Of a stretch of DNA of 64,000 nucleotides, positions 1 to 64,000 are shown one piece after another. Both the position numbers and the translations under genes were made by a program. The notes beneath the pieces are model-generated. The model was not told where the DNA came from and made no database searches. It saw nothing but the letters and a program-made list of their open reading frames with translations. The stretch is from the NCBI RefSeq assembly GCF_000264455.2, contig NC_017956.1:3702001-3766000 (forward strand), read 5' to 3'. Positions within the stretch are counted from its first letter, which is position 1. Each line of letters begins with the position of its first letter. Origin of the DNA: Tistrella mobilis KA081020-065. Lineage in GTDB: Bacteria; Pseudomonadota; Alphaproteobacteria; Tistrellales; Tistrellaceae.

Positions 1-190
1 AGCGGTCGAGGTCGCTATCGCCGCGGTCGCCCAGGACAAGGACGCGCTGATCGACGAAAGCGCTGATCTGCTTTTCCACCTGATGGTGCTCTGGGCCGAT
101 GCCGGCCTCGACCCGGCCGATGTGATGGCCACGCTCGGCCGCCGCGAGGGCCGTTCGGGCATCGACGAGAAGAAGAACCGCAAGAACTGA
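1..190 (+). CDS. hisE: Phosphoribosyl-ATP pyrophosphatase, C-terminal part
   Basis: The window opens inside this gene; the last 62 codons are readable in the frame starting at base 2 and end in TGA at 188-190. The product hydrolyses phosphoribosyl-ATP to phosphoribosyl-AMP, an early step of histidine synthesis in the cytoplasm. The segment [18 protein letters not shown] carries the acidic helix typical of the MazG-like HisE fold (E and D residues that bind magnesium), and the Lys-rich tail is common at HisE C-termini. A HIT protein gene follows 114 bp downstream, the usual hisE-hinT order in alphaproteobacteria. The N-terminal part lies outside the window. The call is firm for a fragment. Confidence 0.88.
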
Positions 191-303
191 AGACGCCGGG
201 GCCAGGCCGGACACCCGGGCGTGGCGGCCGGGGTTGACGAACCGGGGCGGCACACCGGAACATGGCGGCCGACCTCAGACCGTCCATCCGGAGCCGCCCT
301 CCC

Positions 304-672
304 ATGGCCTATGATCCGAACAACATCTTCGCCCGCATACTGCGCGGCGAGCTGCCCTGCAAGACCGTCTACGAAGACGAGCATGTGCTCGCCTTCAGCG
401 ACATCCGGCCGCTTGCCGATGTCCATGTGCTGGTGATCCCGAAGGGCGCCTATGTCTCGCTCGACGATTTCACCGCCGGGGCAGGCCCCGAGGTGGTCGG
501 TCACTTCTTCAAGGTGGTGGGCGAAATCGCCCGCATCACCGGTGTCGCCGAAACCGGCTATCGGATCATCTCCAACATCGGCGCCCATGGCCATCAGGAG
601 GTGCCGCACCTCCATGTGCATGTGATCGGCGGCCGGCCGCTGGGCCGGATGCTGCCCGACGCCCGCGGCTGA
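304..672 (+). CDS. hinT: HIT family nucleotide hydrolase (HinT-like)
   Basis: A 122-residue histidine-triad protein, the usual size for HinT purine-nucleoside phosphoramidases. The signature HLHVHVIGG near residues 99-107 is the HxHxH active-site triad, and the N-terminal stretch NNIFARILRGELPC is family-typical. I chose the ATG at 304 (MAYDPNN) over an in-frame start at 262, because the 14 extra residues there are Arg/Pro-rich and do not resemble the family. Family members cleave AMP-lysine-like phosphoramidates in the cytoplasm; the physiological substrate here is unknown. It lies just downstream of hisE, which supports orthology with the conserved alphaproteobacterial hinT. Confidence 0.88.
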   Translation: MAYDPNNIFARILRGELPCKTVYEDEHVLAFSDIRPLADVHVLVIPKGAYVSLDDFTAGAGPEVVGHFFKVVGEIARITGVAETGYRIISNIGAHGHQEVPHLHVHVIGGRPLGRMLPDARG

Positions 673-741
673 CGGTGCGACCGGCCTGACGCAACGGCGG
701 ATACCCCTGGTGTCCGCCGTTTTCCGTTCGGCCGACCGGAG

Positions 742-2115
742 ATGATGGCAAAAGAGGGAATGACGGGGATGAGGATGGGATTGCAGACCATCCGGCACCG
801 GTTGGTCGCCATGGCGCCGGGATGGTGGCTGACGCTGGCAGCTCTCATCATCACCACCCTGCTCTGGGGGCTGGGGCGTGCGGCCATCTCCGATGCCGAT
901 CCTCTGCCTGCCGGCCCTCTTCCCGACTGGCGCCCGCCCAGCCTGCTGCTCTCGGCCTGGTCGATCACCCTGATGGCGGTGCTGCTGCTCTCCACTGCCC
1001 GGGCCCGCAGCATAGAACCGCTGTTCGGCGGGCTGGACCGCGCGGTCCGGCTGCACCGGCAGCTCGGCCCCATCGCCATCGGCCTGGTACTGGTGCATGT
1101 CGCCCTCTACATCCCATCCGAATTGCGGCCGGGTGGCTCGGTGGCGGGGCTGTTGATCCCCTTCTGGTCCGGCGGGGCCGCAGGCTTCAACGCCCTGATC
1201 CTCTGGGTGGTGATCCTCTGGACCGGGCTCGCCTATAGCGGCCGGCTGCGCTATGAACGCTGGCTGTCGCTGCATGGCCTGCTGGGGCCGATCTTCATCG
1301 CCACCGCCGCCCATGCCCTGGGCGCCGGCCCGACCATCCGGGCCTATGAACCGCTGCGCTTCTGGATGTGGGTGCTGGTGCTGACCGGCGCTGGGGCCTG
1401 GGTCTGGCGGGTGCTGCTCTACCGGCGGCTGGCGCCGCGCTACCCCTATCGGCTGCGGGCCTTGCGGCAGGTCTCCGACGACACGCTCGATCTGGTGCTG
1501 CGCCCGACCGCCCGGCGGATGATCTACGAACCGGGTACCTTCGTGTTCATCGCCCGGCCCGGCCTTGCGGAACTGCACCCGTTCTCCATCTCCTCCTCGC
1601 CGGCAGAGCGCGATCTCAGGGTCTCGATCCGCATGGCGGGTGATTTCACCCGCGGGCTGGTCACGCTCGCGCCCGAGGATCCGATCGATGTCTTCGGCCC
1701 CTTCGGCGGCTTCTCGCCCCATCGCCATGGCCGGCACCGGCGGATGATCTGGATCGGCGCCGGCATCGGCATCACGCCCTTTCTCGGCATGCTGCGCTTT
1801 GAAACCGTCAACGACGATTTCCGCCGGGTCTGGCTGTGGTATCTGGCCCGCGATGCCGCCCACGCCCCCTATGACGCTGAGATCCGCGAGACCGTGCCCA
1901 AGGCCGAGTCCTGGATCGACTACGAGCTGTGGACCACCGCCGATCGCGGCCGGCTGACCGCCGCCCGGGTGCTGGAAACCGTGCGGCCGCTCGACGACGG
2001 CATCGCCGTCATGCTCTGCGGCACGCCCGCTTTCGTTCGCGACATGACCCGCCAGTTCCTGGCCGAAGGCCTGGCCCCCGACCGGATCATCGCCGAGGAT
2101 TTCCGCTTCCGTTGA
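742..2115 (+). CDS. Ferric-reductase-like transmembrane flavoprotein
   Basis: Up to 457 residues. The N-terminal half has about six hydrophobic helices with several helix-embedded histidines (about H105, H119, H178, H191) that could ligate two b-type haems, as in ferric reductase/NADPH oxidase-like proteins. The C-terminal half is an FNR-type module: HPFSISS at about 279-285 fits the FAD-binding loop, GAGIGITPFLGM at about 339-350 the NAD(P)-binding loop, and a CGT motif lies near the end. It should pass electrons from NAD(P)H via FAD and haem across the inner membrane; the acceptor is unknown. The start is uncertain: the GGAG before 742 is only one base away, and Met codons at 760, 769 and 775 are alternatives. 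No partner gene is adjacent. Confidence 0.75.
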   Translation: MMAKEGMTGMRMGLQTIRHRLVAMAPGWWLTLAALIITTLLWGLGRAAISDADPLPAGPLPDWRPPSLLLSAWSITLMAVLLLSTARARSIEPLFGGLDRAVRLHRQLGPIAIGLVLVHVALYIPSELRPGGSVAGLLIPFWSGGAAGFNALILWVVILWTGLAYSGRLRYERWLSLHGLLGPIFIATAAHALGAGPTIRAYEPLRFWMWVLVLTGAGAWVWRVLLYRRLAPRYPYRLRALRQVSDDTLDLVLRPTARRMIYEPGTFVFIARPGLAELHPFSISSSPAERDLRVSIRMAGDFTRGLVTLAPEDPIDVFGPFGGFSPHRHGRHRRMIWIGAGIGITPFLGMLRFETVNDDFRRVWLWYLARDAAHAPYDAEIRETVPKAESWIDYELWTTADRGRLTAARVLETVRPLDDGIAVMLCGTPAFVRDMTRQFLAEGLAPDRIIAEDFRFR

Positions 2116-2188
2116 GCGGCCGGACGGGTCAGCATCCGGGGGTCGGGGCGCGTGCCCTGCCTGCCTGACCCAGCGGCATGGTGACCGG

Positions 2189-3103
2189 ATGCATGATACA
2201 GCCTTCATCGCCCTCGACTGGGGCACCAGCAGTTTCCGGCTCTGGCTGATCGGCCATGACGGCCGGGTGCTCGCCGAACGCCGCAGCGCCGAAGGCATGA
2301 CCACGGCCGCCGCGACCGGTTTCGAGGCGGTGCTTGAAGGCCACCTCGCCGATCTGGGCGTGCCCGCCACCGTGCCGGCACTCGCCTGCGGCATGGTCGG
2401 TGCCCGTCAGGGCTGGGTGGAGGCCGGCTATGTCGACACCCCGGCCCGGCTGACCGGGATCGCGGCCGGCGCAGTGCGCGTGCCCGGCATCGCCCGCGAC
2501 GTCCGCATCCTGCCCGGCATCGCCCGGCGCGACCCGGCCGCCCCCGACGTCATCCGCGGCGAGGAGACCCAGATCCTGGGCGCCCTTGCCGCCCACGGCC
2601 TTCAGGCGGCCACGCTCTGCATGCCCGGCACCCATTCGAAATGGGGCCGGGTCGCCGAGGGGTGCCTCAGCGCCTTCAGCACCTTCATGACCGGCGAGCT
2701 TTTTGCCGCCGTCACCGGCCACACCATCCTCGCCCATGCGGTGGCCGGCGCCCCCGACGACGAGGATATGGAGGCCTTCCGCCAGGCCGTCGCCGCGGCC
2801 CTCGCCGCACCGGCGCGGATCGCGAACCTGCTGTTCCAGGTTCGCGGCGGTCAGCTGCTGTTCGGCCGGGGGGCCGCCGCCGCGCGGGAGACCATCTCGG
2901 GCAGCCTGATCGGGCTGGAAATCGCCGGCGGCCACACCGCCGACGGCAGCGAGCTGGTGCTGATCGCCGCGGGCCGCCTCGCGCGGCTCTATGGCGTGGC
3001 ATTCGACGTGGCGGGCCTGCCCCATCGGGTGATCGATGCCGATGCCGCGGTGCTGGGCGGCCTCTCGCTTGCCGCCCGCAGCATCTGGCCATCCCGGACC
3101 TGA
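2189..3103 (+). CDS. dgoK: 2-dehydro-3-deoxygalactonokinase
   Basis: A 304-residue sugar-acid kinase of the DgoK family. The N-terminal phosphate-1 motif ALDWGTSSFRLWL is clear, as is the internal PGTHSKWG segment. It phosphorylates 2-dehydro-3-deoxy-D-galactonate in the De Ley-Doudoroff galactonate route. The next gene, 57 bp downstream, encodes the matching phospho-aldolase, so the two form a substrate-to-triose pair. No galactonate dehydratase, transporter or regulator lies beside them, so the upstream part of the pathway must be encoded elsewhere. The gap to dgoA is built from 15-bp repeats. Confidence 0.9.
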   Translation: MHDTAFIALDWGTSSFRLWLIGHDGRVLAERRSAEGMTTAAATGFEAVLEGHLADLGVPATVPALACGMVGARQGWVEAGYVDTPARLTGIAAGAVRVPGIARDVRILPGIARRDPAAPDVIRGEETQILGALAAHGLQAATLCMPGTHSKWGRVAEGCLSAFSTFMTGELFAAVTGHTILAHAVAGAPDDEDMEAFRQAVAAALAAPARIANLLFQVRGGQLLFGRGAAAARETISGSLIGLEIAGGHTADGSELVLIAAGRLARLYGVAFDVAGLPHRVIDADAAVLGGLSLAARSIWPSRT

Positions 3104-3134
3104 CTGCCACACACCTGACTGCCACATACCTGAC
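3098..3134. repeat. 15-bp tandem repeat at the dgoK stop codon
   Basis: The unit ACCTGACTGCCACAC appears twice with one mismatch, followed by a partial third copy (ACCTGAC). The first copy contains the dgoK stop codon TGA, so repeat gain or loss would alter only the dgoK-dgoA spacer. Two other 15-bp tandem repeats occur inside coding sequences of this window (4193-4237 and 32817-32861). Confidence 0.8.
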
Positions 3135-3160
3135 CGGGCCCACCGACGGAGACCTGCCTG

Positions 3161-3793
3161 ATGGATCGCATTCCCTTTCCGCCGATGGCGCGGCCGCTGA
3201 TCGCCATCCTGCGCGGCATCCAGCCCCACGAGACCGAAGCCGTGGTGTCGGAGCTGATCGAGGCCGGGCTGACCGCGATCGAGATCCCGCTGAACTCGCC
3301 CGACCCCTTCCGCTCGATCGGGATCGCGGCACGGCTGGCGCCCGAGCCGGTGATCGTCGGTGGCGGTACGGTGCTGACCCCGGCCGATGTCGCCCGCCTG
3401 CACCAGGCCGGCGGCCGGCTGCTGGTCACCCCCAATTGCGACCCGGTGGTGATCCGCACCGCCCATGGTCTGGGCATGGTCTCGATGCCGGGCGTGTTCA
3501 CCGCCACCGAGGCGCTCGCCGCCGCTGCCGCCGGCGCCACCGGCCTCAAATTCTTCCCGGCCAGCGTGCTCGGCCCCCAGGGCATCACCGCCATCCGCGC
3601 GGTCCTGCCGCCCGAGCTGGTGATCGCCGCGGTGGGCGGCGTGTCCGACCGCAATTTCGCCGACTATATCCGGGCCGGCATCACCGCCTTCGGTCTCGGC
3701 ACCAGCCTCTACAAACCGGGCATGAGTGCCGCCGATGTCCGCGCCCGGGCCGATGCCACCATCGCCGCCTATGATGCCGGCCTCGCGGCCTGA
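3161..3793 (+). CDS. dgoA: 2-dehydro-3-deoxy-6-phosphogalactonate aldolase
   Basis: A 210-residue class I aldolase of the KDPG/KDPGal family. The segment TAIEIPLNS carries the conserved catalytic Glu, and GLKFFPAS carries the Schiff-base Lys; GGTVLT and VGGV are the phosphate-binding loops. It splits 2-dehydro-3-deoxy-6-phosphogalactonate into pyruvate and glyceraldehyde 3-phosphate, completing the reaction begun by the preceding dgoK product. KDPG aldolase (Eda) is a close relative; the KDPGal assignment rests mainly on adjacency to dgoK and on the IPLNSP segment. Its stop abuts the stop of convergent mbnC with no spacer. Confidence 0.88.
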   Translation: MDRIPFPPMARPLIAILRGIQPHETEAVVSELIEAGLTAIEIPLNSPDPFRSIGIAARLAPEPVIVGGGTVLTPADVARLHQAGGRLLVTPNCDPVVIRTAHGLGMVSMPGVFTATEALAAAAAGATGLKFFPASVLGPQGITAIRAVLPPELVIAAVGGVSDRNFADYIRAGITAFGLGTSLYKPGMSAADVRARADATIAAYDAGLAA

Positions 3794-4414
3794 TCAGAGC
3801 GGCAGATCCCGCCAGCCGGGGAAATGATCCAGCGACCGGCTGGTGGTCGTGAACCAGCCGAAGGGGGTTGCCGGGTCGGGCAGGGGGTCTTCCAGCTCCA
3901 GGGTCTCGATCTCGCGCCCGCTTTCCAGATCGGCGGGCTTCCAGCCCACCACCAGCGGCAGGGCCCCGCGATCGGCGCTCCGGGTACCGATCACCAGCCC
4001 CACCGCCGGGCTCCGGTCGGTCACCGCCCAGCGTGCCGCCGCCGCCCCGATCAGGGTCAGGCGCAGGTCGTCGTCCACCCGGTCGCGAAACCCTGAGCCC
4101 TGCAGCCAGACATCCACCCAAAGATAATACGTCCAGTCGAAACTGAGCCCGCGCTCGGCCGCAAAGGCCATGAAGGGGCGGAAGATACTCATGCCGTCCG
4201 ATGGTTGGCCGTCCGACGGTTGACCATCCGACGGCCGGCCATCCTCGCCGTCCAGCCTCAACAGTCCCGGGCAGATGTCGAACAGGGTGTGCCAGTAGAT
4301 CCTGAGGCTGGTATCGACCCTCACCCAGGCCCGCGAGCCGACGCCCAGTTCGTCATGCCGGGCCGGAACGGTCAGATGGTCGAGCAGGTCGCTGTCGATC
4401 CGCCGCTCAGACAT
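3794..4414 (-). CDS. mbnC: Methanobactin biosynthesis protein MbnC
   Basis: A 206-residue protein directly downstream of mbnB, overlapping it by 8 bp, so the two are translationally coupled. In studied systems MbnB and MbnC form a complex that converts precursor Cys residues into oxazolone/thioamide pairs; MbnC supplies substrate-binding surface and has no recognised catalytic motif. The assignment rests mainly on position after mbnA-mbnB, length, and the family-like segments SLRIYWHTLFDICP and TTTSRSLDHFP. Residues 60-74 are an unusual (R/Q)PSDG triplet encoded by a 15-bp tandem repeat, probably a surface-loop expansion. Confidence 0.82.
   Translation of the reverse strand: MSERRIDSDLLDHLTVPARHDELGVGSRAWVRVDTSLRIYWHTLFDICPGLLRLDGEDGRPSDGQPSDGQPSDGMSIFRPFMAFAAERGLSFDWTYYLWVDVWLQGSGFRDRVDDDLRLTLIGAAAARWAVTDRSPAVGLVIGTRSADRGALPLVVGWKPADLESGREIETLELEDPLPDPATPFGWFTTTSRSLDHFPGWRDLPL
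4193..4237 (-). repeat. 15-bp x 3 tandem repeat inside mbnC
   Basis: Three consecutive 15-bp units (GCCGTCCGATGGTTG and two variants, + strand) encode three copies of a five-residue PSDG-containing unit in MbnC. The repeat stays in frame, so copy-number change would alter loop length without breaking the gene. Confidence 0.85.
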
Positions 4415-5291
4415 GGGCCGGCTCCCGACCCATCACCGCACGCAGCGTATCGATATCGGCGATGATCCGATCCTCATCCAGGTCGTCGTCGCGCTCATAG
4501 GTGATGGTCGCATCGGGGTCGGTCACCAGCGCACGGCAAAGGGCCAGGGCCGCGCGGGTATCGGCCGCCAGCGCCCGGTCATGGGTATCGAGCACGATCG
4601 GCGGCTGGCCGACCGAGTGGTCATAGCCGGCGACATGAAACTGCCGGGCGCTGCGGATCACCTCTGTCCAGGCCTCGAACGGCAGGCCGCAATTATGGGT
4701 CGCACAAACCGCGTTCGACACGTCGAACAGCACCGTGCAGCCGGTCCGTGCGGTCAGGCGCCGGAAGAAATCCGGCGCATCCCGCCCGCCATCCATGATC
4801 GAGGGATAGTTTTCGAAAGCGATGGTGCAGCCCAGCCGGTCCTGCCAGCGCGCCACCCGGTCCGCCACCCGCTCGAACTCGCCCGCATAGTCGATCTCGG
4901 CCAGATGCAGCAGATGCCGGCCCTGATGGGTGAAGCGGGCGATGTGGTCCGACACATAGATCGGCCGGGTTTCGCGGATGATCGCCGTCAGCCGCAGGGC
5001 CAGCTCGTCCAGCTCCGCCTCGGGCCGTTCCATGAATTTCGAAAACATGATGTGCAGCCCCACCGGGGCATCGAAGGCGGCCGCGATCTGCGCCGGCGGC
5101 ACCGCCAGGAAATTGTCGACCAGCAGTTCGACATAGTCGATCCGCCCGGCCGCAATCAGCCGCCGCACCATCGGTGCGGTTGCCCCCAGGGTGAAGTTGA
5201 AGCCGATCCGCAAGGCGGCACCTCCGTCGTCGGGCATATCGTCAGGAATGGTGTCGGGGATGGGGAGCGGCCGGACGGCCGCTCCCCACAT
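4407..5291 (-). CDS. mbnB: Methanobactin biosynthesis oxidase MbnB (DUF692, iron-dependent)
   Basis: A DUF692-family TIM-barrel protein of up to 294 residues. Family members hold two or three non-haem irons and, with MbnC, oxidise Cys residues of MbnA using oxygen to form oxazolone and thioamide groups. Conserved-looking segments include IGFNFTLG, YVSDHIARF, IAFENYPS and FHVAGYDHS, whose His, Asp and Glu residues fit metal ligation. The ATG at 5291 lies 13 bp after the mbnA stop and would add an 18-residue extension across a strong hairpin. The ATG at 5237, just before the conserved domain, is a serious alternative; neither has a good Shine-Dalgarno. Position after a methanobactin-like precursor separates it from generic DUF692 proteins. 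Confidence 0.88.
   Translation of the reverse strand: MWGAAVRPLPIPDTIPDDMPDDGGAALRIGFNFTLGATAPMVRRLIAAGRIDYVELLVDNFLAVPPAQIAAAFDAPVGLHIMFSKFMERPEAELDELALRLTAIIRETRPIYVSDHIARFTHQGRHLLHLAEIDYAGEFERVADRVARWQDRLGCTIAFENYPSIMDGGRDAPDFFRRLTARTGCTVLFDVSNAVCATHNCGLPFEAWTEVIRSARQFHVAGYDHSVGQPPIVLDTHDRALAADTRAALALCRALVTDPDATITYERDDDLDEDRIIADIDTLRAVMGREPAHV
5262..5287 (-). promoter_or_regulatory. Perfect hairpin between mbnA and mbnB
   Basis: Arms GGGGAGCGGCC and GGCCGCTCCCC form an 11-bp perfect stem around a 4-base loop. It lies just after the mbnA stop and overlaps the first codons of the longer mbnB reading. There is no following T-run, so it is not a classical terminator. It could stabilise the 3' end of an mbnA transcript or partly block readthrough, keeping peptide levels above enzyme levels. 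The structure is seen in the sequence; the function is inferred. Confidence 0.6.
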
Positions 5292-5303
5292 GCCCGCACC
5301 CGC

Positions 5304-5393
5304 TCAGCCGGCGACGGCGCAGATGGTGGCGCAGCGCGCACCGGCGCGGCCGGCGATCTGCAGGGCCTTGCGGGCGCTGATCTTGATCGACAT
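5304..5393 (-). CDS. mbnA: Methanobactin precursor peptide MbnA
   Basis: A 29-residue peptide beginning MSIKISARKALQIAGRAGA and ending in core RCATICAVAG, with exactly two Cys (21 and 25). Known MbnA leaders share the pattern M(T/S)(I/V)KIA..K...V.GRA.A, and cleavage after the GRAGA-like element would leave the 10-residue core. The two Cys, each followed by a small residue, fit conversion to two heterocycle/thioamide copper ligands. The R-C-A-T/S-x-C spacing resembles Methylocystis group II methanobactins. AAGGAG lies 8 bases before the ATG. Genes for the modifying pair mbnB and mbnC follow directly. Likely secreted as a copper-binding molecule after modification. Confidence 0.92.
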   Translation of the reverse strand: MSIKISARKALQIAGRAGARCATICAVAG

Positions 5394-5561
5394 GAGAGCG
5401 TCTCCTTTTGACAATAATCATGGGGTCCGAATGATGTATTCATCCGGTCTTCACATATGCATCACACCCGTATCGGGCTTACGATGCTTTCATGACTCTA
5501 TGTTTATCCTGATGTTGAGTCGACTCGTATTTTCATCATACCGCGAGTATTTAAATTTGAC
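5394..5561 (-). promoter_or_regulatory. AT-rich upstream region of mbnA
   Basis: A 168-bp gap between mbnH and mbnA, much more AT-rich than its surroundings, as expected of a promoter. GAGTC/GACTC (GANTC, the CcrM methylation site) begins at 5494, 5517, 5522 and 5559; the middle two form the perfect palindrome GAGTCGACTC. A second imperfect dyad GAAT-n5-ATTC lies at 5429-5441. A separate promoter here would let mbnABC be expressed independently of the receptor-mbnP-mbnH genes upstream. I could not place -35/-10 elements with confidence. Confidence 0.5.
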
Positions 5562-6680
5562 TCAATCCTGGGGCGCGGCATGCCGTGGGTCGGTCAGAAA
5601 CTGCGCATCGGTCAGGGTCTTCAGGAAGGCGACGATATCGGCGCGGTCGCGCGCATCCAGATCGATGCGCACGATCAGATCGCTCTTCCATGGATTGCGG
5701 CGGCCGTCGCCGGCATCCGGGCCGCCGGTGATCTGCCGGCCGCCGGCGGCGTAGATCTCCAGCACCTCTTCCAGCATCCCGACGCTGCCGTCATGCATAT
5801 AGGGGGCGGTCACCGCCACATTGCGCAGCGACGGCGCCCGGAAGGCGCCCATATCCCCGGCGCGGCCGGTCATCTCGATCAGCCCCCGATCCGTGGCCGG
5901 ATAGGCGCCGGTCCCGTCCAGGTCATAGAGCCCGGTGTTGTGGAAGGCGCGGTCGACCACGCGGCTGCGCGCGTGCACCACCTGATCGTTGAAGTTGAAG
6001 CTGCCATGGCAGTGATGGCATTCGGCCTTTTCGCCGAAAAACAGGTCATGGCCGCGCCGTTCGGCCTCGGTAAAACTCTCCTCGCCCGCCAGCCAGCGGT
6101 CGTAGCGCGACGAGAACGAGACCAGGCTGCGCTCGTAACTGGCAATCGCGCGGATGATCGAGGTCAGGCTCACCGGCGCGGCCATCTCGGGGAAAGCGGT
6201 CCGGAAGGCCGCGACCATTTCCGGATCGGACCGGAAGCGGTTCAGCACCGTCTCGCGATTGGCATCGGTCAGGCCCATCTCCACCGGATCGATGCCGAAC
6301 AGCGGCACGGCCATCTGCGCTTCCAGCGTCACCAGCGCCGGGTTGGCCCAGGTCAGGCTGGCATTCCAGGCGACATTGGCCAGCCCCTGGGCATTGCGCC
6401 GCACCACGTCGCCCGTGGCGCCCACCGGATGGGCGCGGCCATCGGCGAAGCCCAGCGCCTGGAGATGACAGTCCGAACAGGCGAGCGTGCCGTTGCCCGA
6501 CAGTCTGGGGTCGTGGAACAGCCGCCGGCCAAGCTCCACCTTGGCCGGGGTCATCGGATTGTCGGCCGGCACGCGCGGCGGCGGGACATGGGCCGGCAGA
6601 TCCCAGACCCAGCCCTCCGCACGGGCGCCGCCGGCAACCGCCAGCCAGACCATGGTCAGGGCCAGCAGCAGCCGGATCAT
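5562..6680 (-). CDS. mbnH: Di-haem MauG/cytochrome c peroxidase-like protein MbnH
   Basis: 372 residues with an N-terminal signal sequence (hydrophobic, ending near GGARAEG) and two c-type haem motifs, CSDCH at about 68-72 and CHHCH at about 221-225. It belongs to the bacterial di-haem peroxidase/MauG superfamily and acts in the periplasm. Characterised MbnH oxidises a Trp of its partner MbnP to kynurenine. The start at 6680 forms an ATGA overlap with the mbnP stop, showing tight coupling; a longer in-frame extension upstream lies within mbnP and was discarded. Partnership with mbnP next to mbnABC makes the MbnH assignment stronger than a generic peroxidase call. Confidence 0.9.
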   Translation of the reverse strand: MIRLLLALTMVWLAVAGGARAEGWVWDLPAHVPPPRVPADNPMTPAKVELGRRLFHDPRLSGNGTLACSDCHLQALGFADGRAHPVGATGDVVRRNAQGLANVAWNASLTWANPALVTLEAQMAVPLFGIDPVEMGLTDANRETVLNRFRSDPEMVAAFRTAFPEMAAPVSLTSIIRAIASYERSLVSFSSRYDRWLAGEESFTEAERRGHDLFFGEKAECHHCHGSFNFNDQVVHARSRVVDRAFHNTGLYDLDGTGAYPATDRGLIEMTGRAGDMGAFRAPSLRNVAVTAPYMHDGSVGMLEEVLEIYAAGGRQITGGPDAGDGRRNPWKSDLIVRIDLDARDRADIVAFLKTLTDAQFLTDPRHAAPQD

Positions 6681-7534
6681 TTCGCCACCACCCGAAAGGC
6701 GGTGGCGACGCCCCCTGCCAGCCCCAGCCGTTCGAAAACCGCCGCACAATCGGCATCGTCGGGCGCGCTCATGCAACCCACCGCCCCGCCCTGGTCGCGC
6801 GCAAGGTCGGTGGCGGCGAACAGCACCGCCAGATCCAGCACCACCTGCGCGCGGGCGGGATCGAACGCTGCGGTCACCACGCCCGGCCGGTTGGGCCGGT
6901 CGCAGCTGACGATCTCGCCGGTGACCGGATTGCCGGTGCAGCCGGTGGCGCCCAGATGCAGGAACCAGGTGCCGGCGCGGCCGCCATCCGGCCGTGCCAC
7001 CCCGCCCTCGGGCACAAGTTCCAGCTTCACGTATTTGCGCCCCGCCTGCCATCCCCAGCCCATCGCCGCCAGGTCCAGCGGCGGCGGCGCCAGATCGGTG
7101 GCGGTATGGTTCAGCCGCTGTGGCACGCCCAGGGTGAAGGCCAACCGCCAGGGGCCGGCCCCGGCCCCGTCATCCACCCGGCCCGTGACGCGGGTATTGG
7201 TCTCAGATGTGCCCTCGCGGCATGCGCCGGTGGCGTCTTCGGCATCGATCAGGGCGACGCCGTCATGCTGCCAGAGCGTTTCGTCCAGCATGACCGGCCA
7301 GGCTTTGCCGGCCGCATCGATCAGGGCCAGGTCGTGGACATAGAAGCGGCCATCGCGCAGGCCGGCTGCAACCGCAGGCAGCCCCAGCGCCGCGGCAGGG
7401 GCGGCGCAGCCGACCGCCACCGCCCCGGCAACGATGCCGAAGCCGATGGTGACGCTCCGCTCCGCCGCCAGGACAGGCCCGGCGGCAAGCAGAAGCAGAA
7501 GGGTGGCGAGGCGGGTAAGGCGGCAGATCATCAT
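6677..7534 (-). CDS. mbnP: Periplasmic copper-binding protein MbnP
   Basis: 285 residues with a signal sequence (RLATLLLLLAAGPVLAA) and six Cys in the mature part (about 43, 105, 199, 211, 254, 263), matching the four-Cys metallo-mystery-pair/MbnP family. Known MbnP binds copper with a kynurenine made by MbnH from Trp; the segment MGWGWQAGRKYVKLEL (Trp 160 and 162) is the likely modified site. It sits between the TonB receptor gene and mbnH and overlaps mbnH by 4 bp. Likely role: handling copper delivered by methanobactin in the periplasm. Confidence 0.88.
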   Translation of the reverse strand: MMICRLTRLATLLLLLAAGPVLAAERSVTIGFGIVAGAVAVGCAAPAAALGLPAVAAGLRDGRFYVHDLALIDAAGKAWPVMLDETLWQHDGVALIDAEDATGACREGTSETNTRVTGRVDDGAGAGPWRLAFTLGVPQRLNHTATDLAPPPLDLAAMGWGWQAGRKYVKLELVPEGGVARPDGGRAGTWFLHLGATGCTGNPVTGEIVSCDRPNRPGVVTAAFDPARAQVVLDLAVLFAATDLARDQGGAVGCMSAPDDADCAAVFERLGLAGGVATAFRVVAK

Positions 7535-7547
7535 CGGCCCCTCCGCC

Positions 7548-9626
7548 TCAGAACCGTGCCGTCAGGCGCAGATTGACGCTGCGGCCTTCTTCATAGGCAT
7601 AGGTCTCGGCCAGCGACTGGCGATAGGTGACATAGGCCTCGTCGAAGAGGTTGGTCACCGCTACGTCCAGCCGGTACCAGTCGCGATCGAAGGCCACCCC
7701 CAGATCATGCACCGCATAGCCGCTGCGCCGGCGGAGCGGGGTCGAGTCGTAATCCTGGGCCGCCGCATAGATGCCGGCATACCAGACCCGCCAGTCCTGG
7801 TTCACCGCATAGCCGATCCCGGCCGCGACCTTGTCCGGCGGCGCATAGAGCTGGGCGCCGGTATCGGCATCCTTGGACCGCAGCTTCGAATAGGCGAGCG
7901 AGACATCGACGGGTCCCGCCTGATAGCTGGCCTCGGCCTCGATGCCGCGGCGTTTCGCTTCGGCGACGTTGCGGCGCTGGAAGATCAACCCGGTGCCGGA
8001 AAAGGGCGCTGTGCGGGTGAAGGTGCCGACCACCTGGCTGTCGATCAGATCGTCGACCCGTTCATGGAACACGGTCGCCTTGAAGCGCAGCGCATCGCCC
8101 GGCAAGGCCAGATCGTCGAAGGCGAGGGTGAAACCGGCTTCGGTGGTATGCGCGGTCTCAGGCTGAAGTTCCGGGTTGGGGATGAAGTTGAACAGCGCCC
8201 GGGTGGCGGTCAGGTTCGGATACATCTCGGCCAGGGTCGGCGCGCGGAAGGCCTCGCCATAGCCGACGAACAGGCCCAGCACCGGGGTTGCCTGCCAGTG
8301 CAGCGCCACCTTGGGCGACAGCCGGTCATGGGACGAGGATGCCTGGCCTTCCGGGTCGATTTCATAGCGGTCGTGCCGCAGGGCCCCGATCAGGGTCCAG
8401 TCCTCGAAGATCGTCAGCTCGTCCTGGATGAAGACACCGGTGGCGGTCAGATCGCCATCCGGCAGCACCACATTCGTCGAGCCCGCCGTGCGGTTGGTGT
8501 TGGTGTCGACATAATGGTCGACGCCATAGGTCAGCTTATGCGCCAGCGCCGCCCCGGTCTCGAACCGGCTGGTGTTCTGAAGCGACAGGCCGCGGGTCTC
8601 GGTCTCGGTCGAGGTGGCGTCGAGTGGCGGGTTTTCACGGCTCGTCGTGTCGAAACGCAGTTTCGTGTAATAGAGCTGCAGGCTGCCGTCCAGCCAGCTG
8701 CGATCCGGGTCGGCGAAGGACCAGCGGCCGGAATACTGGTCCTGGCGACGCTCCAGCAGCTGCGCATAGGGGAAGAGGGCGCTGCCGCCGGGATTGTTCG
8801 GCCCGGTCAGATCATCGTCGAAACGCTGATACGAGATGTCGATCCGATGGTCGGGGCCAAGGTCGAGCCCGCCCTTGAACAGACCCGAGAGCAGATCGCC
8901 CTCGTTCTCCAGCTTGTCACCGGTGCCGGTGCGGATGTTGTCGGTGCTGCGATAGGTCAGCGCCGCCAGCAGGTCGCCATCCGTCGTGCGGGTCGTGCCG
9001 GCCACATGGCTTGAAAAGGCGTGATTGCCGCTCCGCCAGCCCAGGCTCGCCCGGCCGCCGGTGGTTTCCCCCGGCGCCAGAAGATCCTCGGGCTCCAGGG
9101 TGCGGATCGCCATCACGCCGCCCAACCCGCCGCTGCCATAGCTGGCGGAAACCGGGCCGCGCACCACGTCGATGGCGCCGATCATGTCGGGATCGATCAG
9201 CAGCGGCGAGAACACGCCGCCCTCGTTGTTCCGCCGCACCCCGTCGACCGACAGGATGATCCGCGGGCCGATGAAGCCGCGGATCGACGGGTTCTGCGCC
9301 GCAGGGCGCGGGCCGCCGCCCATGTCGACATTGGGCAGGCGGCGCAGGATGGTGAGGTCAGCCGCCTGGGCATCATCCAGCGCCGTGCGGTCGATCTGGC
9401 TGACGGAGGCCGGCAGATCGAAGGCCGAGGCTTCGGTGCGGGTGGCGGTGACGGTGATCGCCTCAAGCCGGCTGATCGGGGCGGATTTTGCTTCCGCTCC
9501 GGGGGCGTCGGTCTCTTCGGCATGGGCAGGAACGGGCTGGACGGTGATGCCCAGCAGAAGGGTGGCGGCGGCGGTGCCGGCAAGCGGCAGCCGGCCGCGC
9601 AGCACGGATGCGGCGGGTCGGGTCAT
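7548..9626 (-). CDS. mbnT: TonB-dependent receptor, probable methanobactin-copper importer
   Basis: About 692 residues with a signal sequence (AATLLLGITVQPVPAHAEE), a plug domain (ITVTATRTE, then NPSIRGFIGPRIILSVDGVR and GSGGLGGVMAI) and a beta-barrel ending in the outer-membrane signature SVNLRLTARF. I chose the ATG at 9626 because upstream in-frame residues are Pro/Arg-rich and precede the signal peptide. The gene is 13 bp upstream of mbnP on the same strand, so it probably imports copper-loaded methanobactin. It also resembles the haemoglobin/transferrin receptor group, so the substrate assignment is contextual and the symbol is tentative. Confidence 0.8.
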   Translation of the reverse strand: MTRPAASVLRGRLPLAGTAAATLLLGITVQPVPAHAEETDAPGAEAKSAPISRLEAITVTATRTEASAFDLPASVSQIDRTALDDAQAADLTILRRLPNVDMGGGPRPAAQNPSIRGFIGPRIILSVDGVRRNNEGGVFSPLLIDPDMIGAIDVVRGPVSASYGSGGLGGVMAIRTLEPEDLLAPGETTGGRASLGWRSGNHAFSSHVAGTTRTTDGDLLAALTYRSTDNIRTGTGDKLENEGDLLSGLFKGGLDLGPDHRIDISYQRFDDDLTGPNNPGGSALFPYAQLLERRQDQYSGRWSFADPDRSWLDGSLQLYYTKLRFDTTSRENPPLDATSTETETRGLSLQNTSRFETGAALAHKLTYGVDHYVDTNTNRTAGSTNVVLPDGDLTATGVFIQDELTIFEDWTLIGALRHDRYEIDPEGQASSSHDRLSPKVALHWQATPVLGLFVGYGEAFRAPTLAEMYPNLTATRALFNFIPNPELQPETAHTTEAGFTLAFDDLALPGDALRFKATVFHERVDDLIDSQVVGTFTRTAPFSGTGLIFQRRNVAEAKRRGIEAEASYQAGPVDVSLAYSKLRSKDADTGAQLYAPPDKVAAGIGYAVNQDWRVWYAGIYAAAQDYDSTPLRRRSGYAVHDLGVAFDRDWYRLDVAVTNLFDEAYVTYRQSLAETYAYEEGRSVNLRLTARF

Positions 9627-9761
9627 GGGGTGCGGATCCGAAAGCGGGCGGGCAGCCGGCGGCCCGGGCGCGGATGGACGCGCAGCCAGGGGCCTGCCGG
9701 ACCGGACGCCCCGTCCAGCCACCGGGCAGGTGGCCGACAGGGGCAGCTCTTGAAGGTCGGA

Positions 9762-10214
9762 TCAGGCCCCGATCGGGGGTGCCCTGGCCTTAAGGGTGGC
9801 CAGATACCAGCCGGCCGCGATCAGCCCGCCGGGAAGAGGGGGGGCATCGTGGAGCCGCACCAGCCTGGGGGCAGGCGCCATGATCGGCAGCGGTGGCGTG
9901 GAACTGCCCTGCACCAGCAGGCAGAGCGGGCAATCATCGGCCGAAGGCAGCGCCTGATCGGGCCGGCCATCGGCATCCGTGTCTGCGGGCCAGTCGTCCC
10001 CGACCTGATCGGCCAGAACCAGCCGCACGCCTTCGGCGGTGCAGATCGGCGTCAGCAGCCCGAAGGCCATGGCCGGGGCATAGACCGACCAGATCATCAT
10101 CTGGAACAGGAAGGCGAGCGCGCCCGTGAGCAGCCCCGCCCGGCGCAGCCGCTCCCGAAGCCGACCGCGCGGCCCCGTGCTCCGATGAGGATATGACACC
10201 CGGCGATGCTGCAT
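9762..10214 (-). CDS. Small membrane-anchored DUF2946-like protein
   Basis: 150 residues: an Arg-rich N-terminus, one hydrophobic helix (about 27-52), an acidic linker, a CPLC motif at about 95-98 and a second hydrophobic patch near 128-142. The CPLC pattern and layout resemble DUF2946 proteins, which often sit beside copper-linked TonB receptors. It is the first gene in the series leading to the mbn receptor, 135 bp upstream of it. A metal-binding accessory role is inferred only; no catalytic motif is visible. Confidence 0.6.
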   Translation of the reverse strand: MQHRRVSYPHRSTGPRGRLRERLRRAGLLTGALAFLFQMMIWSVYAPAMAFGLLTPICTAEGVRLVLADQVGDDWPADTDADGRPDQALPSADDCPLCLLVQGSSTPPLPIMAPAPRLVRLHDAPPLPGGLIAAGWYLATLKARAPPIGA

Positions 10215-10291
10215 CCGATGACGCTACACCGGCTCGCGTCCTGCGCACAGGGCTTTTGCATCATGCGACCCATCGTCGCAGATGGCGCCCC

Positions 10292-10816
10292 TCAGGTGGG
10301 CAGGCCCAGGCGGATGCGCATGGCGGTTTCAGAGACCTCCAGCCGGGCCGCCAGATCGCGGATCTCCGTCACGCCCTCGCTGTTGAGTGCCCGGATCAAC
10401 GGCCAGGGCATCAGCAGCTGCGCCGCGAAACGGTTGGCCTCGGTTTCGATCGCCCCTGAGAGATGGCTGCGATAGAAGGCATCATCCTGAACACCCCCTG
10501 TGGCGACGTCTCGATGCAGCAGGAAATGCGCGATTTCATGGGCAATGGTGAAACGGCGGCGGACTTTGACATGCCGCGCATTGACCACGATCGCCCAGCC
10601 CGAGGGGCCGCCCCGTTCGGCATCCCGCACCAGCTTGCCCGAAAGCGACTCCGGCAAGGGCTCGGTCCAGACCCGCAGCCCAAGATCCCGTGCCAGCGCA
10701 ACGATCTTGACCGGTGCCGACTGTTGATGGCGGGACACGACGTCGGGCACCGCCACGTCCGCAGTGACCGGCGCATCCAAGGCGGCAGGCCACTCCCGCA
10801 CGGCATCTTCAATCAT
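10292..10816 (-). CDS. ImmA/IrrE family metallo-endopeptidase
   Basis: 174 residues from the ATG at 10816. The zinc-protease motif HEIAHFLLH is unmistakable, with the downstream acidic segment ETEANRFAAQLLMP giving the third ligand. The C-terminus holds a helix-turn-helix-like stretch (AARLEVSETAMRIRLGL). Family members cleave repressors of mobile elements or stress regulators. The gene overlaps the preceding small membrane-protein gene by 8 bp, forming a two-gene unit. No XRE repressor partner lies directly beside it, so its target is unknown. The window has no prophage genes nearby. Confidence 0.82.
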   Translation of the reverse strand: MIEDAVREWPAALDAPVTADVAVPDVVSRHQQSAPVKIVALARDLGLRVWTEPLPESLSGKLVRDAERGGPSGWAIVVNARHVKVRRRFTIAHEIAHFLLHRDVATGGVQDDAFYRSHLSGAIETEANRFAAQLLMPWPLIRALNSEGVTEIRDLAARLEVSETAMRIRLGLPT

Positions 10817-11156
10817 CCGACGTGGTCTCCTGAGGTCCGGGCGCGCCCGGTCTCTGTTCTTCTGCGGCAACGACATTGGCCGAGGCAACCCCCGCGATTC
10901 CGCGGTCGATCAGAGCCGCCATGCGCGCCTGGAATTCGGGACCGTCAAGATAGGCCCTGACGGCGCTGCCCAGGCCCTTCTCGGCAACCATCTCCGCCTG
11001 GCGTGCCGCCTTGCGAGTAATATAGGTGGCACCGAACAGCGCCACCGCCCCAAGCACGATGGTCGCCGCGGTCATGACGATGGTGGCGGTCTCCACCGAA
11101 CTGAACTGGGGTGCATTGCGCAGAACGGCGTCGGCAGCCGCCTCGATCGAGTCCAA
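10809..11156 (-). CDS. Small single-pass membrane protein of unknown function
   Basis: 115 residues with one clear transmembrane segment (about TIVMTAATIVLGAVALFGA, residues 25-43), followed by a basic helix and an acidic, Gln/Pro-rich tail. I do not recognise a family. It is encoded just upstream of, and overlapping by 8 bp, the ImmA/IrrE peptidase gene, so the two are probably co-translated. It may tether or be a substrate of that peptidase; this is inference from context only. Confidence 0.6.
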   Translation of the reverse strand: MDSIEAAADAVLRNAPQFSSVETATIVMTAATIVLGAVALFGATYITRKAARQAEMVAEKGLGSAVRAYLDGPEFQARMAALIDRGIAGVASANVVAAEEQRPGAPGPQETTSDD

Positions 11157-11280
11157 GCTCGCCTCCCCCTCAGGATCTACGAGAGCGCAGTTTCCGTGAA
11201 CAGGTCGAGAACATCAAGTTCATTCGATGATATTCAACTGTAAGATTTAAATTTTTGTTTATCAAATAATTGGAGAGAGG

Positions 11281-12267
11281 CTATGCCGCCGACGGCGTGC
11301 TCCGCACCGCCCCCGGCGACTGCCCCGTCACCCGCTTGAACGCCCGGCTGAATGCCGCCTGCGAGGCATAGCCCAGCCGGTCGGCGACGATGTCGATCGG
11401 CAGCCGGTCGCGGCCGATCCAGCGGGTGGCGAGGCGCATGCGCAGGCCGGCCAGATAGCGCAGCGGCGTGGTGCCGGTGGCGGCCAGGAAGCGTTCGGCG
11501 AAGACCGAGCGCGAGGCGCCGGCAAGGCCGGCCAGCTCCGCCACCGTCCAGTCGCGGCCGGGGTCGCGATGCAGGGCCGCCAGCGCCCGGCCCAGGCGCG
11601 GATCGCGCAGCGCCTGCACCCAGCCCGAGGCTTCGCCGCAGCCGTTCTCCACCCAGCCGCGCAGGATCGAGGCCGCAACCACATCGGCCAGCCGCGCCAG
11701 GATCGCGGCAAAGCCGGCGCGTTCGGCGCAGGCCTCGCGCTCCATCGCCTCCAGCATCGGCAGGATTTCGGGCGTGCGGTCGATCAGGGTGGCGACCGAC
11801 ATCACCTCGGGCATCAACGCGACCAGCGGCTGCATGCCGCCCAGATCGAAGCTCATGCAGCCGCTGAACACCACGGCACCGGTCATGGGGCAGCACTCTG
11901 CATCGCAGGCGCGCACCGCCTCCACCTGCGCACAGAGCGTCCGGGCGGCGAAATCGTCGAGATCCTGTCCGGGCTGGCCGGGATCGGAGAGCAGAGCATG
12001 GATGCCGCCGCGGGGCAGCAGGGCCGCATCGCCGGGCCCCAGCCGCAGCAGCTCGCCCGAGGGGCTTTGCAGGAAGACCTCGCCGCGGGCGACGAAATGG
12101 AACTGCGCCCGCCCTTCTTCGCGGCCGCCATCCTCGGAGAGGTCTTTCTCCGGCGGCCCGAACCGCACCCCGCGCGGAGGGGCAATCTGGATCCGCCGAT
12201 AGCGGATGCCGTCGAGCCGCATGCCCATCAGCAGCTCGCTCATCGGGTCGGACAGAGGTTCGGCCAT
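11281..12267 (-). CDS. AraC-family regulator with cupin sensor domain
   Basis: 328 residues. The N-terminal half is a cupin-like domain (FHFVARGEVFLQSPSG, GPGDAALLPRGGIH) of the type found in AraC regulators beside transporters. The C-terminal about 100 residues are the double helix-turn-helix AraC DNA-binding domain, with the classic second-helix sequence DIVADRLGYASQAAFSRAFKR. It diverges from an MFS transporter gene across 135 bp, the normal layout for a regulator controlling a neighbouring efflux gene. The inducer is unknown. Several Cys in the sensor half (CDAECC) might sense metals or thiols, which is speculative. Confidence 0.88.
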   Translation of the reverse strand: MAEPLSDPMSELLMGMRLDGIRYRRIQIAPPRGVRFGPPEKDLSEDGGREEGRAQFHFVARGEVFLQSPSGELLRLGPGDAALLPRGGIHALLSDPGQPGQDLDDFAARTLCAQVEAVRACDAECCPMTGAVVFSGCMSFDLGGMQPLVALMPEVMSVATLIDRTPEILPMLEAMEREACAERAGFAAILARLADVVAASILRGWVENGCGEASGWVQALRDPRLGRALAALHRDPGRDWTVAELAGLAGASRSVFAERFLAATGTTPLRYLAGLRMRLATRWIGRDRLPIDIVADRLGYASQAAFSRAFKRVTGQSPGAVRSTPSAA

Positions 12268-12402
12268 GGTTCCGGACTTTCGATCAAAGCTTCCGGATCA
12301 GATGGCATGGATCGTCCGGAGAGTCCAGCCTACCTTCCGCTCTCCTCCTCCAACCTCTCCCCCTTCCACCCCCTCCCTCCTCCTTCCGTCCACGAGGATC
12401 AG

Positions 12403-13620
12403 ATGATGAACGAGGCTGTCGCGACGGCCGGCCGGCCGGGCAGCGCCGCCCCCGCCTGGGGGGCCGTGTTTTCCATGGCGCTCGGCGTTTTCGGGCTGGT
12501 GACGGCGGAATTCCTGCCCGCCAGCCTGCTCACCCCCATGGCCGCCGATCTGGGCGTCACCGAAGGCCTGGCCGGGCAGGCGGTCACCGCCACCGCCGCC
12601 ATCGGCCTCCTCGCCAGCCTGCTGATGCCGGCCGCAACCCGCGGGCTGGACCGGCGGGTGGTGCTGCTCGGCTTCTCGGGCCTGCTCGTCGCCTCCAACC
12701 TGCTCGCGGCCGTTGCCTCAAGCCTGCCCGTGCTGATTGCGGCCCGGCTGGTGCTGGGCGTGGCATTGGGCGGGTTCTGGGCCATGTCCACCGCCACCGT
12801 GATGCGGCTGGTGCCGGAAGCGGCGATCCCCCGGGCGCTGTCGATGGTCTTCGGCGGCGTCTCGGCCGCCACCGTCGCCGCGGCACCGCTCGGCAGTTTC
12901 CTGGGCGATCAGCTGGGCTGGCGGGCGGTCTTCCTGATGGCGGCCGTTCTCGGCCTCGCGGCCTTCCTGGTCCAGTTCGCCACCCTGCCGCGCATGGCCG
13001 CCTCGGCCACCACCCGGCTCGGCACGCTGGTGCTGGTGCTGCGCCGGCCCCGGGTCGGTGCCGGGATGATCGCGGTGCTGATGGTCTTCACCGGCCATTT
13101 CGCCGTCTTCACCTATGTCCGACCCTTCCTGGAGACGGTGACAGGCGTGGGCATCCAGGGCGTGTCGGCCATCCTGCTCGGCTTCGGCCTTGCCAACTTC
13201 CTCGGCACCGGCCTTGCGGGGCCGGCCATCGCCCGCAACCTGAAGGCGGTGCTGGTGGCCATGCCGGCGCTGATGGTCGTGCTGGGCCTGGGGCTGGTGC
13301 TGGCCGGCGGCACCGTCTTCGGCGATGCGGTGATGCTGGCGCTCTGGGGCATGGCCTTCGGCGCGGTGCCGGTCGCCTGGTCAACCTGGCTGACCCGGGC
13401 GGCCCCGGACGAGGCCGAAAGCGGCGGCGGACTGATCGTGGCCGCCATCCAGCTCGCCATCGCCACCGGTGCGGCCGCGGGCGGGGTCATCTTCGATCTG
13501 AACGGCGCCCCGGGGGTTTTCCTCGCGGCCACCCTGGTGCTGGCCGCCGCCGCCCTGCTGATCCTGACGCGCGTCAGGATCAGTCCGCGGGGCACACTCA
13601 GTCCGCGGGAAGGGATTTGA
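12403..13620 (+). CDS. MFS transporter, drug/sugar efflux type
   Basis: 405 residues with about twelve hydrophobic helices, of the YdhP/sugar-efflux DHA1 type (FSMALGVFGLVTAEFLPASLL then ITEGLAG-like loop). GAGG lies about 6 bases before the ATG at 12403. It is an inner-membrane proton-driven exporter of unknown substrate. The divergent AraC gene is its likely regulator. Its 3' end overlaps the convergent PfkB kinase gene by 23 bp. I considered it as a methanobactin exporter, but distance, strand and the dedicated AraC neighbour argue against that. Confidence 0.87.
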   Translation: MMNEAVATAGRPGSAAPAWGAVFSMALGVFGLVTAEFLPASLLTPMAADLGVTEGLAGQAVTATAAIGLLASLLMPAATRGLDRRVVLLGFSGLLVASNLLAAVASSLPVLIAARLVLGVALGGFWAMSTATVMRLVPEAAIPRALSMVFGGVSAATVAAAPLGSFLGDQLGWRAVFLMAAVLGLAAFLVQFATLPRMAASATTRLGTLVLVLRRPRVGAGMIAVLMVFTGHFAVFTYVRPFLETVTGVGIQGVSAILLGFGLANFLGTGLAGPAIARNLKAVLVAMPALMVVLGLGLVLAGGTVFGDAVMLALWGMAFGAVPVAWSTWLTRAAPDEAESGGGLIVAAIQLAIATGAAAGGVIFDLNGAPGVFLAATLVLAAAALLILTRVRISPRGTLSPREGI

Positions 13621-14470
13621 GCACGCTGCCTTCGGTCTGCACCGCCCGGGCGCCGAAGGCACTGCCCCGCGCCAGCGCCTGACCCATCTCCAGCCCGCGC
13701 AGCCAGGCGTCGGTCAGCCCGCCGGCAAAGGCGTCGCCGGCGCCGGTGGTGTCGATCACATGGTCGACCTTCCGGGCCGGGCAGCTGATCTTCCGGCCGT
13801 CGGCGGCAAAAGCTTCCGACCCCTCGGCGCCGTGGGTGACCACCACCCACTCCAGCCGGTCGCCGGCAAGTCGCCGTGCAGCGGCGAGCGGATCGGCCGC
13901 CGCGGCCGGCGCCAGATCGTCGATCGAGGCCACGAAGACCCGCGCCGGCCAGCTGCCGGCCGGCAGGGTCGGTTCATGTTCGGCCGGCGGGATCTGGGCG
14001 ATCGCCGGCAGGCCGCGTTCGGCGGCGGCCACCAGCAGCCGGCCAGCCTCGGGGTTGCGGCTGTTCAGGAACAGGGCATCCATGCCGTCGAGCACGCTTT
14101 CCGGCGGCACCCAGGCCAGATGATGGCCGATCTTCAGGATGGTCCGCTCGCCTTCGGGATCCAGCAGCAGCATGGTCTCGGGCGAGTGGTCGAGATTGCG
14201 GTCGAGCCTGGAGACATCCAGCCCGCAGGCGGTCACATCCGCCACCAGCCGGTCGCCCAGCGCATCATGGGCCACGCGGGTGATCAGCGCCGGGTGATGG
14301 CCGGCAAGGGCGAGCGCAGTGCCGACATTGGCGCCGGACCCGCCGATGCGCGGGCCTTCATCCACGCCCCGCGGCCGTCCACCCGAGACGATGGGCCGGT
14401 CCAGGCGGATCACCCGATCGGCATTCAGGCTGCCGACGACGGCGATACGGGCAGGGAAGGGGGCAACCAT
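13598..14470 (-). CDS. PfkB-family carbohydrate kinase (ribokinase-like)
   Basis: 290 residues. The N-terminal pattern VVGSLNADRVI and the GGSGANVGTALALAG segment are ribokinase-like signature 1, and DTTGAGDAFAGG near the C-terminus is signature 2 with the catalytic Asp. It phosphorylates a sugar or nucleoside with ATP; ribose is possible but specificity cannot be read from sequence. It overlaps the convergent MFS gene at the 3' ends. No transporter or hydrolase for a specific sugar lies beside it. Confidence 0.85.
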   Translation of the reverse strand: MVAPFPARIAVVGSLNADRVIRLDRPIVSGGRPRGVDEGPRIGGSGANVGTALALAGHHPALITRVAHDALGDRLVADVTACGLDVSRLDRNLDHSPETMLLLDPEGERTILKIGHHLAWVPPESVLDGMDALFLNSRNPEAGRLLVAAAERGLPAIAQIPPAEHEPTLPAGSWPARVFVASIDDLAPAAAADPLAAARRLAGDRLEWVVVTHGAEGSEAFAADGRKISCPARKVDHVIDTTGAGDAFAGGLTDAWLRGLEMGQALARGSAFGARAVQTEGSVLKSLPAD

Positions 14471-14488
14471 GGGCGGAACATCCTCCGA

Positions 14489-14902
14489 TCAGTCAGCAGG
14501 GTCGGCCGGCCGCTCGCCGGTCCGACCACGATCAGTCTGACCGCCGGGGCGCGCCACGTCGAGGATGGCGAGCAGGCGGTCGAGGGTGGGACCGTCCAGC
14601 GTGGCGATCCGTTGCGCCACCAGATTGGCCAATCGGGTGGCCCGGGGGTCCAGGCCGCCGGTCTCAACCGTCACCTTCGGATCGGACAGCCCGGCCAGCC
14701 GCTCCAGCTCCTCGGCCTCGTCCCAGATGATGTTGAAATAGGTGCAGATCTGGATCAGCAGCGACCGGGTCGGCACGCCGCGCCGGCCGTGTTCCAGCGC
14801 CGAGAGATAGGCATTGGAGATCTCAAGGTCGCGGGCCATCTGCTTCTGGCTGATCCCGCGCGCGGCCCGAAGCTGGCGCAGGCGCTCTCCGAAGGGTGTC
14901 AC
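14489..14902 (-). CDS. XRE-family transcriptional regulator
   Basis: 137 residues with an N-terminal Cro/CI helix-turn-helix (ERLRQLRAARGISQKQMARD then NAYLSALEHGRRG). The C-terminal half is hydrophilic with no known sensor domain. It overlaps the upstream Smr-domain gene by 4 bp (ATGA), forming a unit with it. The mltA-smr-XRE succession is conserved in alphaproteobacteria, so this is probably a core-genome regulator rather than a phage relic. Its targets are unknown. Confidence 0.85.
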   Translation of the reverse strand: MTPFGERLRQLRAARGISQKQMARDLEISNAYLSALEHGRRGVPTRSLLIQICTYFNIIWDEAEELERLAGLSDPKVTVETGGLDPRATRLANLVAQRIATLDGPTLDRLLAILDVARPGGQTDRGRTGERPADPAD

Positions 14903-15771
14903 CGCTCGCGTTTAAGCAGGATATAGGCGGCGCCGAAGCCGCCATGCATCTGCCGGGCCTGGGTGAAGGCCAGCACCTTCGACCGGGTCTCGGGCTCGTT
15001 CAGCCAGCGCGGCAGCTCGCTGCGGATCACGCCGGCCGGGTTCGTCGCCCAGGGCTCGCGCGGCGGCTCGGGGGTCTCGGGTACGGCCATGCCGCGGCGG
15101 CGCACCACCGGCTGCGGCCTGGGCCCTCCCTTGCCGGTGATCACCAGCACGCAGCGCAGGCCGCGGGCATGGGACCGGGCAATGAAATCGACCAGCATGC
15201 CGCGGGCGACCTCGCGGCCATGGCCGTGAAGGTCCAGCATCGCCTCCACCGGCATGGCGCCTCGGCGCAGCCGGGCCTGGCTGCGCCGGTCCAGCCCGTC
15301 GAAGGCCTTGCCGGTCAGCGCCTGAAGCGGTTCGGGCGCCGTCGGCCGCCGCCCTGCCGGCGCGGGGAGAGAAGCCGCCATCGCCGCCGCCGGCAGTTCC
15401 GGCACCGGAGGGGGTGGGGGCGGTGGGGGTGGCACCACCGGCGCATGGCCCGACAACGGTTTCACATCGCTCATCGCCGAGCCGAACAGGTCCAGCTCCC
15501 CCCGGCTGATGCCGCGGGCGGAACGCGGCACCGGCCTGGCCTGCGGGGCGGGGGGCGGCACGGCGGCCGCGCGCCGGCGGGTGGCGGGTGCCACGCCCTG
15601 GTCGTCCCCCGCCGCCGCGGTTGCATGAACCGAGGGCAGATCGGGGCCGCGCAGCGACGAGCGTTCGGCGACGTCTTCCGAGCGCATCGCCCGTTCGAAC
15701 AACCGCGCCTCGGCCTCGGGATCGGGCCGAAGCGCGTCCTGGTCGCCGGTTCGGGGAGGACGTGCGGGCAT
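14899..15771 (-). CDS. Smr/MutS2-type domain protein
   Basis: 290 residues from the ATG at 15771, 8 bp after the lutC stop. The C-terminal Smr domain shows the LDLHGHG motif (equivalent of the catalytic/binding DLHG), then LVITGKGG and the terminal GGFGAAYILLKR. The first about 120 residues are low-complexity, including a run of nine or more prolines, which is common in alphaproteobacterial Smr proteins. Smr domains are nucleases or RNA/DNA-binding modules; the role here is not established. The gene is co-directional with lutCBA and the XRE gene. Confidence 0.82.
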   Translation of the reverse strand: MPARPPRTGDQDALRPDPEAEARLFERAMRSEDVAERSSLRGPDLPSVHATAAAGDDQGVAPATRRRAAAVPPPAPQARPVPRSARGISRGELDLFGSAMSDVKPLSGHAPVVPPPPPPPPPVPELPAAAMAASLPAPAGRRPTAPEPLQALTGKAFDGLDRRSQARLRRGAMPVEAMLDLHGHGREVARGMLVDFIARSHARGLRCVLVITGKGGPRPQPVVRRRGMAVPETPEPPREPWATNPAGVIRSELPRWLNEPETRSKVLAFTQARQMHGGFGAAYILLKRER

Positions 15772-15779
15772 GGGCAGGG

Positions 15780-16475
15780 TCAGACCTCGTCGACGATCAC
15801 CACATGCAGCCGCCGCGGTCCGTGGGCACCAAGCTCGATCTGCTGCTCGATGTCGCCGGTGCGGCTGGGGCCGGTGATCAGGTTGAAGGTACGCGGCGGG
15901 GCACCGCGTTCGGTGCGCAGCCTGGCCCAGACATCCTCGTAGGCGCGTTCCACGCGTGAGGCGGGCAGCACCACGATATGGGTCTCGGGCAGGAAATTCA
16001 GCGTGGTCGGATGCTCGGGCCCCGATGCCAGGGCCAGCGTGCCGGTTTCGGCGATGCCGGCAAAGGCGCTGGTCACCGAGACCTCGTCGGCCGCCTCGGC
16101 CGGGCCGGCGCGCAGGGTCAGCAGCGGTGCCGCCCCCGCCCAGTCGATCCGGTCGAGCAGCGGGTCGGGCGCCCGGCCGGCCGCCATCGGCAGGTTGCAG
16201 GCGGCCATGTAGTCGACCACCGCCGCCGGCACCTCGTCCAGCCGGGCGACCCGGGTCACCGTGCCCGCCACCTTCTGCAGCTGGTCGATGAACAGCGACA
16301 CCCGGCCGGCCGGGTCCAGATCGGCCCGGGCCGGGATGGTGTTGGGGCGGTGGGCCTCGATCCGGGCGGCAACGCGGGCCCGGGCCTCGGCCTCGTTCGC
16401 CGGATCGCGGCGGATGCCGGCGCGCACGGCGCCCAGAATGCGGGCTCGGGCATCGTCGCCATGAGACATGGTCAT
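15780..16475 (-). CDS. lutC: Lactate utilisation protein C (LUD domain)
   Basis: 231 residues of the LUD/YkgG family. The segments AFAGIAETGTLAL, LPETHIVVLP and TGPSRTGDIEQQ match family motifs. With LutA and LutB it forms a cytoplasmic iron-sulfur complex that oxidises L-lactate to pyruvate. It overlaps lutB by 4 bp and lies in the order lutA-lutB-lutC on the minus strand, matching the known operon. Nothing suggests loss of function. Confidence 0.88.
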   Translation of the reverse strand: MTMSHGDDARARILGAVRAGIRRDPANEAEARARVAARIEAHRPNTIPARADLDPAGRVSLFIDQLQKVAGTVTRVARLDEVPAAVVDYMAACNLPMAAGRAPDPLLDRIDWAGAAPLLTLRAGPAEAADEVSVTSAFAGIAETGTLALASGPEHPTTLNFLPETHIVVLPASRVERAYEDVWARLRTERGAPPRTFNLITGPSRTGDIEQQIELGAHGPRRLHVVIVDEV

Positions 16476-17953
16476 CGGCCCTGCTCCTTCGCTGACCCAC
16501 GATGGCGGCGGGCGGTGGCATCCCCCGGCGCCTCGGTCGGGCGGCCGTCGGCCTTCCAGGCGGCCACGAAGCTGCGGCCTTCGGGCGCCGGCATGTCGCG
16601 GACACGGGTCCAGCCCCCGGCGAGCGGCAGCCGCTTCAGCCGACCCTGAGACCGGCCCATCCGCCCGAGCAGGGCGGCCGCGGTGCGCGTAACGAGGCGA
16701 TAGGCCCGGGGCCGTTTTGCGAACCAGGCCCAGACCCCAAGCCCCCAGCGCTGCGAGGCGGGGCTGAGATGGCGTTCGAATTCCCGGGTCCGCCAGGCGC
16801 GCATCATCCGCGGCAGCGGGATCCGCACCGGGCAGACCTGTTCGCAGCGCCCGCAGAAGGTCGAGGCATTGGGCAGGTGGCCCGCCTCTTCCACGCCGAT
16901 CAGCGCCGGGGTCAGCACCGCCCCCATCGGACCCGGATAGACCCAGCCATAGGCATGGCCACCGACGGTGCCATAGACCGGGCAGTGGTTCATGCAGGCG
17001 CCACAGCGGATGCAGCGCAGCATGTCCTGGAATTCGGTGCCCACCATGCCCGAGCGGCCGTTGTCCAGCAGCACCACATGGAATTCCTCGGGCCCGTCCA
17101 GATCGCCCTCGCGCTTCGGCCCGGTGACCAGCGTGGTATAGGACGAGAATTCCTGCCCCGTGGCCGACCGTGCCAGCACTCTCAGCATGGTCGAGGCGTC
17201 TTCCAGCGTCGGGACCAGCTTCTCGATGCCGGCCAGCACGATATGGCGCTTGGGCAGCGACAGGGTCAGGTCGGCATTGCCTTCATTGGTCACCAGGATG
17301 ATCGATCCGGTCTCGGCGACCAGGAAATTGGCGCCGGTGATGCCGACATCGGCGTCCAGATATTTCTGGCGCAGCACTTCGCGCGCCTCGCGGACCATGT
17401 CGGTCGGCTCGGTCAGGCGGCGGGTCTTGCCATAGCGGCCGTGATGGCGCAGGAACAGCTCTGCCACCTGTTCCTTGGTCTTGTGGATCGCCGGCGCGAT
17501 GATGTGGCTCGGCGGCTCCTTGGCCAGCTGGATGATGTACTCGCCCAGATCGGTCTCGATCGGCTCGATTCCGGCCTTTTCCAGCGCATCGTTGAGCGCG
17601 ATCTCTTCCGTCACCATCGATTTCGACTTGGTGACGGTCCGGGCATTGCCGGCGCGCGCCAGTTCCAGAATGATCCGCCGGGCATCGGCCGCGGTCTCGG
17701 CCCAATGGACCTTGCCGCCCCGGGCCTCCACCGCCTCGGCGAAGCGCTCCAGATAGATGTCGAGATGGCCGAGCACATGGTTCTTGATGTCGCGCGCCTG
17801 GTCGCGCAGCGTCTCGAACTCGGGCAGGGCCGCCGCGGCGGCCGCCCGCTTGGGCACGAAGCCCGAGCGGATCTTGGCGAGCGAGGCCTGAAGATTGGCA
17901 TCGCCCAGGGCGTCGTGGACATTGTCCTTGAAGCGGTGACTGGTCGCCTCCAT
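16472..17953 (-). CDS. lutB: Lactate utilisation iron-sulfur protein B
   Basis: 493 residues: an N-terminal LUD domain and a C-terminal ferredoxin-like region with two 4Fe-4S motifs, CIRCGACMNHCPVYG and CGRCEQVCPVRIP. The length is typical of LutB. It transfers electrons in the LutABC L-lactate oxidation complex. The segment ANFLVAETGSIILVTNEGNA is the conserved LUD signature. It starts 16 bp after the lutA stop and overlaps lutC by 4 bp, so the three are one operon. Confidence 0.92.
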   Translation of the reverse strand: MEATSHRFKDNVHDALGDANLQASLAKIRSGFVPKRAAAAAALPEFETLRDQARDIKNHVLGHLDIYLERFAEAVEARGGKVHWAETAADARRIILELARAGNARTVTKSKSMVTEEIALNDALEKAGIEPIETDLGEYIIQLAKEPPSHIIAPAIHKTKEQVAELFLRHHGRYGKTRRLTEPTDMVREAREVLRQKYLDADVGITGANFLVAETGSIILVTNEGNADLTLSLPKRHIVLAGIEKLVPTLEDASTMLRVLARSATGQEFSSYTTLVTGPKREGDLDGPEEFHVVLLDNGRSGMVGTEFQDMLRCIRCGACMNHCPVYGTVGGHAYGWVYPGPMGAVLTPALIGVEEAGHLPNASTFCGRCEQVCPVRIPLPRMMRAWRTREFERHLSPASQRWGLGVWAWFAKRPRAYRLVTRTAAALLGRMGRSQGRLKRLPLAGGWTRVRDMPAPEGRSFVAAWKADGRPTEAPGDATARRHRGSAKEQGR

Positions 17954-17969
17954 CGGATCGCCCTCCCGC

Positions 17970-18788
17970 TCAGCGCCGGTCCGCGCCGACGGCGGTGTCG
18001 CCGATGGCTGCGGTGTCGGTCATGTCGGCCAGAACCTCGGCCACGTGGCGGACCTGGATGGTGGAGCCCTCGCGCTTCAGCCGCCCGGCCATGTTCAGCA
18101 GGCAGCCCATATCGCCAGCCAGCAGCAGATCGGCATTGGTGGCGCGGATATCCGCCACCTTGTTGGAGACCATACGGCCCGAGATTTCCGGGTATTTCAC
18201 GCAGAAGGTGCCGCCGAAGCCGCAGCATTCCTCGGCCCCCGGCAGCTCGTTCAGGGTCAGCCCCTCGACGGTGCCCAGCAGCTTGCGCGGCTGTGCCTTC
18301 ACCCCCAGCTCGCGCAGGCCCGAACAGCTGTCGTGATAGGTGACGGTGGCATCCAGCCTCGCCTTCACCCCCTCCATGCCGCGGACATCGACCAGGAAGG
18401 CCATCAGTTCATAGGTCTTCGCCGCCAGCCGGCGGGCCCGCGGCCCCCAGTCCGGATCGTCGCGCAGCAGCTCGGGATAGTGGTGCGAGATCATGCCGCC
18501 GCAGGATCCCGACGGCACGACCACATAGTCGAAGGGCTCGAAGGTCGCGATCACCTCGCGCGCGATCGCACGAGCATCGGCCCGGTCGCCCGAATTGAAG
18601 GCCGGCTGGCCGCAACAGGTCTGGCTGTCGGGCACCACCACCCGGCAGCCGGCCTCTTCCAGCAGCTTCGCCGTGGCGAACCCCACGCTCGGCCGGAACA
18701 GATCCACCAGACAGGTCGCGAACAGGCCGACCGTGGCCGGTTCGCGCGCACGGGCGGGCTTTGCCGCCGTCTCGCTTGGGGTATTCAC
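17970..18788 (-). CDS. lutA: Lactate utilisation protein A (CCG-domain)
   Basis: 272 residues with two Cys-rich CCG domains: TCCGQPAFNSGD plus PSGSCGGMISHHYP in the first half, and ECCGFGGTFCVKYPEIS with GDMGCLLNMAG in the second. These ligate an unusual iron-sulfur or heterodisulfide-type cofactor. First gene of lutABC; its product works with LutB and LutC in L-lactate oxidation. The upstream gap of 120 bp to mltA should hold the operon promoter, though I see no clear regulator gene. The operon sits between mltA and smr, which are usually neighbours. Confidence 0.9.
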   Translation of the reverse strand: MNTPSETAAKPARAREPATVGLFATCLVDLFRPSVGFATAKLLEEAGCRVVVPDSQTCCGQPAFNSGDRADARAIAREVIATFEPFDYVVVPSGSCGGMISHHYPELLRDDPDWGPRARRLAAKTYELMAFLVDVRGMEGVKARLDATVTYHDSCSGLRELGVKAQPRKLLGTVEGLTLNELPGAEECCGFGGTFCVKYPEISGRMVSNKVADIRATNADLLLAGDMGCLLNMAGRLKREGSTIQVRHVAEVLADMTDTAAIGDTAVGADRR

Positions 18789-18908
18789 CGTCGCTCGTCC
18801 TTCTGAAGCTTCGGACAGGCCCGCGCGTCTGCGGGGCCGGCCGGCATTTGCGGACGAGGATGGGGCGATGTGGCCGCGGAGGCAAGCCTGCCGCTCACCT
18901 CCGGGCGC

Positions 18909-20192
18909 TCAACCGCCCGCTGCGGCCGTCTCCGGGGCCGGTACGGTCGACGGATCGATGGCGAGCGGCAGCAGCACGGCATAGCTGCCGCGTTCCTTCA
19001 TCCGCCCGGCGACCAGCTCCGCGAAATCGCCCGGACCCCAGAACACATCGCCGCGCACCGCCCCCTTGATCGCGCCGCCGGTATCCTGCGCGATCATCAG
19101 CCGCCGGAGCGGCGTTTCCGAAAGCGCGCCGACACCTGCCGGATAGCTGGCATCCAACCAGACCGGCGCCCCCAGCGGCAGCATCGACCGGTCGACCGCC
19201 AGCGACCGGCCCGGGCTCAGCACCGCGCCCATGGCGCCCAGCGGCCCGTCATCGTCCAGAAGCCGGAAGAACACATAGGACGGGTTCTGATCCAGGATCG
19301 AGACCATCCGGTCGGGATGGGCGGCCAGCCAGGTGCGCAGGCTCTGCAGCGACACCTCTTCGGGCTTCATCTCACCCTGATCGATCAGCACCTTGCCGAT
19401 CGAGCGATAGGGCCGGCCATTGGCCCCGGCATAGCCCACTCGCAGCACCCGTCCGTCGGGCAGCCGAACCCGGCCCGAGCCCTGGATCTGCAGGAAGAAG
19501 GCATCGACCGGGTCGTCGACCCAGAGCAGTTCCAGCCCGCGGCCGTCGAGCACGCCGTCGGCGATCGCCGCGCGGTCGTAATAGGGGGCAAACCGCCCGT
19601 CCGCCACCCGCCCGACCAGACGGCGACCGTCCAGCGCATCGTCGAAGGCGCCCAGATCCGCCACCACCAGATCCTCGGGCAGGCGGTAGAGCGGCACGTC
19701 GTGCCGGGTGTCGGGGGTCAGCGATCCGGCCAGTTCCGGCTCGTAATAGCCGGTGAACAAGCCGTTGGTGTCGCCATCGGGCTTCGCCACCTGCCAGGCG
19801 TTGAAATGGCGCTCGAAGAAGGCACGGGCCGCGCCGGCATCGTCCAGCGGCAGATCCACCGCGGCCCCGCAGACATCGCGCCAATGGCCGACGGTGCCGA
19901 AGCGCCCGCCGCGGTCGAGCGGCGCCGCCACCGGCCGGCGCAGGATGATCCGGCACGAGATCTGGAAAGCGCCGAGTGCAGCCGACTGGTCGTCGTCGTC
20001 CCAGCCGGGCAGGTCGCCGAAGGCGATGCGGGTGAAGCGCGGCCCCTCGGCGGTCACCGCCGGCTGCGGGGCCGGCGGCGTCTCGGGTGCCGGCAGGTTG
20101 CGTGTGCTGAGATACCAGCCACCGATCAGCGCCGCCCCGGCCAGCGCGAGCACGGCAAAGGCGGCCGCAAGGCGCAGAGACCGCCTGCTCAT
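18909..20192 (-). CDS. mltA: Membrane-bound lytic murein transglycosylase A
   Basis: 427 residues with an N-terminal hydrophobic anchor (AAAFAVLALAGAALIGGWYL). FTGYYEPELAGS marks the MltA domain, AFFLQIQGSGRV the active-site region, and the C-terminal 3D domain shows AQDTGGAIKGAVRGDVFWG with the catalytic Asp. It cleaves peptidoglycan glycan strands to 1,6-anhydromuramyl products in the periplasm. In alphaproteobacteria it normally follows the tim44-like gene; here about 7.9 kb of biosynthetic genes separate them. Confidence 0.92.
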   Translation of the reverse strand: MSRRSLRLAAAFAVLALAGAALIGGWYLSTRNLPAPETPPAPQPAVTAEGPRFTRIAFGDLPGWDDDDQSAALGAFQISCRIILRRPVAAPLDRGGRFGTVGHWRDVCGAAVDLPLDDAGAARAFFERHFNAWQVAKPDGDTNGLFTGYYEPELAGSLTPDTRHDVPLYRLPEDLVVADLGAFDDALDGRRLVGRVADGRFAPYYDRAAIADGVLDGRGLELLWVDDPVDAFFLQIQGSGRVRLPDGRVLRVGYAGANGRPYRSIGKVLIDQGEMKPEEVSLQSLRTWLAAHPDRMVSILDQNPSYVFFRLLDDDGPLGAMGAVLSPGRSLAVDRSMLPLGAPVWLDASYPAGVGALSETPLRRLMIAQDTGGAIKGAVRGDVFWGPGDFAELVAGRMKERGSYAVLLPLAIDPSTVPAPETAAAGG

Positions 20193-20259
20193 GCACGGCT
20201 CTCCGGTCCGCGACTTTCCCGCCTGATCGGCCTTCGCATATGGTCAGCGGGATCGGTCC

Positions 20260-21432
20260 TCATCTGCTGGCACTCTCCGAAGGGTTCGCAATGATCTGGA
20301 CGGGCAGGGCGGACGGTTCATGCAGCAGCCAGGCCTCTCGCCACCGGATCGGACCGGCCGTGCACAACCGGTCCATCAGCGGCGCTCCCGCCACAAGCAG
20401 GGCTGCAATCTCGAGACGGGCAAGCGGTGCGCCCAGGCAGTGGAACGCTCCCCGGCCAAAGGCGAGATGCGGAACCCGGGAGCCGAGCGGACAGGATGTT
20501 CCGACGTCACCCACGATCGCAGGATCCCGGTCGGCGATCGAGGTCATGAGATAGACCACCGCATCCTTTGGCAAGAGGATAGTCCCGTCCGCCCCGTCGC
20601 TCAGATGGAACGGTCTGAGCAGACGACGTCGCACCCCCAGTACCGGCGTATCCAGCCGGACCAGTTCGTCCACCAGTACCATGTGGTTCTCCGGGTCGGA
20701 TGGCAGCGCAATTCCATCCCGCAGCCGGCGGACCAGGATATTGGCGATACAGCCGGCTGTGGTCGTCGTACCGGTGACGAGCAGCTTGCTGCAGATGTCG
20801 GCGAGGGCGGCATCATCAAGCCCGTCCGCGGTGCCGGTCTCCAGAATTGTTGCCAGCAGCGGTGTTGCACCACCTTTCCGGGCAGCGGCCAGACGCTGGC
20901 GGAAATAGGCATCCAGCATGGTCTTTGCCGGACCGACAGAGGCGGACTGTCCCGTCCAGCCGGGGTCGTAACCGCTCAGGATCCGACCCGCCATGGTTTC
21001 AAGCACCGGCACATCGGCCGGCGGGATGCCCAGCAGATCACGCATCACCGCCATCGGAACCCGATCGGCGAAATCCCGGACCAGATCTGCCGTGCCCTCG
21101 CGGACCAGCCGCGCCGTCAGATCATCGACCACGCCCTGGACTGCCGGCATGACGTCAGCATCGGACAGCCGGGACACCCAGCTTCGCAGACGCCGGACCA
21201 GACCGCGATGACGGTCGCCGCCAGCGGTATCGAAGGCATTGAAGCTGGCCGTACTGCCGGGCTCGGCAAGCAGCACCGACAGAATATCCGCGTGCCGCGC
21301 GACCAGCCAGACATCCCCGCCCGTCGTCCTGATCGGCGGCGTATTGCGCAAGGCCGATAGAACCGGATGAGGGTCGGCTGCGTACTCAGCCCCCGGTGGC
21401 AGAACTCCGAAAGCCGATGCAATGTCGATCAT
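20260..21432 (-). CDS. Cytochrome P450, last gene of the peptide cluster
   Basis: 390 residues, a normal length for a soluble bacterial P450. The haem-binding loop FGRGAFHCLG places the proximal Cys at about 332, and ELVR at about 256-259 is the ExxR pair. The I-helix is unusual: TGTTTTAG at about 220-227 lacks the usual acidic residue before the Thr, so proton delivery may differ or be substrate-assisted. It overlaps the toroid-protein gene by 4 bp, so it belongs to the same operon and probably oxidises the product of that pathway. It needs ferredoxin and reductase from elsewhere. It ends 68 bp before mltA. Confidence 0.88.
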   Translation of the reverse strand: MIDIASAFGVLPPGAEYAADPHPVLSALRNTPPIRTTGGDVWLVARHADILSVLLAEPGSTASFNAFDTAGGDRHRGLVRRLRSWVSRLSDADVMPAVQGVVDDLTARLVREGTADLVRDFADRVPMAVMRDLLGIPPADVPVLETMAGRILSGYDPGWTGQSASVGPAKTMLDAYFRQRLAAARKGGATPLLATILETGTADGLDDAALADICSKLLVTGTTTTAGCIANILVRRLRDGIALPSDPENHMVLVDELVRLDTPVLGVRRRLLRPFHLSDGADGTILLPKDAVVYLMTSIADRDPAIVGDVGTSCPLGSRVPHLAFGRGAFHCLGAPLARLEIAALLVAGAPLMDRLCTAGPIRWREAWLLHEPSALPVQIIANPSESASR

Positions 21433-23420
21433 GAGCCGGCCCCCTTCTGCAACCCGCGCAGGGCCACCAGGGCGGAAAGCGCCGTCGCCGTGGTGAAGCT
21501 GCGTCCATGGTCGGATGCACGAACCAGATTGCCTGCCGCATTGGGAATGTCGAGCACGGCCGACGACGGCCAGCTGCCGTCAACCTGTTGGCCGGCAAGC
21601 AATGCCTCCGCCCCTGCCCCTCTGTCCCGGGCCAGAACCCGGATCCTCAGCGCAAGCGCTTGGCCGAAACTGGTATCGACCGGATGACGCGCTGCGCGCG
21701 CAGCGGCAGCCGCGATCCGGCGATCATCCCCGCTCGCAGCCCGTCCGCGTCGTCCGGCCAGAACCAGTGCCTCCACCGCCTGATCGGTGGCATAGCCTTC
21801 CTCCAGCCACCAATAACCCGGAAAGACGCCGTCCGGGCGCTGATGTCGGCGCAACCACTCTGCCGGGGCATCGCCGATGGTCGACAGACAGGCCGTGGCC
21901 GCAGTGACACAGCCATGTGCCGCGGTCCATCCGGCATTGATCACGCGCCCCTCCGACGCCCGGGCATGGTCCTCTGCCAGATAGGTCACAACCCCGCCAT
22001 CGGCACCAACATGCCGACGCAGGAAAGCCAGGCCTGCGGCGAAGCCGGGCTCGCTCTGCCGGCCAAGGGCCTCGCCGAGACGCAGCGCCCAGGCCGTGCT
22101 GTCGGCATCTGCCGGCTCCACGCCATTCCATCCCCAGCCCGGTCGCCCGGCGGTGCGGGCCGCCAGAAGCCGCCATGCCCGGGCGGCCGCTGCCAGAGCT
22201 GCCGGGTCACCCGTCTCAACCAGGGCATGGCCGACCCGGGCCGTGACCCATTCCTCTGCGACGCCTTCGCCAAACCCGCGATAGTCGAGCCACCAGCCCG
22301 CCTGCACGCGGGCATCGAGCAGAAAGCGGATGGCTGCCTCGATCGCCTCATCCAGACGCCGGGGCGTCTCGGGAACCGCAGGTGGTGCAGCCCGAACGAC
22401 ATCCGGAGCCGTCGCCTCCAGCACGCCCATATACGCCTTGACCGCACCATCGGCGAACCCGCCATGGCTGACCTTGAGATGACTGAACCGGCAATCGAGC
22501 CAGGCCGTCCGCCCGTGGACGATGTCGTCGAGGATCAGCGAGGCGGGCCAGGGGCGGGTTGCGGTGGTGGGTATCACGGCACCCGGCCATTCCAGAACCG
22601 AGGCGCGCGCCGCCGGGGTGCACCGACCGGCCTGGACCAGATGGTCGAGCATCCGCCGCCAGCGCCGATCGAACACCTCCGGGGGGCCGAGAAAACATTC
22701 GAGACCCAGCTCCGGCTCAGCGCCGCCATCCCCGATGGTCATCGCCAGTCGGATGCGGTCGACATAGACGAACAGGGCGTCGACCCGGTCCTGCAGGGCC
22801 CTGGCGTCGCCCACCCAGCCGGCCCGCCCGGCCTGACCTGCGATGTCATCCGGATCCAGATCGTCGAAGATCAGACGGAAGGGCGCGCCCGGCCGGTCGA
22901 GCATCAGACCCAGGAAGGCGAGCCGCCCCGTGCCCCGACGGGCGGCAAGACACCGGCGAAGAGCCGCCTCCCGCATCGACGGCAGCGGCAGTCCGAAGCC
23001 TGCGATGACGCTCTGCACCGTCTCCAGGGCGGCACTGCCGCCGGCCGCCCCGGCCAGTCGGACAAAGACCGAGAGCGCCGGCGGATCGGCGCCGTCATCG
23101 AGTTCCAGCCAGATCTCCTCGATCCGGTCCAGCCCGGGGCCGTCACAGAACCGGGCGAGCGCGGCAAACCCGGATCCACTAGCGGTTATCTCCGCCATCC
23201 AGCTGCAAAGCCGATCAAACTCGGGTCCTGGCCGAACCCGCTGCTGAAGATCGACCACCGTTGGATCGGCAAGCCGGATTTCGAGCCCGGCGGCCGGCAC
23301 CGCAGGCAGATGGCGTGCCAGCCGAAGGACTGCTTCGGGCATGTGCAGGCCACGCTCAGCCGCCACGAACTCCAGAATCGGTGCCAGTGCCGGCAGCCGA
23401 CCGACGTCAGCTTCGATCAT
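21429..23420 (-). CDS. Two-domain protein with squalene-cyclase-like toroid
   Basis: 663 residues. The C-terminal half (about 350-663) is an alpha-alpha toroid like squalene-hopene cyclase/prenyltransferase-beta proteins: QQVDGSW at about 611-617 is a QW repeat and HQRPDGVFP at 526-534 a degenerate one. At 438-442 the sequence DADST replaces the DxDD(T) motif of class II terpene cyclases, keeping two acids but losing the fourth. The N-terminal half (about 1-345) has alternating beta-strand/helix segments (LSVFVRLAG, DALFVYVDRIRLAMTIG, VKAYMGV) and no family I recognise with confidence. It overlaps its neighbours by 4 bp on both sides. It may act on a terpenoid or prenyl group, or merely bind a substrate; function unknown. 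Confidence 0.65.
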   Translation of the reverse strand: MIEADVGRLPALAPILEFVAAERGLHMPEAVLRLARHLPAVPAAGLEIRLADPTVVDLQQRVRPGPEFDRLCSWMAEITASGSGFAALARFCDGPGLDRIEEIWLELDDGADPPALSVFVRLAGAAGGSAALETVQSVIAGFGLPLPSMREAALRRCLAARRGTGRLAFLGLMLDRPGAPFRLIFDDLDPDDIAGQAGRAGWVGDARALQDRVDALFVYVDRIRLAMTIGDGGAEPELGLECFLGPPEVFDRRWRRMLDHLVQAGRCTPAARASVLEWPGAVIPTTATRPWPASLILDDIVHGRTAWLDCRFSHLKVSHGGFADGAVKAYMGVLEATAPDVVRAAPPAVPETPRRLDEAIEAAIRFLLDARVQAGWWLDYRGFGEGVAEEWVTARVGHALVETGDPAALAAAARAWRLLAARTAGRPGWGWNGVEPADADSTAWALRLGEALGRQSEPGFAAGLAFLRRHVGADGGVVTYLAEDHARASEGRVINAGWTAAHGCVTAATACLSTIGDAPAEWLRRHQRPDGVFPGYWWLEEGYATDQAVEALVLAGRRGRAASGDDRRIAAAAARAARHPVDTSFGQALALRIRVLARDRGAGAEALLAGQQVDGSWPSSAVLDIPNAAGNLVRASDHGRSFTTATALSALVALRGLQKGAGS

Positions 23421-24331
23421 CCGCCGATCTCCTCTGCCAGCCGCAGAAGCCCGTCCCAGCCGGGCTCCACCCGATGCACGGTCAACGGCAGATGTTCAGC
23501 CAGCCGGGCGAAACGTGCCATGATTTCCGTGGTCATGAAGCTCCGGCAAATTGCCGGATGCCACATGTTGATCAGCAGGTGCAGGCGCCGGACCGGGTCC
23601 GGCCGGTACATATCCCCGGTCTGCCGGGTCAGGAGATGAATCTCATCGAGTGCCAGTTCCGCCTTATCGGCCGGATCGACGGAGGGGGCCTGCCACCACC
23701 ACTTGCCCGTCGAGGGTAGCGGCGCCAGCCCCTCGGTACCCGTGGGGAGAAACCGTCGGGCCGTCTCTTCGGTAAGCCGCAAACCGGCCGTTCCGGGCAG
23801 GAAACACACCTGTGGCCCGGTACGGCTGATTGCGATCAGATCATCGGCCGCAACCAGCCCTCCGCGGGCGACCAGTGCGGCGGCCAGGGTGGATTTGCCG
23901 GCACCTGTGGCTCCCATGAAACAATGGGTGCGGCCGCGCATGACGACCGCGGCCGCATGAAGACAAAGCAGGCCGCGCCGGAAGAGCAGAATCCCCATCG
24001 GGTCACCGACCAGCGCTCCGGGCACGGAGGGCAATCTGCCCGGACGGCAGATCACGTCGATACGATCGCCCTGATCCTGGATCAGAAACATCATTTCGCC
24101 TGGCCAGCCGTAGATCGTCGCCGTATCCGTGCGACCGGCCACCGGCGCCCCCGGGAGAGCGGGGGCCGGCAATCGGCCCGGACTCAGCGCCGGTTCCGCA
24201 GTTTCGGGATGCCAGCCGATGACGACATCACAGGGCCCGTCACCGGTGGGGGCCTGGCTGCCGGGCAGATCGAAAGGCGTCTCGATCATCAGTCCGAACA
24301 AATGGCGGCGGCGGTACGGTTCCAGCATCAC
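23417..24331 (-). CDS. HPr kinase-related peptide kinase
   Basis: 304 residues. Walker A GATGAGKST at about 140-148, preceded by LCLHAAAVVMRG and followed by ARGGLVAADDL, fits the HprK-related kinases found in lasso-peptide clusters. In the paeninodin system such a kinase phosphorylates the C-terminal Ser of the precursor, and the precursor here also ends in Ser. It overlaps the asparagine-synthetase homologue gene and the toroid gene by 4 bp each. It is not a PTS regulator: the HPr(Ser) kinase N-terminal domain is not evident and no pts genes are near. Confidence 0.82.
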   Translation of the reverse strand: MMLEPYRRRHLFGLMIETPFDLPGSQAPTGDGPCDVVIGWHPETAEPALSPGRLPAPALPGAPVAGRTDTATIYGWPGEMMFLIQDQGDRIDVICRPGRLPSVPGALVGDPMGILLFRRGLLCLHAAAVVMRGRTHCFMGATGAGKSTLAAALVARGGLVAADDLIAISRTGPQVCFLPGTAGLRLTEETARRFLPTGTEGLAPLPSTGKWWWQAPSVDPADKAELALDEIHLLTRQTGDMYRPDPVRRLHLLINMWHPAICRSFMTTEIMARFARLAEHLPLTVHRVEPGWDGLLRLAEEIGG

Positions 24332-26229
24332 ACGTCACCTCTGCCGGACCGGGCCTCCCGGTCCAGGAACCGGCAGACGAGGGTACCGGTCATGACGGTA
24401 TCGAACATTGCCGGGGTCCAACCCTCCCTTCCGGAGGGCCGGACGGCACGAACTGCGGCAAGATAGCGGTCGCGATCGATCCACGCCCAGCACGCCGGAT
24501 GCGCCGTCTCGGCCCAGGCCTCGAGCGCACCGGCATAGCGGGCGAGGCGGGCGGCCAGGACAGGATCGAATGCCGGCCCCTTGTCCCGCCTCCACCGGAT
24601 CTCGTCGGGGAGGATCCCGGCCATCGCCCGGCGGTAGAGGCTTCGCTCCCAGCCGCCACGCCGGAGTTCCGCAGCCGGAACCGACATCATCAGCGACAGA
24701 AGCCGCTGGTCGAGCATGGGCAGGCGCAGATCGACGCCGTGAAGCCGGGCGGATATGCCCACAACATCCGATGCCGGATGATCCACCCGGCCGGGGACGA
24801 GCGCGACGCGCATCAGGTCCTGAGGTCCCATCTGCAGAAAACGCCGCCCTCGCCGCCGCAGGCGCCGCCAGTCCCCGGCCGAAAGCGCGTCCCGGCGCAA
24901 TGGCAGGGTCTCGGTCGAAATCGGTCGAAGTCCCGCCGGCAGCAACGGCGCGACAACCTCCCGCCGGAGCAGGGTAGACCAGGGAACACCCTGCACGCGA
25001 TGCAGATCGGCAAGATCCTGGACAGCCTCGCGGAGGCGTCCCTGCCGCAACAGCGCCGCAGCCGTCTGCCGTCCGGAATGGGACACGAAGAGGTCGCCCG
25101 CAAACCCGTTGAGCAGAACGTCGACGCCCTGTGCCGCCGCGGCTGCGCCAAGTGCGAGAACCCCGTGGGAAAGGGGAACAAAAGGCAGCCTGCCGAGCAG
25201 GTCCAGCACGCGGTCGAGCTCGGCGAAGGGATCATCATCAGGGACCATCTCGATGCGAAGCAGATCGATATTGTCCGCCGCCTCGGCCACCCTGAGAACA
25301 TAAGGCCATTCATCGCGTTCCGGCCCCTGGTGATCAAGGGGGAGGACGGCCGAGATGGCCAGAAGCCGCTTGCCCCGGCGCCGAAGGCGCTTTGCCGCAA
25401 TGAGAGCAATGGCAGAAGAATCCAGCCCGCCGCTCAGCAGCACCGCCGGTCGTTCCGCATCGTCGATCCGGTCATGGATGGCGACAATCAGCCGTTGACG
25501 CAGTTCGCCGGCCCAGGGATCCGGGCTTGTCATGTCGGCGGGCCGGACCGGTGTCCAGCGGCGGAGGTGCCGCAGATCGGGTGGGGCGGTATCCGGGTGT
25601 GGCTTTCCGGTATCGATGACCAGGCATTCGCCGGGTAGAATCGTCCGCACTGCAGCGTGGCAGGTCGCAGACGGCGCCCGTCGGTCCTGCCGCACAAGCT
25701 GGTCGGTGATCACCGTCCGGTCGAGTCTGGCCGGAATCCGCGGCAGGGCCGTCAACAGCCGGAAATCGGTGGAGAAGGCGATCAATCCGCCCCGGGCGAC
25801 CAGATAGAGCGGCAGTACACCCACCACATCCCGCAAAAGTGCCAAATGCCGGCCATCCCAGATGGCAGCGACATAGTCACCTGTCAGGCCGGCCAGAGCC
25901 TCGGCACCGCCGGCCCGCCAGGCCGATCGTACGAGGTCTGCGCCGTGCCGCCGTTGCGCGCCCCCCGGCATATTCCCGGCGAGGCGTCCGTTGAACAGGA
26001 TCAGCGGCGCGGCGGGTGACGGGGTATCAGGTACTCCTGAACCGTCGTCCGGTCGGGGCCCAGCCGGTCGGGTATATACGGGCCAGCTTGCAAACACGGC
26101 ACGCGGACCGCCATCAACCATCAGACGATGGCAGACGGTCCCTGTGCCGACGCGCTGGTCCAGCGTCCGCAGCCAGTCAGCGGGAAGGATGCTGTCTGGT
26201 CCCGCAAGCAGGCCGGCAAAGTCCCGCAT
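24328..26229 (-). CDS. Asparagine synthetase-like lasso cyclase homologue
   Basis: 633 residues with an N-terminal glutaminase-like domain (FNGRLAGN, GDYVAAIWDG) and a C-terminal synthetase domain whose pyrophosphate loop is SGGLDSS at about 266-272. The second residue is Arg, not the catalytic Cys of true AsnB, so ammonia release from glutamine is not expected. This is the pattern of lasso cyclases (protein C), which adenylate an Asp/Glu side chain for macrolactam formation. Its ATG overlaps the stop of the PqqD-like gene by one base (TGATG). It belongs to an operon with a lasso-type leader peptide. Confidence 0.85.
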   Translation of the reverse strand: MRDFAGLLAGPDSILPADWLRTLDQRVGTGTVCHRLMVDGGPRAVFASWPVYTRPAGPRPDDGSGVPDTPSPAAPLILFNGRLAGNMPGGAQRRHGADLVRSAWRAGGAEALAGLTGDYVAAIWDGRHLALLRDVVGVLPLYLVARGGLIAFSTDFRLLTALPRIPARLDRTVITDQLVRQDRRAPSATCHAAVRTILPGECLVIDTGKPHPDTAPPDLRHLRRWTPVRPADMTSPDPWAGELRQRLIVAIHDRIDDAERPAVLLSGGLDSSAIALIAAKRLRRRGKRLLAISAVLPLDHQGPERDEWPYVLRVAEAADNIDLLRIEMVPDDDPFAELDRVLDLLGRLPFVPLSHGVLALGAAAAAQGVDVLLNGFAGDLFVSHSGRQTAAALLRQGRLREAVQDLADLHRVQGVPWSTLLRREVVAPLLPAGLRPISTETLPLRRDALSAGDWRRLRRRGRRFLQMGPQDLMRVALVPGRVDHPASDVVGISARLHGVDLRLPMLDQRLLSLMMSVPAAELRRGGWERSLYRRAMAGILPDEIRWRRDKGPAFDPVLAARLARYAGALEAWAETAHPACWAWIDRDRYLAAVRAVRPSGREGWTPAMFDTVMTGTLVCRFLDREARSGRGDV

Positions 26230-26504
26230 CAGTCTCCGCCGTCAGCGAGGAGACCGGCTGCCTGCAGGCTGTCGATGAACCGCCTGACATCTGTTTCACA
26301 GGCAGCACGCTCCACATCGAAGCCGGCCATCACATGCTCGACGATCTGCGACAAGCTGCGCGGCTCATCGATATAGCGCCAGATAGCGCCGCCGACGCCA
26401 CGTACCTCATAATACTGACCAGATGCCATATCGAGCACAGCCACCTGGCCATCCAGATCTGACCACACGGCATCAGGGCGGCGAAAGATCAAGTCTTCAG
26501 TCAT
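26229..26504 (-). CDS. PqqD-like RiPP recognition protein (lasso B1-like)
   Basis: 91 residues from the ATG at 26504; an earlier in-frame Met at 26561 would run back into the precursor gene. The pattern VAVLDMASGQYYEVRGVGG, then IWRYIDEPRS and the C-terminal DVRRFIDSLQAAGLL, is the PqqD/B1 fold that binds RiPP leader peptides. In lasso clusters B1 delivers the precursor to protease B2 and cyclase C. Here it lies between the precursor and the cyclase homologue gene, but B2 is missing. GGAG occurs about 11 bases upstream. Confidence 0.87.
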   Translation of the reverse strand: MTEDLIFRRPDAVWSDLDGQVAVLDMASGQYYEVRGVGGAIWRYIDEPRSLSQIVEHVMAGFDVERAACETDVRRFIDSLQAAGLLADGGD

Positions 26505-26541
26505 CGAATGCTCGACTCCAGGCCGGCTACGATGGAAAATA

Positions 26542-26685
26542 TCAGGAATAGTTATTGTCACTGCCCGGGCCGCTGCCGCCGGAATTCGTCAAGTCACCAA
26601 CATTACCCACCAGAACGAGTTCCGGTGCCTCATACCGCGCCCGCTCGTCCTGCTCGTCCATCTTCGCCGGCTTGTATTCGATCAT
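26542..26685 (-). CDS. Lasso-type RiPP precursor peptide
   Basis: A 47-residue peptide starting MIEYKPAK at the ATG at 26685, with GGAG 8 bases upstream. Y18-x2-P21-x-L23-x3-G27-x5-T33 matches the lasso leader motif YxxPxLxxxGxxxxxT. If Thr is at position -2, the core is SGGSGPGSDNNYS: 13 residues, Gly/Ser-rich, with a single Asp at core position 9 able to close a nine-membered ring and a Ser at the C-terminus. If the core begins at Gly36, the ring would be eight. It is the first gene of the operon. Further Met codons upstream (to 26754) were rejected because they lack a ribosome site and precede the leader motif. Confidence 0.82.
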   Translation of the reverse strand: MIEYKPAKMDEQDERARYEAPELVLVGNVGDLTNSGGSGPGSDNNYS

Positions 26686-26796
26686 ATTTTCACTCCAATC
26701 AGAGCCTGGATATTTTGCTCGTGAAAAGATACTAAAAAGACTCATGGATAGCAACTGACAGATGGATGATCCCGATGATCACGAGGAGGTGAATAC
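26686..26796. promoter_or_regulatory. Divergent intergenic region between precursor and Nif11-like gene
   Basis: 111 bp, clearly more AT-rich than neighbouring DNA, separating two divergent small-peptide genes. It should contain both promoters. GAGGAGGTGA at the right edge is a strong Shine-Dalgarno for the rightward gene. No operator dyad or -35/-10 pair is convincing by eye. Confidence 0.5.
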
Positions 26797-27039
26797 ATGG
26801 ATCAACAATACCGGGCCGCGCTTGGCTTTCTGCGGTTGGCACGAGATCAACCCGAAATCAGAGCGCAAGTCTCATTGATCTCCCAAAAGAACGACGCACT
26901 AAAACCTCTGGTCGCTCTGGCCTTCAGCCTTGGTTATGAAACCGATGCCGTAGCCCTTGCCCGTGCCTGGCAGCAGGATTGGACATTGCGCCGCCTGCAC
27001 AGTCACGCCCGCTCAAAATCTCCGGTCAGTGACAGCTAA
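26797..27039 (+). CDS. Nif11-like small protein
   Basis: 80 residues. The body ([20 protein letters not shown], then [20 protein letters not shown]) follows the Nif11 leader-domain pattern: a helix, D-P/E-L-R, then a helix with a G-Y/F turn. It has a near-perfect ribosome site (AGGAGGTG). It lacks Cys and lacks a Gly-Gly cleavage site with a following core, so it is not an obvious lanthipeptide-type precursor. It diverges from the lasso-type precursor and its end overlaps the convergent P450 pseudogene by 14 bp. It could be a second precursor, an immunity or helper protein, or a leftover leader. Confidence 0.62.
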
Positions 27040-28089
27040 GGGTAAGTCGCGCCTGTTCCCGCAGGAGCCGGACAGAGGTCCAGATCGGGGGATGGGTCCG
27101 GCGCAGACGGTGCAGATGCGGCAGGATCCGCAGGATCAGTGCCCGGGTCTCCAGCCTGGCCAGGTGCGCGCCCAGGCAGAAGGTGTTGCCATGGCCGAAG
27201 GACAGATGCGGATTTGGGGATCGCACGGGATCGAAGACATCCGGATCGGAAAAACGTTCCGGGTCACGATTTGCGTGATCGAACATCAGATGCAGCACTG
27301 ACCCCGCGGGAATACCGGTCTCTCCGATCACGACATCCGCCGCCGCGACCCGGCCGGTACCGCGCACCGGCCCTTCCAGACGCAGACACTCCTCGACCAT
27401 CGTGCCGAGAATCGCCGGCTCAGCCGCCAGCCTGGCCGCCACATCCGGACGATCCACCAGAAGGGCCACGACATTCACCAGAAAATCGCGAATGGTCGTG
27501 CTGCCCGAATAGACCAGCATGGCAGCCCATCCGACGACCATCCGGCCGTCGTCGTTCCGGCCGGCGGCAATGTCGCGAACGGCCGCAGCAAGCGAACCTT
27601 CGGGTGCCGCGAGGACCCTCGGTGCCAGCCACCGGCCCATCGTCTGTTGGGCGAAACGACCGCGCATCCGGTCGGCCTCGGTCGGTGCCATGTCATGGCC
27701 GCGTGTGATGGCCGCCAGCAGGGGATGCAGATCCTCGAACCTCTCCCCGGCAATGCCCAATACCCGAAAGATGATGGTCAGCGCCAGGGGTGGGCAAGAT
27801 CGGCAACGACCTCCAGCTTGCCCCGGGCGGTGGCCCGTTCCAGTACGCCGTCGACAAAGGCGGATGCGACCTCTTCAAGTCCTGCGATCTCGCGGCTGGC
27901 GAGATGTTTCGTCAGCAGGCCCGTCAGATCGCTCATCCGCCGTGCACGACGTCCGGCCGCTTCACCGCCCGTCTCTGAGAGCGGCTTGCGCACCACCAGA
28001 TCGGGGTGTGCCAGTGCCGCCCGTACGTCGGCATACCGGGTAATGATAAAACTGCCTGCTTCGTCATCGAAAACCGGCAGTGCGGTCAT
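27026..28089 (-). pseudogene. Cytochrome P450, 5'-truncated and frameshifted
   Basis: Two reading frames together encode a P450. The upstream part (28089 to 27778, about 103 residues, SFIITRYADVRAALAHPDLV) hits a TGA; the downstream part carries I-helix SGSTTIRDF, ExxR in EECLRLEG and haem loop [10 protein letters not shown]. The frames join at the G-run 27787-27790: one more G there would restore [16 protein letters not shown], normal P450 sequence. The N-terminus also starts about 30-40 residues late for the family, and its ATG overlaps the tim44 stop (ATGA). So it looks truncated at the edge of inserted DNA as well as frameshifted. A sequencing error in the homopolymer could explain only the frameshift. 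Confidence 0.8.
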
Positions 28090-28775
28090 TCGCCGCTGCG
28101 GGTCGCGGTCAGGATCCAGTTGGGATCGCTCGACCGGGTATCGCGCTCGAAGGTCCAGAGGTCGATCAGGTCGATCTCCTCGGCGCCGCCGGCGACCACG
28201 CGCCCCTCGGCGTCCAGCGTCTGGTTGATCTGGGTGGTGGAGAAGCGCACCGTCACCTGCGCCATGCTGCCGACCAGCCGGGCCTCGGCGATGCGCGGCT
28301 CGCGCACCGACACGATGCGGGTGCTGTGGGTCTCGCCCGCCTGCTCACGCGCTTCGATCGCCTGATTGAAGCCGGCCAGCACCTGCGGCGACAGCAGCAT
28401 GGCCAGCGTCTGGCGATCGCCCCGGGCGAAGGCGTCGAGGATCATCTCGAAAGCCTGCTGGGCGCCCTCCAGGAACCCCTTGGGATCGAAGTTGCGATCG
28501 GCGCGGCGGATATATTCCACCCCTTCCAGCGCCGGCTGGTCGATCAGCGACATCACCTTCTCGGACATCGGGAAGGGCAGCACCCGGGCGGGCCCCGGCT
28601 GCTGGGCGCCGGCCTCGGCGGCCTTGGGGTCGCCGCTGCGGGGGGAGAGCGGGTTGCGCGTCTCTTCCGGCGGCCGTTCGTGGCCGGTGCGTGTGCCCAG
28701 AACGCCACGCAGGCGCAGCGCCACGAACACGGCGACGAGGGCGAAGAAGAGGATGTCGAGATATTCCATGGACAT
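28086..28775 (-). CDS. Tim44/TimA-like domain membrane protein
   Basis: 229 residues from the ATG at 28775 (or 28769): one N-terminal membrane helix (ILFFALVAVFVALRL), a Pro-rich linker and a C-terminal Tim44-like domain (FLEGAQQAFEMILDAFARGD to WTFERD). Bacterial members are inner-membrane-linked proteins of the alphaproteobacterial core genome, distantly related to mitochondrial Tim44. It diverges from fxsA, with secB beyond, the conserved order. Its usual downstream neighbour mltA is displaced about 7.9 kb away. Confidence 0.87.
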   Translation of the reverse strand: MSMEYLDILFFALVAVFVALRLRGVLGTRTGHERPPEETRNPLSPRSGDPKAAEAGAQQPGPARVLPFPMSEKVMSLIDQPALEGVEYIRRADRNFDPKGFLEGAQQAFEMILDAFARGDRQTLAMLLSPQVLAGFNQAIEAREQAGETHSTRIVSVREPRIAEARLVGSMAQVTVRFSTTQINQTLDAEGRVVAGGAEEIDLIDLWTFERDTRSSDPNWILTATRSGE

Positions 28776-28976
28776 CAGGACCTGGCCGTCGGAGACGTCC
28801 GCACGAAGGATTTCGGCGGCGGAACACGATCGGTCGGCCGCGTCCGGCCGGCATTCGCACCCGCGGATCCCGGCACCCGATGGCATGGGTGCGGAAATGG
28901 GGTCGCACGAACGCGACGAGGGTTGGACGGCGCCGCCTCCACCCTTACATAAGGGTCGGTTCAGGAAAGGGCAAGC

Positions 28977-29501
28977 ATGGTCGCCGCAGTCTCTCTGCTT
29001 CTCGCAATCCTCTTCGTGCCGCTGATCGAGGTCTTCCTGTTCATCCAGGTGGGCAGCGAGATCGGCGCCCTGCCGACGGTGGCGCTCTGCGTGCTGACCG
29101 CGGTGGCGGGTGCCGCCATGCTGCGCCATCAGGGTCTGAAGGCCCTGACCGAGGCCCGGGCCCGGCTCAACCGCAACGAGGCGCCGGTCGATCAGGTTTT
29201 CGACGGCCTGTTCCTGGGGCTGGCGGCCGTGCTGCTGATGGTGCCCGGCTTCTTCACCGATGCGATCGGCGCCCTGCTGCTGGTGCCGGCCTTTCGCCGG
29301 CTGATGCAGCGCCAGATCCTGGCCCGCACCCGGTTCGTGATGACCGGCCGTCCGGGGCCTGGCCAGCCGGGCAGCCAGTGGCGCAGCCGTGACGGCAGCG
29401 TGATCATCGAGGGCGAGTACTCCGCGCCCGCAGATCGTCCCGGCCCGGCGGATGGTCGCCGCAGGCCAGAAGACGACGAGCCGCCGCTGATCGGACGCTG
29501 A
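28977..29501 (+). CDS. fxsA: FxsA family membrane protein
   Basis: 174 residues with three hydrophobic helices in the FxsA pattern: LFVPLIEVFLFIQVGSEIG, LPTVALCVLTAVAGAAML and GLFLGLAAVLLMVPGFFTD, then a charged tail. The LMVPGFFTD motif is diagnostic. Inner-membrane protein, linked in Escherichia coli to phage exclusion when overexpressed; normal role unclear. It diverges from tim44 across about 200 bp that should contain both promoters; AGGAAAGG lies just before its ATG. Confidence 0.87.
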   Translation: MVAAVSLLLAILFVPLIEVFLFIQVGSEIGALPTVALCVLTAVAGAAMLRHQGLKALTEARARLNRNEAPVDQVFDGLFLGLAAVLLMVPGFFTDAIGALLLVPAFRRLMQRQILARTRFVMTGRPGPGQPGSQWRSRDGSVIIEGEYSAPADRPGPADGRRRPEDDEPPLIGR

Positions 29502-29641
29502 CGGAGAGGACGGCGATCGACCACCAGTCACCGTCCCCGGCGCTGCACTTGCACCGCGCGGGCGCACATGTTACGCCCGACATGGCCGGCGATCCGGTCG
29601 GCCCCAGATCAACACCTGCGTCACCCGGAGACCAGCACCCC

Positions 29642-30124
29642 ATGGCCGACACCCAGACGCCCGAGGGCAACGGCGCAGCCGGCGCCGAGGCTTCGCCGCG
29701 CTTCCGCCTCGCCATCCAGTACATCAAGGACCTGTCGTTCGAGAACCCGAACGCGCCGCGCTCCCTGATCGCCTCGGCCCAGACCCGGCCGAACATCCAG
29801 GTTTCGGTGAATGTCGGCGCCCAGCCGCTCGGCGACGACAATTACGAGGTCGAGCTGAAGCTGTCCGCCTCGGCGAAGCACGAGGAAAACACCACCTTCC
29901 TCTGCGAGCTGTCCTATGGCGGCGTGTTCATGCTCGAGAACTTCCCGCAGGAGCAGATCCAGCCCTTCCTGCTGATCGAAGGTCCGCGCCAGCTCTTCCC
30001 CTTCGCGCGCCGCATCATCGCCGATGCCACCCGCGACGGCGGCTTCCCGCCGCTGATGCTGGACCCGATCGATTTCGTGCAGCTGTTCCAGGCCGAGCAG
30101 CAGCGCCGCGCCCAGCCGCAGTGA
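29642..30124 (+). CDS. secB: Protein-export chaperone SecB
   Basis: 160 residues. FRLAIQYIKDLSFENPNAP and the later CELSYGGVFML and FPFARRIIADATRDGGFPP segments are signature SecB sequence. A cytoplasmic tetramer that holds presecretory proteins unfolded for SecA; relevant here given the many porins at the other end of the window. Met at 29642 is chosen over upstream in-frame starts (29549, 29582), which add residues not found in the family. A strong terminator follows. Confidence 0.92.
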   Translation: MADTQTPEGNGAAGAEASPRFRLAIQYIKDLSFENPNAPRSLIASAQTRPNIQVSVNVGAQPLGDDNYEVELKLSASAKHEENTTFLCELSYGGVFMLENFPQEQIQPFLLIEGPRQLFPFARRIIADATRDGGFPPLMLDPIDFVQLFQAEQQRRAQPQ

Positions 30125-30171
30125 AACGCGTGAGCGCCGGCACCGCCGGCCGCTCCGCCGCTACCTGCATG

Positions 30172-30211
30172 AAACGCCGCCGCCCTGATCAGGGGCGGCG
30201 GCGTTTCGTTT
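30172..30211. terminator. Bidirectional rho-independent terminator
   Basis: A GC-rich stem (AAACGCCGCCGCC pairing with GGCGGCGGCGTTT) around a TGATCA-containing loop, with A-rich and T-rich flanks on either side. It can end both secB and the convergent LysR gene, whose stop overlaps its right edge. Confidence 0.82.
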
Positions 30212-31121
30212 AAGGCCGATCGGCCAGAAACGCCGCCAGTTCTTCCGGCGCGCCGGTCGGGAAGGCCTCTCGCAGAAAATCGAGAAAGGCCGAGACGCGG
30301 GCGTTCAGCAGCCGGCGGGTCGGATAGAGCGTCCACAGCACGATCTCCGGCCCATCGACATCGCCAAGCCATCGCAGACGGCCCGATGCCAGATCACGGC
30401 TGACCAGCGAGATCGGGAGGCATGCGATGCCCGCACCCGCCAGCACCGCATCGCGCACCATGATCATCGACGACAGGCTGAGCACCGGCGCCGCCCGAAT
30501 CTGTGATCTGCCGGCCGGCGTCGTCACCGGCCAGGCTGCCGGCGGCTCGATCGGGCCGCGCACGACTGCGGGGCAGGGCGTGCCGTCGTCGGGCAGCGGC
30601 AGCGCGGTGCTCGCCACCACCACCAGCCGGTCGCGCAGAAACGGCCGCCCCACCAGGTTGTCATCTGTCGCCGGATTGACCCGGATGACCAGATCATAGC
30701 CTTCCTCGACCATGTCGACGGCCCGGTCTTCGGTGGTGACCTCCAGCCGCACCTCGGGGTGGCGCCGGGAAAACCGCGCGGCCAGCCGGCCCATGGCGGT
30801 CTGCGCAAACAGCAGCGGCGCGCTGATCCGCAGGCGCCCGCGGGGGCTGTGGCCTCCCGATGCGATCGCCTGGGCGGTCTCGTTCAGCTCGGTCAGCAGC
30901 CGAGCGGTCCGCTCGTACAGCGCACGCCCGTCTTCGGTCAGCCGCAGGCTGCGGCCCCCGCGCTCGAACAGTCGCAGATCGAGCGCCGCCTCCAGCTCGG
31001 CCACCCGCCGCGACAACGTGGCCTTGGGCCGGCCGGCGGCACGAGAGGCGCGCCCGAAGCCGCCATGGCGGGCCACCAGGTTGAAGTCGGCGAGGGCAAG
31101 CAGATCCATGTGTTCCACCAT
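30210..31121 (-). CDS. LysR-family transcriptional regulator
   Basis: About 303 residues. The N-terminal winged helix-turn-helix shows ADFNLVARHGGFGRASRAAG then RVAELEAALDLRLFERGGR, typical LysR; the rest is the periplasmic-binding-like effector domain. Starts at 31121 or 31109 both fit the family; a still longer form to 31157 is less likely. It diverges from an NmrA-type oxidoreductase gene across about 95 bp, the usual layout for LysR and its target. Confidence 0.87.
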   Translation of the reverse strand: MVEHMDLLALADFNLVARHGGFGRASRAAGRPKATLSRRVAELEAALDLRLFERGGRSLRLTEDGRALYERTARLLTELNETAQAIASGGHSPRGRLRISAPLLFAQTAMGRLAARFSRRHPEVRLEVTTEDRAVDMVEEGYDLVIRVNPATDDNLVGRPFLRDRLVVVASTALPLPDDGTPCPAVVRGPIEPPAAWPVTTPAGRSQIRAAPVLSLSSMIMVRDAVLAGAGIACLPISLVSRDLASGRLRWLGDVDGPEIVLWTLYPTRRLLNARVSAFLDFLREAFPTGAPEELAAFLADRP

Positions 31122-31215
31122 TGAGACGATATGTCCAGATTGCGCGGCTATCGGCATGATCCCGGATCATCGATGAATAGGGCGTCCGATGGCAAACCGA
31201 ACCAGGGAGTTCCCG

Positions 31216-32100
31216 ATGACCATTCTCGTGACAGGCGCGACCGGCCGTATCGGCCGCCATCTCGTCGACCAGCTCGTCCGGCGCGATGCGGATCTGCGCG
31301 TGCTGACCCGTGATCCCGCAAAGGCCGCTTTCCCCGCCGGTGTCGACGTCGCACAGGGCGATCTGCTCGACATCGACGCCATGCGCAGCGCCTTCTCGGG
31401 CGTGCGTACGCTCTTTCTTCTCAACGCGGTCACCGGAGACGAGTTCACCCAGGCCCTCATCACCCTGAACCTGGCACGCGAGGCCGGGGTCGAGCGGGTC
31501 GTCTACCTGTCGGTCTTCGACGCCGACCGCGCCGTCAACGTGCCGCATTTCGCGGTCAAATACGGCGCCGAGCGGATGCTCGCCCAGATGGGCTTCGGCG
31601 CCACGATCTTGCGCCCGACCTATTTCATCGACAACGAGGTGATGATCCGGGACGTCATCCTGGACCACGGCGTATATCCGATGCCGATCGGCAGCAGGGG
31701 GGTCGCCATGGTCGACACCCGCGACATCGCCGAGCTGGCCGCGATCGAACTGATGCGCCGCGACCGGGCGCCGGACGGGCTGCCGATCGAGACGATCAAC
31801 GTCACCGGCCCCGACACGCTGACCGGGCCGCAACTGGCAGAGATCTGGGCCGGTCTCCTCGGCCGCCCCATCGTCTATGGCGGCGACGATCCCAGCGGTT
31901 TCGAGCAGACCATGGCGGGCTTCCTGCCGAAATGGACGGCGTACGAAATGCGCCTGATGGCCGAACGCTATGTCAGCGACGGCATGATCCCCGAACCCGG
32001 CGACGTCGCGCGCCTGACCGCCATGCTCGGCCGTCCGCTCCACAGCTATCGCGATTTCGCGGCGGGCCTGGTTCCCAAGCCCCCGGCCGCGTTGGCCTGA
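31216..32100 (+). CDS. NmrA/SDR-fold NAD(P)-binding protein
   Basis: 294 residues starting MTILVTGATGRIGRHLVDQL, an atypical short-chain dehydrogenase with the NmrA-type GxxGxxG nucleotide loop; AGGGAG precedes the ATG at 31216. The later HFAVKYGAERML segment replaces the classical YxxxK with a looser form, as in NmrA or quinone-oxidoreductase-like (QOR2) proteins. It may be an NADPH-dependent reductase or a redox sensor. The divergent LysR gene probably regulates it. Confidence 0.82.
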   Translation: MTILVTGATGRIGRHLVDQLVRRDADLRVLTRDPAKAAFPAGVDVAQGDLLDIDAMRSAFSGVRTLFLLNAVTGDEFTQALITLNLAREAGVERVVYLSVFDADRAVNVPHFAVKYGAERMLAQMGFGATILRPTYFIDNEVMIRDVILDHGVYPMPIGSRGVAMVDTRDIAELAAIELMRRDRAPDGLPIETINVTGPDTLTGPQLAEIWAGLLGRPIVYGGDDPSGFEQTMAGFLPKWTAYEMRLMAERYVSDGMIPEPGDVARLTAMLGRPLHSYRDFAAGLVPKPPAALA

Positions 32101-32186
32101 GCGCGACGCTCTTCCTTCCCGGCGCCTTGACGAACCGCTCCGACGCCCCCTCTTTCATGGAGGCTGCGCTTCAGAAAGGCACCGGA

Positions 32187-33041
32187 ATGTCCTGCCCTCT
32201 CCGCCGCATCGTCCTGGCCCTGGCCCTTCTGCTGCCTGTCCAGGCAGAGGCGGCGCCCGTCACGCTCTGCACCCTCGTCACTGATGCCGCCGACGGCCGT
32301 GTGCTGCTACGCGAGGGGAAGGCCTGCGCAGTATCGGTCACCCCAGCTTCGACCTTTAAGATCGCGCTCGCCCTGATGGGCTTCGAAACCGGCATCCTCA
32401 CCGACGCCCACCACCCGGTCCTGTCCTGGCACAAGGGCTATCCGGCCTGGCGGGCATCCTGGCGGCAGGACACGGATCCCAGACGCTGGATGACGGACTC
32501 GGTGGTCTGGTACTCGCAGGTCATCACCACCCGGCTGGGGGCGGAGCGTTTTGCCGGACTGACCCGCGATTTCGGTTACGGCAATGCCGATGTCTCGGGC
32601 GACGCCGGGGCGGATAACGGCCTCACCCGGTCCTGGATCGGCTCGTCGCTTCGCATCTCGCCCGAAGGGCAGATCGATTTCCTGACCCGCTTGACCGCGG
32701 GCCGGCTGCCGGTCTCGGCGCGGACGGTGGCGCTGACCCGAGAGATCCTGGAGCAGTCACCACAACCGAAGGGCTGGCGCGTCTGGGGCAAGACCGGTGC
32801 CGCAAAGCGCCCGGTTGCGGACGGCCCGAGCGCGGACGGATCGGGAGCGGACGGATCGCGCGGGGCATATGGCTGGTTTGTCGGCTGGGCGGAACAGAGC
32901 ACGGGCAACACCGCACGACGGGTGATCTTCACCCGGTTGATCCTGGACACGCGCAGCTTTCCGTCGGGGGATCCCCCGGGCCCGCATGCCCGCGACACTC
33001 TGTTCGCCGATCTTTTCAGCACCGATGGGCTGCTGCGCTGA
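32187..33041 (+). CDS. Class D (OXA-type) beta-lactamase
   Basis: 284 residues with a signal peptide (RIVLALALLLPVQAEAA). All class D landmarks are present: STFK at about 55-58 (acylating Ser, carbamylated Lys), SVV at 105-107, YGN at 131-133, KTG at 202-204 and WFVGW after it. It hydrolyses beta-lactams in the periplasm; spectrum cannot be read from sequence. It looks chromosomal and intrinsic: no integron, IS or mobile gene adjoins it. Between KTG and WFVGW lies an insertion of three ADG-containing repeats (residues about 211-225), lengthening a loop next to the active site. Not assignable to a named OXA group. Confidence 0.88.
   Translation: MSCPLRRIVLALALLLPVQAEAAPVTLCTLVTDAADGRVLLREGKACAVSVTPASTFKIALALMGFETGILTDAHHPVLSWHKGYPAWRASWRQDTDPRRWMTDSVVWYSQVITTRLGAERFAGLTRDFGYGNADVSGDAGADNGLTRSWIGSSLRISPEGQIDFLTRLTAGRLPVSARTVALTREILEQSPQPKGWRVWGKTGAAKRPVADGPSADGSGADGSRGAYGWFVGWAEQSTGNTARRVIFTRLILDTRSFPSGDPPGPHARDTLFADLFSTDGLLR
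32817..32861 (+). repeat. 15-bp x 3 tandem repeat inside the class D beta-lactamase gene
   Basis: Three units of the form GCGGACGGMTCGRRM encode repeated ADG(P/S)x residues between the KTG and WFVGW motifs. In-frame length, so the gene stays open at any copy number. Same unit length as the repeats at 3098 and 4193. Confidence 0.85.
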
Positions 33042-33045
33042 CGCC

Positions 33046-33732
33046 TCAATCCTCCGCCAGCCAGATCGCCGCCTTGACCTCCTTCAGGATGAAGGCCTGA
33101 TGGGCCTCCAGCTCGGCCGGGGTGGGGGTGTGGACCCGGGGCGGCCGGGCGACCGTGCGGCGGCGGCCGTCGGTCTCGCCCGGCCCGCCCCGACGGTCGG
33201 CGGCCAGGTCGAAACCGCGCTGGCGGTCGCCCAGAAGGTGCAGATAGACCTCGGCCAGCAGCTGGGCGTCGAGCAGCGCGCCGTGCAGCAGGCGGTTGCT
33301 GTTGTCGACCCCGAACCGGCGGCAAAGCGCGTCCAGGCTGGCCGGCGCGCCCGGAAAGCGGATGCGGGCCATCTGCACGGTGTCGATCGACCGCGACATC
33401 GGGATGGGCTGGCGCCCCAGCCTGGTCAGCTCGGCATTGATGAAGCGCATGTCGAAGGCGGCGTTATGCGCCACCAGCGGCGCATCGCCCACGAAGTCCA
33501 GAAAGCGGTCGGCGACCTCGGCGAAGACCGGCTCGGTCTTCAGGCGCTCGGCCGTCAGCCCGTGCACCGCCACCGCCGCCTCGGGCACGTCGCGCTCGGG
33601 GTTGATATAGACATGGAATTCGGCACCGGTGCGCGCCTGATCCAGGATCTCGACGCAGCCGATTTCGACCAGCCGGTCGCCGGTGGCGGGGTCGAAGCCG
33701 GTGGTTTCGGTGTCGAAGGCGATCTCACGCAC
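33046..33732 (-). CDS. dnaQ: DNA polymerase III epsilon subunit
   Basis: 228 residues. Exonuclease motifs are clear: Exo I FDTETTGF, Exo II with VAHNAAFDMRFIN, and Exo III HGALLDAQLLA. It proofreads the replicative polymerase. First noted member of the conserved minus-strand block ppsR-maf-aroE-coaE-dnaQ beside the origin in alphaproteobacteria. Length and motifs are normal; its 3' end nearly meets the beta-lactamase gene. Confidence 0.92.
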   Translation of the reverse strand: MREIAFDTETTGFDPATGDRLVEIGCVEILDQARTGAEFHVYINPERDVPEAAVAVHGLTAERLKTEPVFAEVADRFLDFVGDAPLVAHNAAFDMRFINAELTRLGRQPIPMSRSIDTVQMARIRFPGAPASLDALCRRFGVDNSNRLLHGALLDAQLLAEVYLHLLGDRQRGFDLAADRRGGPGETDGRRRTVARPPRVHTPTPAELEAHQAFILKEVKAAIWLAED

Positions 33733-33774
33733 GCTTCTCGTCTCCTCGTTCGGCAGACGCGGATAAAGACGATC

Positions 33775-34443
33775 TCAGCCGCCAGGGCGCCGGCGCGGCC
33801 CCGTGGGCCGCCGGATCCGTGGCCGGTGCCAGTGGTGCTTCCACATCCGGTGGCGATGACGGCCGAACCCGTCCAGCGCCAGTTTCAGCGACCGGAAGGC
33901 ATGGCCATGGCCCAGCCCGGTCTGGATCACAGCGTCGGCGCCGCGACGCTTTTCGGCATCCGGCACCTGTTTCGACAGAATGTCGCGAAACTTGGCCCGC
34001 GTCATCCCCGGACGGGCCAGCACCCGGCGGGCCTGCACCCAGTTGGGTGCGCTCACCACCAGCACGGCATCGACATGGGCATCGCCGCCGCCTTCGAACA
34101 GCAGCGGGATGTCCAGCACCACCATCGGTGCGCGCCGGCGGGCATGGGTTGCGATGAAGCGGCGCTGTTCGTCGCGCACCAGCGGATGGATGATCCGCTC
34201 CAGCGCGCGCAGCTCCGCCTTGCGGCCGAAGACCCGGGCGCCCAGCGCCACCCGGTCGATGCGCCCGTCCTTCAGCGCCTCGGGGAAGCGCTCGATCACC
34301 GGCCGGAAGGCGCGGCCGCCGGGGGCGAGCAGGGCATGGACGGTCGCATCGGCGTCGAAGACCGGCACGCGCAGCCGCCGGAACATCTTAGAGGTCGTCG
34401 ACTTGCCCATGCCGATGGAACCGGTCAGGCCGATGATCAGCAT
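33775..34443 (-). CDS. coaE: Dephospho-CoA kinase
   Basis: 222 residues. P-loop GLTGSIGMGKST at about 5-16 and the family segments VFDADATVH and VVLDIPLLFE identify CoaE, which makes coenzyme A from dephospho-CoA and ATP. The C-terminal about 40 residues are extremely Arg/His-rich, beyond the usual family end. It overlaps aroE by 7 bp and belongs to the maf-aroE-coaE-dnaQ unit. Confidence 0.9.
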   Translation of the reverse strand: MLIIGLTGSIGMGKSTTSKMFRRLRVPVFDADATVHALLAPGGRAFRPVIERFPEALKDGRIDRVALGARVFGRKAELRALERIIHPLVRDEQRRFIATHARRRAPMVVLDIPLLFEGGGDAHVDAVLVVSAPNWVQARRVLARPGMTRAKFRDILSKQVPDAEKRRGADAVIQTGLGHGHAFRSLKLALDGFGRHRHRMWKHHWHRPRIRRPTGPRRRPGG

Positions 34444-35348
34444 GGGGCCTCCGCTCCGATCAGATCGGCGGCGACATGCCGGCGCAGCGCTGCATCGACC
34501 ACGGGCCGCACCCCGAACCAGCGCTCGAAGCCCGGCACCGCCTGGTGCAGCAGCATGCCCAGCCCGTCGACCGCGACCAGCCCGCGGGCACGCGCAGCCT
34601 TCAGGACCGGCGTTTCCAGCGGATCGTAGACGATATCCGACACCACCAGCCGGTCATCCGCCCGCGCGAGATCGATCTCGAGCGGCGGCTGGCCGTGCAG
34701 CCCCAGGCTGGTGGTGTTGACCAGCGTGCCGCACCCGGCAAGCAGATCCGATCTCGCCGCCCAATCCACCGCCTCCAGCACCGTCGCCGGGCAATGTGGC
34801 GCCAGATCGCGGATCAGGGCCGCGGCCCTTTCGGCCGTGCGGTTGGCGATCAGGATCCGGCCGGCGCCGGCCTCGGCGAGCGCATAGACCACGGCGCGCG
34901 CGGCCCCCCCCGCCCCCAGCACCAGGGCCGGTGCCGCCGCATCGCGTGCCGGCGCCCCGGCCGCCAGTGCGGCACCGAACCCCCAGGCGTCGGTATTGGT
35001 GCCGATGATCCGGTGGTCCTCGCCGAAGACCAGGGTATTGACCGCGCCGATCGCACGGGCCACCGGTTCGACCTCGTCGCAGAGCGGCAGCACCAGTTCC
35101 TTGTGCGGCAGGGTCAGATTGACGCCGCGAAAGCCCATGCGGGGCAGGGCCGGCAGGGTCTCGGCCAGATCCCCGGGCCGGATCGCCAGCGGCAGATAGG
35201 CGCCGTCGATCCGGTGGCGTGCCAGCCAGAAGCCGTGCAGGCGCGGCGACCGCGAATGGGTGACGGGGTATCCGATCACGCCGGCCAGCCGTGCGGCGCC
35301 GCTGATCCAGACGGGATGCAGGGGTTCGGTCATCGTGCGCCCGTCCAT
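34437..35348 (-). CDS. aroE: Shikimate dehydrogenase
   Basis: About 303 residues. GYPVTHSRSPRLHGFW is the substrate-binding signature, NLTLPHKE carries the catalytic Lys, and GAGGAARAVVYAL is the NADP loop. It reduces 3-dehydroshikimate to shikimate in aromatic amino acid synthesis. The ATG at 35348 overlaps the maf stop (TGATG), suggesting coupling; Met five codons later (35333) is equally possible. Confidence 0.91.
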   Translation of the reverse strand: MDGRTMTEPLHPVWISGAARLAGVIGYPVTHSRSPRLHGFWLARHRIDGAYLPLAIRPGDLAETLPALPRMGFRGVNLTLPHKELVLPLCDEVEPVARAIGAVNTLVFGEDHRIIGTNTDAWGFGAALAAGAPARDAAAPALVLGAGGAARAVVYALAEAGAGRILIANRTAERAAALIRDLAPHCPATVLEAVDWAARSDLLAGCGTLVNTTSLGLHGQPPLEIDLARADDRLVVSDIVYDPLETPVLKAARARGLVAVDGLGMLLHQAVPGFERWFGVRPVVDAALRRHVAADLIGAEAPC

Positions 35349-35986
35349 CAGCTCGGGATCACGCCGCGCAGGCGCAGGAAGTCCAGCAGCTCGATCAGCG
35401 GCAGGCCCAGTATGGTGAAATAGTCGCCCTCGACCTTCGAGAACAGCTGCGCGCCCAACCCCTCCAGCTGATAGGCGCCGACCGAGCCCAGCACCGCCTC
35501 TCCGGCACGGTCCAGATACCGGTCGATAAAGGCGGGCGACAGCGGGCGCATGGTCAGCCGGGCGCGGCCGATTGCATGCCAGACCCGGGCGCCGTCGATG
35601 GTGACTACCGCGGCCGAGATCAGCTCGTGACGCCGACCCGACAGGGCCTCCAGCGTCGCGCGGGCCTCGTCGCGATCGGCAGGCTTGTCGAACCAGCGGC
35701 CGTCGGCGACCAGCATCTGGTCGCAGCCCAGCACCGGCACCCGGCCGGCGCGGCCCGAGATCCGGCGGGCCTTCATCTCGGCCAGCATCACCGCCACATC
35801 CTCGGCCGGCGCACCCTCGGCGGCCATCGCCTCCTTCACCGCCGTCTCGTCGATGCGGGCGGGGAGGGCCAGGAAATCGAGCCCGGCGCCCTTCAGCAAC
35901 TGCGCGCGGGCGGCACTCTGGGAGGCCAGAATCAGCCGTGGTTCCGCTGCCGTATCGGCGTCGTCACGGATCGAAACAGGGGTCAT
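35348..35986 (-). CDS. maf: Maf-like nucleotide pyrophosphatase
   Basis: 212 residues with LILASQSAARAQLLKGAG at the N-terminus (the SxSPRR-like loop) and LGCDQML and AYQLEGLGAQLF later, all Maf-family motifs. It hydrolyses non-canonical or excess nucleoside triphosphates in the cytoplasm and affects septation when overproduced in Bacillus. It starts 4 bp after the ppsR stop and is coupled to aroE. Confidence 0.88.
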   Translation of the reverse strand: MTPVSIRDDADTAAEPRLILASQSAARAQLLKGAGLDFLALPARIDETAVKEAMAAEGAPAEDVAVMLAEMKARRISGRAGRVPVLGCDQMLVADGRWFDKPADRDEARATLEALSGRRHELISAAVVTIDGARVWHAIGRARLTMRPLSPAFIDRYLDRAGEAVLGSVGAYQLEGLGAQLFSKVEGDYFTILGLPLIELLDFLRLRGVIPS

Positions 35987-35990
35987 CGGA

Positions 35991-36944
35991 TCAACTCTCC
36001 CCCAGATGGCGCAGATACATCTGATAGATCGCGGCCGCGGTTTCCTCGATCGACCGGCGGGTCACGTCGATCACCGGCCAGCCCTTGCGCTCGAACAGCC
36101 GGCGGGCGGCGATCACCTCGGTGCGCACCGCATCGATGTCGATATATTCCCCGTCATCGGGCTGGTTCAGGCTCAGCAGCCGGTTGCGGCGGATCTGCAC
36201 CAGCCGTTCGGGGCTGGTGGTCAGCCCCACGATGAACGGCCGGGTGGCGCTTTCCACCTCGTCCGGCAGGGGCTGGCCGGGTACCAGCGGCACATTGGCG
36301 GCCTTCACCCCACGATTGGCCAGATAGATCGCGGTCGGCGTCTTGGAGCTGCGCGACACGCCGACAAGGATCACATCGGCATCGTCGATATCCCAGAGCG
36401 ACTGGCCGTCATCATGGATCAGCGCGAAATGCATCGCATCGATCCGGGCGAAATATTCCTGATCGAGCATATGCCGCCGCCCGGGCCGGCGGGAGACCGA
36501 CACCCCCAGATAGCCGCTGACGATGTCGGTGATCTGGTCCAGCACCGGCACGCAGGGGACCTTCAGCCGTCGGCAGGCCTCTTCCAGCCGCTCGCGCAAT
36601 TCGCTGAGCGCCAGCGTATACATGACCAGGCCCGGATGGGCCTCGATCGACTGGATCACCTTTTCCAGCTGCGCCGGAGAGCGGACCAGCGACCAGACAT
36701 GCTCGCGCGCATCCACCCCGTCGAACTGGGCCAGCACGGCACGGGCGACCGTGTTCACGGTCTCGCCGCTTGAATCCGACACCAGATGCAGATCGAACAA
36801 AACCTGTTCGCGATGCAGATCTGCACCATGCCCGCCGCCGCGCAATGCCGGCGCGGCACCCGCTGCCCCGTCGGCAGAGGGGGTAAGCGCGGGGGCTGCG
36901 GGGGTGGGGAGCGGCGGCGCCGCGGTCGGCTCGTTTTCGGCCAT
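35991..36944 (-). CDS. ppsR: Pyruvate,phosphate dikinase regulatory protein (DUF299)
   Basis: 317 residues from the ATG at 36944, which has GGAG 6 bases upstream. LHLVSDSSGETVNTVARAV and the P-loop-like GVSRSSKTPTAIYLANRG are hallmark sequences of the DUF299 kinase/phosphorylase that switches PEP synthase or PPDK on and off by phosphorylation. The first 45 residues are Ala/Pro-rich and variable. It corresponds to Rickettsia RP001, the gene known to flank the alphaproteobacterial origin opposite hemE. Confidence 0.9.
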   Translation of the reverse strand: MAENEPTAAPPLPTPAAPALTPSADGAAGAAPALRGGGHGADLHREQVLFDLHLVSDSSGETVNTVARAVLAQFDGVDAREHVWSLVRSPAQLEKVIQSIEAHPGLVMYTLALSELRERLEEACRRLKVPCVPVLDQITDIVSGYLGVSVSRRPGRRHMLDQEYFARIDAMHFALIHDDGQSLWDIDDADVILVGVSRSSKTPTAIYLANRGVKAANVPLVPGQPLPDEVESATRPFIVGLTTSPERLVQIRRNRLLSLNQPDDGEYIDIDAVRTEVIAARRLFERKGWPVIDVTRRSIEETAAAIYQMYLRHLGES

Positions 36945-37696
36945 CCGGATCTCCAGCAAGCGTCGTCGGGGGCGATGTTCGTGCCCTGTTCATGTCCCGT
37001 TCACGGCTGTGGATAACCCGGAATCACGGGGGCCGAACGGGGTCTGGCGTCGGGCGCTCATATTGCGTCACCGCTCTTCATCTGTCATCCGCCGAGCCGT
37101 CTCCATGTGGGCAGCCCCTCAGGCATGGGGACGGCAGAGCGAGGACGGCCGCCGGGGACGGCAGAGTTTTCCACGTTATCCACGACATTATCCCCCGAGA
37201 CTCCGCGCGCGACTCCGGAGTTATCCACCCGGGCCTCCGGAGGGTGCCGCCGGATCGTCCACATGGGGGCTTTTCTGTGGATGGTTTGTGAATGGGTGGG
37301 GATCCCCGATATCCACAGCTACCCTCTATCCTCTACAACCTTTCCATCCCGAATCCCTTCCTTTCTGCAGATGGGGCCTTGTCCACAGGGCGAGAGAACT
37401 GCAGTCTGGGGCCGGAACATGCGGTTCGCATGGTTCGAACGAAAGCCGGAGCGCAACGGGGTTGCGCAGCCGAACGGCTGGCTTTTGCCATCATCAGGTG
37501 TTGCCGTTTCGGCAACGCCATGCCGATCCGGCAACGGCAGAGACGTTCGGTCGCAGCCGAAAACGAAAATCGCCCACGGACTCCGCTGGAATCAAGCCTC
37601 CCGAACGGGCATGATCCGCGCGACCGGCGGCAGGGCTGGCCGACCGTCCTTTGCCGACGCGGCCGTCTGCCTGCCAGAGATCCGAGGACCGCATCG
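36945..37696. other. Predicted chromosomal origin of replication (oriC)
   Basis: A 752-bp non-coding gap between ppsR (RP001-type) and hemE, the known origin position in Caulobacter and Rickettsia. DnaA-box-like 9-mers: TGTGGATAA at 37008 (perfect, reverse), TTTTCCACG at 37167, TTATCCACG at 37176, TTATCCACC at 37221, TGTGGATGG at 37276, ATATCCACA at 37309 and TTGTCCACA at 37379. GANTC methylation sites lie at about 37021, 37199, 37211 and 37351. A pyrimidine-rich, AT-richer stretch at about 37311-37360 could be the unwinding region. No gene with convincing codon use lies in the gap. The hemE promoter must be near its right end. Confidence 0.8.
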
Positions 37697-38749
37697 ATGA
37701 CCGAGACCACCAAGCCGCTGCTCGCCGCCCTCAAAGGCGGGCATCCGGATCGGACCCCGATCTGGCTGATGCGTCAGGCCGGCCGCTACCTGCCGGAATA
37801 TCGCGAGCTTCGGGCGCGCTCGAAGGGGTTCCTCGATCTCTGCTACAGCCCGGATCTTGCGACCGAAGTGACCCTTCAGCCGCTGCGCCGCTTCGATCTG
37901 GATGCGGCGATCCTGTTTTCGGACATCCTGGTCGTGCCCCACGGGCTGGGTCAGACGGTCTGGTTCGCCGAAGGCGAGGGGCCGCGGCTCGATCCGATCC
38001 GTGATGCCGCGGGCCTGGCCGCGCTCGATCCCGAACGGGTCACCTCTTTCCTGGCGCCGGTCTACGAAACCGCCGCACGAGTGAAGGCGGCGCTGCCCGA
38101 GGGCCGGGCGCTGATCGGTTTTGCCGGCGCCCCCTGGACCATCGCGACCTATATGGTCGAAGGCGGCTCCAGCAAGGATTTCCTCAACACCAAGCGCTGG
38201 GCCTATGGTGACCCGGACGGCTTCCAGGTGCTGATCGATCTGATCGTCGATGCGACCGTCCGTCATCTGGAGGCCCAGATCGCCGCCGGTGCCGAGGCGG
38301 TGCAGATTTTCGACAGCTGGGCCGGGGCGCTGGACGAAGACGGATTCGATCGCTGGACGGTCACGCCCATCCGCAGCATCGCCAGCCGGATCCGTGCCGC
38401 GCATCCGGATCTGCCGATCATCGGCTTTCCGAACCGGGCCGGCACGCTATATGAGCATTTCGTCCGGAATGCCGGTGTCGATGCGGTCAGCGTCGATCCG
38501 ACCTGGAGCGTGGAGGCGATCGCCACCCGTCTCCGGCCGCATGTCGCGGTTCAGGGCAATCTCGATCCCGGCCGTCTGGTCGCGGGCGGGCCGGATCTCA
38601 CCCGCAGGGTGCGGAAGATATGTGACCGGCTGGCTCCGATGGGCGGTTTCGTCTTCAATCTCGGCCATGGCGTCCTGCCGCCGACCGATCCCGGCCATGT
38701 CGCCCAGGTGATCGCAGCAGTGCGCGAGGCTGATGCCGCGAGAGTCTGA
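37697..38749 (+). CDS. hemE: Uroporphyrinogen decarboxylase
   Basis: 350 residues. PIWLMRQAGRYLPEYRE and GFAGAPWTIATYM are the two family signatures, with the catalytic Asp in FSDILVVP. It removes four carboxyl groups from uroporphyrinogen III to give coproporphyrinogen III. GAGGA precedes the ATG at 37697. It borders the predicted origin and begins a haem set with hemH and hemJ, which may share a transcript. Confidence 0.94.
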   Translation: MTETTKPLLAALKGGHPDRTPIWLMRQAGRYLPEYRELRARSKGFLDLCYSPDLATEVTLQPLRRFDLDAAILFSDILVVPHGLGQTVWFAEGEGPRLDPIRDAAGLAALDPERVTSFLAPVYETAARVKAALPEGRALIGFAGAPWTIATYMVEGGSSKDFLNTKRWAYGDPDGFQVLIDLIVDATVRHLEAQIAAGAEAVQIFDSWAGALDEDGFDRWTVTPIRSIASRIRAAHPDLPIIGFPNRAGTLYEHFVRNAGVDAVSVDPTWSVEAIATRLRPHVAVQGNLDPGRLVAGGPDLTRRVRKICDRLAPMGGFVFNLGHGVLPPTDPGHVAQVIAAVREADAARV

Positions 38750-38778
38750 TACAGGTTATGATTAAGGAACGTGACAAT

Positions 38779-39849
38779 ATGGAAACGGGACGAATCGCTG
38801 TCCTGTTGTTCAATCTCGGCGGGCCTGACGGGCCGGATGCCGTTCAGCCGTTCCTGTTCAACCTGTTCTTCGACCCGGCGATCATCTCGCTGCCCCTGCC
38901 GCTACGCTGGGCGATCGCGAAACTGATCAGCACCCGCCGTGCGCCCTTTGCGCGGGAAAATTATGCCCTGATGGGCGGCGGCTCGCCGCTTCTGCCGGAG
39001 ACCCTGAGCCAGGCCCGGGCCCTGGAAGCCGAGCTTGAGGGTCGCGGGCTGACCGTTCGGGCCTGGCCGGTGATGCGCTACTGGCATCCCTTTGCGCCCG
39101 AGGTGGTGGCCGAGGTGAAGGCCTGGGCGCCCGATCGGATCATCGCCCTGCCGCTCTATCCGCAGTTTTCCACCTCGACCAGCGCCTCGTCGCTCAAGGA
39201 CTGGCATCGCGCCGCCCGGAAGGCCGGGCTCAGGGTACCGACCTCAACCGTCTGCTGCTGGCCGGTCGAGCCCGGCCTGGTCGAGGCGCATGCGAGCCTG
39301 ATCGTGGAGCGCTGGCATCAGGCCGAGGCCGAGGCACCGGGCCGGCCCATGCGCATCCTGCTTTCGGCCCATGGTCTGCCGAAGAAGATCATCGAGCGGG
39401 GCGACCCCTATCAGTGGCAGGTGGAACAGAGCTGTGCCGCGGTGATGGACCGGGTGGCGGCGATGCTCGGCCGGCCGCTCGACACCATCGACTGGCAGGT
39501 CTGCTATCAAAGCCGGGTGGGGCCGCTGGAATGGATCGGCCCCTCGACCGATGCCGAGGTTGAACGGGCAGGGCGGGACGGTTGCGGCCTGATCCTGGTG
39601 CCGATCGCCTTCGTCTCGGAACATGTCGAGACCCTGGTCGAGCTCGACGTCGAATACCGCCACCTCGCCGAAAAATCCGGCGTCGCGCCCTATCTGCGGG
39701 CGCCCACACCCACCACCCATCCGGCCTTCATCCGCGGGCTGGGCGATCTGGTGATGCAGGCGGCGGGGCGCGAGGGGGTGGCGCCCGATCGGGCAGGGCC
39801 GTCCTGTCCCGCAAAATTCGGCTGCTGCGCCTGTCGCGCCAATACCTGA
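38779..39849 (+). CDS. hemH: Ferrochelatase, iron-sulfur type
   Basis: 356 residues from the ATG at 38779 (AAGGA upstream); an ATG at 38758 would add seven residues. ILLSAHGLPKK contains the conserved His, with PIAFVSEHVETL the second motif; it inserts iron into protoporphyrin. Cys at about 159-160 and a C-terminal cluster, Cys 343, 349, 350 and 352 (CPAKFGCCAC), match the spacing of the four [2Fe-2S] ligands reported for Caulobacter ferrochelatase (my recollection). It follows hemE by 29 bp. Confidence 0.93.
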   Translation: METGRIAVLLFNLGGPDGPDAVQPFLFNLFFDPAIISLPLPLRWAIAKLISTRRAPFARENYALMGGGSPLLPETLSQARALEAELEGRGLTVRAWPVMRYWHPFAPEVVAEVKAWAPDRIIALPLYPQFSTSTSASSLKDWHRAARKAGLRVPTSTVCCWPVEPGLVEAHASLIVERWHQAEAEAPGRPMRILLSAHGLPKKIIERGDPYQWQVEQSCAAVMDRVAAMLGRPLDTIDWQVCYQSRVGPLEWIGPSTDAEVERAGRDGCGLILVPIAFVSEHVETLVELDVEYRHLAEKSGVAPYLRAPTPTTHPAFIRGLGDLVMQAAGREGVAPDRAGPSCPAKFGCCACRANT

Positions 39850-39889
39850 CGCGACCGCAACCAGCCATCCGAGACGAGGCACCCATCCC

Positions 39890-40336
39890 ATGATCGACGC
39901 ATTCGCCGGCGCCTATCCCTGGTTCAAGGCCCTGCATGTGATCTCGGTGATCGCCTGGATGGCCGGCATGTTCTATCTGCCGCGGCTGTTCGTCTATCAC
40001 GCCGATGCCGCCCCGGGGTCCGAACTGTCCGAGCGCTTCAAGGTGATGGAGCGCCGGCTGCTGAAGGCGATCATCAATCCGGCGATGATCGCCACCTGGC
40101 TGTTCGGCATTCTGATCCTGACCACCGGGGCGGTCTCTCTGTCGGAAGGCTGGCTGCATGCCAAGATCGCCCTGGTGCTGATCATGTCGGGCATGCATGG
40201 CGCCTTCAGCGCCTGGCGCCGCGCCTTTGCGGAGGATCGCAACCGCCATTCGGCGCGCTTCTATCGCTGGATGAACGAGGTGCCGACGGTGCTGATGATC
40301 GGCATCGTGATCCTGGTGATCGTGAAGCCCTTCTGA
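39890..40336 (+). CDS. hemJ: Protoporphyrinogen oxidase HemJ
   Basis: 148 residues with four membrane helices. WFKALHVISVIAWMAGMFYLPR carries the conserved His and Arg of HemJ, and HAKIALVLIMSGMHG the second His region. HemJ oxidises protoporphyrinogen IX in the inner membrane, the step just before ferrochelatase, and lies 40 bp after hemH. It is also annotated as a CopD-like protein; context favours HemJ. Confidence 0.9.
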   Translation: MIDAFAGAYPWFKALHVISVIAWMAGMFYLPRLFVYHADAAPGSELSERFKVMERRLLKAIINPAMIATWLFGILILTTGAVSLSEGWLHAKIALVLIMSGMHGAFSAWRRAFAEDRNRHSARFYRWMNEVPTVLMIGIVILVIVKPF

Positions 40337-41020
40337 TCCGACCAGAGGGGCCTGGTGGGTCCCCATGGCGGGGCAGAGAGCGTGACAATTGCGCGATTCG
40401 GCCGGAAATCGACCAAGGTCGTATCGATTTCCGGCGTATCGGGTTTGACAGCGGCCATGTGACGCGCTAACTGATTAGGCATCGGCACGGTTGACGTGCC
40501 GGTGAAGCCGGTATCGTGACGTTCGTCCCATGCCTGCGGCATGCCGGGACGGAACGGACAGACGGACGTCGCCGGGCGACATGCTTCACCCGTCACCACC
40601 CGAGCCGCCGCATTGGCCGGGCGGTGGGCATTCAGGGATCGCAGTTGCGGGTACCGGTCCGGATCGCCAGGCTCTTTGCGCCGACGCGGTCTTTCAGTCC
40701 TCTCCTCGTCGATCGAACCCCTTCAGGACCACATCCGTTTCCGGAACCGAACCGGGCCGTTACCGGTTCGTGATCGACGTCGATGATCATCGACGTCTCC
40801 GCTCACATGGTTTGTGTCCGGCCGGCGCCCTGCCGGCCCGTTCTGGATGACCGGACTGTCCGGGTGGTTCGGCCCGACCATTCGACACACACGCACGCAG
40901 CCTGTCTGCCGGGCTTGCGTAAAACAGGTTGAGCCAGGCGTCGCCCCGGCTTCGTCGTTGAACGGGATCCCGCCATTCCGGCGTCCCCCGTCCGTCGACC
41001 CCCGATCGGAAATCCATCGC
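40337..41020 (+). promoter_or_regulatory. Long untranslated leader upstream of rho
   Basis: 684 bp with no convincing gene. It holds a 12-bp perfect inverted repeat (GCCGGAAATCGA at 40401 and its complement ending at 40434), then TTGACA at 40445 as a possible -35 element, and a perfect 22-bp palindrome at 40776-40797 (half-site GACGTCGATGA). Rho is often autoregulated through a long leader; that a rho-control leader exists here is inference from position and length. Confidence 0.5.
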
Positions 41021-42280
<1,260 letters not shown>

Positions 42281-42287
42281 CCGCTGC

Positions 42288-42303
42288 TGTTCCACGTGGA
42301 ACG
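42288..42303. other. parS-like ParB-binding site 1
   Basis: TGTTCCACGTGGAACG, a near match to the bacterial parS consensus TGTTNCACGTGAAACA with a symmetrical core TTCCACGTGGAA. It lies between the rho stop and its terminator, about 10 kb from parAB. Confidence 0.75.
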
Positions 42304-42311
42304 CATATGAG

Positions 42312-42348
42312 AAAGGCCGCCGTCCCATCCCTGGGGCGGCGGCCTTTT
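42312..42348 (+). terminator. Rho-independent terminator after rho
   Basis: AAGGCCGCCGTCCC and a nearly complementary GGGGCGGCGGCC arm separated by a short loop, then TTTT. The stem also has an A-run on its left side, so it could act in both directions, which suits the convergent oxidoreductase gene. Confidence 0.85.
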
Positions 42349-42356
42349 CCATACGG

Positions 42357-42372
42357 CGTTCCACGTGGAACC
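42357..42372. other. parS-like ParB-binding site 2
   Basis: CGTTCCACGTGGAACC, with the same symmetrical TTCCACGTGGAA core as site 1, 69 bp away. The terminator stem lies exactly between the two. Confidence 0.72.
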
Positions 42373-42399
42373 GTGCGGTCGCCTGGATTCGTCGAGCGC

Positions 42400-43374
42400 T
42401 CAAGGCAGCAGCACGGTTGCACCGGTGGTGGCGCGGGCTTCCAGATCGCGATGGGCCTGGGCAGCCTCCGCCAGCGGGTAGGTGCGGGCGGCACCGACCT
42501 TCACCTTGCCCGAGCCGACCACATCGAACAGATCTTTCGCCGTGGCGCGCAGCTCTTCCTTGGTCGAGGTGTAGTGGAAGAGGGAGGGGCGGGTGACATA
42601 AAGGCCGCCACGCTGGTTCAGCACCACCAGATCCACCGGGCCGACCGGGCCCGAGGACTGGCCGAAGCTCACCATATAGCCGCGCGGCTGCAGGCAGTCG
42701 AGCGAGGCCATGAAGGTGTCCTTGCCGACCGAGTCATAGACCACCGGCACGCCCTTGCCGCCGGTCAGCTCCTTCACCCGCGCCACCAGGTCTTCCTCGC
42801 GATAGAGGATCGGGTGGTCGCAGCCATGGGCGCGGGCCAGTTCGGCCTTTTCGGGCGAACCGACGGTGCCGATGACGGTGGCGCCCAGCGCCTTGGCCCA
42901 CTGGCAGGCGATCAGGCCGACGCCGCCGGCGGCGGCGTGGATCAGGATCGTCTGGCCGGCCTGGACCGGGAAGGTGCGGCGCAGCAGATACTGCGCGGTC
43001 ATGCCCTTCAGCATCATCGAGGCGGTGGTCTGGTCGTCGATGGCATCGGGCACCGGCACCATCCGGTCGGCCGGCATCAGCCGCTCTTCCGAATAGCTGC
43101 CCATCGGGCCGCTGGCATAGGCGACCCGGTCGCCGGGCTTCAGGTCGTCGACGCCGTCGCCCACCGCGACCACCACGCCGGCGCCTTCCATGCCCAGGAT
43201 CGCGGGCAGGGGGGCGGGGTAGAGACCGGTGCGGAAATAGACGTCGATGAAGTTCAGGCCGATTGCCGTGTGACGGATGCGGATCTGGCCGGGCCCGGGC
43301 TCACCGACCTCGACCTCGACAAACGCCATCACCTCGGGGCCGCCGGTCCGTTCGATCCGGATCGCCTTCACCAT
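42400..43374 (-). CDS. NADPH:quinone oxidoreductase, zinc-free MDR family
   Basis: 324 residues from the ATG at 43374. GLNFIDVYFRTGLYPAPLP and the GVGLIACQWAKALGATVIG nucleotide loop mark the quinone reductase (QorA) group of medium-chain dehydrogenases without zinc ligands. It reduces quinones with NADPH in the cytoplasm. It is convergent with rho and not obviously linked to the neighbouring dienelactone hydrolase, which is transcribed the same way but has its own terminator. Confidence 0.88.
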   Translation of the reverse strand: MVKAIRIERTGGPEVMAFVEVEVGEPGPGQIRIRHTAIGLNFIDVYFRTGLYPAPLPAILGMEGAGVVVAVGDGVDDLKPGDRVAYASGPMGSYSEERLMPADRMVPVPDAIDDQTTASMMLKGMTAQYLLRRTFPVQAGQTILIHAAAGGVGLIACQWAKALGATVIGTVGSPEKAELARAHGCDHPILYREEDLVARVKELTGGKGVPVVYDSVGKDTFMASLDCLQPRGYMVSFGQSSGPVGPVDLVVLNQRGGLYVTRPSLFHYTSTKEELRATAKDLFDVVGSGKVKVGAARTYPLAEAAQAHRDLEARATTGATVLLP

Positions 43375-43506
43375 CGGGTGTCTCCTCCATATGGGCACGT
43401 CTCTGGGGACGCAGGGGTGTTTCGGTTCCCGATGATCGGCGAGGCCGGGCGATCGTGCAATGCCCCTGCCGGATCCGCCGCCGGAACGGCCTGTTTCCGC
43501 CACGAC

Positions 43507-43542
43507 AAAAGAAAGGGGGACAGCCCGTCAGGACCGTCCCCC
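43507..43542 (-). terminator. Rho-independent terminator of the dienelactone hydrolase gene
   Basis: On the minus strand, GGGGGAC and GTCCCCC flank a loop and are followed by TTTCTTTT. It lies 26 bp after the stop at 43568. Confidence 0.8.
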
Positions 43543-43567
43543 TCTGTCTGCGTCATGCCGTCGTCTG

Positions 43568-44254
43568 TCAGGCGATCGTGCTCTTCAGGAAGGTGAGGGT
43601 GCGGTCATCGGCCTTCAGCGCCGCGTCCTGCACGAAATTGGCACCGCCCGGGCGGGCGAAGGCGTGGTTGCAGCCCTCATAGACATGCAGCTCCACCTTC
43701 GGGTTGTCGGCCAGCGCCGACTTGATCTTCTCCTGCGACTCCGGCGGCACGAAATCGTCCTTGGCGGCCACATGCATCAGCAGCTTGCCGCCGATCGACG
43801 TCGCCTCGCCCAGATTGTCGTCCAGCGCTACGCCGTAATAGCTGACCGCCGCATCGATATTGGTGCGGGCCGCGGTCAGGAAGGCCAGGCGGCCGCCCAG
43901 GCACCAGCCGATGGCGCCCACCTTGCCGGTGCTGCTCTGGCCGCGGATATAGTCCACCGTCGCGGCGATGTCGTCGACGCCCTTGTCCGCGTCAAAGCCC
44001 TGGAACAGCTGGAAGGCCTTCTGCCAGTCGGCCTCGCTCTGATCGGTGATCATCACGCCCGGCTCCTGCCGCCAGAACAGGTCGGGGACGATGACGGTGA
44101 AGCCCTTGGCGGCGAAGCAGTCCGCCTGATAGCGCATCAGGTGATTGACGCCGAAAATCTCCTGAATCAGAACCAGCGCCGGGCCGCTGCCGCCCTGCGC
44201 CGTCGCCAGATATGCGTCAAACGTACCGCCGTCCCTGGCGGTGATCTGCACCAT
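43568..44254 (-). CDS. Dienelactone hydrolase family protein
   Basis: 228 residues from the ATG at 44254. LVLIQEIFGVNHLMRYQADC and GAIGWCLGGRLAFLTAAR (Cys nucleophile in GxCxGG) are the family signatures; the catalytic Asp lies in KDDFVPPE and His in GCNHAFARP. A cytoplasmic alpha/beta hydrolase. True dienelactone substrates are not implied, since no chlorocatechol genes adjoin it. Confidence 0.88.
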   Translation of the reverse strand: MVQITARDGGTFDAYLATAQGGSGPALVLIQEIFGVNHLMRYQADCFAAKGFTVIVPDLFWRQEPGVMITDQSEADWQKAFQLFQGFDADKGVDDIAATVDYIRGQSSTGKVGAIGWCLGGRLAFLTAARTNIDAAVSYYGVALDDNLGEATSIGGKLLMHVAAKDDFVPPESQEKIKSALADNPKVELHVYEGCNHAFARPGGANFVQDAALKADDRTLTFLKSTIA

Positions 44255-44365
44255 GCTGCCCACTGTTCGGCCCCTTTGCTTGTCTGGTCGGGATGCGGAA
44301 TGAACGGCCCGGCGCCAGGTTTCCGTGGGGCGCAGCCCGCTTTCCGGTGTGCGGAACACGAGGCG

Positions 44366-44941
44366 TCACAGAAGCCGCGGCTGCCGTTCCGGCGTCCGGG
44401 CCCGCTCAAGGTGAAGCAGAAACCGTTTGGTGTCAACGCCACCCCGCGCAGAGAAACCTCCGATTGAATGTCCACCCCCCACCACCCGGTGGCAGGGGAT
44501 GACGATCGGGATCGGATTGGCGCCACAGGCCCCGCCCACGGCGCGGGCCACCGACCCCACCCGGCGGGCCATGTCGCCATAGGTTTCCGTCTCACCATAT
44601 GGAATCTCCAGCATCGCGGTCCAGACCGCGCGCCTGAATTCCGTGCCGGCGGGGGCGAGCGGCAGATCGAATCGGTCCAGTTCACCCGCGAAATACCGCC
44701 GGAGCTGGGCCTCGGTCTCGTCCAGAATCCGGGCCGTCTGCGAGCCGGCCTCGGCGGCCAGCATGGCCTCTGCAACATCGGCCGGGTCGATCCAGTCCAG
44801 CGCCAGCAGCGCCTCGCCGTCGGCGGCCAGGCGGATCGGCCCCAGCGGGGTGTCGGCCATCAGCCGCGTTGCGGCGGCGCGGGGGCCGGTCGTGCGCAGG
44901 ATGGCGTCGCGGATGCGGGCACCCGGCTGCGTGGATGTCAT
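44366..44941 (-). CDS. ogt: Methylated-DNA-protein cysteine methyltransferase
   Basis: 191 residues from the ATG at 44941. [10 protein letters not shown] holds the methyl-accepting Cys, and [17 protein letters not shown] the DNA-binding helix. It removes methyl groups from O6-methylguanine in a suicide reaction. It overlaps the DUF255 gene by 4 bp, so it is co-translated with it. Ada is excluded because there is no N-terminal activator domain. Confidence 0.9.
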
Positions 44942-47004
44942 GATCGGACAGGCTCCGGAGCAAGGGCGGCGGCCAGTGCCGCGGGGTCGTGCAGCGGCAG
45001 CCCGCAGCGCGGGCCCCGGCAATGATAGGCCGTGGGCCGCCCGTCTGCCATGCCCTTGCCATGGGAGGGATGGCCGGCGGGCAGGGGGGTACCGGGCTCG
45101 ATCCGGCGCAGATCGAGCAGGGGCCTGCCGCTGGCCGCAGCCGCCCTGAGCAGCGCGCGGGTCGCCTCGTCGCCGGCGGGGCCCACCACCACCACCTGGT
45201 CCGCGGTCTCGAGCAGCAGGGCCGCGACCATCAACGATGCCACCCCGAAGGGGTTGCCGTCGACCTCGGCGCCGAAGGCCGCGATGGTCGCGCGGGCCGC
45301 CTCGGCATAGGCGGGGTTGCCGGTGGCGAGCGCCAGCCGCGCCAGGGCCTGCGCCATCAGCCCGTTGCCCGAGGGCTGGGCGGCATCGGTGCCGGGGCGG
45401 CTGCGCACCGGCAGCACCTCGGCATCGTCTGCGGTCATGTGCCAGCCGCCGCCCTCGGCCATGTGATGCCGCATCACCACCTCCGCCCAGCCTTCCGCCC
45501 GGGCCAGGCGTGCCGTGCCGCCCTCTGCCTGGTCCAGCGCCAGTGCCGCCAGGATCATAGCGGCGTGATCGTCCAGCAGCCCCGGCCAGACCAGCCGGCC
45601 GTCCCGCGCCGCATGGCCCAGACGGCCGTTGCGGTCATGGCTCGCCAGCACAGCGTCGAAGGCGCGGGCGGCCCGGGCCACCTGGTCCGGCCGGTCGAAG
45701 ATCATACCGGCTTCGGCGAGGCCCGCGATCATCAGCCCGTTCCAGTCGGCCAGCACCTTGTCGTCGCGGCCCGGATGGCTGCGCGACCAGCGCCGGTCGT
45801 GCAGCCGTGCCGCCATCGCCTCAAGCCGCGCCTCGTCCTCTCCGCTCAGCGGGTCGGGATGGGCCAGCCGGTTGGGGATGGCGCGGCCCTCGAAATTGCC
45901 GCCCGGCCGGATGTCGTAGACCCGGCCGAAGAGGGCGGCATCGTCCGCGCCCAGAACCGCCGCGATCTCTTCGGCCGTCCAGAGGTAATAGAGGCCTTCT
46001 TCGCCCTCGCTGTCGGCATCCAGGCTGCTGGCGAAGGCGCCGTCACCTGTCTCCATCTCGCGCGCCAGCCAGGCCATGATCCCCTGGGCGGCCTGCGCGA
46101 AGACCGCGGCATGGGGTGCGCTGCCGGCCCGGGTCCAGGCGCGGGCGTAAAGCGGCAGCAGCTGGGCGTTGTCGATCAGCATCTTCTCGAAATGGGGGAC
46201 CAGCCAGTCGGCATCGACCGAATAGCGGGCGAAGCCGCCGCCCAGATGGTCATGAATGCCGCCCGCAGCCATGCGGCGCAGCGTCCGGTCCAGGGCCGCA
46301 CGGGCGGCGTCCGTCCCAGTCTCTCGCCCGATAGCCGGGCCGCCCGGGCTCGCCAGGGCGTCGAACAGGGCCAGCAGCGGCGGGTTCGGGAATTTGGGCG
46401 CGCCGCGCACGCCGCCGCGCTCCATGTCGAACACCCCGGCGATCCGGGCGGCCGCGCCGGCCACGGTATCGGCCGATGGCACGGGCCCCGGACGGCGGGC
46501 CGCGAGCCGGCCCACACGGGCACCGATCGCCGACGCGTTGTGGCGGACGTCTTCCGCCTGATCGTGATATATTGTCGCGATCTGCTCGAGCATGTCGCGG
46601 AAGGCGGGAAGACCGTGGCGAGGTTCGGGCGGGAAATAGGTGCCGCCCCAGAAGGGCGCACCATCGGGCGTGAGGAACATGGTGAGTGGCCAGCCCCCCG
46701 GCTGGCCGAGAGCCTGAAGAGCGGCCATGTATACGTCGTCGACATCGGGTCGTTCTTCGCGATCGACCTTCACGTTGACGAACAGCCGGTTCATAACGGC
46801 GGCGGTCTCGGGGTTCTCGAAGCTCTCATGGGCCATCACATGGCACCAATGGCAGGCGGCGTAGCCGATCGACAGCAGGATCGGCCGGTTCTCCGCCCTG
46901 GCGCGCGCGAAGGCCTCCGGGCCCCAGGGCAGCCAGTCTACCGGATTGTCCTTATGCTGAAGGAGGTACGGGCTGACTTCCCTGTGGAGTGAGTTTCCGG
47001 ACAT
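44938..47004 (-). CDS. Thioredoxin-domain protein of the DUF255/YyaL family
   Basis: 688 residues. The N-terminus ([20 protein letters not shown] then [19 protein letters not shown]) is the DUF255 thioredoxin-like domain with a CHWCH motif. The C-terminal two thirds form an alpha/alpha-barrel like N-acylglucosamine epimerases or glycosidases ([13 protein letters not shown]-type repeats). Widespread and conserved (spermatogenesis-associated protein 20 in animals), function unknown. Divergent from a small conserved gene and overlapped by ogt downstream. Confidence 0.88.
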
Positions 47005-47134
47005 CTTTTAAACCCGAGAGTGTGTTGGCGCTTGCAATCGGTGCGGGGATCGCGGACTGTCCAGGGTACGTGGCGTCAGTGGCGACCATCGGCAAGCGCA
47101 GACGAGCCAAAGCAAAGATCAGGGAATCTGCCCG

Positions 47135-47389
47135 ATGAAGATCTCCATCGACCTCGATTGCACCCCCGAAGAGGCCCGCCGCGCCGTTGGCCTCCCGGAT
47201 CTGACGCCGCTGCACAACATGTTCCTGACCGAGATGCAGAAGCAGATGGCTCAGGCCATGAAGACCATGGATGGCGACAACATCATCCGGAGCTGGATGC
47301 CGGGCGGGCAGGGTTGGGACCAGATGCAGAAATTCTGGTCGGGGCTCGCCACCGCCGGCACCACCGGGGGCGTGAAGAAGGACGGCTGA
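47135..47389 (+). CDS. Conserved small alphaproteobacterial protein (DUF6489-like)
   Basis: 84 residues: MKISIDLDCTPEEARRAVGL at the start, then an amphipathic helix and a Trp-containing tail (SWMPGGQGWDQMQKFW). It resembles the DUF6489 family, of unknown function and found in the same origin-proximal location in other alphaproteobacteria. It precedes the ferredoxin-like gene by one base, so the two are an operon. Confidence 0.72.
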   Translation: MKISIDLDCTPEEARRAVGLPDLTPLHNMFLTEMQKQMAQAMKTMDGDNIIRSWMPGGQGWDQMQKFWSGLATAGTTGGVKKDG

Positions 47390-47390
47390 G

Positions 47391-47807
47391 GTGAGTGTGG
47401 TCCGCAACGATCCGCCGCTCTATTACGAGCGGCACATCTTCGTGTGCACCAACGAGCGGCCCGAGGGCCATCCCCGCGGCTGCTGCGAGGCCGGCGGGGC
47501 AACGAAGCTGCGCAACTACATGAAGGCCCGCGCCAAGGAGATGGGGCTCAAGGGCGTGCGGGTGAACAATTCCGGCTGTCTGGACCGCTGCGAACTGGGC
47601 CCGACGCTGGTGATCTATCCCGAAGGCGTCTGGTACGGCTATCGCAGCACCGACGATATCGACGAGATCCTGACCACCCATGTCGCCGAAGGCGGCCGGG
47701 TCGATCGGCTGATGCTGAAGCCGGGCGATGACGAGATCGCCAAGGCCGACATCGCCGAGCGGCGCGCCGCCGAAAAGGCCGCCCGTGCGGCGGCGAGCGG
47801 CGGCTGA
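47391..47807 (+). CDS. Thioredoxin-like [2Fe-2S] ferredoxin
   Basis: 138 residues from GTG at 47391. Four Cys in the pattern HIFVCTNERP..GCCEAGG and NSGCLDRCELGP match the thioredoxin-like [2Fe-2S] ferredoxin fold (NuoE-like/Shethna-type). Likely a small cytoplasmic electron carrier; partner unknown. The C-terminal 30 residues are charged and helical. Immediately downstream of the DUF6489-like gene. Confidence 0.84.
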   Translation: MSVVRNDPPLYYERHIFVCTNERPEGHPRGCCEAGGATKLRNYMKARAKEMGLKGVRVNNSGCLDRCELGPTLVIYPEGVWYGYRSTDDIDEILTTHVAEGGRVDRLMLKPGDDEIAKADIAERRAAEKAARAAASGG

Positions 47808-47892
47808 CGGTCCCGGCCGTTCGGCCTGCTGACCATACGGCCCGCTCCGACTGTTCGGGCCGCTGTTCATGCAGGGCCATCGGGCTATGATG

Positions 47893-47929
47893 GGCCGGCA
47901 TCCCGAAGGACGGGATGCCGGCCTTTCTT
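47893..47929 (+). terminator. Rho-independent terminator
   Basis: Perfect 12-bp stem GGCCGGCATCCC / GGGATGCCGGCC with a short loop and trailing TTTCTT. It closes the ferredoxin transcript before mnmE. Confidence 0.88.
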
Positions 47930-47963
47930 GTCCTGCGCCTGCCTGATCGGACCCTGAATTCCC

Positions 47964-49349
47964 ATGACGACATCGGCGACCTCGCGCCCCCGGACCATCT
48001 TCGCCCGGGCGACCCCGCCCGGCCGTGGTGCCGTGGCGATCATCCGCCTGTCCGGCCCCGACACCGATGCTGCGCTGGTGGCACTGACGCCCGGGCGCGC
48101 GCTGCCCGAACCCCGCCTGGCCAGCCTCCGCCGGATCGCCGATCCGGTTTCGGGCCGGGTGATCGACGAGGCGCTGGTGCTGCGCTTCACCGCCCCCGCC
48201 AGCTATACCGGCGAGGACGCGGCCGAGCTGCAGCTGCATGGCGGCCCGGCGGTGGTGGCGGCGGTGATCGAGGTGCTGGGCCGGCTGCCGGGTCTGCGTC
48301 CGGCGGAGGCGGGGGAGTTCACCCGCCGGGCGGTGCTCTCCGGCCGGATGGATCTGACCGCGGCCGAAGCCGTCGCCGATCTGATCGCCGCCGATACCGC
48401 CGGCCAGGCGGCGCAGGCCCTGGCCCAGCTGGGCGGTCGGCTGGGGCGGCAGGTGGAGGAGTGGCGGGCGCGTCTGATCCGCGCCGCCGCCATGATCGAA
48501 GCCGAGATCGACTTCCCCGACGAAGAGGTGCCCGACGGCATCGCCCTGACGGTGGCACCCGAGCTTGAGGCGATCGCGACCGAGTTTCGTGCCTGTCTGG
48601 CCGATGGCCGATCGGGGGAGCGGCTGCGCGAAGGCGTGGTCGTGGCCGTGGTCGGTCGCCCCAATGCCGGCAAGTCGAGCCTGGTGAATGCGCTGGCCGG
48701 CCGCGAGATCGCGATCGTGACCGATCGCCCCGGCACCACCCGCGATGCGATCGAGGTGGCGCTCGACCTCGACGGGGTGGCGCTGACCCTGATCGATACC
48801 GCCGGACTGCGTGATACCGACGACCCGGTCGAGCAGGAGGGTGTGCGTCGCGCCCGGGCCCGGGCGGCCGAGGCGGATCTGCGCCTGGTGGTGATCGATC
48901 CCGAGACCACCGATCCGGCCGAAGCGATGGCCGAAGCAGGGGTGCTGCCGGGCGATCCGATCGTCTTCACCCGCCGGGACCGTCTGGCGGGCGATGCCGC
49001 CGACCGGCTTCGAGCAGAGATGGGCGGGGACCATCCGATGGTGCTGGTCTCCTGCGTCACCGGCGCCGGCATGGGCGATCTGGCCGCCGCTCTGGCCGGG
49101 CTTGCCGCCGGGCTCACCGGCGGCGGGGAAGGGGCGATGATCACCCGGGCCCGCCACCGGGCGGCGCTCGATCAGGCGGCGGTGGCGCTCGATGCCGCTG
49201 CGGCCGGGCTCACCCATCCGCTGCCGATGCTGGAGCTGGTGGCCGAAGACCTCCGCCGGGCCTGCGATGCGCTGGGCCGGATCACCGGCCGGATCGATGT
49301 CGAACACCTTCTGGATGCGATCTTCCGTGAGTTCTGCATCGGGAAATGA
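47964..49349 (+). CDS. mnmE: tRNA modification GTPase MnmE
   Basis: 461 residues: N-terminal folate-binding domain ([27 protein letters not shown]), a G domain with P-loop [22 protein letters not shown] switch, and the C-terminal FCIGK motif with the catalytic Cys. With MnmG it makes cmnm5U34 in tRNA wobble positions. Normal length. First of the mnmE-mnmG-rsmG-parA-parB series. Confidence 0.95.
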
Positions 49350-49443
49350 TATCTGAAGGGCGAGCCCGCGCGGTATCCGCCCCTTCAGACCATGTCTGAA
49401 CTGCCCCGGCTTTTCGTGTGTGGCACAGGGGGTTGGCGGCGGA

Positions 49444-49459
49444 TGTTCCACGTGAAACG
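49444..49459. other. parS-like ParB-binding site 3
   Basis: TGTTCCACGTGAAACG, the closest match in the window to the canonical parS 16-mer (one difference at the last base). It lies in the mnmE-mnmG intergenic region, about 2.7 kb before parA. Confidence 0.85.
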
Positions 49460-49552
49460 CGCGGTACCGCCGGCGGGTCCCAGGCCCGCCCGCCATTACC
49501 AGCCCGCCCGCCATCATCCGACCACCTCACCCGACGACCAGACGAGACCACG

Positions 49553-51502
49553 ATGCCCAGCGATCTGCCCCGTTCCATCCCGGCCACGCCAGAGGCCGTC
49601 GTCGATCCGTCGGCGGTCGATGTCATCGTCATCGGCGGCGGCCATGCCGGTGTGGAGGCGGCTGCCGCCGCGGCGCGGGTGGGGGCGCGGACCGTCCTCG
49701 TCACCCATGCCTTTGCGACCATCGGCGCCATGTCGTGCAATCCGGCAATCGGTGGCATCGGCAAGGGTACGCTGGTGCGAGAGGTCGATGCCCTCGACGG
49801 GCTGATGGCCCGGGCGATCGATCGGTCGGGCATCCAGTTCCGGGTGCTGAATGCCAGCCGCGGCCCTGCGGTCCACGGGCCGCGCGCCCAGGCCGATCGT
49901 CGGCTCTATGCCGCGGCGATGCAGGACCTCGTCGCCGGCACCGCCGGGCTCCGCGTCGTCGAAGGCGCGGTCGATGATCTGATCGTGGCGGAGGAGGGTA
50001 CGGGCCCGCGGGTCGCCGGTGTGGTGCTGGCCGATGGCCGCCGGATCCGGGCGGCTGCAGTGGTGCTGACCACCGGCACCTTCCTGCGCGGCATGATCCA
50101 TATCGGCGATCAGCGCATCCCCGCCGGCCGGGTGGGGGAGGCGCCGGCCGCGGCGCTCGGGGCGCGTCTCGAAGCCCTGGGCCTGCCGATGGGTCGGCTG
50201 AAGACCGGTACGCCGCCCCGGCTCGACGGCCGGACCATCGATTGGGCTGCGCTGGCGGAGCAGCATGGCGACACGCCGCCCAAGCCGTTCTCGGTGCTGA
50301 CCGACCGGATCACCGTGCCGCAGATCGCCTGCCATATCACCGCAACCACGCCGGCGGCCCATCAGGTGATTCGCGATCATCTGCACGAGAGTGCTGTCTA
50401 TTCCGGCCGCATCGCCGGCCGCGGCCCCCGCTACTGCCCGTCGATCGAAGACAAGGTCGTGCGCTTCGCCGACCGCGACAGCCATCAGATTTTCCTTGAG
50501 CCCGAGGGGCTGGACGATCACACCGTCTATCCCAACGGCATCTCCACCAGCCTGTCGGCCGAGGCCCAGGCCCGGATGCTCCGCCATATCCCGGGGCTGG
50601 AGCGGGTGTCGATCATCCGCCCCGGCTATGCCATCGAATATGATTTCGTCGACCCGCGGTCGCTGCTGCCGACGCTGGAGAGTCGGGTGATGCCCGGGCT
50701 TTACATGGCCGGTCAGATCAACGGCACCACCGGCTATGAAGAGGCGGCGGCGCAGGGGGTGCTGGCCGGCGCCAATGCCGCGCTGGCGGCGGGTGAGGCG
50801 GGGGGCGATCGTCGCCAGGGGACCCGGCTGTTGCCCGATCGCGGCCGCTCGCTCACCGGTGTGATGATCGACGACCTCACCACCCGTGGCGCCGACGAGC
50901 CCTATCGCATGTTCACCTCGCGCGCCGAATACCGGCTGCTGCTCAGGGCAGACAATGCCGATCTGCGGCTGACCGCCGAGGCGATGGCCCTGGGCTTGGT
51001 GGGGGCCGAACGCCGTGTCGCCCACGAGGCCAAGCTGGCCGCCCTCGACGAGGCCCGCGGGCTGGCTCGCAGCCTGACCCTCACCCCCGAACAGGCCCGC
51101 AGTCACGGCATCCCCGCCAACCGCGACGGCCGGCCGCGCACGCTGCACCAGCTGCTGGTGCATGCCGAGGCGACCCGTCCCGTGATGACCGCGATCTGGC
51201 CCGAGCTGGCTCGGATCCGGGCCGATGTCTACGAGCAGATCGAGATCGAGGCCCGTTATGACGGCTATCTCGGCCGGCAGGAGGCGGATGTCTCGGCCTG
51301 GCGCCGGGAAGGCGGGCTCGCCATTCCCGATGGGTTCGATTATGGCCGGGTCGGCGGCCTGTCGGCCGAGATGCAGGAAAAGCTGAACCGCAGCCGCCCG
51401 GCGACCATCGCCGCCGCCCAGGCGATCCCCGGGGTCACCCCGGCGGCGCTCAGCCTGGTGATCGGCGCCATCCGGCGCGGCGCGGCACTGGCGGCGGAAT
51501 AG
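49553..51502 (+). CDS. mnmG: tRNA uridine modification enzyme MnmG (GidA)
   Basis: 649 residues from the ATG at 49553. [19 protein letters not shown] is the FAD-binding loop, [18 protein letters not shown] follows, and [21 protein letters not shown] is the second signature. The partner of MnmE in tRNA wobble uridine modification. Upstream in-frame codons were ignored because they run over the parS-like site and lack family similarity. Confidence 0.95.
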
Positions 51503-51507
51503 GGCAG

Positions 51508-52236
51508 ATGGCACGCAAGCCCGATCCCCCCCGCTTCAGCCCCAGGCCGCCGGCTCAGCCGCGCCTGGCCGAGCCGGCCGGCCCCGCCGGCGCCGACCAC
51601 GACATCATCCGGCCGCGGATCGATGCGCTGCTCGCCGGGGTTCCACGTGAAACCCTCGACCGGCTGGAGATTTACGCCGAAAGGCTCATCCGCTGGCAAG
51701 GGGCGATCAATCTGGTGGGCCCCGCGACCCTGCCCGAACTGTGGCGGCGGCACATGCTCGATTCGGCCCAGCTTCTGCCGCTGATCGGCCCGGCAGCGGG
51801 TCGGCGTCTGGTCGATCTGGGCTCCGGCGCGGGCTTTCCCGGGCTGGTGTTGGCGGCGCTGACCGATCTCGACGTTCATCTGGTCGAAAGCGACACCCGC
51901 AAGGCGATCTTCCTGCGGGAGACCGCCCGGGCGATGGGCATCATCGTCACCGTCCATGCCGAACGGATCGAACGCCTGCAAGCCCTGGGCGCCGACCTGG
52001 TCTCCGCCCGCGCGCTCGCCCCATTGGACAAGCTTCTTGAGATGGCCATTCCGCTTGCCCGCCCGGATGCCGTATTCTGGTTCCTGAAAGGCGCCCAGGC
52101 CGAGGCCGAGATTGCAGCCGCCCGCACCCGCTGGACAATGCAGGTGGTATGCCATAGAAGTATGACCGACGAGGGTGGCGTCATCCTTGAAGCGAAGGGG
52201 CTGTCTCGTGTCCAAGACCGTGACCAATCCCGCTGA
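51508..52236 (+). CDS. rsmG: 16S rRNA m7G527 methyltransferase RsmG (GidB)
   Basis: 242 residues. LVDLGSGAGFPGLVLAAL is the SAM-binding motif I, and HLVESDTRKAIFLRETAR follows as in RsmG. It methylates G527 of 16S rRNA. The first about 35 residues are Pro-rich. A parS-like site is embedded in its coding sequence and read as VPRETL. Its 3' end overlaps the start of parA by 29 bp. Confidence 0.93.
   Translation: MARKPDPPRFSPRPPAQPRLAEPAGPAGADHDIIRPRIDALLAGVPRETLDRLEIYAERLIRWQGAINLVGPATLPELWRRHMLDSAQLLPLIGPAAGRRLVDLGSGAGFPGLVLAALTDLDVHLVESDTRKAIFLRETARAMGIIVTVHAERIERLQALGADLVSARALAPLDKLLEMAIPLARPDAVFWFLKGAQAEAEIAAARTRWTMQVVCHRSMTDEGGVILEAKGLSRVQDRDQSR
51639..51654. other. parS-like ParB-binding site 4, inside rsmG
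   Basis: GGTTCCACGTGAAACC, matching the central 14 bases of parS. It is inside the rsmG reading frame, a position shared by several bacterial parS sites, and lies about 550 bp before parA. Confidence 0.82.
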
Positions 52237-53032
52237 TGCGGCGCCTCAGGGCACCGGTCGCGTGCTGGCCATCGCAAACCAGAAGGGCGGCGTCGGTAAG
52301 ACCACGACCGCGATCAACCTGGCGACTGCGCTGGCTGCGGCGCGCAAGCGGGTTCTGGTGATCGATCTCGATCCGCAGGGCAATGCATCGACCGGGCTGG
52401 GCATCAATGCCGGCCAGCGGGATCCGTCGAGCTATGATGTGCTGATGGGCGAGGCGAGCCTTGCCGAGGCGATCGTCGAAACCGATGTGCCCGGGCTGGC
52501 GGTGGTGCCGGCGGTGGTCGATCTGACCGGCGCCGAAATCGAGCTGATCGAGCGCCCGGCCCGCGAGCGCCGGCTGCGCATGGCGCTGGGTGCCGAGGGA
52601 CTACCGCAGTACGACTACATCTTCATCGACTGCCCGCCCTCGCTCGGCATTCTGACCCTGAATTCCCTGGTCGCCGCCGATGCGGTGCTGGTGCCGCTGC
52701 AGTGTGAGTTCTTCGCCCTGGAAGGTGTCAGCCAGTTGGTGCGGACGGTCGACCGGGTGCGTCGCTCGCTCAACCCGCGGCTCGACATCCAGGGCGTGGT
52801 GCTGACCATGTTCGACAACCGCAACAACCTGTCCAACCAGGTCGCAGCGGATGTGCGCAACTTCTTCGGCGACAAGGTCTACAAGACCGTGATCCCGCGC
52901 AATGTCCGCGTGTCGGAAGCGCCCAGCCATGGCAAGCCGGTGCTGCTCTATGATCACCGCTGCGCCGGGGCGAAAGCCTATATCCATCTGGCAGGTGAAG
53001 TGCTGAAGCGCGAACGGGGGGTGGCCGCGTGA
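52208..53032 (+). CDS. parA: Chromosome partitioning ATPase ParA
   Basis: 274 residues from GTG at 52208, which has AAGGGG 7 bases upstream; an earlier GTG at 52175 lies deeper in rsmG and lacks a good ribosome site. NQKGGVGKTTTAINLA is the deviant Walker A motif, DLDPQGNAST the A' region and IFIDCPPSLG Walker B. It drives origin segregation with ParB. Its stop overlaps the parB start (GTGA). Confidence 0.95.
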   Translation: MSKTVTNPADAAPQGTGRVLAIANQKGGVGKTTTAINLATALAAARKRVLVIDLDPQGNASTGLGINAGQRDPSSYDVLMGEASLAEAIVETDVPGLAVVPAVVDLTGAEIELIERPARERRLRMALGAEGLPQYDYIFIDCPPSLGILTLNSLVAADAVLVPLQCEFFALEGVSQLVRTVDRVRRSLNPRLDIQGVVLTMFDNRNNLSNQVAADVRNFFGDKVYKTVIPRNVRVSEAPSHGKPVLLYDHRCAGAKAYIHLAGEVLKRERGVAA

Positions 53033-53961
53033 GTGCGGAAGAGACCGGCGGCCGCAAGCGCGGCCTGGCGCGTGGCCTGTCTGCGCTGCTCGGGGATACG
53101 GCGATCGAGGATGCGGCCCCTGCGGCCGCAACGGCCGACGTCCGGATGATGCCGGTCGAGCGACTGCGTCCCGGCCGCTATCAGCCCCGCCGGCATTTCG
53201 ACGAAGAGGCCCTGTCGCAGCTGGCCGCCAGCCTGCGCGAACGTGGCGTGGTCCAGCCGATCCTGGTCCGTCCGGTCGATGACGGCGGTTTCGAGATCGT
53301 CGCCGGCGAACGGCGCTGGCGGGCGGCGCAGCTTGCCCGGCTGCACGAGGTTCCGGTCATCGTCCGCCATATGGCGGATCATGATGCGCTGGAGATCGCC
53401 CTGGTCGAGAACATCCAGCGCCAGGATCTGACGCCGCTGGAAGAGGCCGACGGCTATCGCCGGCTGATGGGCGAGTTCTCCTATACCCAGGAAGAACTCG
53501 GCCGGGTGATCGGCAAGAGCCGCGCCCATGTCGCCAACATGCTCCGCCTGCTGAACCTGCCCGATGCGGTCAAGGAGATGCTCGACGACGGCCGGCTGTC
53601 CATGGGGCATGCCCGGGCGATCGCCACTGCCGACGACCCCTCGGCCCTGGCGAAGCGCATCGTCGATCGCGGGCTGACGGTGCGTGAGGCCGAGACCCTC
53701 GCCCGGGGCGAGGCCGAGAAGCGGGCTAATCGGGAGGGCGCACAGCGCAAGCCCGTGGGCGGCCGGCCGCGCCGTGCCGATGCCGCCGGCAGCTCGGCCA
53801 AGGACAGCGACACACTGCGCCTGGAAGAGGATCTGAGCGAGAGCCTGGGCCTGAAGGTCTCGATCAACCCCATCTCGCCGACGGCGGGATCGATGACCAT
53901 TGCCTATGGCTCGCTCGAAGATCTCGACGACCTGCTGGCCCGGTTGGGCGGGCGCGGCTGA
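53029..53961 (+). CDS. parB: Chromosome partitioning protein ParB
   Basis: 310 residues from GTG at 53029. N-terminal [11 protein letters not shown] is the ParA-interacting motif, [12 protein letters not shown] is the CTP-binding box, and [20 protein letters not shown] the helix-turn-helix that reads parS; the C-terminus is the dimerisation domain. It loads on the parS-like sites listed here. Coupled to parA by a 4-bp overlap. Confidence 0.95.
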
Positions 53962-54024
53962 CACCCCGATCGCGGACCGATTTCCGGTCAAAAATTATCG
54001 ATTGTGGAGGCGGGTTTTCAGGCC

Positions 54025-55059
54025 TCAGCGGCGGCGTTTACGCTGCCCGGCTTCGGCGGCAATACCCAGCAATGCCTGGCCGACCAGGGTCTCCTGGGGC
54101 AGTCCCTGCTTGGCCCGCGCCTCGGCATCGGCCAGCCGGCCCAGGGCCCGGGCGAGCGCTGCGGTCGGCCACACCGCCAGGGCGGCCCTGAAACTGCCGG
54201 TCTGCTTGAAGAACACCGGAGGCTTCAGCGATTTCATCGCCGCATCCGGATCCATACCGGCATCGATGTCGGCGCGGGCCTGAAGCAGCCGGCCGAAATG
54301 GCGGGAAACGGCGCGCAGCAGGGCGATGGCGGAGGTGCCTTCGGCAAAGGCGCGGTCGAGCGCCTGGTCCAGCGCCGCGGCATCGCCGCCGGCCGCCGCC
54401 AGCGCCACATCGTCCAGCGCCACGGTCCGGGCATCGCCGATCACCGCTTCGACATCCTCGAGCGTGACCCGGCCGCGGCCATGGGCGTAGAGGGCCAGTT
54501 TGTCCAGCTCCATCCGGGTCATCGCCCGGTCGGCCCCCAGAGAGCCGGCCAGCGCCATCAGCGCATCGGCATCGGCCTGAAGCCCTGCTTCCGACAGGTG
54601 ATTGCGGATCACCTCGGCCAGATCACGGCCTTCATCGGCATAGCAGGCGATGGCGGCCGCATTGGTGGCGGTTTCGAACAGTTTGCGAAGCTTGGATCCC
54701 GGTCCCAACTCGCCGCCGTCGACCACGATCAGCGCATCGCCGGCCGGATCGCCCAGAAAACCGGCCAGCGCCAGCGCCTGGGCATCGCCGATATCCCTGA
54801 GGCGGACCACCCGCCGGCCGCCGCCGAAGGCGATGGCGGCCGCTTCGTCCGCCAGCCGGGCCGGATCATCCGACAGGGTCTTGCCGTCGAGGGTGGCGAT
54901 CCGGAACGGATCGGTGGGGTCCGGCACGACCGCACGCACCAGCCGGTCGGCCCGTTCCTTCACCAGCCCGCGATCGGGACCATAGACCAGAACCGCCCGC
55001 CAGGCGGCATCGGGCCGGCTGCTTTTGGTGTCCGCATCACGGGGGGCGACCTTCACCAT
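54025..55059 (-). CDS. holA: DNA polymerase III delta subunit
   Basis: 344 residues. VLVYGPDRGLVKERADRLV at the N-terminus and the ETATNAAAIACYAD and IRNHLSEAG segments follow HolA of alphaproteobacteria. It opens the sliding clamp in the clamp loader. Convergent with parB and downstream of lptE in the conserved leuS-lptE-holA operon. Confidence 0.9.
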   Translation of the reverse strand: MVKVAPRDADTKSSRPDAAWRAVLVYGPDRGLVKERADRLVRAVVPDPTDPFRIATLDGKTLSDDPARLADEAAAIAFGGGRRVVRLRDIGDAQALALAGFLGDPAGDALIVVDGGELGPGSKLRKLFETATNAAAIACYADEGRDLAEVIRNHLSEAGLQADADALMALAGSLGADRAMTRMELDKLALYAHGRGRVTLEDVEAVIGDARTVALDDVALAAAGGDAAALDQALDRAFAEGTSAIALLRAVSRHFGRLLQARADIDAGMDPDAAMKSLKPPVFFKQTGSFRAALAVWPTAALARALGRLADAEARAKQGLPQETLVGQALLGIAAEAGQRKRRR

Positions 55060-55074
55060 CCGCTCGCCGCCGCC

Positions 55075-55674
55075 TTAAACCTCGCCATGCTGGTCGAAAT
55101 AGATCGACAGCCGGGTATGGACCTCGCGCGCGGCTTCCTTCAGCGCGCGTTCGATCGCATCCTGCCGCGATACCAGCGTCGCATAGGGGGCAGAGATCTG
55201 GTCATAGCCGTTGATCTGGGTGACCGTGCCGTCGGCCAGCAGCCTGTCGGCGTTGTTCTCGCCCGCATGGGGCGCCATCAGGCGATAGCTCACCACGATC
55301 CGCACATTGTAGCGGCTGGCGGTGGCGTCTTCGTTGATGGCAAGCCCGGTCTCGGTGATCTTGATGGCGCTATCCAGCCGGTAGCGCCCGGGATGACCGC
55401 GGCCCTCCCCGGCAAGCAGGCGTTCCAGGCTGTTCCGGTAGATCTGGCCAGCCCGGTCGGGCACCGGTCCGACCGCCACCGCGGCCAGCTGTTCGGTGAC
55501 CGCGGGGCGGTTGGCGGCGGTGTCGCCATAGAGCGGCCGGAAGCCGCAGGCCGACAGCGTCAGCGCCGCCGCGGCCATGGCCGCCGCCAGCACCAGCCGC
55601 CGGCTGCGGCGGCTGGCGGGCCCGGTCGGGCTGATGCGATCAGCCGATGAGGTTGAGAATGCGGTTCGGGACAT
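55075..55674 (-). CDS. lptE: LPS-assembly lipoprotein LptE
   Basis: 199 residues with a lipobox LTLSACGF near residue 43, followed by RPLYGD, typical of alphaproteobacterial LptE. It plugs the LptD barrel that inserts lipopolysaccharide into the outer membrane. It overlaps the end of leuS by 35 bp. A shorter start inside the listed gene is possible because the N-terminal 28 residues are Ser/Arg-rich. Confidence 0.87.
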
Positions 55675-58225
55675 AGATCACCTTCCGCGGGGTGCGGCCG
55701 TCGAGAGCGGTCTTGACCTTGTGGTCGGCGAGGGCACGTTCCACAGCCGCATCCTGATCCAGATCCGGCGCGACATCCAGCTTGCTGCGCACCTTGCCGT
55801 TGACCTGCACCGGCAGGGTGATGGTGTCCACCGTCACCAGCGTCGGGTCGAAATCGGGCCAGGGCTGTTCGGCCAGCAGGCCGTCATGGCCGGCCATCCG
55901 CCACAGCTCCTCGCCCAGATGTGGGGTCATCGGTCCGATCAACCGGATGATGGCATCCACCGCCTCGCGGGCGACGGCGGCATCGGCGGGCGAAGCCGGG
56001 GTGAAGTCGAACAGCGCGTTCGAAAGCTCGCGCAGCCGCGCCACACCCTTGTTGAAGTGGAAGCGCTCCAGATCTTCCGACAGGTCGCGGATCGTCCGGT
56101 GCAGCTTGCGGCGGATCTCCAGCGCCGCGCCCTCGGCCGCCGCCAGGTCAGCGCCGATATCGGTGCCGGGGGCGGGCAGGGCGGCCGCCCACTCATCGAC
56201 CAGCCGGTACAGCCGTGCCAGATAACGATGGGCACCTTCGGCGCCGGCATCGGTCCATTCCAGATCGCGTTCCGGTGGGCTGTCGGAGAGCATGAACAGC
56301 CGCGCGGTATCGGCGCCATAGGCCTCGATGATCGCCATCGGGTCGACGACGTTGCGCTTGGACTTGCTCATCTTCTCGATGCGGCCGCGGGTAACGGGTC
56401 GGCCGGTTTCCACATGGACCAGCTGGCCGTCGGCGTCTTTGGTCACCTCTTCGGGGAAGACCCAGCGGCCCTGATCGTCCTTGTAGGTCTCGTGCACCAC
56501 CATGCCCTGGGTCAGCAGCCCGGCGAAGGGCTCTTTCACGTCCAGCAGCCCGACCTCGCGCATGGCGCGGGTGAAGAAGCGGGAATAGAGCAGGTGCAGC
56601 ACGGCATGTTCGATGCCGCCGATATACTGGTCCACCGGCATCCACTTGTCGGCCGCTTCGCGCGGGAAGGGCCGGTCGGTGGTCAGGCCGGTATAGCGGG
56701 CGAAATACCAGCTGCTCTCGAAGAAGGTATCGAAGGTGTCGGTCTCGCGCCGGGCGGGCCTGCCGCAGCTCGGGCAATCGACATGCGCCCAGCTGGGGTG
56801 GCGGTCCAGCGGGTTGCCCTGGCCGTCGAACACCACATCCTCGGGCAGGGTGACCGGCAGCTGGTCTTCCGGCACCGGCACCACGCCGCAATCCGGGCAG
56901 TGGATCACCGGGATCGGGCAGCCCCAATAGCGCTGGCGCGACACGCCCCAGTCGCGCAGGCGGAAGGTGGTCTCACCCTTGCCGATGCCGATCTTCTCAA
57001 GCTCTTCGATCGCGCGGCGCTTGGCATCCGCGACCGACAGCCCGTCCAGGAAGCCCGAATTGACGATCACGCCGTCGCCGGTCAGCGCTTCGCTGCCGAT
57101 CTCCAGCGGGGACGCGTCGTCCAGGCCTGCCGGCCGGACTACCGGCTTCACCGGCAGGTCGTATTTGCGGGCGAAATCCAGGTCGCGCTGGTCATGCGCC
57201 GGGCAGCCGAAGATCGCGCCCGAGCCGTATTCCATCAGCACGAAATTCGCCACATAGACCGGCAGCTTCAGCCCCGGCACGAAGGGATGTTCGGCATCGA
57301 CCGGCAGCCGGTAGCCCTTCTTCTCGGCCTTCTCCAGCACCTCTTCGCTGGTGCCGGTGCGGTTGCACTCTTCGATGAAGGCGGCAAGCTCGGGGTCGGA
57401 TGCCGCCAGCGCCTCGGCCAGCGGGTGGTTGGGGGCGATGCCGCAGAAGGCGGCGCCGAACAGCGTATCGGGGCGGGTGGTGAAGACCTCCAGCCCGTCC
57501 AGCCCCTCGGGCGCGCCCTCAAGGCGGAAGCTCAACCGGGCACCTTCGGAACGGCCGATCCAGCGCTCCTGCATGGTCTTCACCCGGTCGGGCCAGCGGT
57601 CCAGCGTCGACAGGCTGTCCAGCAGATCGTCGCCGAAGGCGGTGATCTTCAGGAACCACTGCGACAGCTTGCGCCGTTCCACCAGGGCGCCCGAGCGCCA
57701 GCCGCGGCCCTCGATCACCTGTTCATTGGCCAGCACCGTCTGGTCGACGGGGTCCCAGTTGACCCAGCTTTCCTTGCGATAAGCGAGGCCGGCTTCCAGG
57801 AACTTCAGGAACATGCGCTGCTCGTGGACGTAATAATCCGGCGCGCAGGTGAAGATCTCCCGGTTCCAGTCATAGGACAGGCCCATCGACTTCAGCTGGC
57901 CACGCATGGCCGCGATGTTGTCGTAGGTCCATTTGCCCGGATGGATGCCGCGCTCGATGGCGGCGTTCTCGGCCGGCATGCCGAAGGCGTCCCAGCCCAT
58001 CGGATGCAGCACGTTATACCCCTTGGCGCGGCGGTAGCGTGCCGTCACGTCCCCCAGCGTATAAACGCGGACATGGCCGATATGGATGCGGCCGGAGGGG
58101 TAGGGGAACATCTCGAGCACATAGTATTTCGGCTTCGACGACGCTTCATCGGTCGTGAAGGTGCCGTTCTCGTCCCACACCTGCTGCCACTTGGGCTCGA
58201 TCGCCTTGGGGTTGTAGCGGGCCAT
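55640..58225 (-). CDS. leuS: Leucyl-tRNA synthetase
   Basis: 861 residues from MARYNPK at 58225. Class I signatures: [19 protein letters not shown] (HIGH) near 42 and KMSKSKRN (KMSKS) near 620; the long CP1 editing domain is present, and the C-terminus ends in the anticodon-binding region. It charges tRNA-Leu. Head of the leuS-lptE-holA operon; the gene is complete. Confidence 0.96.
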
Positions 58226-58354
58226 TTTTCCGGTACGAAGTGCGGATGACCGCAACCGGCACCGCTCCCTGTTGTCAGGGGGCATGCCGCTGCCGGTCAC
58301 CCGGTTTGAGACGATGGCGGCAGGGCTGGCCCCGTCGCCGGACTTGTGACGCCG

Positions 58355-58903
58355 TCAGCTGGCCGTGCTTGAAACGCGCAGCTGGCGGGCGCGGGTGAGG
58401 ATGGCGTCCTCGATACGGGTCGCGACCGCGGGCTCGACGGGCACGTCGACCCAGGTGCCGGCCTCGTCGCGGCGCTGCTTGAAGGCGGCCACGCGGATGC
58501 CGTCGGCCCGGAGCTGGCGGTCGAGGATATAGACGGTGAGCTTCATCCGCTCACCCGGCGTCTCGGGGGCGCTGTACCAGTCGGTGATCAGCACGCCGCC
58601 GAAGGGATCTGCGGAGGCCAGCGGCATGAAGCTGATGGTGTCGAGCGAGGCCCGCCACAGGAAGCTGTTCACGCCGATCGGCGAGGCGCCGCCGGTGCCG
58701 TCGCGGCTCTTCTCGTTATCGAAGATGTTGAGACCGCCGTCGCCGAAGATGGTCTGGCGCTGGGTCTCGTAGGTGCCGCCGGTTCCGCCGGGGATCGAGC
58801 GCGGATAGCTGGCTTCGGTCTCCACGCCGCTGCAGCCCGCGAGCAGCGCGAGCGCGCCTGCGAGCGTCGCGTACCGCAACAGATCCTTGCCCGTGACTGC
58901 CAT
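58355..58903 (-). CDS. DUF3576 family lipoprotein
   Basis: 182 residues with a lipobox (ALLAGCSG) and a DUF3576-like body (PIGVNSFLWRASLDTISFMPL, DPFGGVLITDWYS). It should be anchored in the outer membrane; function unknown. It lies between leuS and the porin cluster and is transcribed toward leuS, separated by 130 bp. Confidence 0.84.
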   Translation of the reverse strand: MAVTGKDLLRYATLAGALALLAGCSGVETEASYPRSIPGGTGGTYETQRQTIFGDGGLNIFDNEKSRDGTGGASPIGVNSFLWRASLDTISFMPLASADPFGGVLITDWYSAPETPGERMKLTVYILDRQLRADGIRVAAFKQRRDEAGTWVDVPVEPAVATRIEDAILTRARQLRVSSTAS

Positions 58904-59438
58904 GGCCGTTCCAAACCTCTCTGGCTATTGTCCGACGTGGTCCCGCCGGCGTTGTCTCTGGTCCCGACAGGGCGTCGCCGAAATCTGTCCGAGAGAGGCA
59001 TTTGCGCTCCGTCGGATGGCTTCGGTCGGCTGAACTATATGGCAAGCCGCTTCCTGCCTCAACCGAAGCCGATAACAGGTCGTCCGCGGGCCCGTGGGGG
59101 CCCCCGCGGACGGGGGAGGGGGCCCATGACCCCCCTGTGTCATCCCTGTTGCAATCCTGCTACATTGTGACGGAAATCACTGACCGGCCCTGTTGCGCTG
59201 CGTTGACGGCGCGTGCGCTGCAGAAGAACATGAACTTGCCGCATGGGCGAATTCCCCGCACGCCCGGCGTCCGGGAGACGGCCAAGACCGTCAACCGCGA
59301 AGAGCTTCCGGCCAGCATCAGGCCAATGACCACCAGGTCGGAACCCGAAGCGGGCCGGCCGATCAGACTGCATCCCGGACGTCCCGGCACCCGGCCGGAC
59401 TGAAGATTCTGAACGTTCTCACCAGGGGACCCGACCCG
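58904..59438. promoter_or_regulatory. Intergenic region before porin 1
   Basis: 535 bp without a convincing gene. It holds a strong GC hairpin at 59081-59112 (CGTCCGCGGG / CCCGCGGACG) without a T-run, and a CRP-like palindrome at 59166-59181. The promoters of the DUF3576 gene and of porin 1 should lie here. Confidence 0.55.
59166..59181. promoter_or_regulatory. CRP-like palindrome upstream of porin 1
   Basis: TGTGA-cggaaa-TCACT, nine of ten conserved CRP positions (TGTGA-N6-TCACA), about 258 bp before the porin start. Close in form to the two sites upstream of porin 3. Confidence 0.6.
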
Positions 59439-60518
59439 ATGAAGAAGATCCTGCTCGGCAGCACTGCCATCGTCGCCGCTGCCGCCGCTTTTGCCGCTCC
59501 CGCTTCGGCGGCCGAGAAGATCAAGCTTGGCCTCGGCGGCTATTATCAGAGCGTCTTCGTGCTGATCGACGAAGATGTGGCGGACACTCGCACCGACAGC
59601 ATGAAGCAGGAAGGTGAGATCCACTTCCTCGGTGAGACCACGCTCGACAACGGCGTGACCGTCGGCGTGAACGTGCAGCTCGAGGGCTATACCACCGACG
59701 ACCAGATCGACGAGCACTTCGTCTATTTCGAGGGCGGCTTCGGTCGCGTGCAGCTGGGCGCCGCCGACTCGGCCGCCTATCTGATGCACTATTCGGCCCC
59801 GACCGCCATCGCCGGCCATGGCGTCGACAGCCCGAACTTCTTCCATGCCTCGCAGCCCGGCACCAACGTGCTGGCGTCGAACTACACCTTCCTGAACACC
59901 ACCGGCGACGCCAACAAGCTGACCTACTTCACCCCGCGCTTCTCGGGCTTCCAGCTGGGTCTGTCGTACACGCCCAGCCTCGCGGCCGGCACGGGCGGCT
60001 CGTCGAACTCCTATGGCAACCTGCCGGACAACACTCCGGGCCAGCAGGAGAAGATCGTCGAGATCGGTGCCAACTACGTGAACAGCTTCGGCGGCATCGA
60101 CGTCGCCTTCGCGGTGGGCTACCTGACGGGCCAGCAGGAAGTCGATGCGGCAGGCTTCGATGATCAGGAAGCCTTCACGGTGGGTGCGCAGCTGGGCTAT
60201 GCCGGCTTCACCTTCGGCGGTGGCTACCAGAAGAACAATATGGGCCTGCAGCTCGAAGACGACATGGAGCAGTGGAATGTGGGGCTGACCTACGGCTTCG
60301 GCCCCTACACCGTCGGCGCGGGCTATGGCTATGGCAGCCAGACCAGCGGTGCCGGCGTGAAGGACGAGCTGTCCACTCTGGAGATCGGTGGCACCTACGA
60401 GATGGGTCCGGGCGTCAGCCTGATGGCCGGCTACTTCCGCTACGATTTCGACTCGGACCTGGCGGCGAACCGGAACACCTCGGACGCCTTCATGGTCGGT
60501 ACCTCGCTCGAGTTCTGA
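59439..60518 (+). CDS. Outer-membrane porin, copy 1
   Basis: 359 residues with signal peptide KKILLGSTAIVAAAAAFAAP ending at ASA-AEK. The mature protein has the alternating pattern of a 16-strand general porin, a constriction-loop region (YFEGGFGRVQLGAADSAAYL) and a terminal Phe (GTSLEF) for outer-membrane insertion. The three porins here share the N-terminal EKIKLGLGGYYQS and ANKLTYFTPR segments, so they are tandem duplicates. Substrate unknown. Confidence 0.9.
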   Translation: MKKILLGSTAIVAAAAAFAAPASAAEKIKLGLGGYYQSVFVLIDEDVADTRTDSMKQEGEIHFLGETTLDNGVTVGVNVQLEGYTTDDQIDEHFVYFEGGFGRVQLGAADSAAYLMHYSAPTAIAGHGVDSPNFFHASQPGTNVLASNYTFLNTTGDANKLTYFTPRFSGFQLGLSYTPSLAAGTGGSSNSYGNLPDNTPGQQEKIVEIGANYVNSFGGIDVAFAVGYLTGQQEVDAAGFDDQEAFTVGAQLGYAGFTFGGGYQKNNMGLQLEDDMEQWNVGLTYGFGPYTVGAGYGYGSQTSGAGVKDELSTLEIGGTYEMGPGVSLMAGYFRYDFDSDLAANRNTSDAFMVGTSLEF

Positions 60519-60846
60519 TCGGGCAGTCGTGGGCGCCGCGGTTTCCGCGGCGTCCACCCCTCACATAACCGTCTGACGGCTGATCCGGCCCTGCCCGGAG
60601 TTGTTGCTTCACAGCCACAGTGTGGCGGGAAGCGCGACGGCAGGGGTGCACCTCGCTTGACCACCGCATGCGCGGGATGGAACATGGCGACGCACAGCGC
60701 TTCGGATACGGCTTCGACGGCACCCTATTTACGGGTCGTATCACCTGGCGCTCGATGCCGCGCCGGGCTTTTTGTGTTGGTCTGATGGCAGTTCGCCAGA
60801 TGGCCGGCCTCAAGCCTGGCTCCACCGGTTCTAGGGGAACTGACCG
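60519..60846. other. Intergenic region between porins 1 and 2
   Basis: 328 bp without a gene. A short GC hairpin (GCCGCGG-ttt-CCGCGGC) lies at 60534-60551 without a T-run; it may slow or end transcription weakly. No CRP-like site was seen, unlike before porins 1 and 3. The right side should hold the promoter of porin 2. Confidence 0.45.
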
Positions 60847-61941
60847 ATGAAGAAGATTCTGCTTGGCACGTCGGCCATCGTTGCCGCCGGCCTGCTCGCC
60901 GCGCCGGCGTCGGCCGCTGAGAAGATCAAGCTGGGCCTGGGTGGCTACTACCAGAGCGCCTTCGTCCTGATCGACGAGGACGTGGAGAACACCCGCACCG
61001 ACAATATGAAGCAGGAAGGCGAGATCCACTTCCTGGGTGAGACCACGCTCGACAACGGCATCAAGGTTGGTGTCAACGTCCAGCTCGAGGCCTACACCAC
61101 CTCGGATCAGGTCGACGAGCACTATGTCTACTTCGAGGGTGGCTTCGGTCGCGTCGTCCTCGGCGCCGAGAACTCGGCTCCGTACCTGATGCACTACTCG
61201 GCCCCGTCGGCCGTGGTGGGTCATGGCGTCGACAGCCCGAACTTCTTCCATGCCAGCCGTCCGGGCACCGCTGCTCTGGGGTCGAACGCGACCTTCCTGA
61301 ACGCGACCAGCGACGCCAACAAGCTGACCTACTTCACCCCGCGCTTCTCGGGCTTCCAGCTCGGCCTGTCGTACACCCCGAGCCTCGCGGGTGGCCGCGG
61401 CGGTTCGTCGGGCGCCTATGGCAACCTGAGCGACAACGTCGTCGGCCGCCAGGAGCAGCTGGTCGAGGTTGGCCTGAACTACGTCAACACCTTCGGTGCC
61501 GTGAACTTCGCGGCGTCTGCCGGCTACACCGGTGGCTCGCTCGAAGCTGACGGTGCCGGCTTCGACGATCTCGAGGCCTGGAGCCTGGGTGCGAATGTCG
61601 GTTATGCCGGCTTCACCTTCGGTGGTGCCTACATGACCAGCAACCAGGGCCTCGAGCTGAACGACGACCTGGAGCAGTGGAACGTCGGCCTGACCTACGG
61701 CTTCGGCCCCTACAAGGTTGGTGTTGCCTACGCCTATGGCAGCCAGAGCAATGGCAGTGTCATCGCGGCGACCGCCAACGACAAGGACGAGCTGCAGATG
61801 CTCGAGGTCGGTGGTACCTACGCCCTGGGCCCGGGTGTCAACCTGATGGCTGGCTACTACTACATCGACTTCGACTCGGATATCGCGGCCAACCGCAACG
61901 AGGCGAATGCGTTCATGATCGGTACCGCCCTGTCGTTCTGA
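60847..61941 (+). CDS. Outer-membrane porin, copy 2
   Basis: 364 residues with signal peptide KKILLGTSAIVAAGLLAAPASAA and a terminal Phe (GTALSF). It is highly similar to copy 1 throughout, including the DEDV segment and the YFEGGFGRVVLGAENSAPYL loop. The middle (VVGRQEQLVEVGLNYVNTFG) differs from copy 1 in the same places as copy 3. Likely a general porin with changed selectivity. Confidence 0.9.
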   Translation: MKKILLGTSAIVAAGLLAAPASAAEKIKLGLGGYYQSAFVLIDEDVENTRTDNMKQEGEIHFLGETTLDNGIKVGVNVQLEAYTTSDQVDEHYVYFEGGFGRVVLGAENSAPYLMHYSAPSAVVGHGVDSPNFFHASRPGTAALGSNATFLNATSDANKLTYFTPRFSGFQLGLSYTPSLAGGRGGSSGAYGNLSDNVVGRQEQLVEVGLNYVNTFGAVNFAASAGYTGGSLEADGAGFDDLEAWSLGANVGYAGFTFGGAYMTSNQGLELNDDLEQWNVGLTYGFGPYKVGVAYAYGSQSNGSVIAATANDKDELQMLEVGGTYALGPGVNLMAGYYYIDFDSDIAANRNEANAFMIGTALSF

Positions 61942-61983
61942 TCGACCAGGCAAGCCGATTGGCCGGGTCACCGGCCGGACGTG

Positions 61984-62021
61984 AAAGAGGGGATGGGCTT
62001 CGGCCCGTCCCCTTTTTTCTT
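61984..62021 (+). terminator. Rho-independent terminator after porin 2
   Basis: GGGGATGGGC-TTCG-GCCCGTCCCC stem with a stable UUCG tetraloop followed by TTTTTTCTT. A textbook terminator, 43 bp after the porin stop. Confidence 0.92.
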
Positions 62022-62241
62022 GTCCGCATGTTCCTGCGGAGATGGCCTGAGATGGTTGCGCTGCACACCCGGGAAGGACCGCAGGATCCCGCGGAATCCG
62101 GCACGGAATGCCGCGCTGCAACGGTATACCGTTCGCGCCTGCGCCATGTGGCATTGGTGACACAGTGCGCGTCAACCGACACAGCGGCGATCCCGGTTTC
62201 TTGACGACCCTCGCCGGCCCGCGTTTATTTGGTGCGTCTCA

Positions 62242-62288
62242 TGTGACGATGATCACGAAAACCCCGGGAGCGGGTGACGAAGATCACG
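62242..62288. promoter_or_regulatory. Two tandem CRP-like palindromes upstream of porin 3
   Basis: Site A, 62242-62257: TGTGA-cgatga-TCACG. Site B, 62273-62288: GGTGA-cgaaga-TCACG. Centres are 31 bp apart, about three helical turns, which would place two dimers on the same DNA face. They lie 94-140 bp before the porin start. Confidence 0.6.
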
Positions 62289-62381
62289 TCCGTCAAGCAT
62301 CAGCCTTCGGGAGCACGGGCCCCGTCGGTGTATCGTTCGGGCAACAGACCCGGGCGACCTCGATCGAGAGTGAGGGAGAGC

Positions 62382-63479
62382 ATGAAGAAGATTCTCATCG
62401 GCACCACGGCGCTCGTCGCCGTCGGCCTCGTCGCCGGCCAGGCTTCGGCGGCGGAGAAGATCAAGCTGGGTCTGGGCGGCTACTATCAGTCGTTCTTCAA
62501 GATCACCGACCAGGACGAGGTCAACGGCGTCGAGTACCGCTCCGACGAGATGGTTCAGGAAGGCGAAATCCACTTCCTGGGTGAGACCGTCCTCGACAAC
62601 GGCCTGAAGGTCGGTGTGCAGGTGCAGCTCGAGGGCTACACCACCGGCGACCAGATCGACGAGCACTATGTCTACTTCGACGGCTCGTGGGGCCGCGTGC
62701 TGCTGGGCGCCGAGAACTCGGCCCCGTATCTGATGCACTATGCCGCGCCGTCGGCGATCGCCGGTCACGGCGTGTCGTCGCCGAACTTCTTCAACTTCTC
62801 GACCGGCACCAACCTTGCCGGCCGCGTCGGGCAGGCTCCGAGCACCCTGATCAACAACACCTCGGACGCCAACAAGCTGACCTACTTCACCCCGCGCATG
62901 GCCGGCTTCCAGCTCGGTCTGTCGTACACCCCGAGCCTGGCCGGCGGCACCGGCGGTTCGTCGGGCTCGTACGGCAACCTGACTGACAACGTCCCGGGCC
63001 GTCAGGAGCAGATCGTCGAAGTCGGTCTGAACTACGTCAACAAGCTGGGCCCGGTCGATCTGGCCGTGTCCGGTGGCTACCTCAAGGGCAGCCTCGAGGC
63101 TGATGCGGTCGGCGCTGACGACCTGCAGGTCTGGAGCCTGGGCCTGAATGTCGGCTTCTCGGGCTTCACCTTCGGTGGTTCGTATATCAACGACAACCGC
63201 GGCCTCGACGGCAACAACGACATCAAGGGCTGGGACGTCGGCCTGGTCTATGCCTTCGGCCCGTACAAGGTCGGCGCCGCCTATGCCAACAGCCAGCGTG
63301 AATTTGACGGTGGCCGTGGCGACGACGAGCTGAAGATGTACGAGATCGGTGGTCAGTACGCCATGGGCCCGGGCATCAGCCTGAATGCCGGCGTGCAGTT
63401 CCTCGATGCCGACAGCGACCTGGCCTCGGGTCGTCAGGATGGCACCTCGTTCCTGATCGGTACCGCTCTCAGCTTCTGA
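62382..63479 (+). CDS. Outer-membrane porin, copy 3
   Basis: 365 residues from the ATG at 62382 (GGGAGAG just before it). Signal peptide KKILIGTTALVAVGLVAGQA then ASAAEK; terminal Phe (GTALSF). It is more divergent than copies 1 and 2: the first loop reads DEVNGVEYRSDEMVQ and the constriction loop is YFDGSWGRVLLGAENSAPYL. Extra CRP-like sites suggest distinct control. Confidence 0.9.
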   Translation: MKKILIGTTALVAVGLVAGQASAAEKIKLGLGGYYQSFFKITDQDEVNGVEYRSDEMVQEGEIHFLGETVLDNGLKVGVQVQLEGYTTGDQIDEHYVYFDGSWGRVLLGAENSAPYLMHYAAPSAIAGHGVSSPNFFNFSTGTNLAGRVGQAPSTLINNTSDANKLTYFTPRMAGFQLGLSYTPSLAGGTGGSSGSYGNLTDNVPGRQEQIVEVGLNYVNKLGPVDLAVSGGYLKGSLEADAVGADDLQVWSLGLNVGFSGFTFGGSYINDNRGLDGNNDIKGWDVGLVYAFGPYKVGAAYANSQREFDGGRGDDELKMYEIGGQYAMGPGISLNAGVQFLDADSDLASGRQDGTSFLIGTALSF

Positions 63480-63518
63480 TCGGTGTCGCTCGGGCGGCCT
63501 TCGGGCCGGATGAGACGG

Positions 63519-63548
63519 GAAGGGCGGGTCTTCGGACCCGCCCTTTTC
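63519..63548 (+). terminator. Rho-independent terminator after porin 3
   Basis: AAGGGCGGGTC-TTCG-GACCCGCCCTT with a UUCG tetraloop and TTTT. Similar design to the terminator after porin 2. Confidence 0.9.
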
Positions 63549-63669
63549 CGTGTGCATCCTGTGCTTCGGGCGCGGCTTTCTTTTGTCCGGCGCGGTTTTC
63601 GGCTATGGATTGGGGCTCGATGCCCGGCCGGCACGGTCTGCCGGCAGCCTTCAAGGGAGTCCCGCCGTC

Positions 63670-64000
63670 ATGGGTGCGATTATCTGGCTCGCTTCCTATC
63701 CGAAATCGGGCAATACCTGGACGCGGGCGTTCCTGCACAACCTGCTGCGTGACGCCAAGGCCCCGGTCCATCCCGATCGTTTTGCCGATTTCTGCCTGGG
63801 CGAGAGCAAGCCCGAATGGTATCTGCGCTATCTGGACAAGCCCCTGTCGCAGGCGACCGAGCAGGAGATCATGAAGATCCGTCCGCTGGTCCATCGTGAC
63901 ATGACGCAGGCCTTCCCCGACAACGTCTTCGCCAAGACCCACAACATCCTGGCGGAGCGCGGCGGCTATCCGCTGATCAGCCTGAACCACACCGCCGGCG
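63670..64000 (+). CDS. Sulfotransferase domain protein, N-terminal part
   Basis: The first 110 residues are visible; the gene runs past the window edge. IIWLASYPKSGNTWTRAFLH contains the 5'-phosphosulfate-binding loop YPKSGNTW of PAPS-dependent sulfotransferases. It should transfer sulfate from PAPS to an unknown acceptor, possibly a surface glycan. ATG at 63670 starts right at the motif, as in the family. Confidence 0.83.
   Translation, partial: MGAIIWLASYPKSGNTWTRAFLHNLLRDAKAPVHPDRFADFCLGESKPEWYLRYLDKPLSQATEQEIMKIRPLVHRDMTQAFPDNVFAKTHNILAERGGYPLISLNHTAG

Follow-up and report, generated by a model that had tools for sequence, protein, structure and literature searches.

What does a gene cluster make when it joins a lasso-type leader peptide and its processing genes to a terpene-cyclase-like protein and cytochromes P450? 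The question is raised by a unit in the 64,000-nucleotide stretch of Tistrella mobilis KA081020-065 DNA analysed here (the window). The first-pass annotation described six minus-strand genes, five of them overlapping by 1-4 bp, and all are present: starting at the precursor and ending at the P450, the genes are spaced by +37, -1, -4, -4 and -4 bp, so that the last five of the six genes overlap, all six are open, and those motifs that were checked are kept. They lie within a 7.9-kb insertion between mltA and a tim44-like gene; these flanks are 11 bp apart in the alignment with G142 and G001, and neither a conspecific nor a congener carries the unit at this position. The features are as follows.

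20178-28076, no strand: limits of the acquired unit, from the alignment with G142 and G001.
20260-21432, minus strand: cytochrome P450 (PF00067, 2.5e-5).
21429-23420, minus strand: fused prenyltransferase-cyclase (PC) maturase of 663 aa (fold model, Foldseek, hmmsearch, VIA).
21432-22367, minus strand: its C domain, residues 352-663, an MstE-like class II terpene cyclase (hmmsearch, VIA).
22095-22109, minus strand: DADST motif, residues 438-442, with Asp440 aligned to MstE Asp109.
22410-23420, minus strand: its P domain, residues 1-337, ABBA barrel-like (model pattern, Foldseek, stand-alone copies).
23417-24331, minus strand: HprK-like kinase with invariant His125-Lys146-Asp163-Asp164 (Hpr_kinase_C, alignment, predicted fold).
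24328-26229, minus strand: AsnB-like protein, predicted macrolactam (isopeptide) synthetase (PF00733, Asn_synthase, 2.2e-32).
26229-26504, minus strand: PqqD-like leader-binding protein of the lasso B1 type (PF05402, 3.8e-17).
26542-26685, minus strand: precursor of 47 aa, MIEYKPAKMDEQDERAR-YEAPELVLVGNVGDLTN-SGGSGPGSDNNYS (NF033521, leader register).
26545-26583, minus strand: predicted core, Ser1 to Ser13 (precursor register).
26584-26634, minus strand: leader recognition stretch YxxPxL...T(-2), positions -17 to -1 (register with the published motif).
26797-27039, plus strand: stand-alone Nif11-type protein of 80 aa with no evident core (alignment A4; Pfam 0.13).
27026-28089, minus strand: second P450, frameshifted near 27787-27790 (two frames jointly match orthologues).

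We think it likely that the product of the unit is a lasso-type RiPP with a terpenoid modification, a phosphorylated macrolactam whose C-terminal Tyr would be prenylated and the attached chain cyclised and oxidised. The first-pass annotation had already guessed at a cyclised or phosphorylated peptide, perhaps attached to a prenyl or terpenoid part and oxidised; a prenyltransferase-like half, an MstE-like half and Tyr-(x)-Ser tails now support that outline. The gene set, the identities of the domains, the cyclase motif, the register of the precursor, the link between Tyr-(x)-Ser and the P domain and the insertion are results of computation, while each reaction, the sequence of steps, the length of the prenyl chain, the closure of the ring and the action of B2 in trans we infer.

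The 663-residue protein had been taken for a squalene-cyclase-like toroid. Its C-terminal half is indeed cyclase-like, matching the merosterolic acid class II cyclase MstE (PDB 6sbb-6sbg) at an hmmsearch E of 1.5e-83 and a VIA Z of 39.2 (33% identity over 299 residues), but it is one half of a two-domain maturase and not a bare homologue. Both the fold and the DxD general acid of MstE are retained, and a DxDST/DxDTT motif is found in 11 of the 11 full-length PC proteins checked, a set that leaves out L011, which is split in frame. MstE, a single domain whose substrate, by its PDB titles, is a prenylated benzoate, differs from the present cyclase, which is fused to a prenyltransferase-like domain and encoded in a peptide cluster. 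Two other assignments were rejected, that of a plain squalene-hopene cyclase, since Pfam SQHop_cyclase_C gave only E 0.82 and the N-terminal half is a separate domain, and that of an unrelated helical toroid, MstE standing at Z 39 against about 22 for the best sugar-epimerase-like matches. The P domain, which also exists as a stand-alone gene, shows the repeating two-strand/two-helix pattern of ABBA enzymes in a model in which it was not folded alone, and Foldseek matches it to NphB, a prenyltransferase of Streptomyces CL190 (1.2e-4), with AmbP1, DMATS1 and CloQ in a range to 3.2e-4. This fold match modestly supports a predicted ABBA prenyltransferase barrel; the P-domain profile gave only chance matches among PDB sequences (best E 0.09), none of them a solved ABBA enzyme, and the VIA matches listed for the whole protein, taken up by the cyclase half, contain no ABBA enzyme.

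NctPC-type isoprenoid RiPP maturases were reportedly described by Hubrich et al. in 2024. NctPC, compared here by its description in the available text of PMC13290415, is a fused prenyltransferase-cyclase in which an ABBA prenyltransferase domain is joined to an MstE-like cyclase, and it prenylates a RiPP Trp and then cyclises the prenyl group. The 663-aa protein is therefore not without a known relative, and the earlier statement that no described family has such a set needs correction for the PC architecture. Like NctPC, our protein would act on a ribosomal peptide, its predicted substrate; what differs is that NctPC is reported on Trp, whereas here the enzyme sits in lasso-type clusters with AsnB, a kinase and a Tyr-(x)-Ser tail (PMC13290415, as far as the available text describes it). 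The P domain would put a prenyl group, probably C15-C20, on Tyr12, the fused C domain would protonate the chain via Asp440 and then cyclise it, as MstE does with prenylated benzoates and NctPC reportedly does with a RiPP Trp, and a P450 would oxidise the terpenoid-modified product.

The leader of the precursor follows the lasso pattern. A lasso-like leader had been noticed on the small precursor, and the NF033521 lasso leader domain matches it above cut-off (E 3.8e-5), with Tyr-17, Pro-14, Leu-12 and Thr-2 in exact lasso register by the positions of the YxxPxL...T motif given in the available part of PMC10368454. The PqqD-like protein, whose PF05402 match is above cut-off and whose match to the lasso-specific NF033536 (6.5e-20, 71.1 bits) does not reach the cut-off of 80, would bind this leader. 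In the predicted core Asp9 occupies the ring position, within the lasso range of 7-9 for Asp/Glu, and the AsnB-like enzyme would link Ser1 to it. Tyr12, the sole aromatic residue, is the predicted prenylation site, and Ser13 the predicted phosphorylation site. Only four residues follow Asp9, so that an unthreaded lariat may result; because this short tail makes threading doubtful we speak of a lasso-type peptide and not of a lasso peptide.

Conservation of the toroid protein and P450 beside the leader gene, on which the first reading had hung, was checked in relatives, and the outcome does not refute that reading. Thirteen clusters were found with a P domain beside lasso-type genes; the precursor region could be examined in 12 of them, and all 12 have a leader-type precursor near the P domain. 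Eight of the 13 loci showed a P450. One of the searches scored three candidates per genome and another nine; their misses do not prove absence, and the kinase count is a lower bound. The partner of the P domain is a cyclase in 12 clusters, a methyltransferase in L049 and an oxygenase in L149, and a plasmid search gave one distant match. A Tyr-(x)-Ser C-terminus is carried by 11 of 12 P-domain precursors, picked by eye with the leader pattern, against 2 of 12 precursors of kinase-cluster controls (Fisher p 0.00064), a count that could be inflated by L048 and L082, whose precursors were recognised partly by tail and position. With L008, L010 and L011 counted once the figures are 9 of 10 against 2 of 12 (p 0.0019). 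The control precursors were picked by eye among the small ORFs of 20 loci, a choice that the final Ser may have biased; 12 came from 10 loci (two rows each from L135 and L137), nine other loci gave no clear precursor, and L120, with its P-domain gene in pieces, was left out. Six control loci belong to genomes also searched for P domains, and as there are P-domain genes at other places in G000 and G095, the absence of a P domain from controls refers to the 10-18 kb fetched.

The kinase would phosphorylate the precursor, most likely on the C-terminal Ser13. Its Hpr_kinase_C match (E 3.2e-5) is under cut-off, its predicted fold matches PEPCK and HprK/P, and the His-Lys-Asp-Asp set is kept in 7 of 7 aligned sequences, as reported for lasso kinases acting on a C-terminal Ser (PMC9266682, in the part available). 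A kinase of this kind is also reported to act on Ser3 (PMC10368454, likewise in part), which counts against phosphorylation at the C-terminal Ser. That residue ends 12 of 12 P-domain precursors and 11 of 12 control precursors. The Tyr-(x)-Ser tail might be nothing but a kinase recognition motif, with the PC enzyme acting on another residue or on a small molecule joined later or never. This we judge distinctly unlikely, although controls L131 and L132 end in Y-x-S with no local P domain (G095, the genome of L132, has three PC genes elsewhere) and paeninodin, too, has a Y-x-S C-terminus, so that the Tyr could partly serve the kinase, and L015 has a PC enzyme but a precursor lacking Tyr. The C-terminal Ser is about equally frequent in both sets, whereas the Tyr is not, and the Tyr is kept in L049, where P is fused to a methyltransferase in place of C. 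Stand-alone P domains, moreover, pair with a C-terminal Trp or Tyr: in a filtered set of NHLP-like precursors around them 15 of 16 end in Trp and one in Tyr, in loci for which a homology search showed no kinase, and a Pseudanabaena relative has a precursor ending in Trp.

Whether a ring is closed bears on a second alternative, in which the product is not of the lasso type at all but a linear prenylated phosphopeptide, the AsnB-like protein making another amide or ignoring the core. We regard this as unlikely, though not negligible. The best NCBIfam match of the AsnB-like protein, the lasso cyclase NF033535, scores 153.6 bits where the cut-off is 525, and the proteins of four relatives tested are also far under it; no AsnB was seen in 4 of the 13 P-domain loci (L012, L013, L014, L015), no local B2 was seen in ten, and the four residues past Asp9 are short for threading. 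Against it stand the exact lasso register of the leader, the occurrence of Asp9 in five of the six clusters that combine a YxxPxL precursor with an AsnB gene nearby, and complete sets of B2, PqqD, AsnB and kinase that accompany the PC enzyme in two loci, L048 and L082, though in these too AsnB is under the NF033535 cut-off. The ring Asp is shifted in L012 and L049 (Asp10) and L014 (Asp8), so that a rule by which loci without AsnB lack a ring Asp proved too strong, L012 and L014 having none of the former; a looser correlation is left. The missing B2 had been called unusual: none matches among the proteins of the unit with the Pfam and NCBIfam families, but this is not peculiar to the window cluster, B2 being local in just 3 of 13 P-domain loci, some of which end at contig ends. 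Across the genome PF13471 found a single match, a B2 above cut-off on another replicon, and this single protein would cut off the leader in trans.

The first P450 has a PF00067 match just above cut-off and, by eye, the FGxGxxxCLG heme-binding stretch. The second is split by the frameshift, both frames combined matching orthologues of L008, L009 and L012, and the unit has no methyltransferase gene, unlike these nearest relatives; the window copy may therefore be decaying. That the insertion is a relic making nothing, as might also be suggested by a plainly broken related cluster in G142, seems to us quite improbable when each of the six operon genes has an open reading frame and lies next to or overlaps its neighbour, with the checked motifs intact.

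The remaining gene encodes the Nif11-type protein. Among ten small proteins Pfam Nif11 scored two above cut-off (L010, 2e-6; L049, 1.7e-5) and four weakly, including that of the window, and did not recognise four (L009, L012, L015, L081), so that the assignment depends on alignment A4 and the profile made from it. On this basis a separate Nif11-type gene is present in 13 of 13 P-domain clusters, not an independent count as ten of the members built the profile; the profile found three further members (L008, L011, L014). Among ORFs of up to 200 aa taken from the first start it did not re-find L012 and L015, and it gave no Nif11 in five NHLP-type loci (L050, L052, L054, L056, L059). Tentatively, and with less confidence than in the product itself, we raise the possibility of a distinct RiPP class, terpenoid lariat peptides, in which a stand-alone Nif11 protein, a leader peptide whose core was lost, would act in trans for a Nif11/NHLP-dependent PC enzyme on a lasso-leader precursor, two leader systems having merged and Tyr having replaced Trp as the terpenylated residue. 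Such a role is supported by the Nif11 gene in each cluster, by the NHLP leader domain fused to the stand-alone toroid of L054 (TIGR03793, 5.9e-12, 45.3 bits, under the cut-off of 50.9) and by a Pseudanabaena P domain adjoining a Nif11 precursor; this toroid was found by family search, the NHLP-type precursors and exporters of L050-L059 by eye or text pattern. It is opposed by MppC, whose Nif11 leader is part of the lanthipeptide precursor and is described as inactive in trans in the available part of PMC12715784. The MppC system likewise combines a Nif11-type leader with a peptide prenyltransferase, but within the precursor, whereas in the window cluster Nif11 is a separate gene.

The terpenoid-modified, lasso-type product resembles two further groups. 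Prenylated lasso peptides, reportedly described by Harris et al. in 2024, would share a prenyl group on a lasso-type peptide, predicted here, and to our knowledge no fused cyclase accompanies them. Their prenylation is described as leader-independent (PMC12715784, in part). Phosphorylated lasso peptides (paeninodin/PadeK, ThcoK and SyanK; PMC9266682, as far as available) have the same YxxPxL-T leader, PqqD and AsnB-like proteins, an HprK-like kinase with His-Lys-Asp-Asp and a C-terminal Ser; the window cluster differs in having no local B2 and four residues after Asp9, and in adding the PC maturase, P450s and the Nif11 protein.

If our reading is correct, lasso-type peptides can bear cyclised terpenes, a modification reported on Trp of other peptides (PMC13290415, in the available text), and Tyr would be a second acceptor residue for peptide terpenylation. 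The cluster would unite two peptide chemistries mostly described apart, the ring-shaped phosphopeptide and the cyclised terpene, and the P-domain combinations would form a modular toolkit of a prenyltransferase domain with a cyclase, a methyltransferase or an oxygenase. It would likewise raise the question of whether several clusters share one leader peptidase, and would offer a test of a leader peptide turned separate adaptor protein.

The six minus-strand genes proposed in the first-pass annotation (precursor, PqqD-like, AsnB-like, HprK-like kinase, 663-residue protein and P450) are borne out, with spacings of +37, -1, -4, -4 and -4 bp from precursor to P450, and family searches back every label, some with scores below curated cut-offs. 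As a unit, however, this set was incomplete. Alignment shows window positions 20178-28076 to be absent at the same site in a conspecific genome (G142) and a congener (G001), in both of which the mltA and tim44-like flanks lie 11 bp apart. The acquired unit is therefore 7.9 kb, and holds two further, previously unlisted genes:

26797-27039, plus strand, small gene encoding 80 aa, converging on the second P450
27026-28089, second P450, with a frameshift near 27787-27790 indicated by comparison with three orthologues

The AlphaFold2 model of the 663-residue protein (eight-row alignment; mean pLDDT 85.4, pTM 0.87) has MstE as its top Foldseek matches (2.5e-18), followed by the ABBA aromatic prenyltransferases NphB, AmbP1, DMATS1 and CloQ (1.2e-4 to 3.2e-4). 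The C half (355-656) matches MstE by sequence profile at 1.5e-83, and by VIA with Z 39.2 over 299 residues (model 354-658); the second Asp of its DADST motif aligns with MstE Asp109, numbering being set via the Y157F entry. The N half (P domain) shows a repeated two-strand/two-helix pattern, and no sequence match to it was found in the PDB. A genome search with an eight-row profile found it also as a stand-alone gene, and seven of nine fetched loci of this kind (L050-L056, L058, L059; all except L051 and L053) encode a separate terpene-cyclase-like toroid, with NHLP-type precursors and, in most, exporters recognised by eye. Fusion of P domain and toroid in one genome set, and their occurrence as separate neighbours in another, point to joint action of the two halves. 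The same kind of fusion, NctPC, is described in an excerpted review (PMC13290415), where Trp is geranylgeranylated and the chain then cyclised. Among the stand-alone loci, L054, L056, L058 and L059 carry NHLP-like precursors ending AGLCCCW near the P domain and toroid, and L050 (6382-11893) has eleven tandem NHLP-like precursors, varied in core and all Trp-ended, around one P gene. A more distant P-domain homologue on the Pseudanabaena plasmid pPg_03 (24.7% over residues 142-333, E 2e-7) is fused to an oxygenase, with genes for LanM and a Trp-terminated Nif11 precursor nearby:

8491-10284 of L149 (pPg_03), P domain with 2OG-Fe(II) oxygenase, annotated only as an oxygenase

In lasso-type surroundings the P domain occurs at 13 loci (window, L008-L015, L048, L049, L081, L082), joined to the cyclase in 12 (across a frame break in L011). 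The exception, from the same genus as the window, has a methyltransferase instead:

8375-10216 of L049, P domain with SAM methyltransferase (Methyltransf_11, 2.6e-19)

Gene contents, assigned by homology or by eye, include PqqD in 12 of the 13 (L009 ends at a contig end), a kinase in 12 (L082 by eye, L011 partial), the L015 kinase being a weak match below cut-off, and an AsnB-like protein in nine, with none seen in L012-L015 and a fragment at a contig end in L081. At least one P450 is present in eight (window, L008, L009, L010, L012, L014, L049, L081). The close relatives L008, L009 and L012 each have two P450s and an additional methyltransferase (checked with Pfam in L008, otherwise recognised by eye), and the window may once have been similarly equipped. 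In the P-domain tree the window groups with L008, L009, L010 and L012 (support 100/99), a group spanning Sphingomonas and an Acidobacteriaceae MAG, consistent with exchange between lineages. In the Sphingomonad-type clusters L008, L010 and L011 there are also genes for a carbamoyltransferase-like protein and a JmjC-type oxygenase. A relative of the L008 JmjC-type protein is encoded elsewhere in the T. mobilis genome (C4:1013000-1029000, L135) with two lasso-type precursors, two PqqD genes, AsnB and kinase, the fetched stretch having no P domain. In the conspecific G142, a cluster related to that of G001 has decayed (C15:6000-25000, L120): its kinase is broken, its P domain is in fragments, and its precursor ends GSAYTS.

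The window precursor, with predicted core SGGSGPGSDNNYS, has in register Tyr -17, Pro -14, Leu -12 and Thr -2, which are lasso-leader positions in the cited part of PMC10368454. This YxxPxL spacing is common to 9 of 12 precursors, differing in L013, L081 and L082; five of the nine have Asp9 (window, L008, L010, L011, L048), L014 has Asp8, L012 and L049 have Asp10, and L015 has no such Asp. All 12 end in Ser, and all except that of L015 in Tyr-(x)-Ser. As control we took 20 stretches around related kinases lacking a local intact P domain (12 precursors in 10 loci): 11/12 end in Ser but only 2/12 in Y-x-S (Fisher p 0.00064 for the Y(x)S tail; 0.0019 when the three most closely related P clusters are collapsed to one). 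One of these two, L132, lies in a genome (G095) with three prenyltransferase-cyclase genes elsewhere. Ser is about equally frequent in both sets, and Y-x-S is commoner with the P domain; we therefore link the Ser to the kinase and the Tyr to the P domain. At the stand-alone loci, 16 NHLP-like precursors passed the filter, 15 with a terminal Trp and one with a terminal Tyr. The common rule, L015 excepted, would be an aromatic residue in the C-terminal position or close to it.

The kinase model (pLDDT 90.0) matches PEPCK and HprK/P, and His125, Lys146, Asp163 and Asp164 are common to seven homologues; His-Lys-Asp-Asp is, in the portion cited of PMC9266682, the motif of lasso kinases acting on the precursor's C-terminal Ser, and a related kinase acting on Ser3 also appears in PMC10368454, as excerpted. 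The leader peptidase B2 is local in three of the 13 loci (L014, L048, L082), a count in which L009-L011 and L081 are incomplete and the search covered genomes other than that of L081; L048 and L082 have complete B2-PqqD-AsnB-kinase sets. The T. mobilis genome (6,506,598 bases, five contigs) has nine AsnB-like matches at E 1e-20, some perhaps ordinary asparagine synthetases, ten PqqD-like at E 1e-6, at least nine kinase-like (nine candidates scored) and one to PF13471, a B2 above curated cut-off on another replicon; G142 and G001 also have one PF13471 match each. We infer that several clusters may share a single B2.

All 13 clusters contain a gene for a small protein of the Nif11 type, a leader family. 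The gene's neighbour is the P-domain gene in nine clusters (L008, L010, L011, L013-L015, L048, L081, L082); in the other four (window, L009, L012, L049) it adjoins a P450. Ten of the proteins were tested against Pfam Nif11: L010 and L049 exceed the cut-off, four are weaker (window 0.13) and four give no match. A profile built from these ten additionally found L008, L011 and L014, and had no match in five NHLP-type loci. The presence of a Nif11-type gene in every cluster, together with an NHLP leader domain fused at the N-terminus of the L054 toroid (TIGR03793 5.9e-12, slightly below cut-off), therefore leads to our boldest proposal, that the small protein could be a core-less leader serving the maturase in trans. 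The peptide prenyltransferase MppC, which in the cited extract (PMC12715784) needs a Nif11 leader joined to its substrate and failed in trans, warns against this trans-leader reading.

Among the literature matches listed, drawn mostly from outside subscription papers, none describes a prenyltransferase-cyclase fusion together with lasso-type genes. What is new on this evidence is the occurrence of a prenyltransferase-cyclase maturase in lasso-type clusters that include a kinase, Tyr taking the place of Trp.
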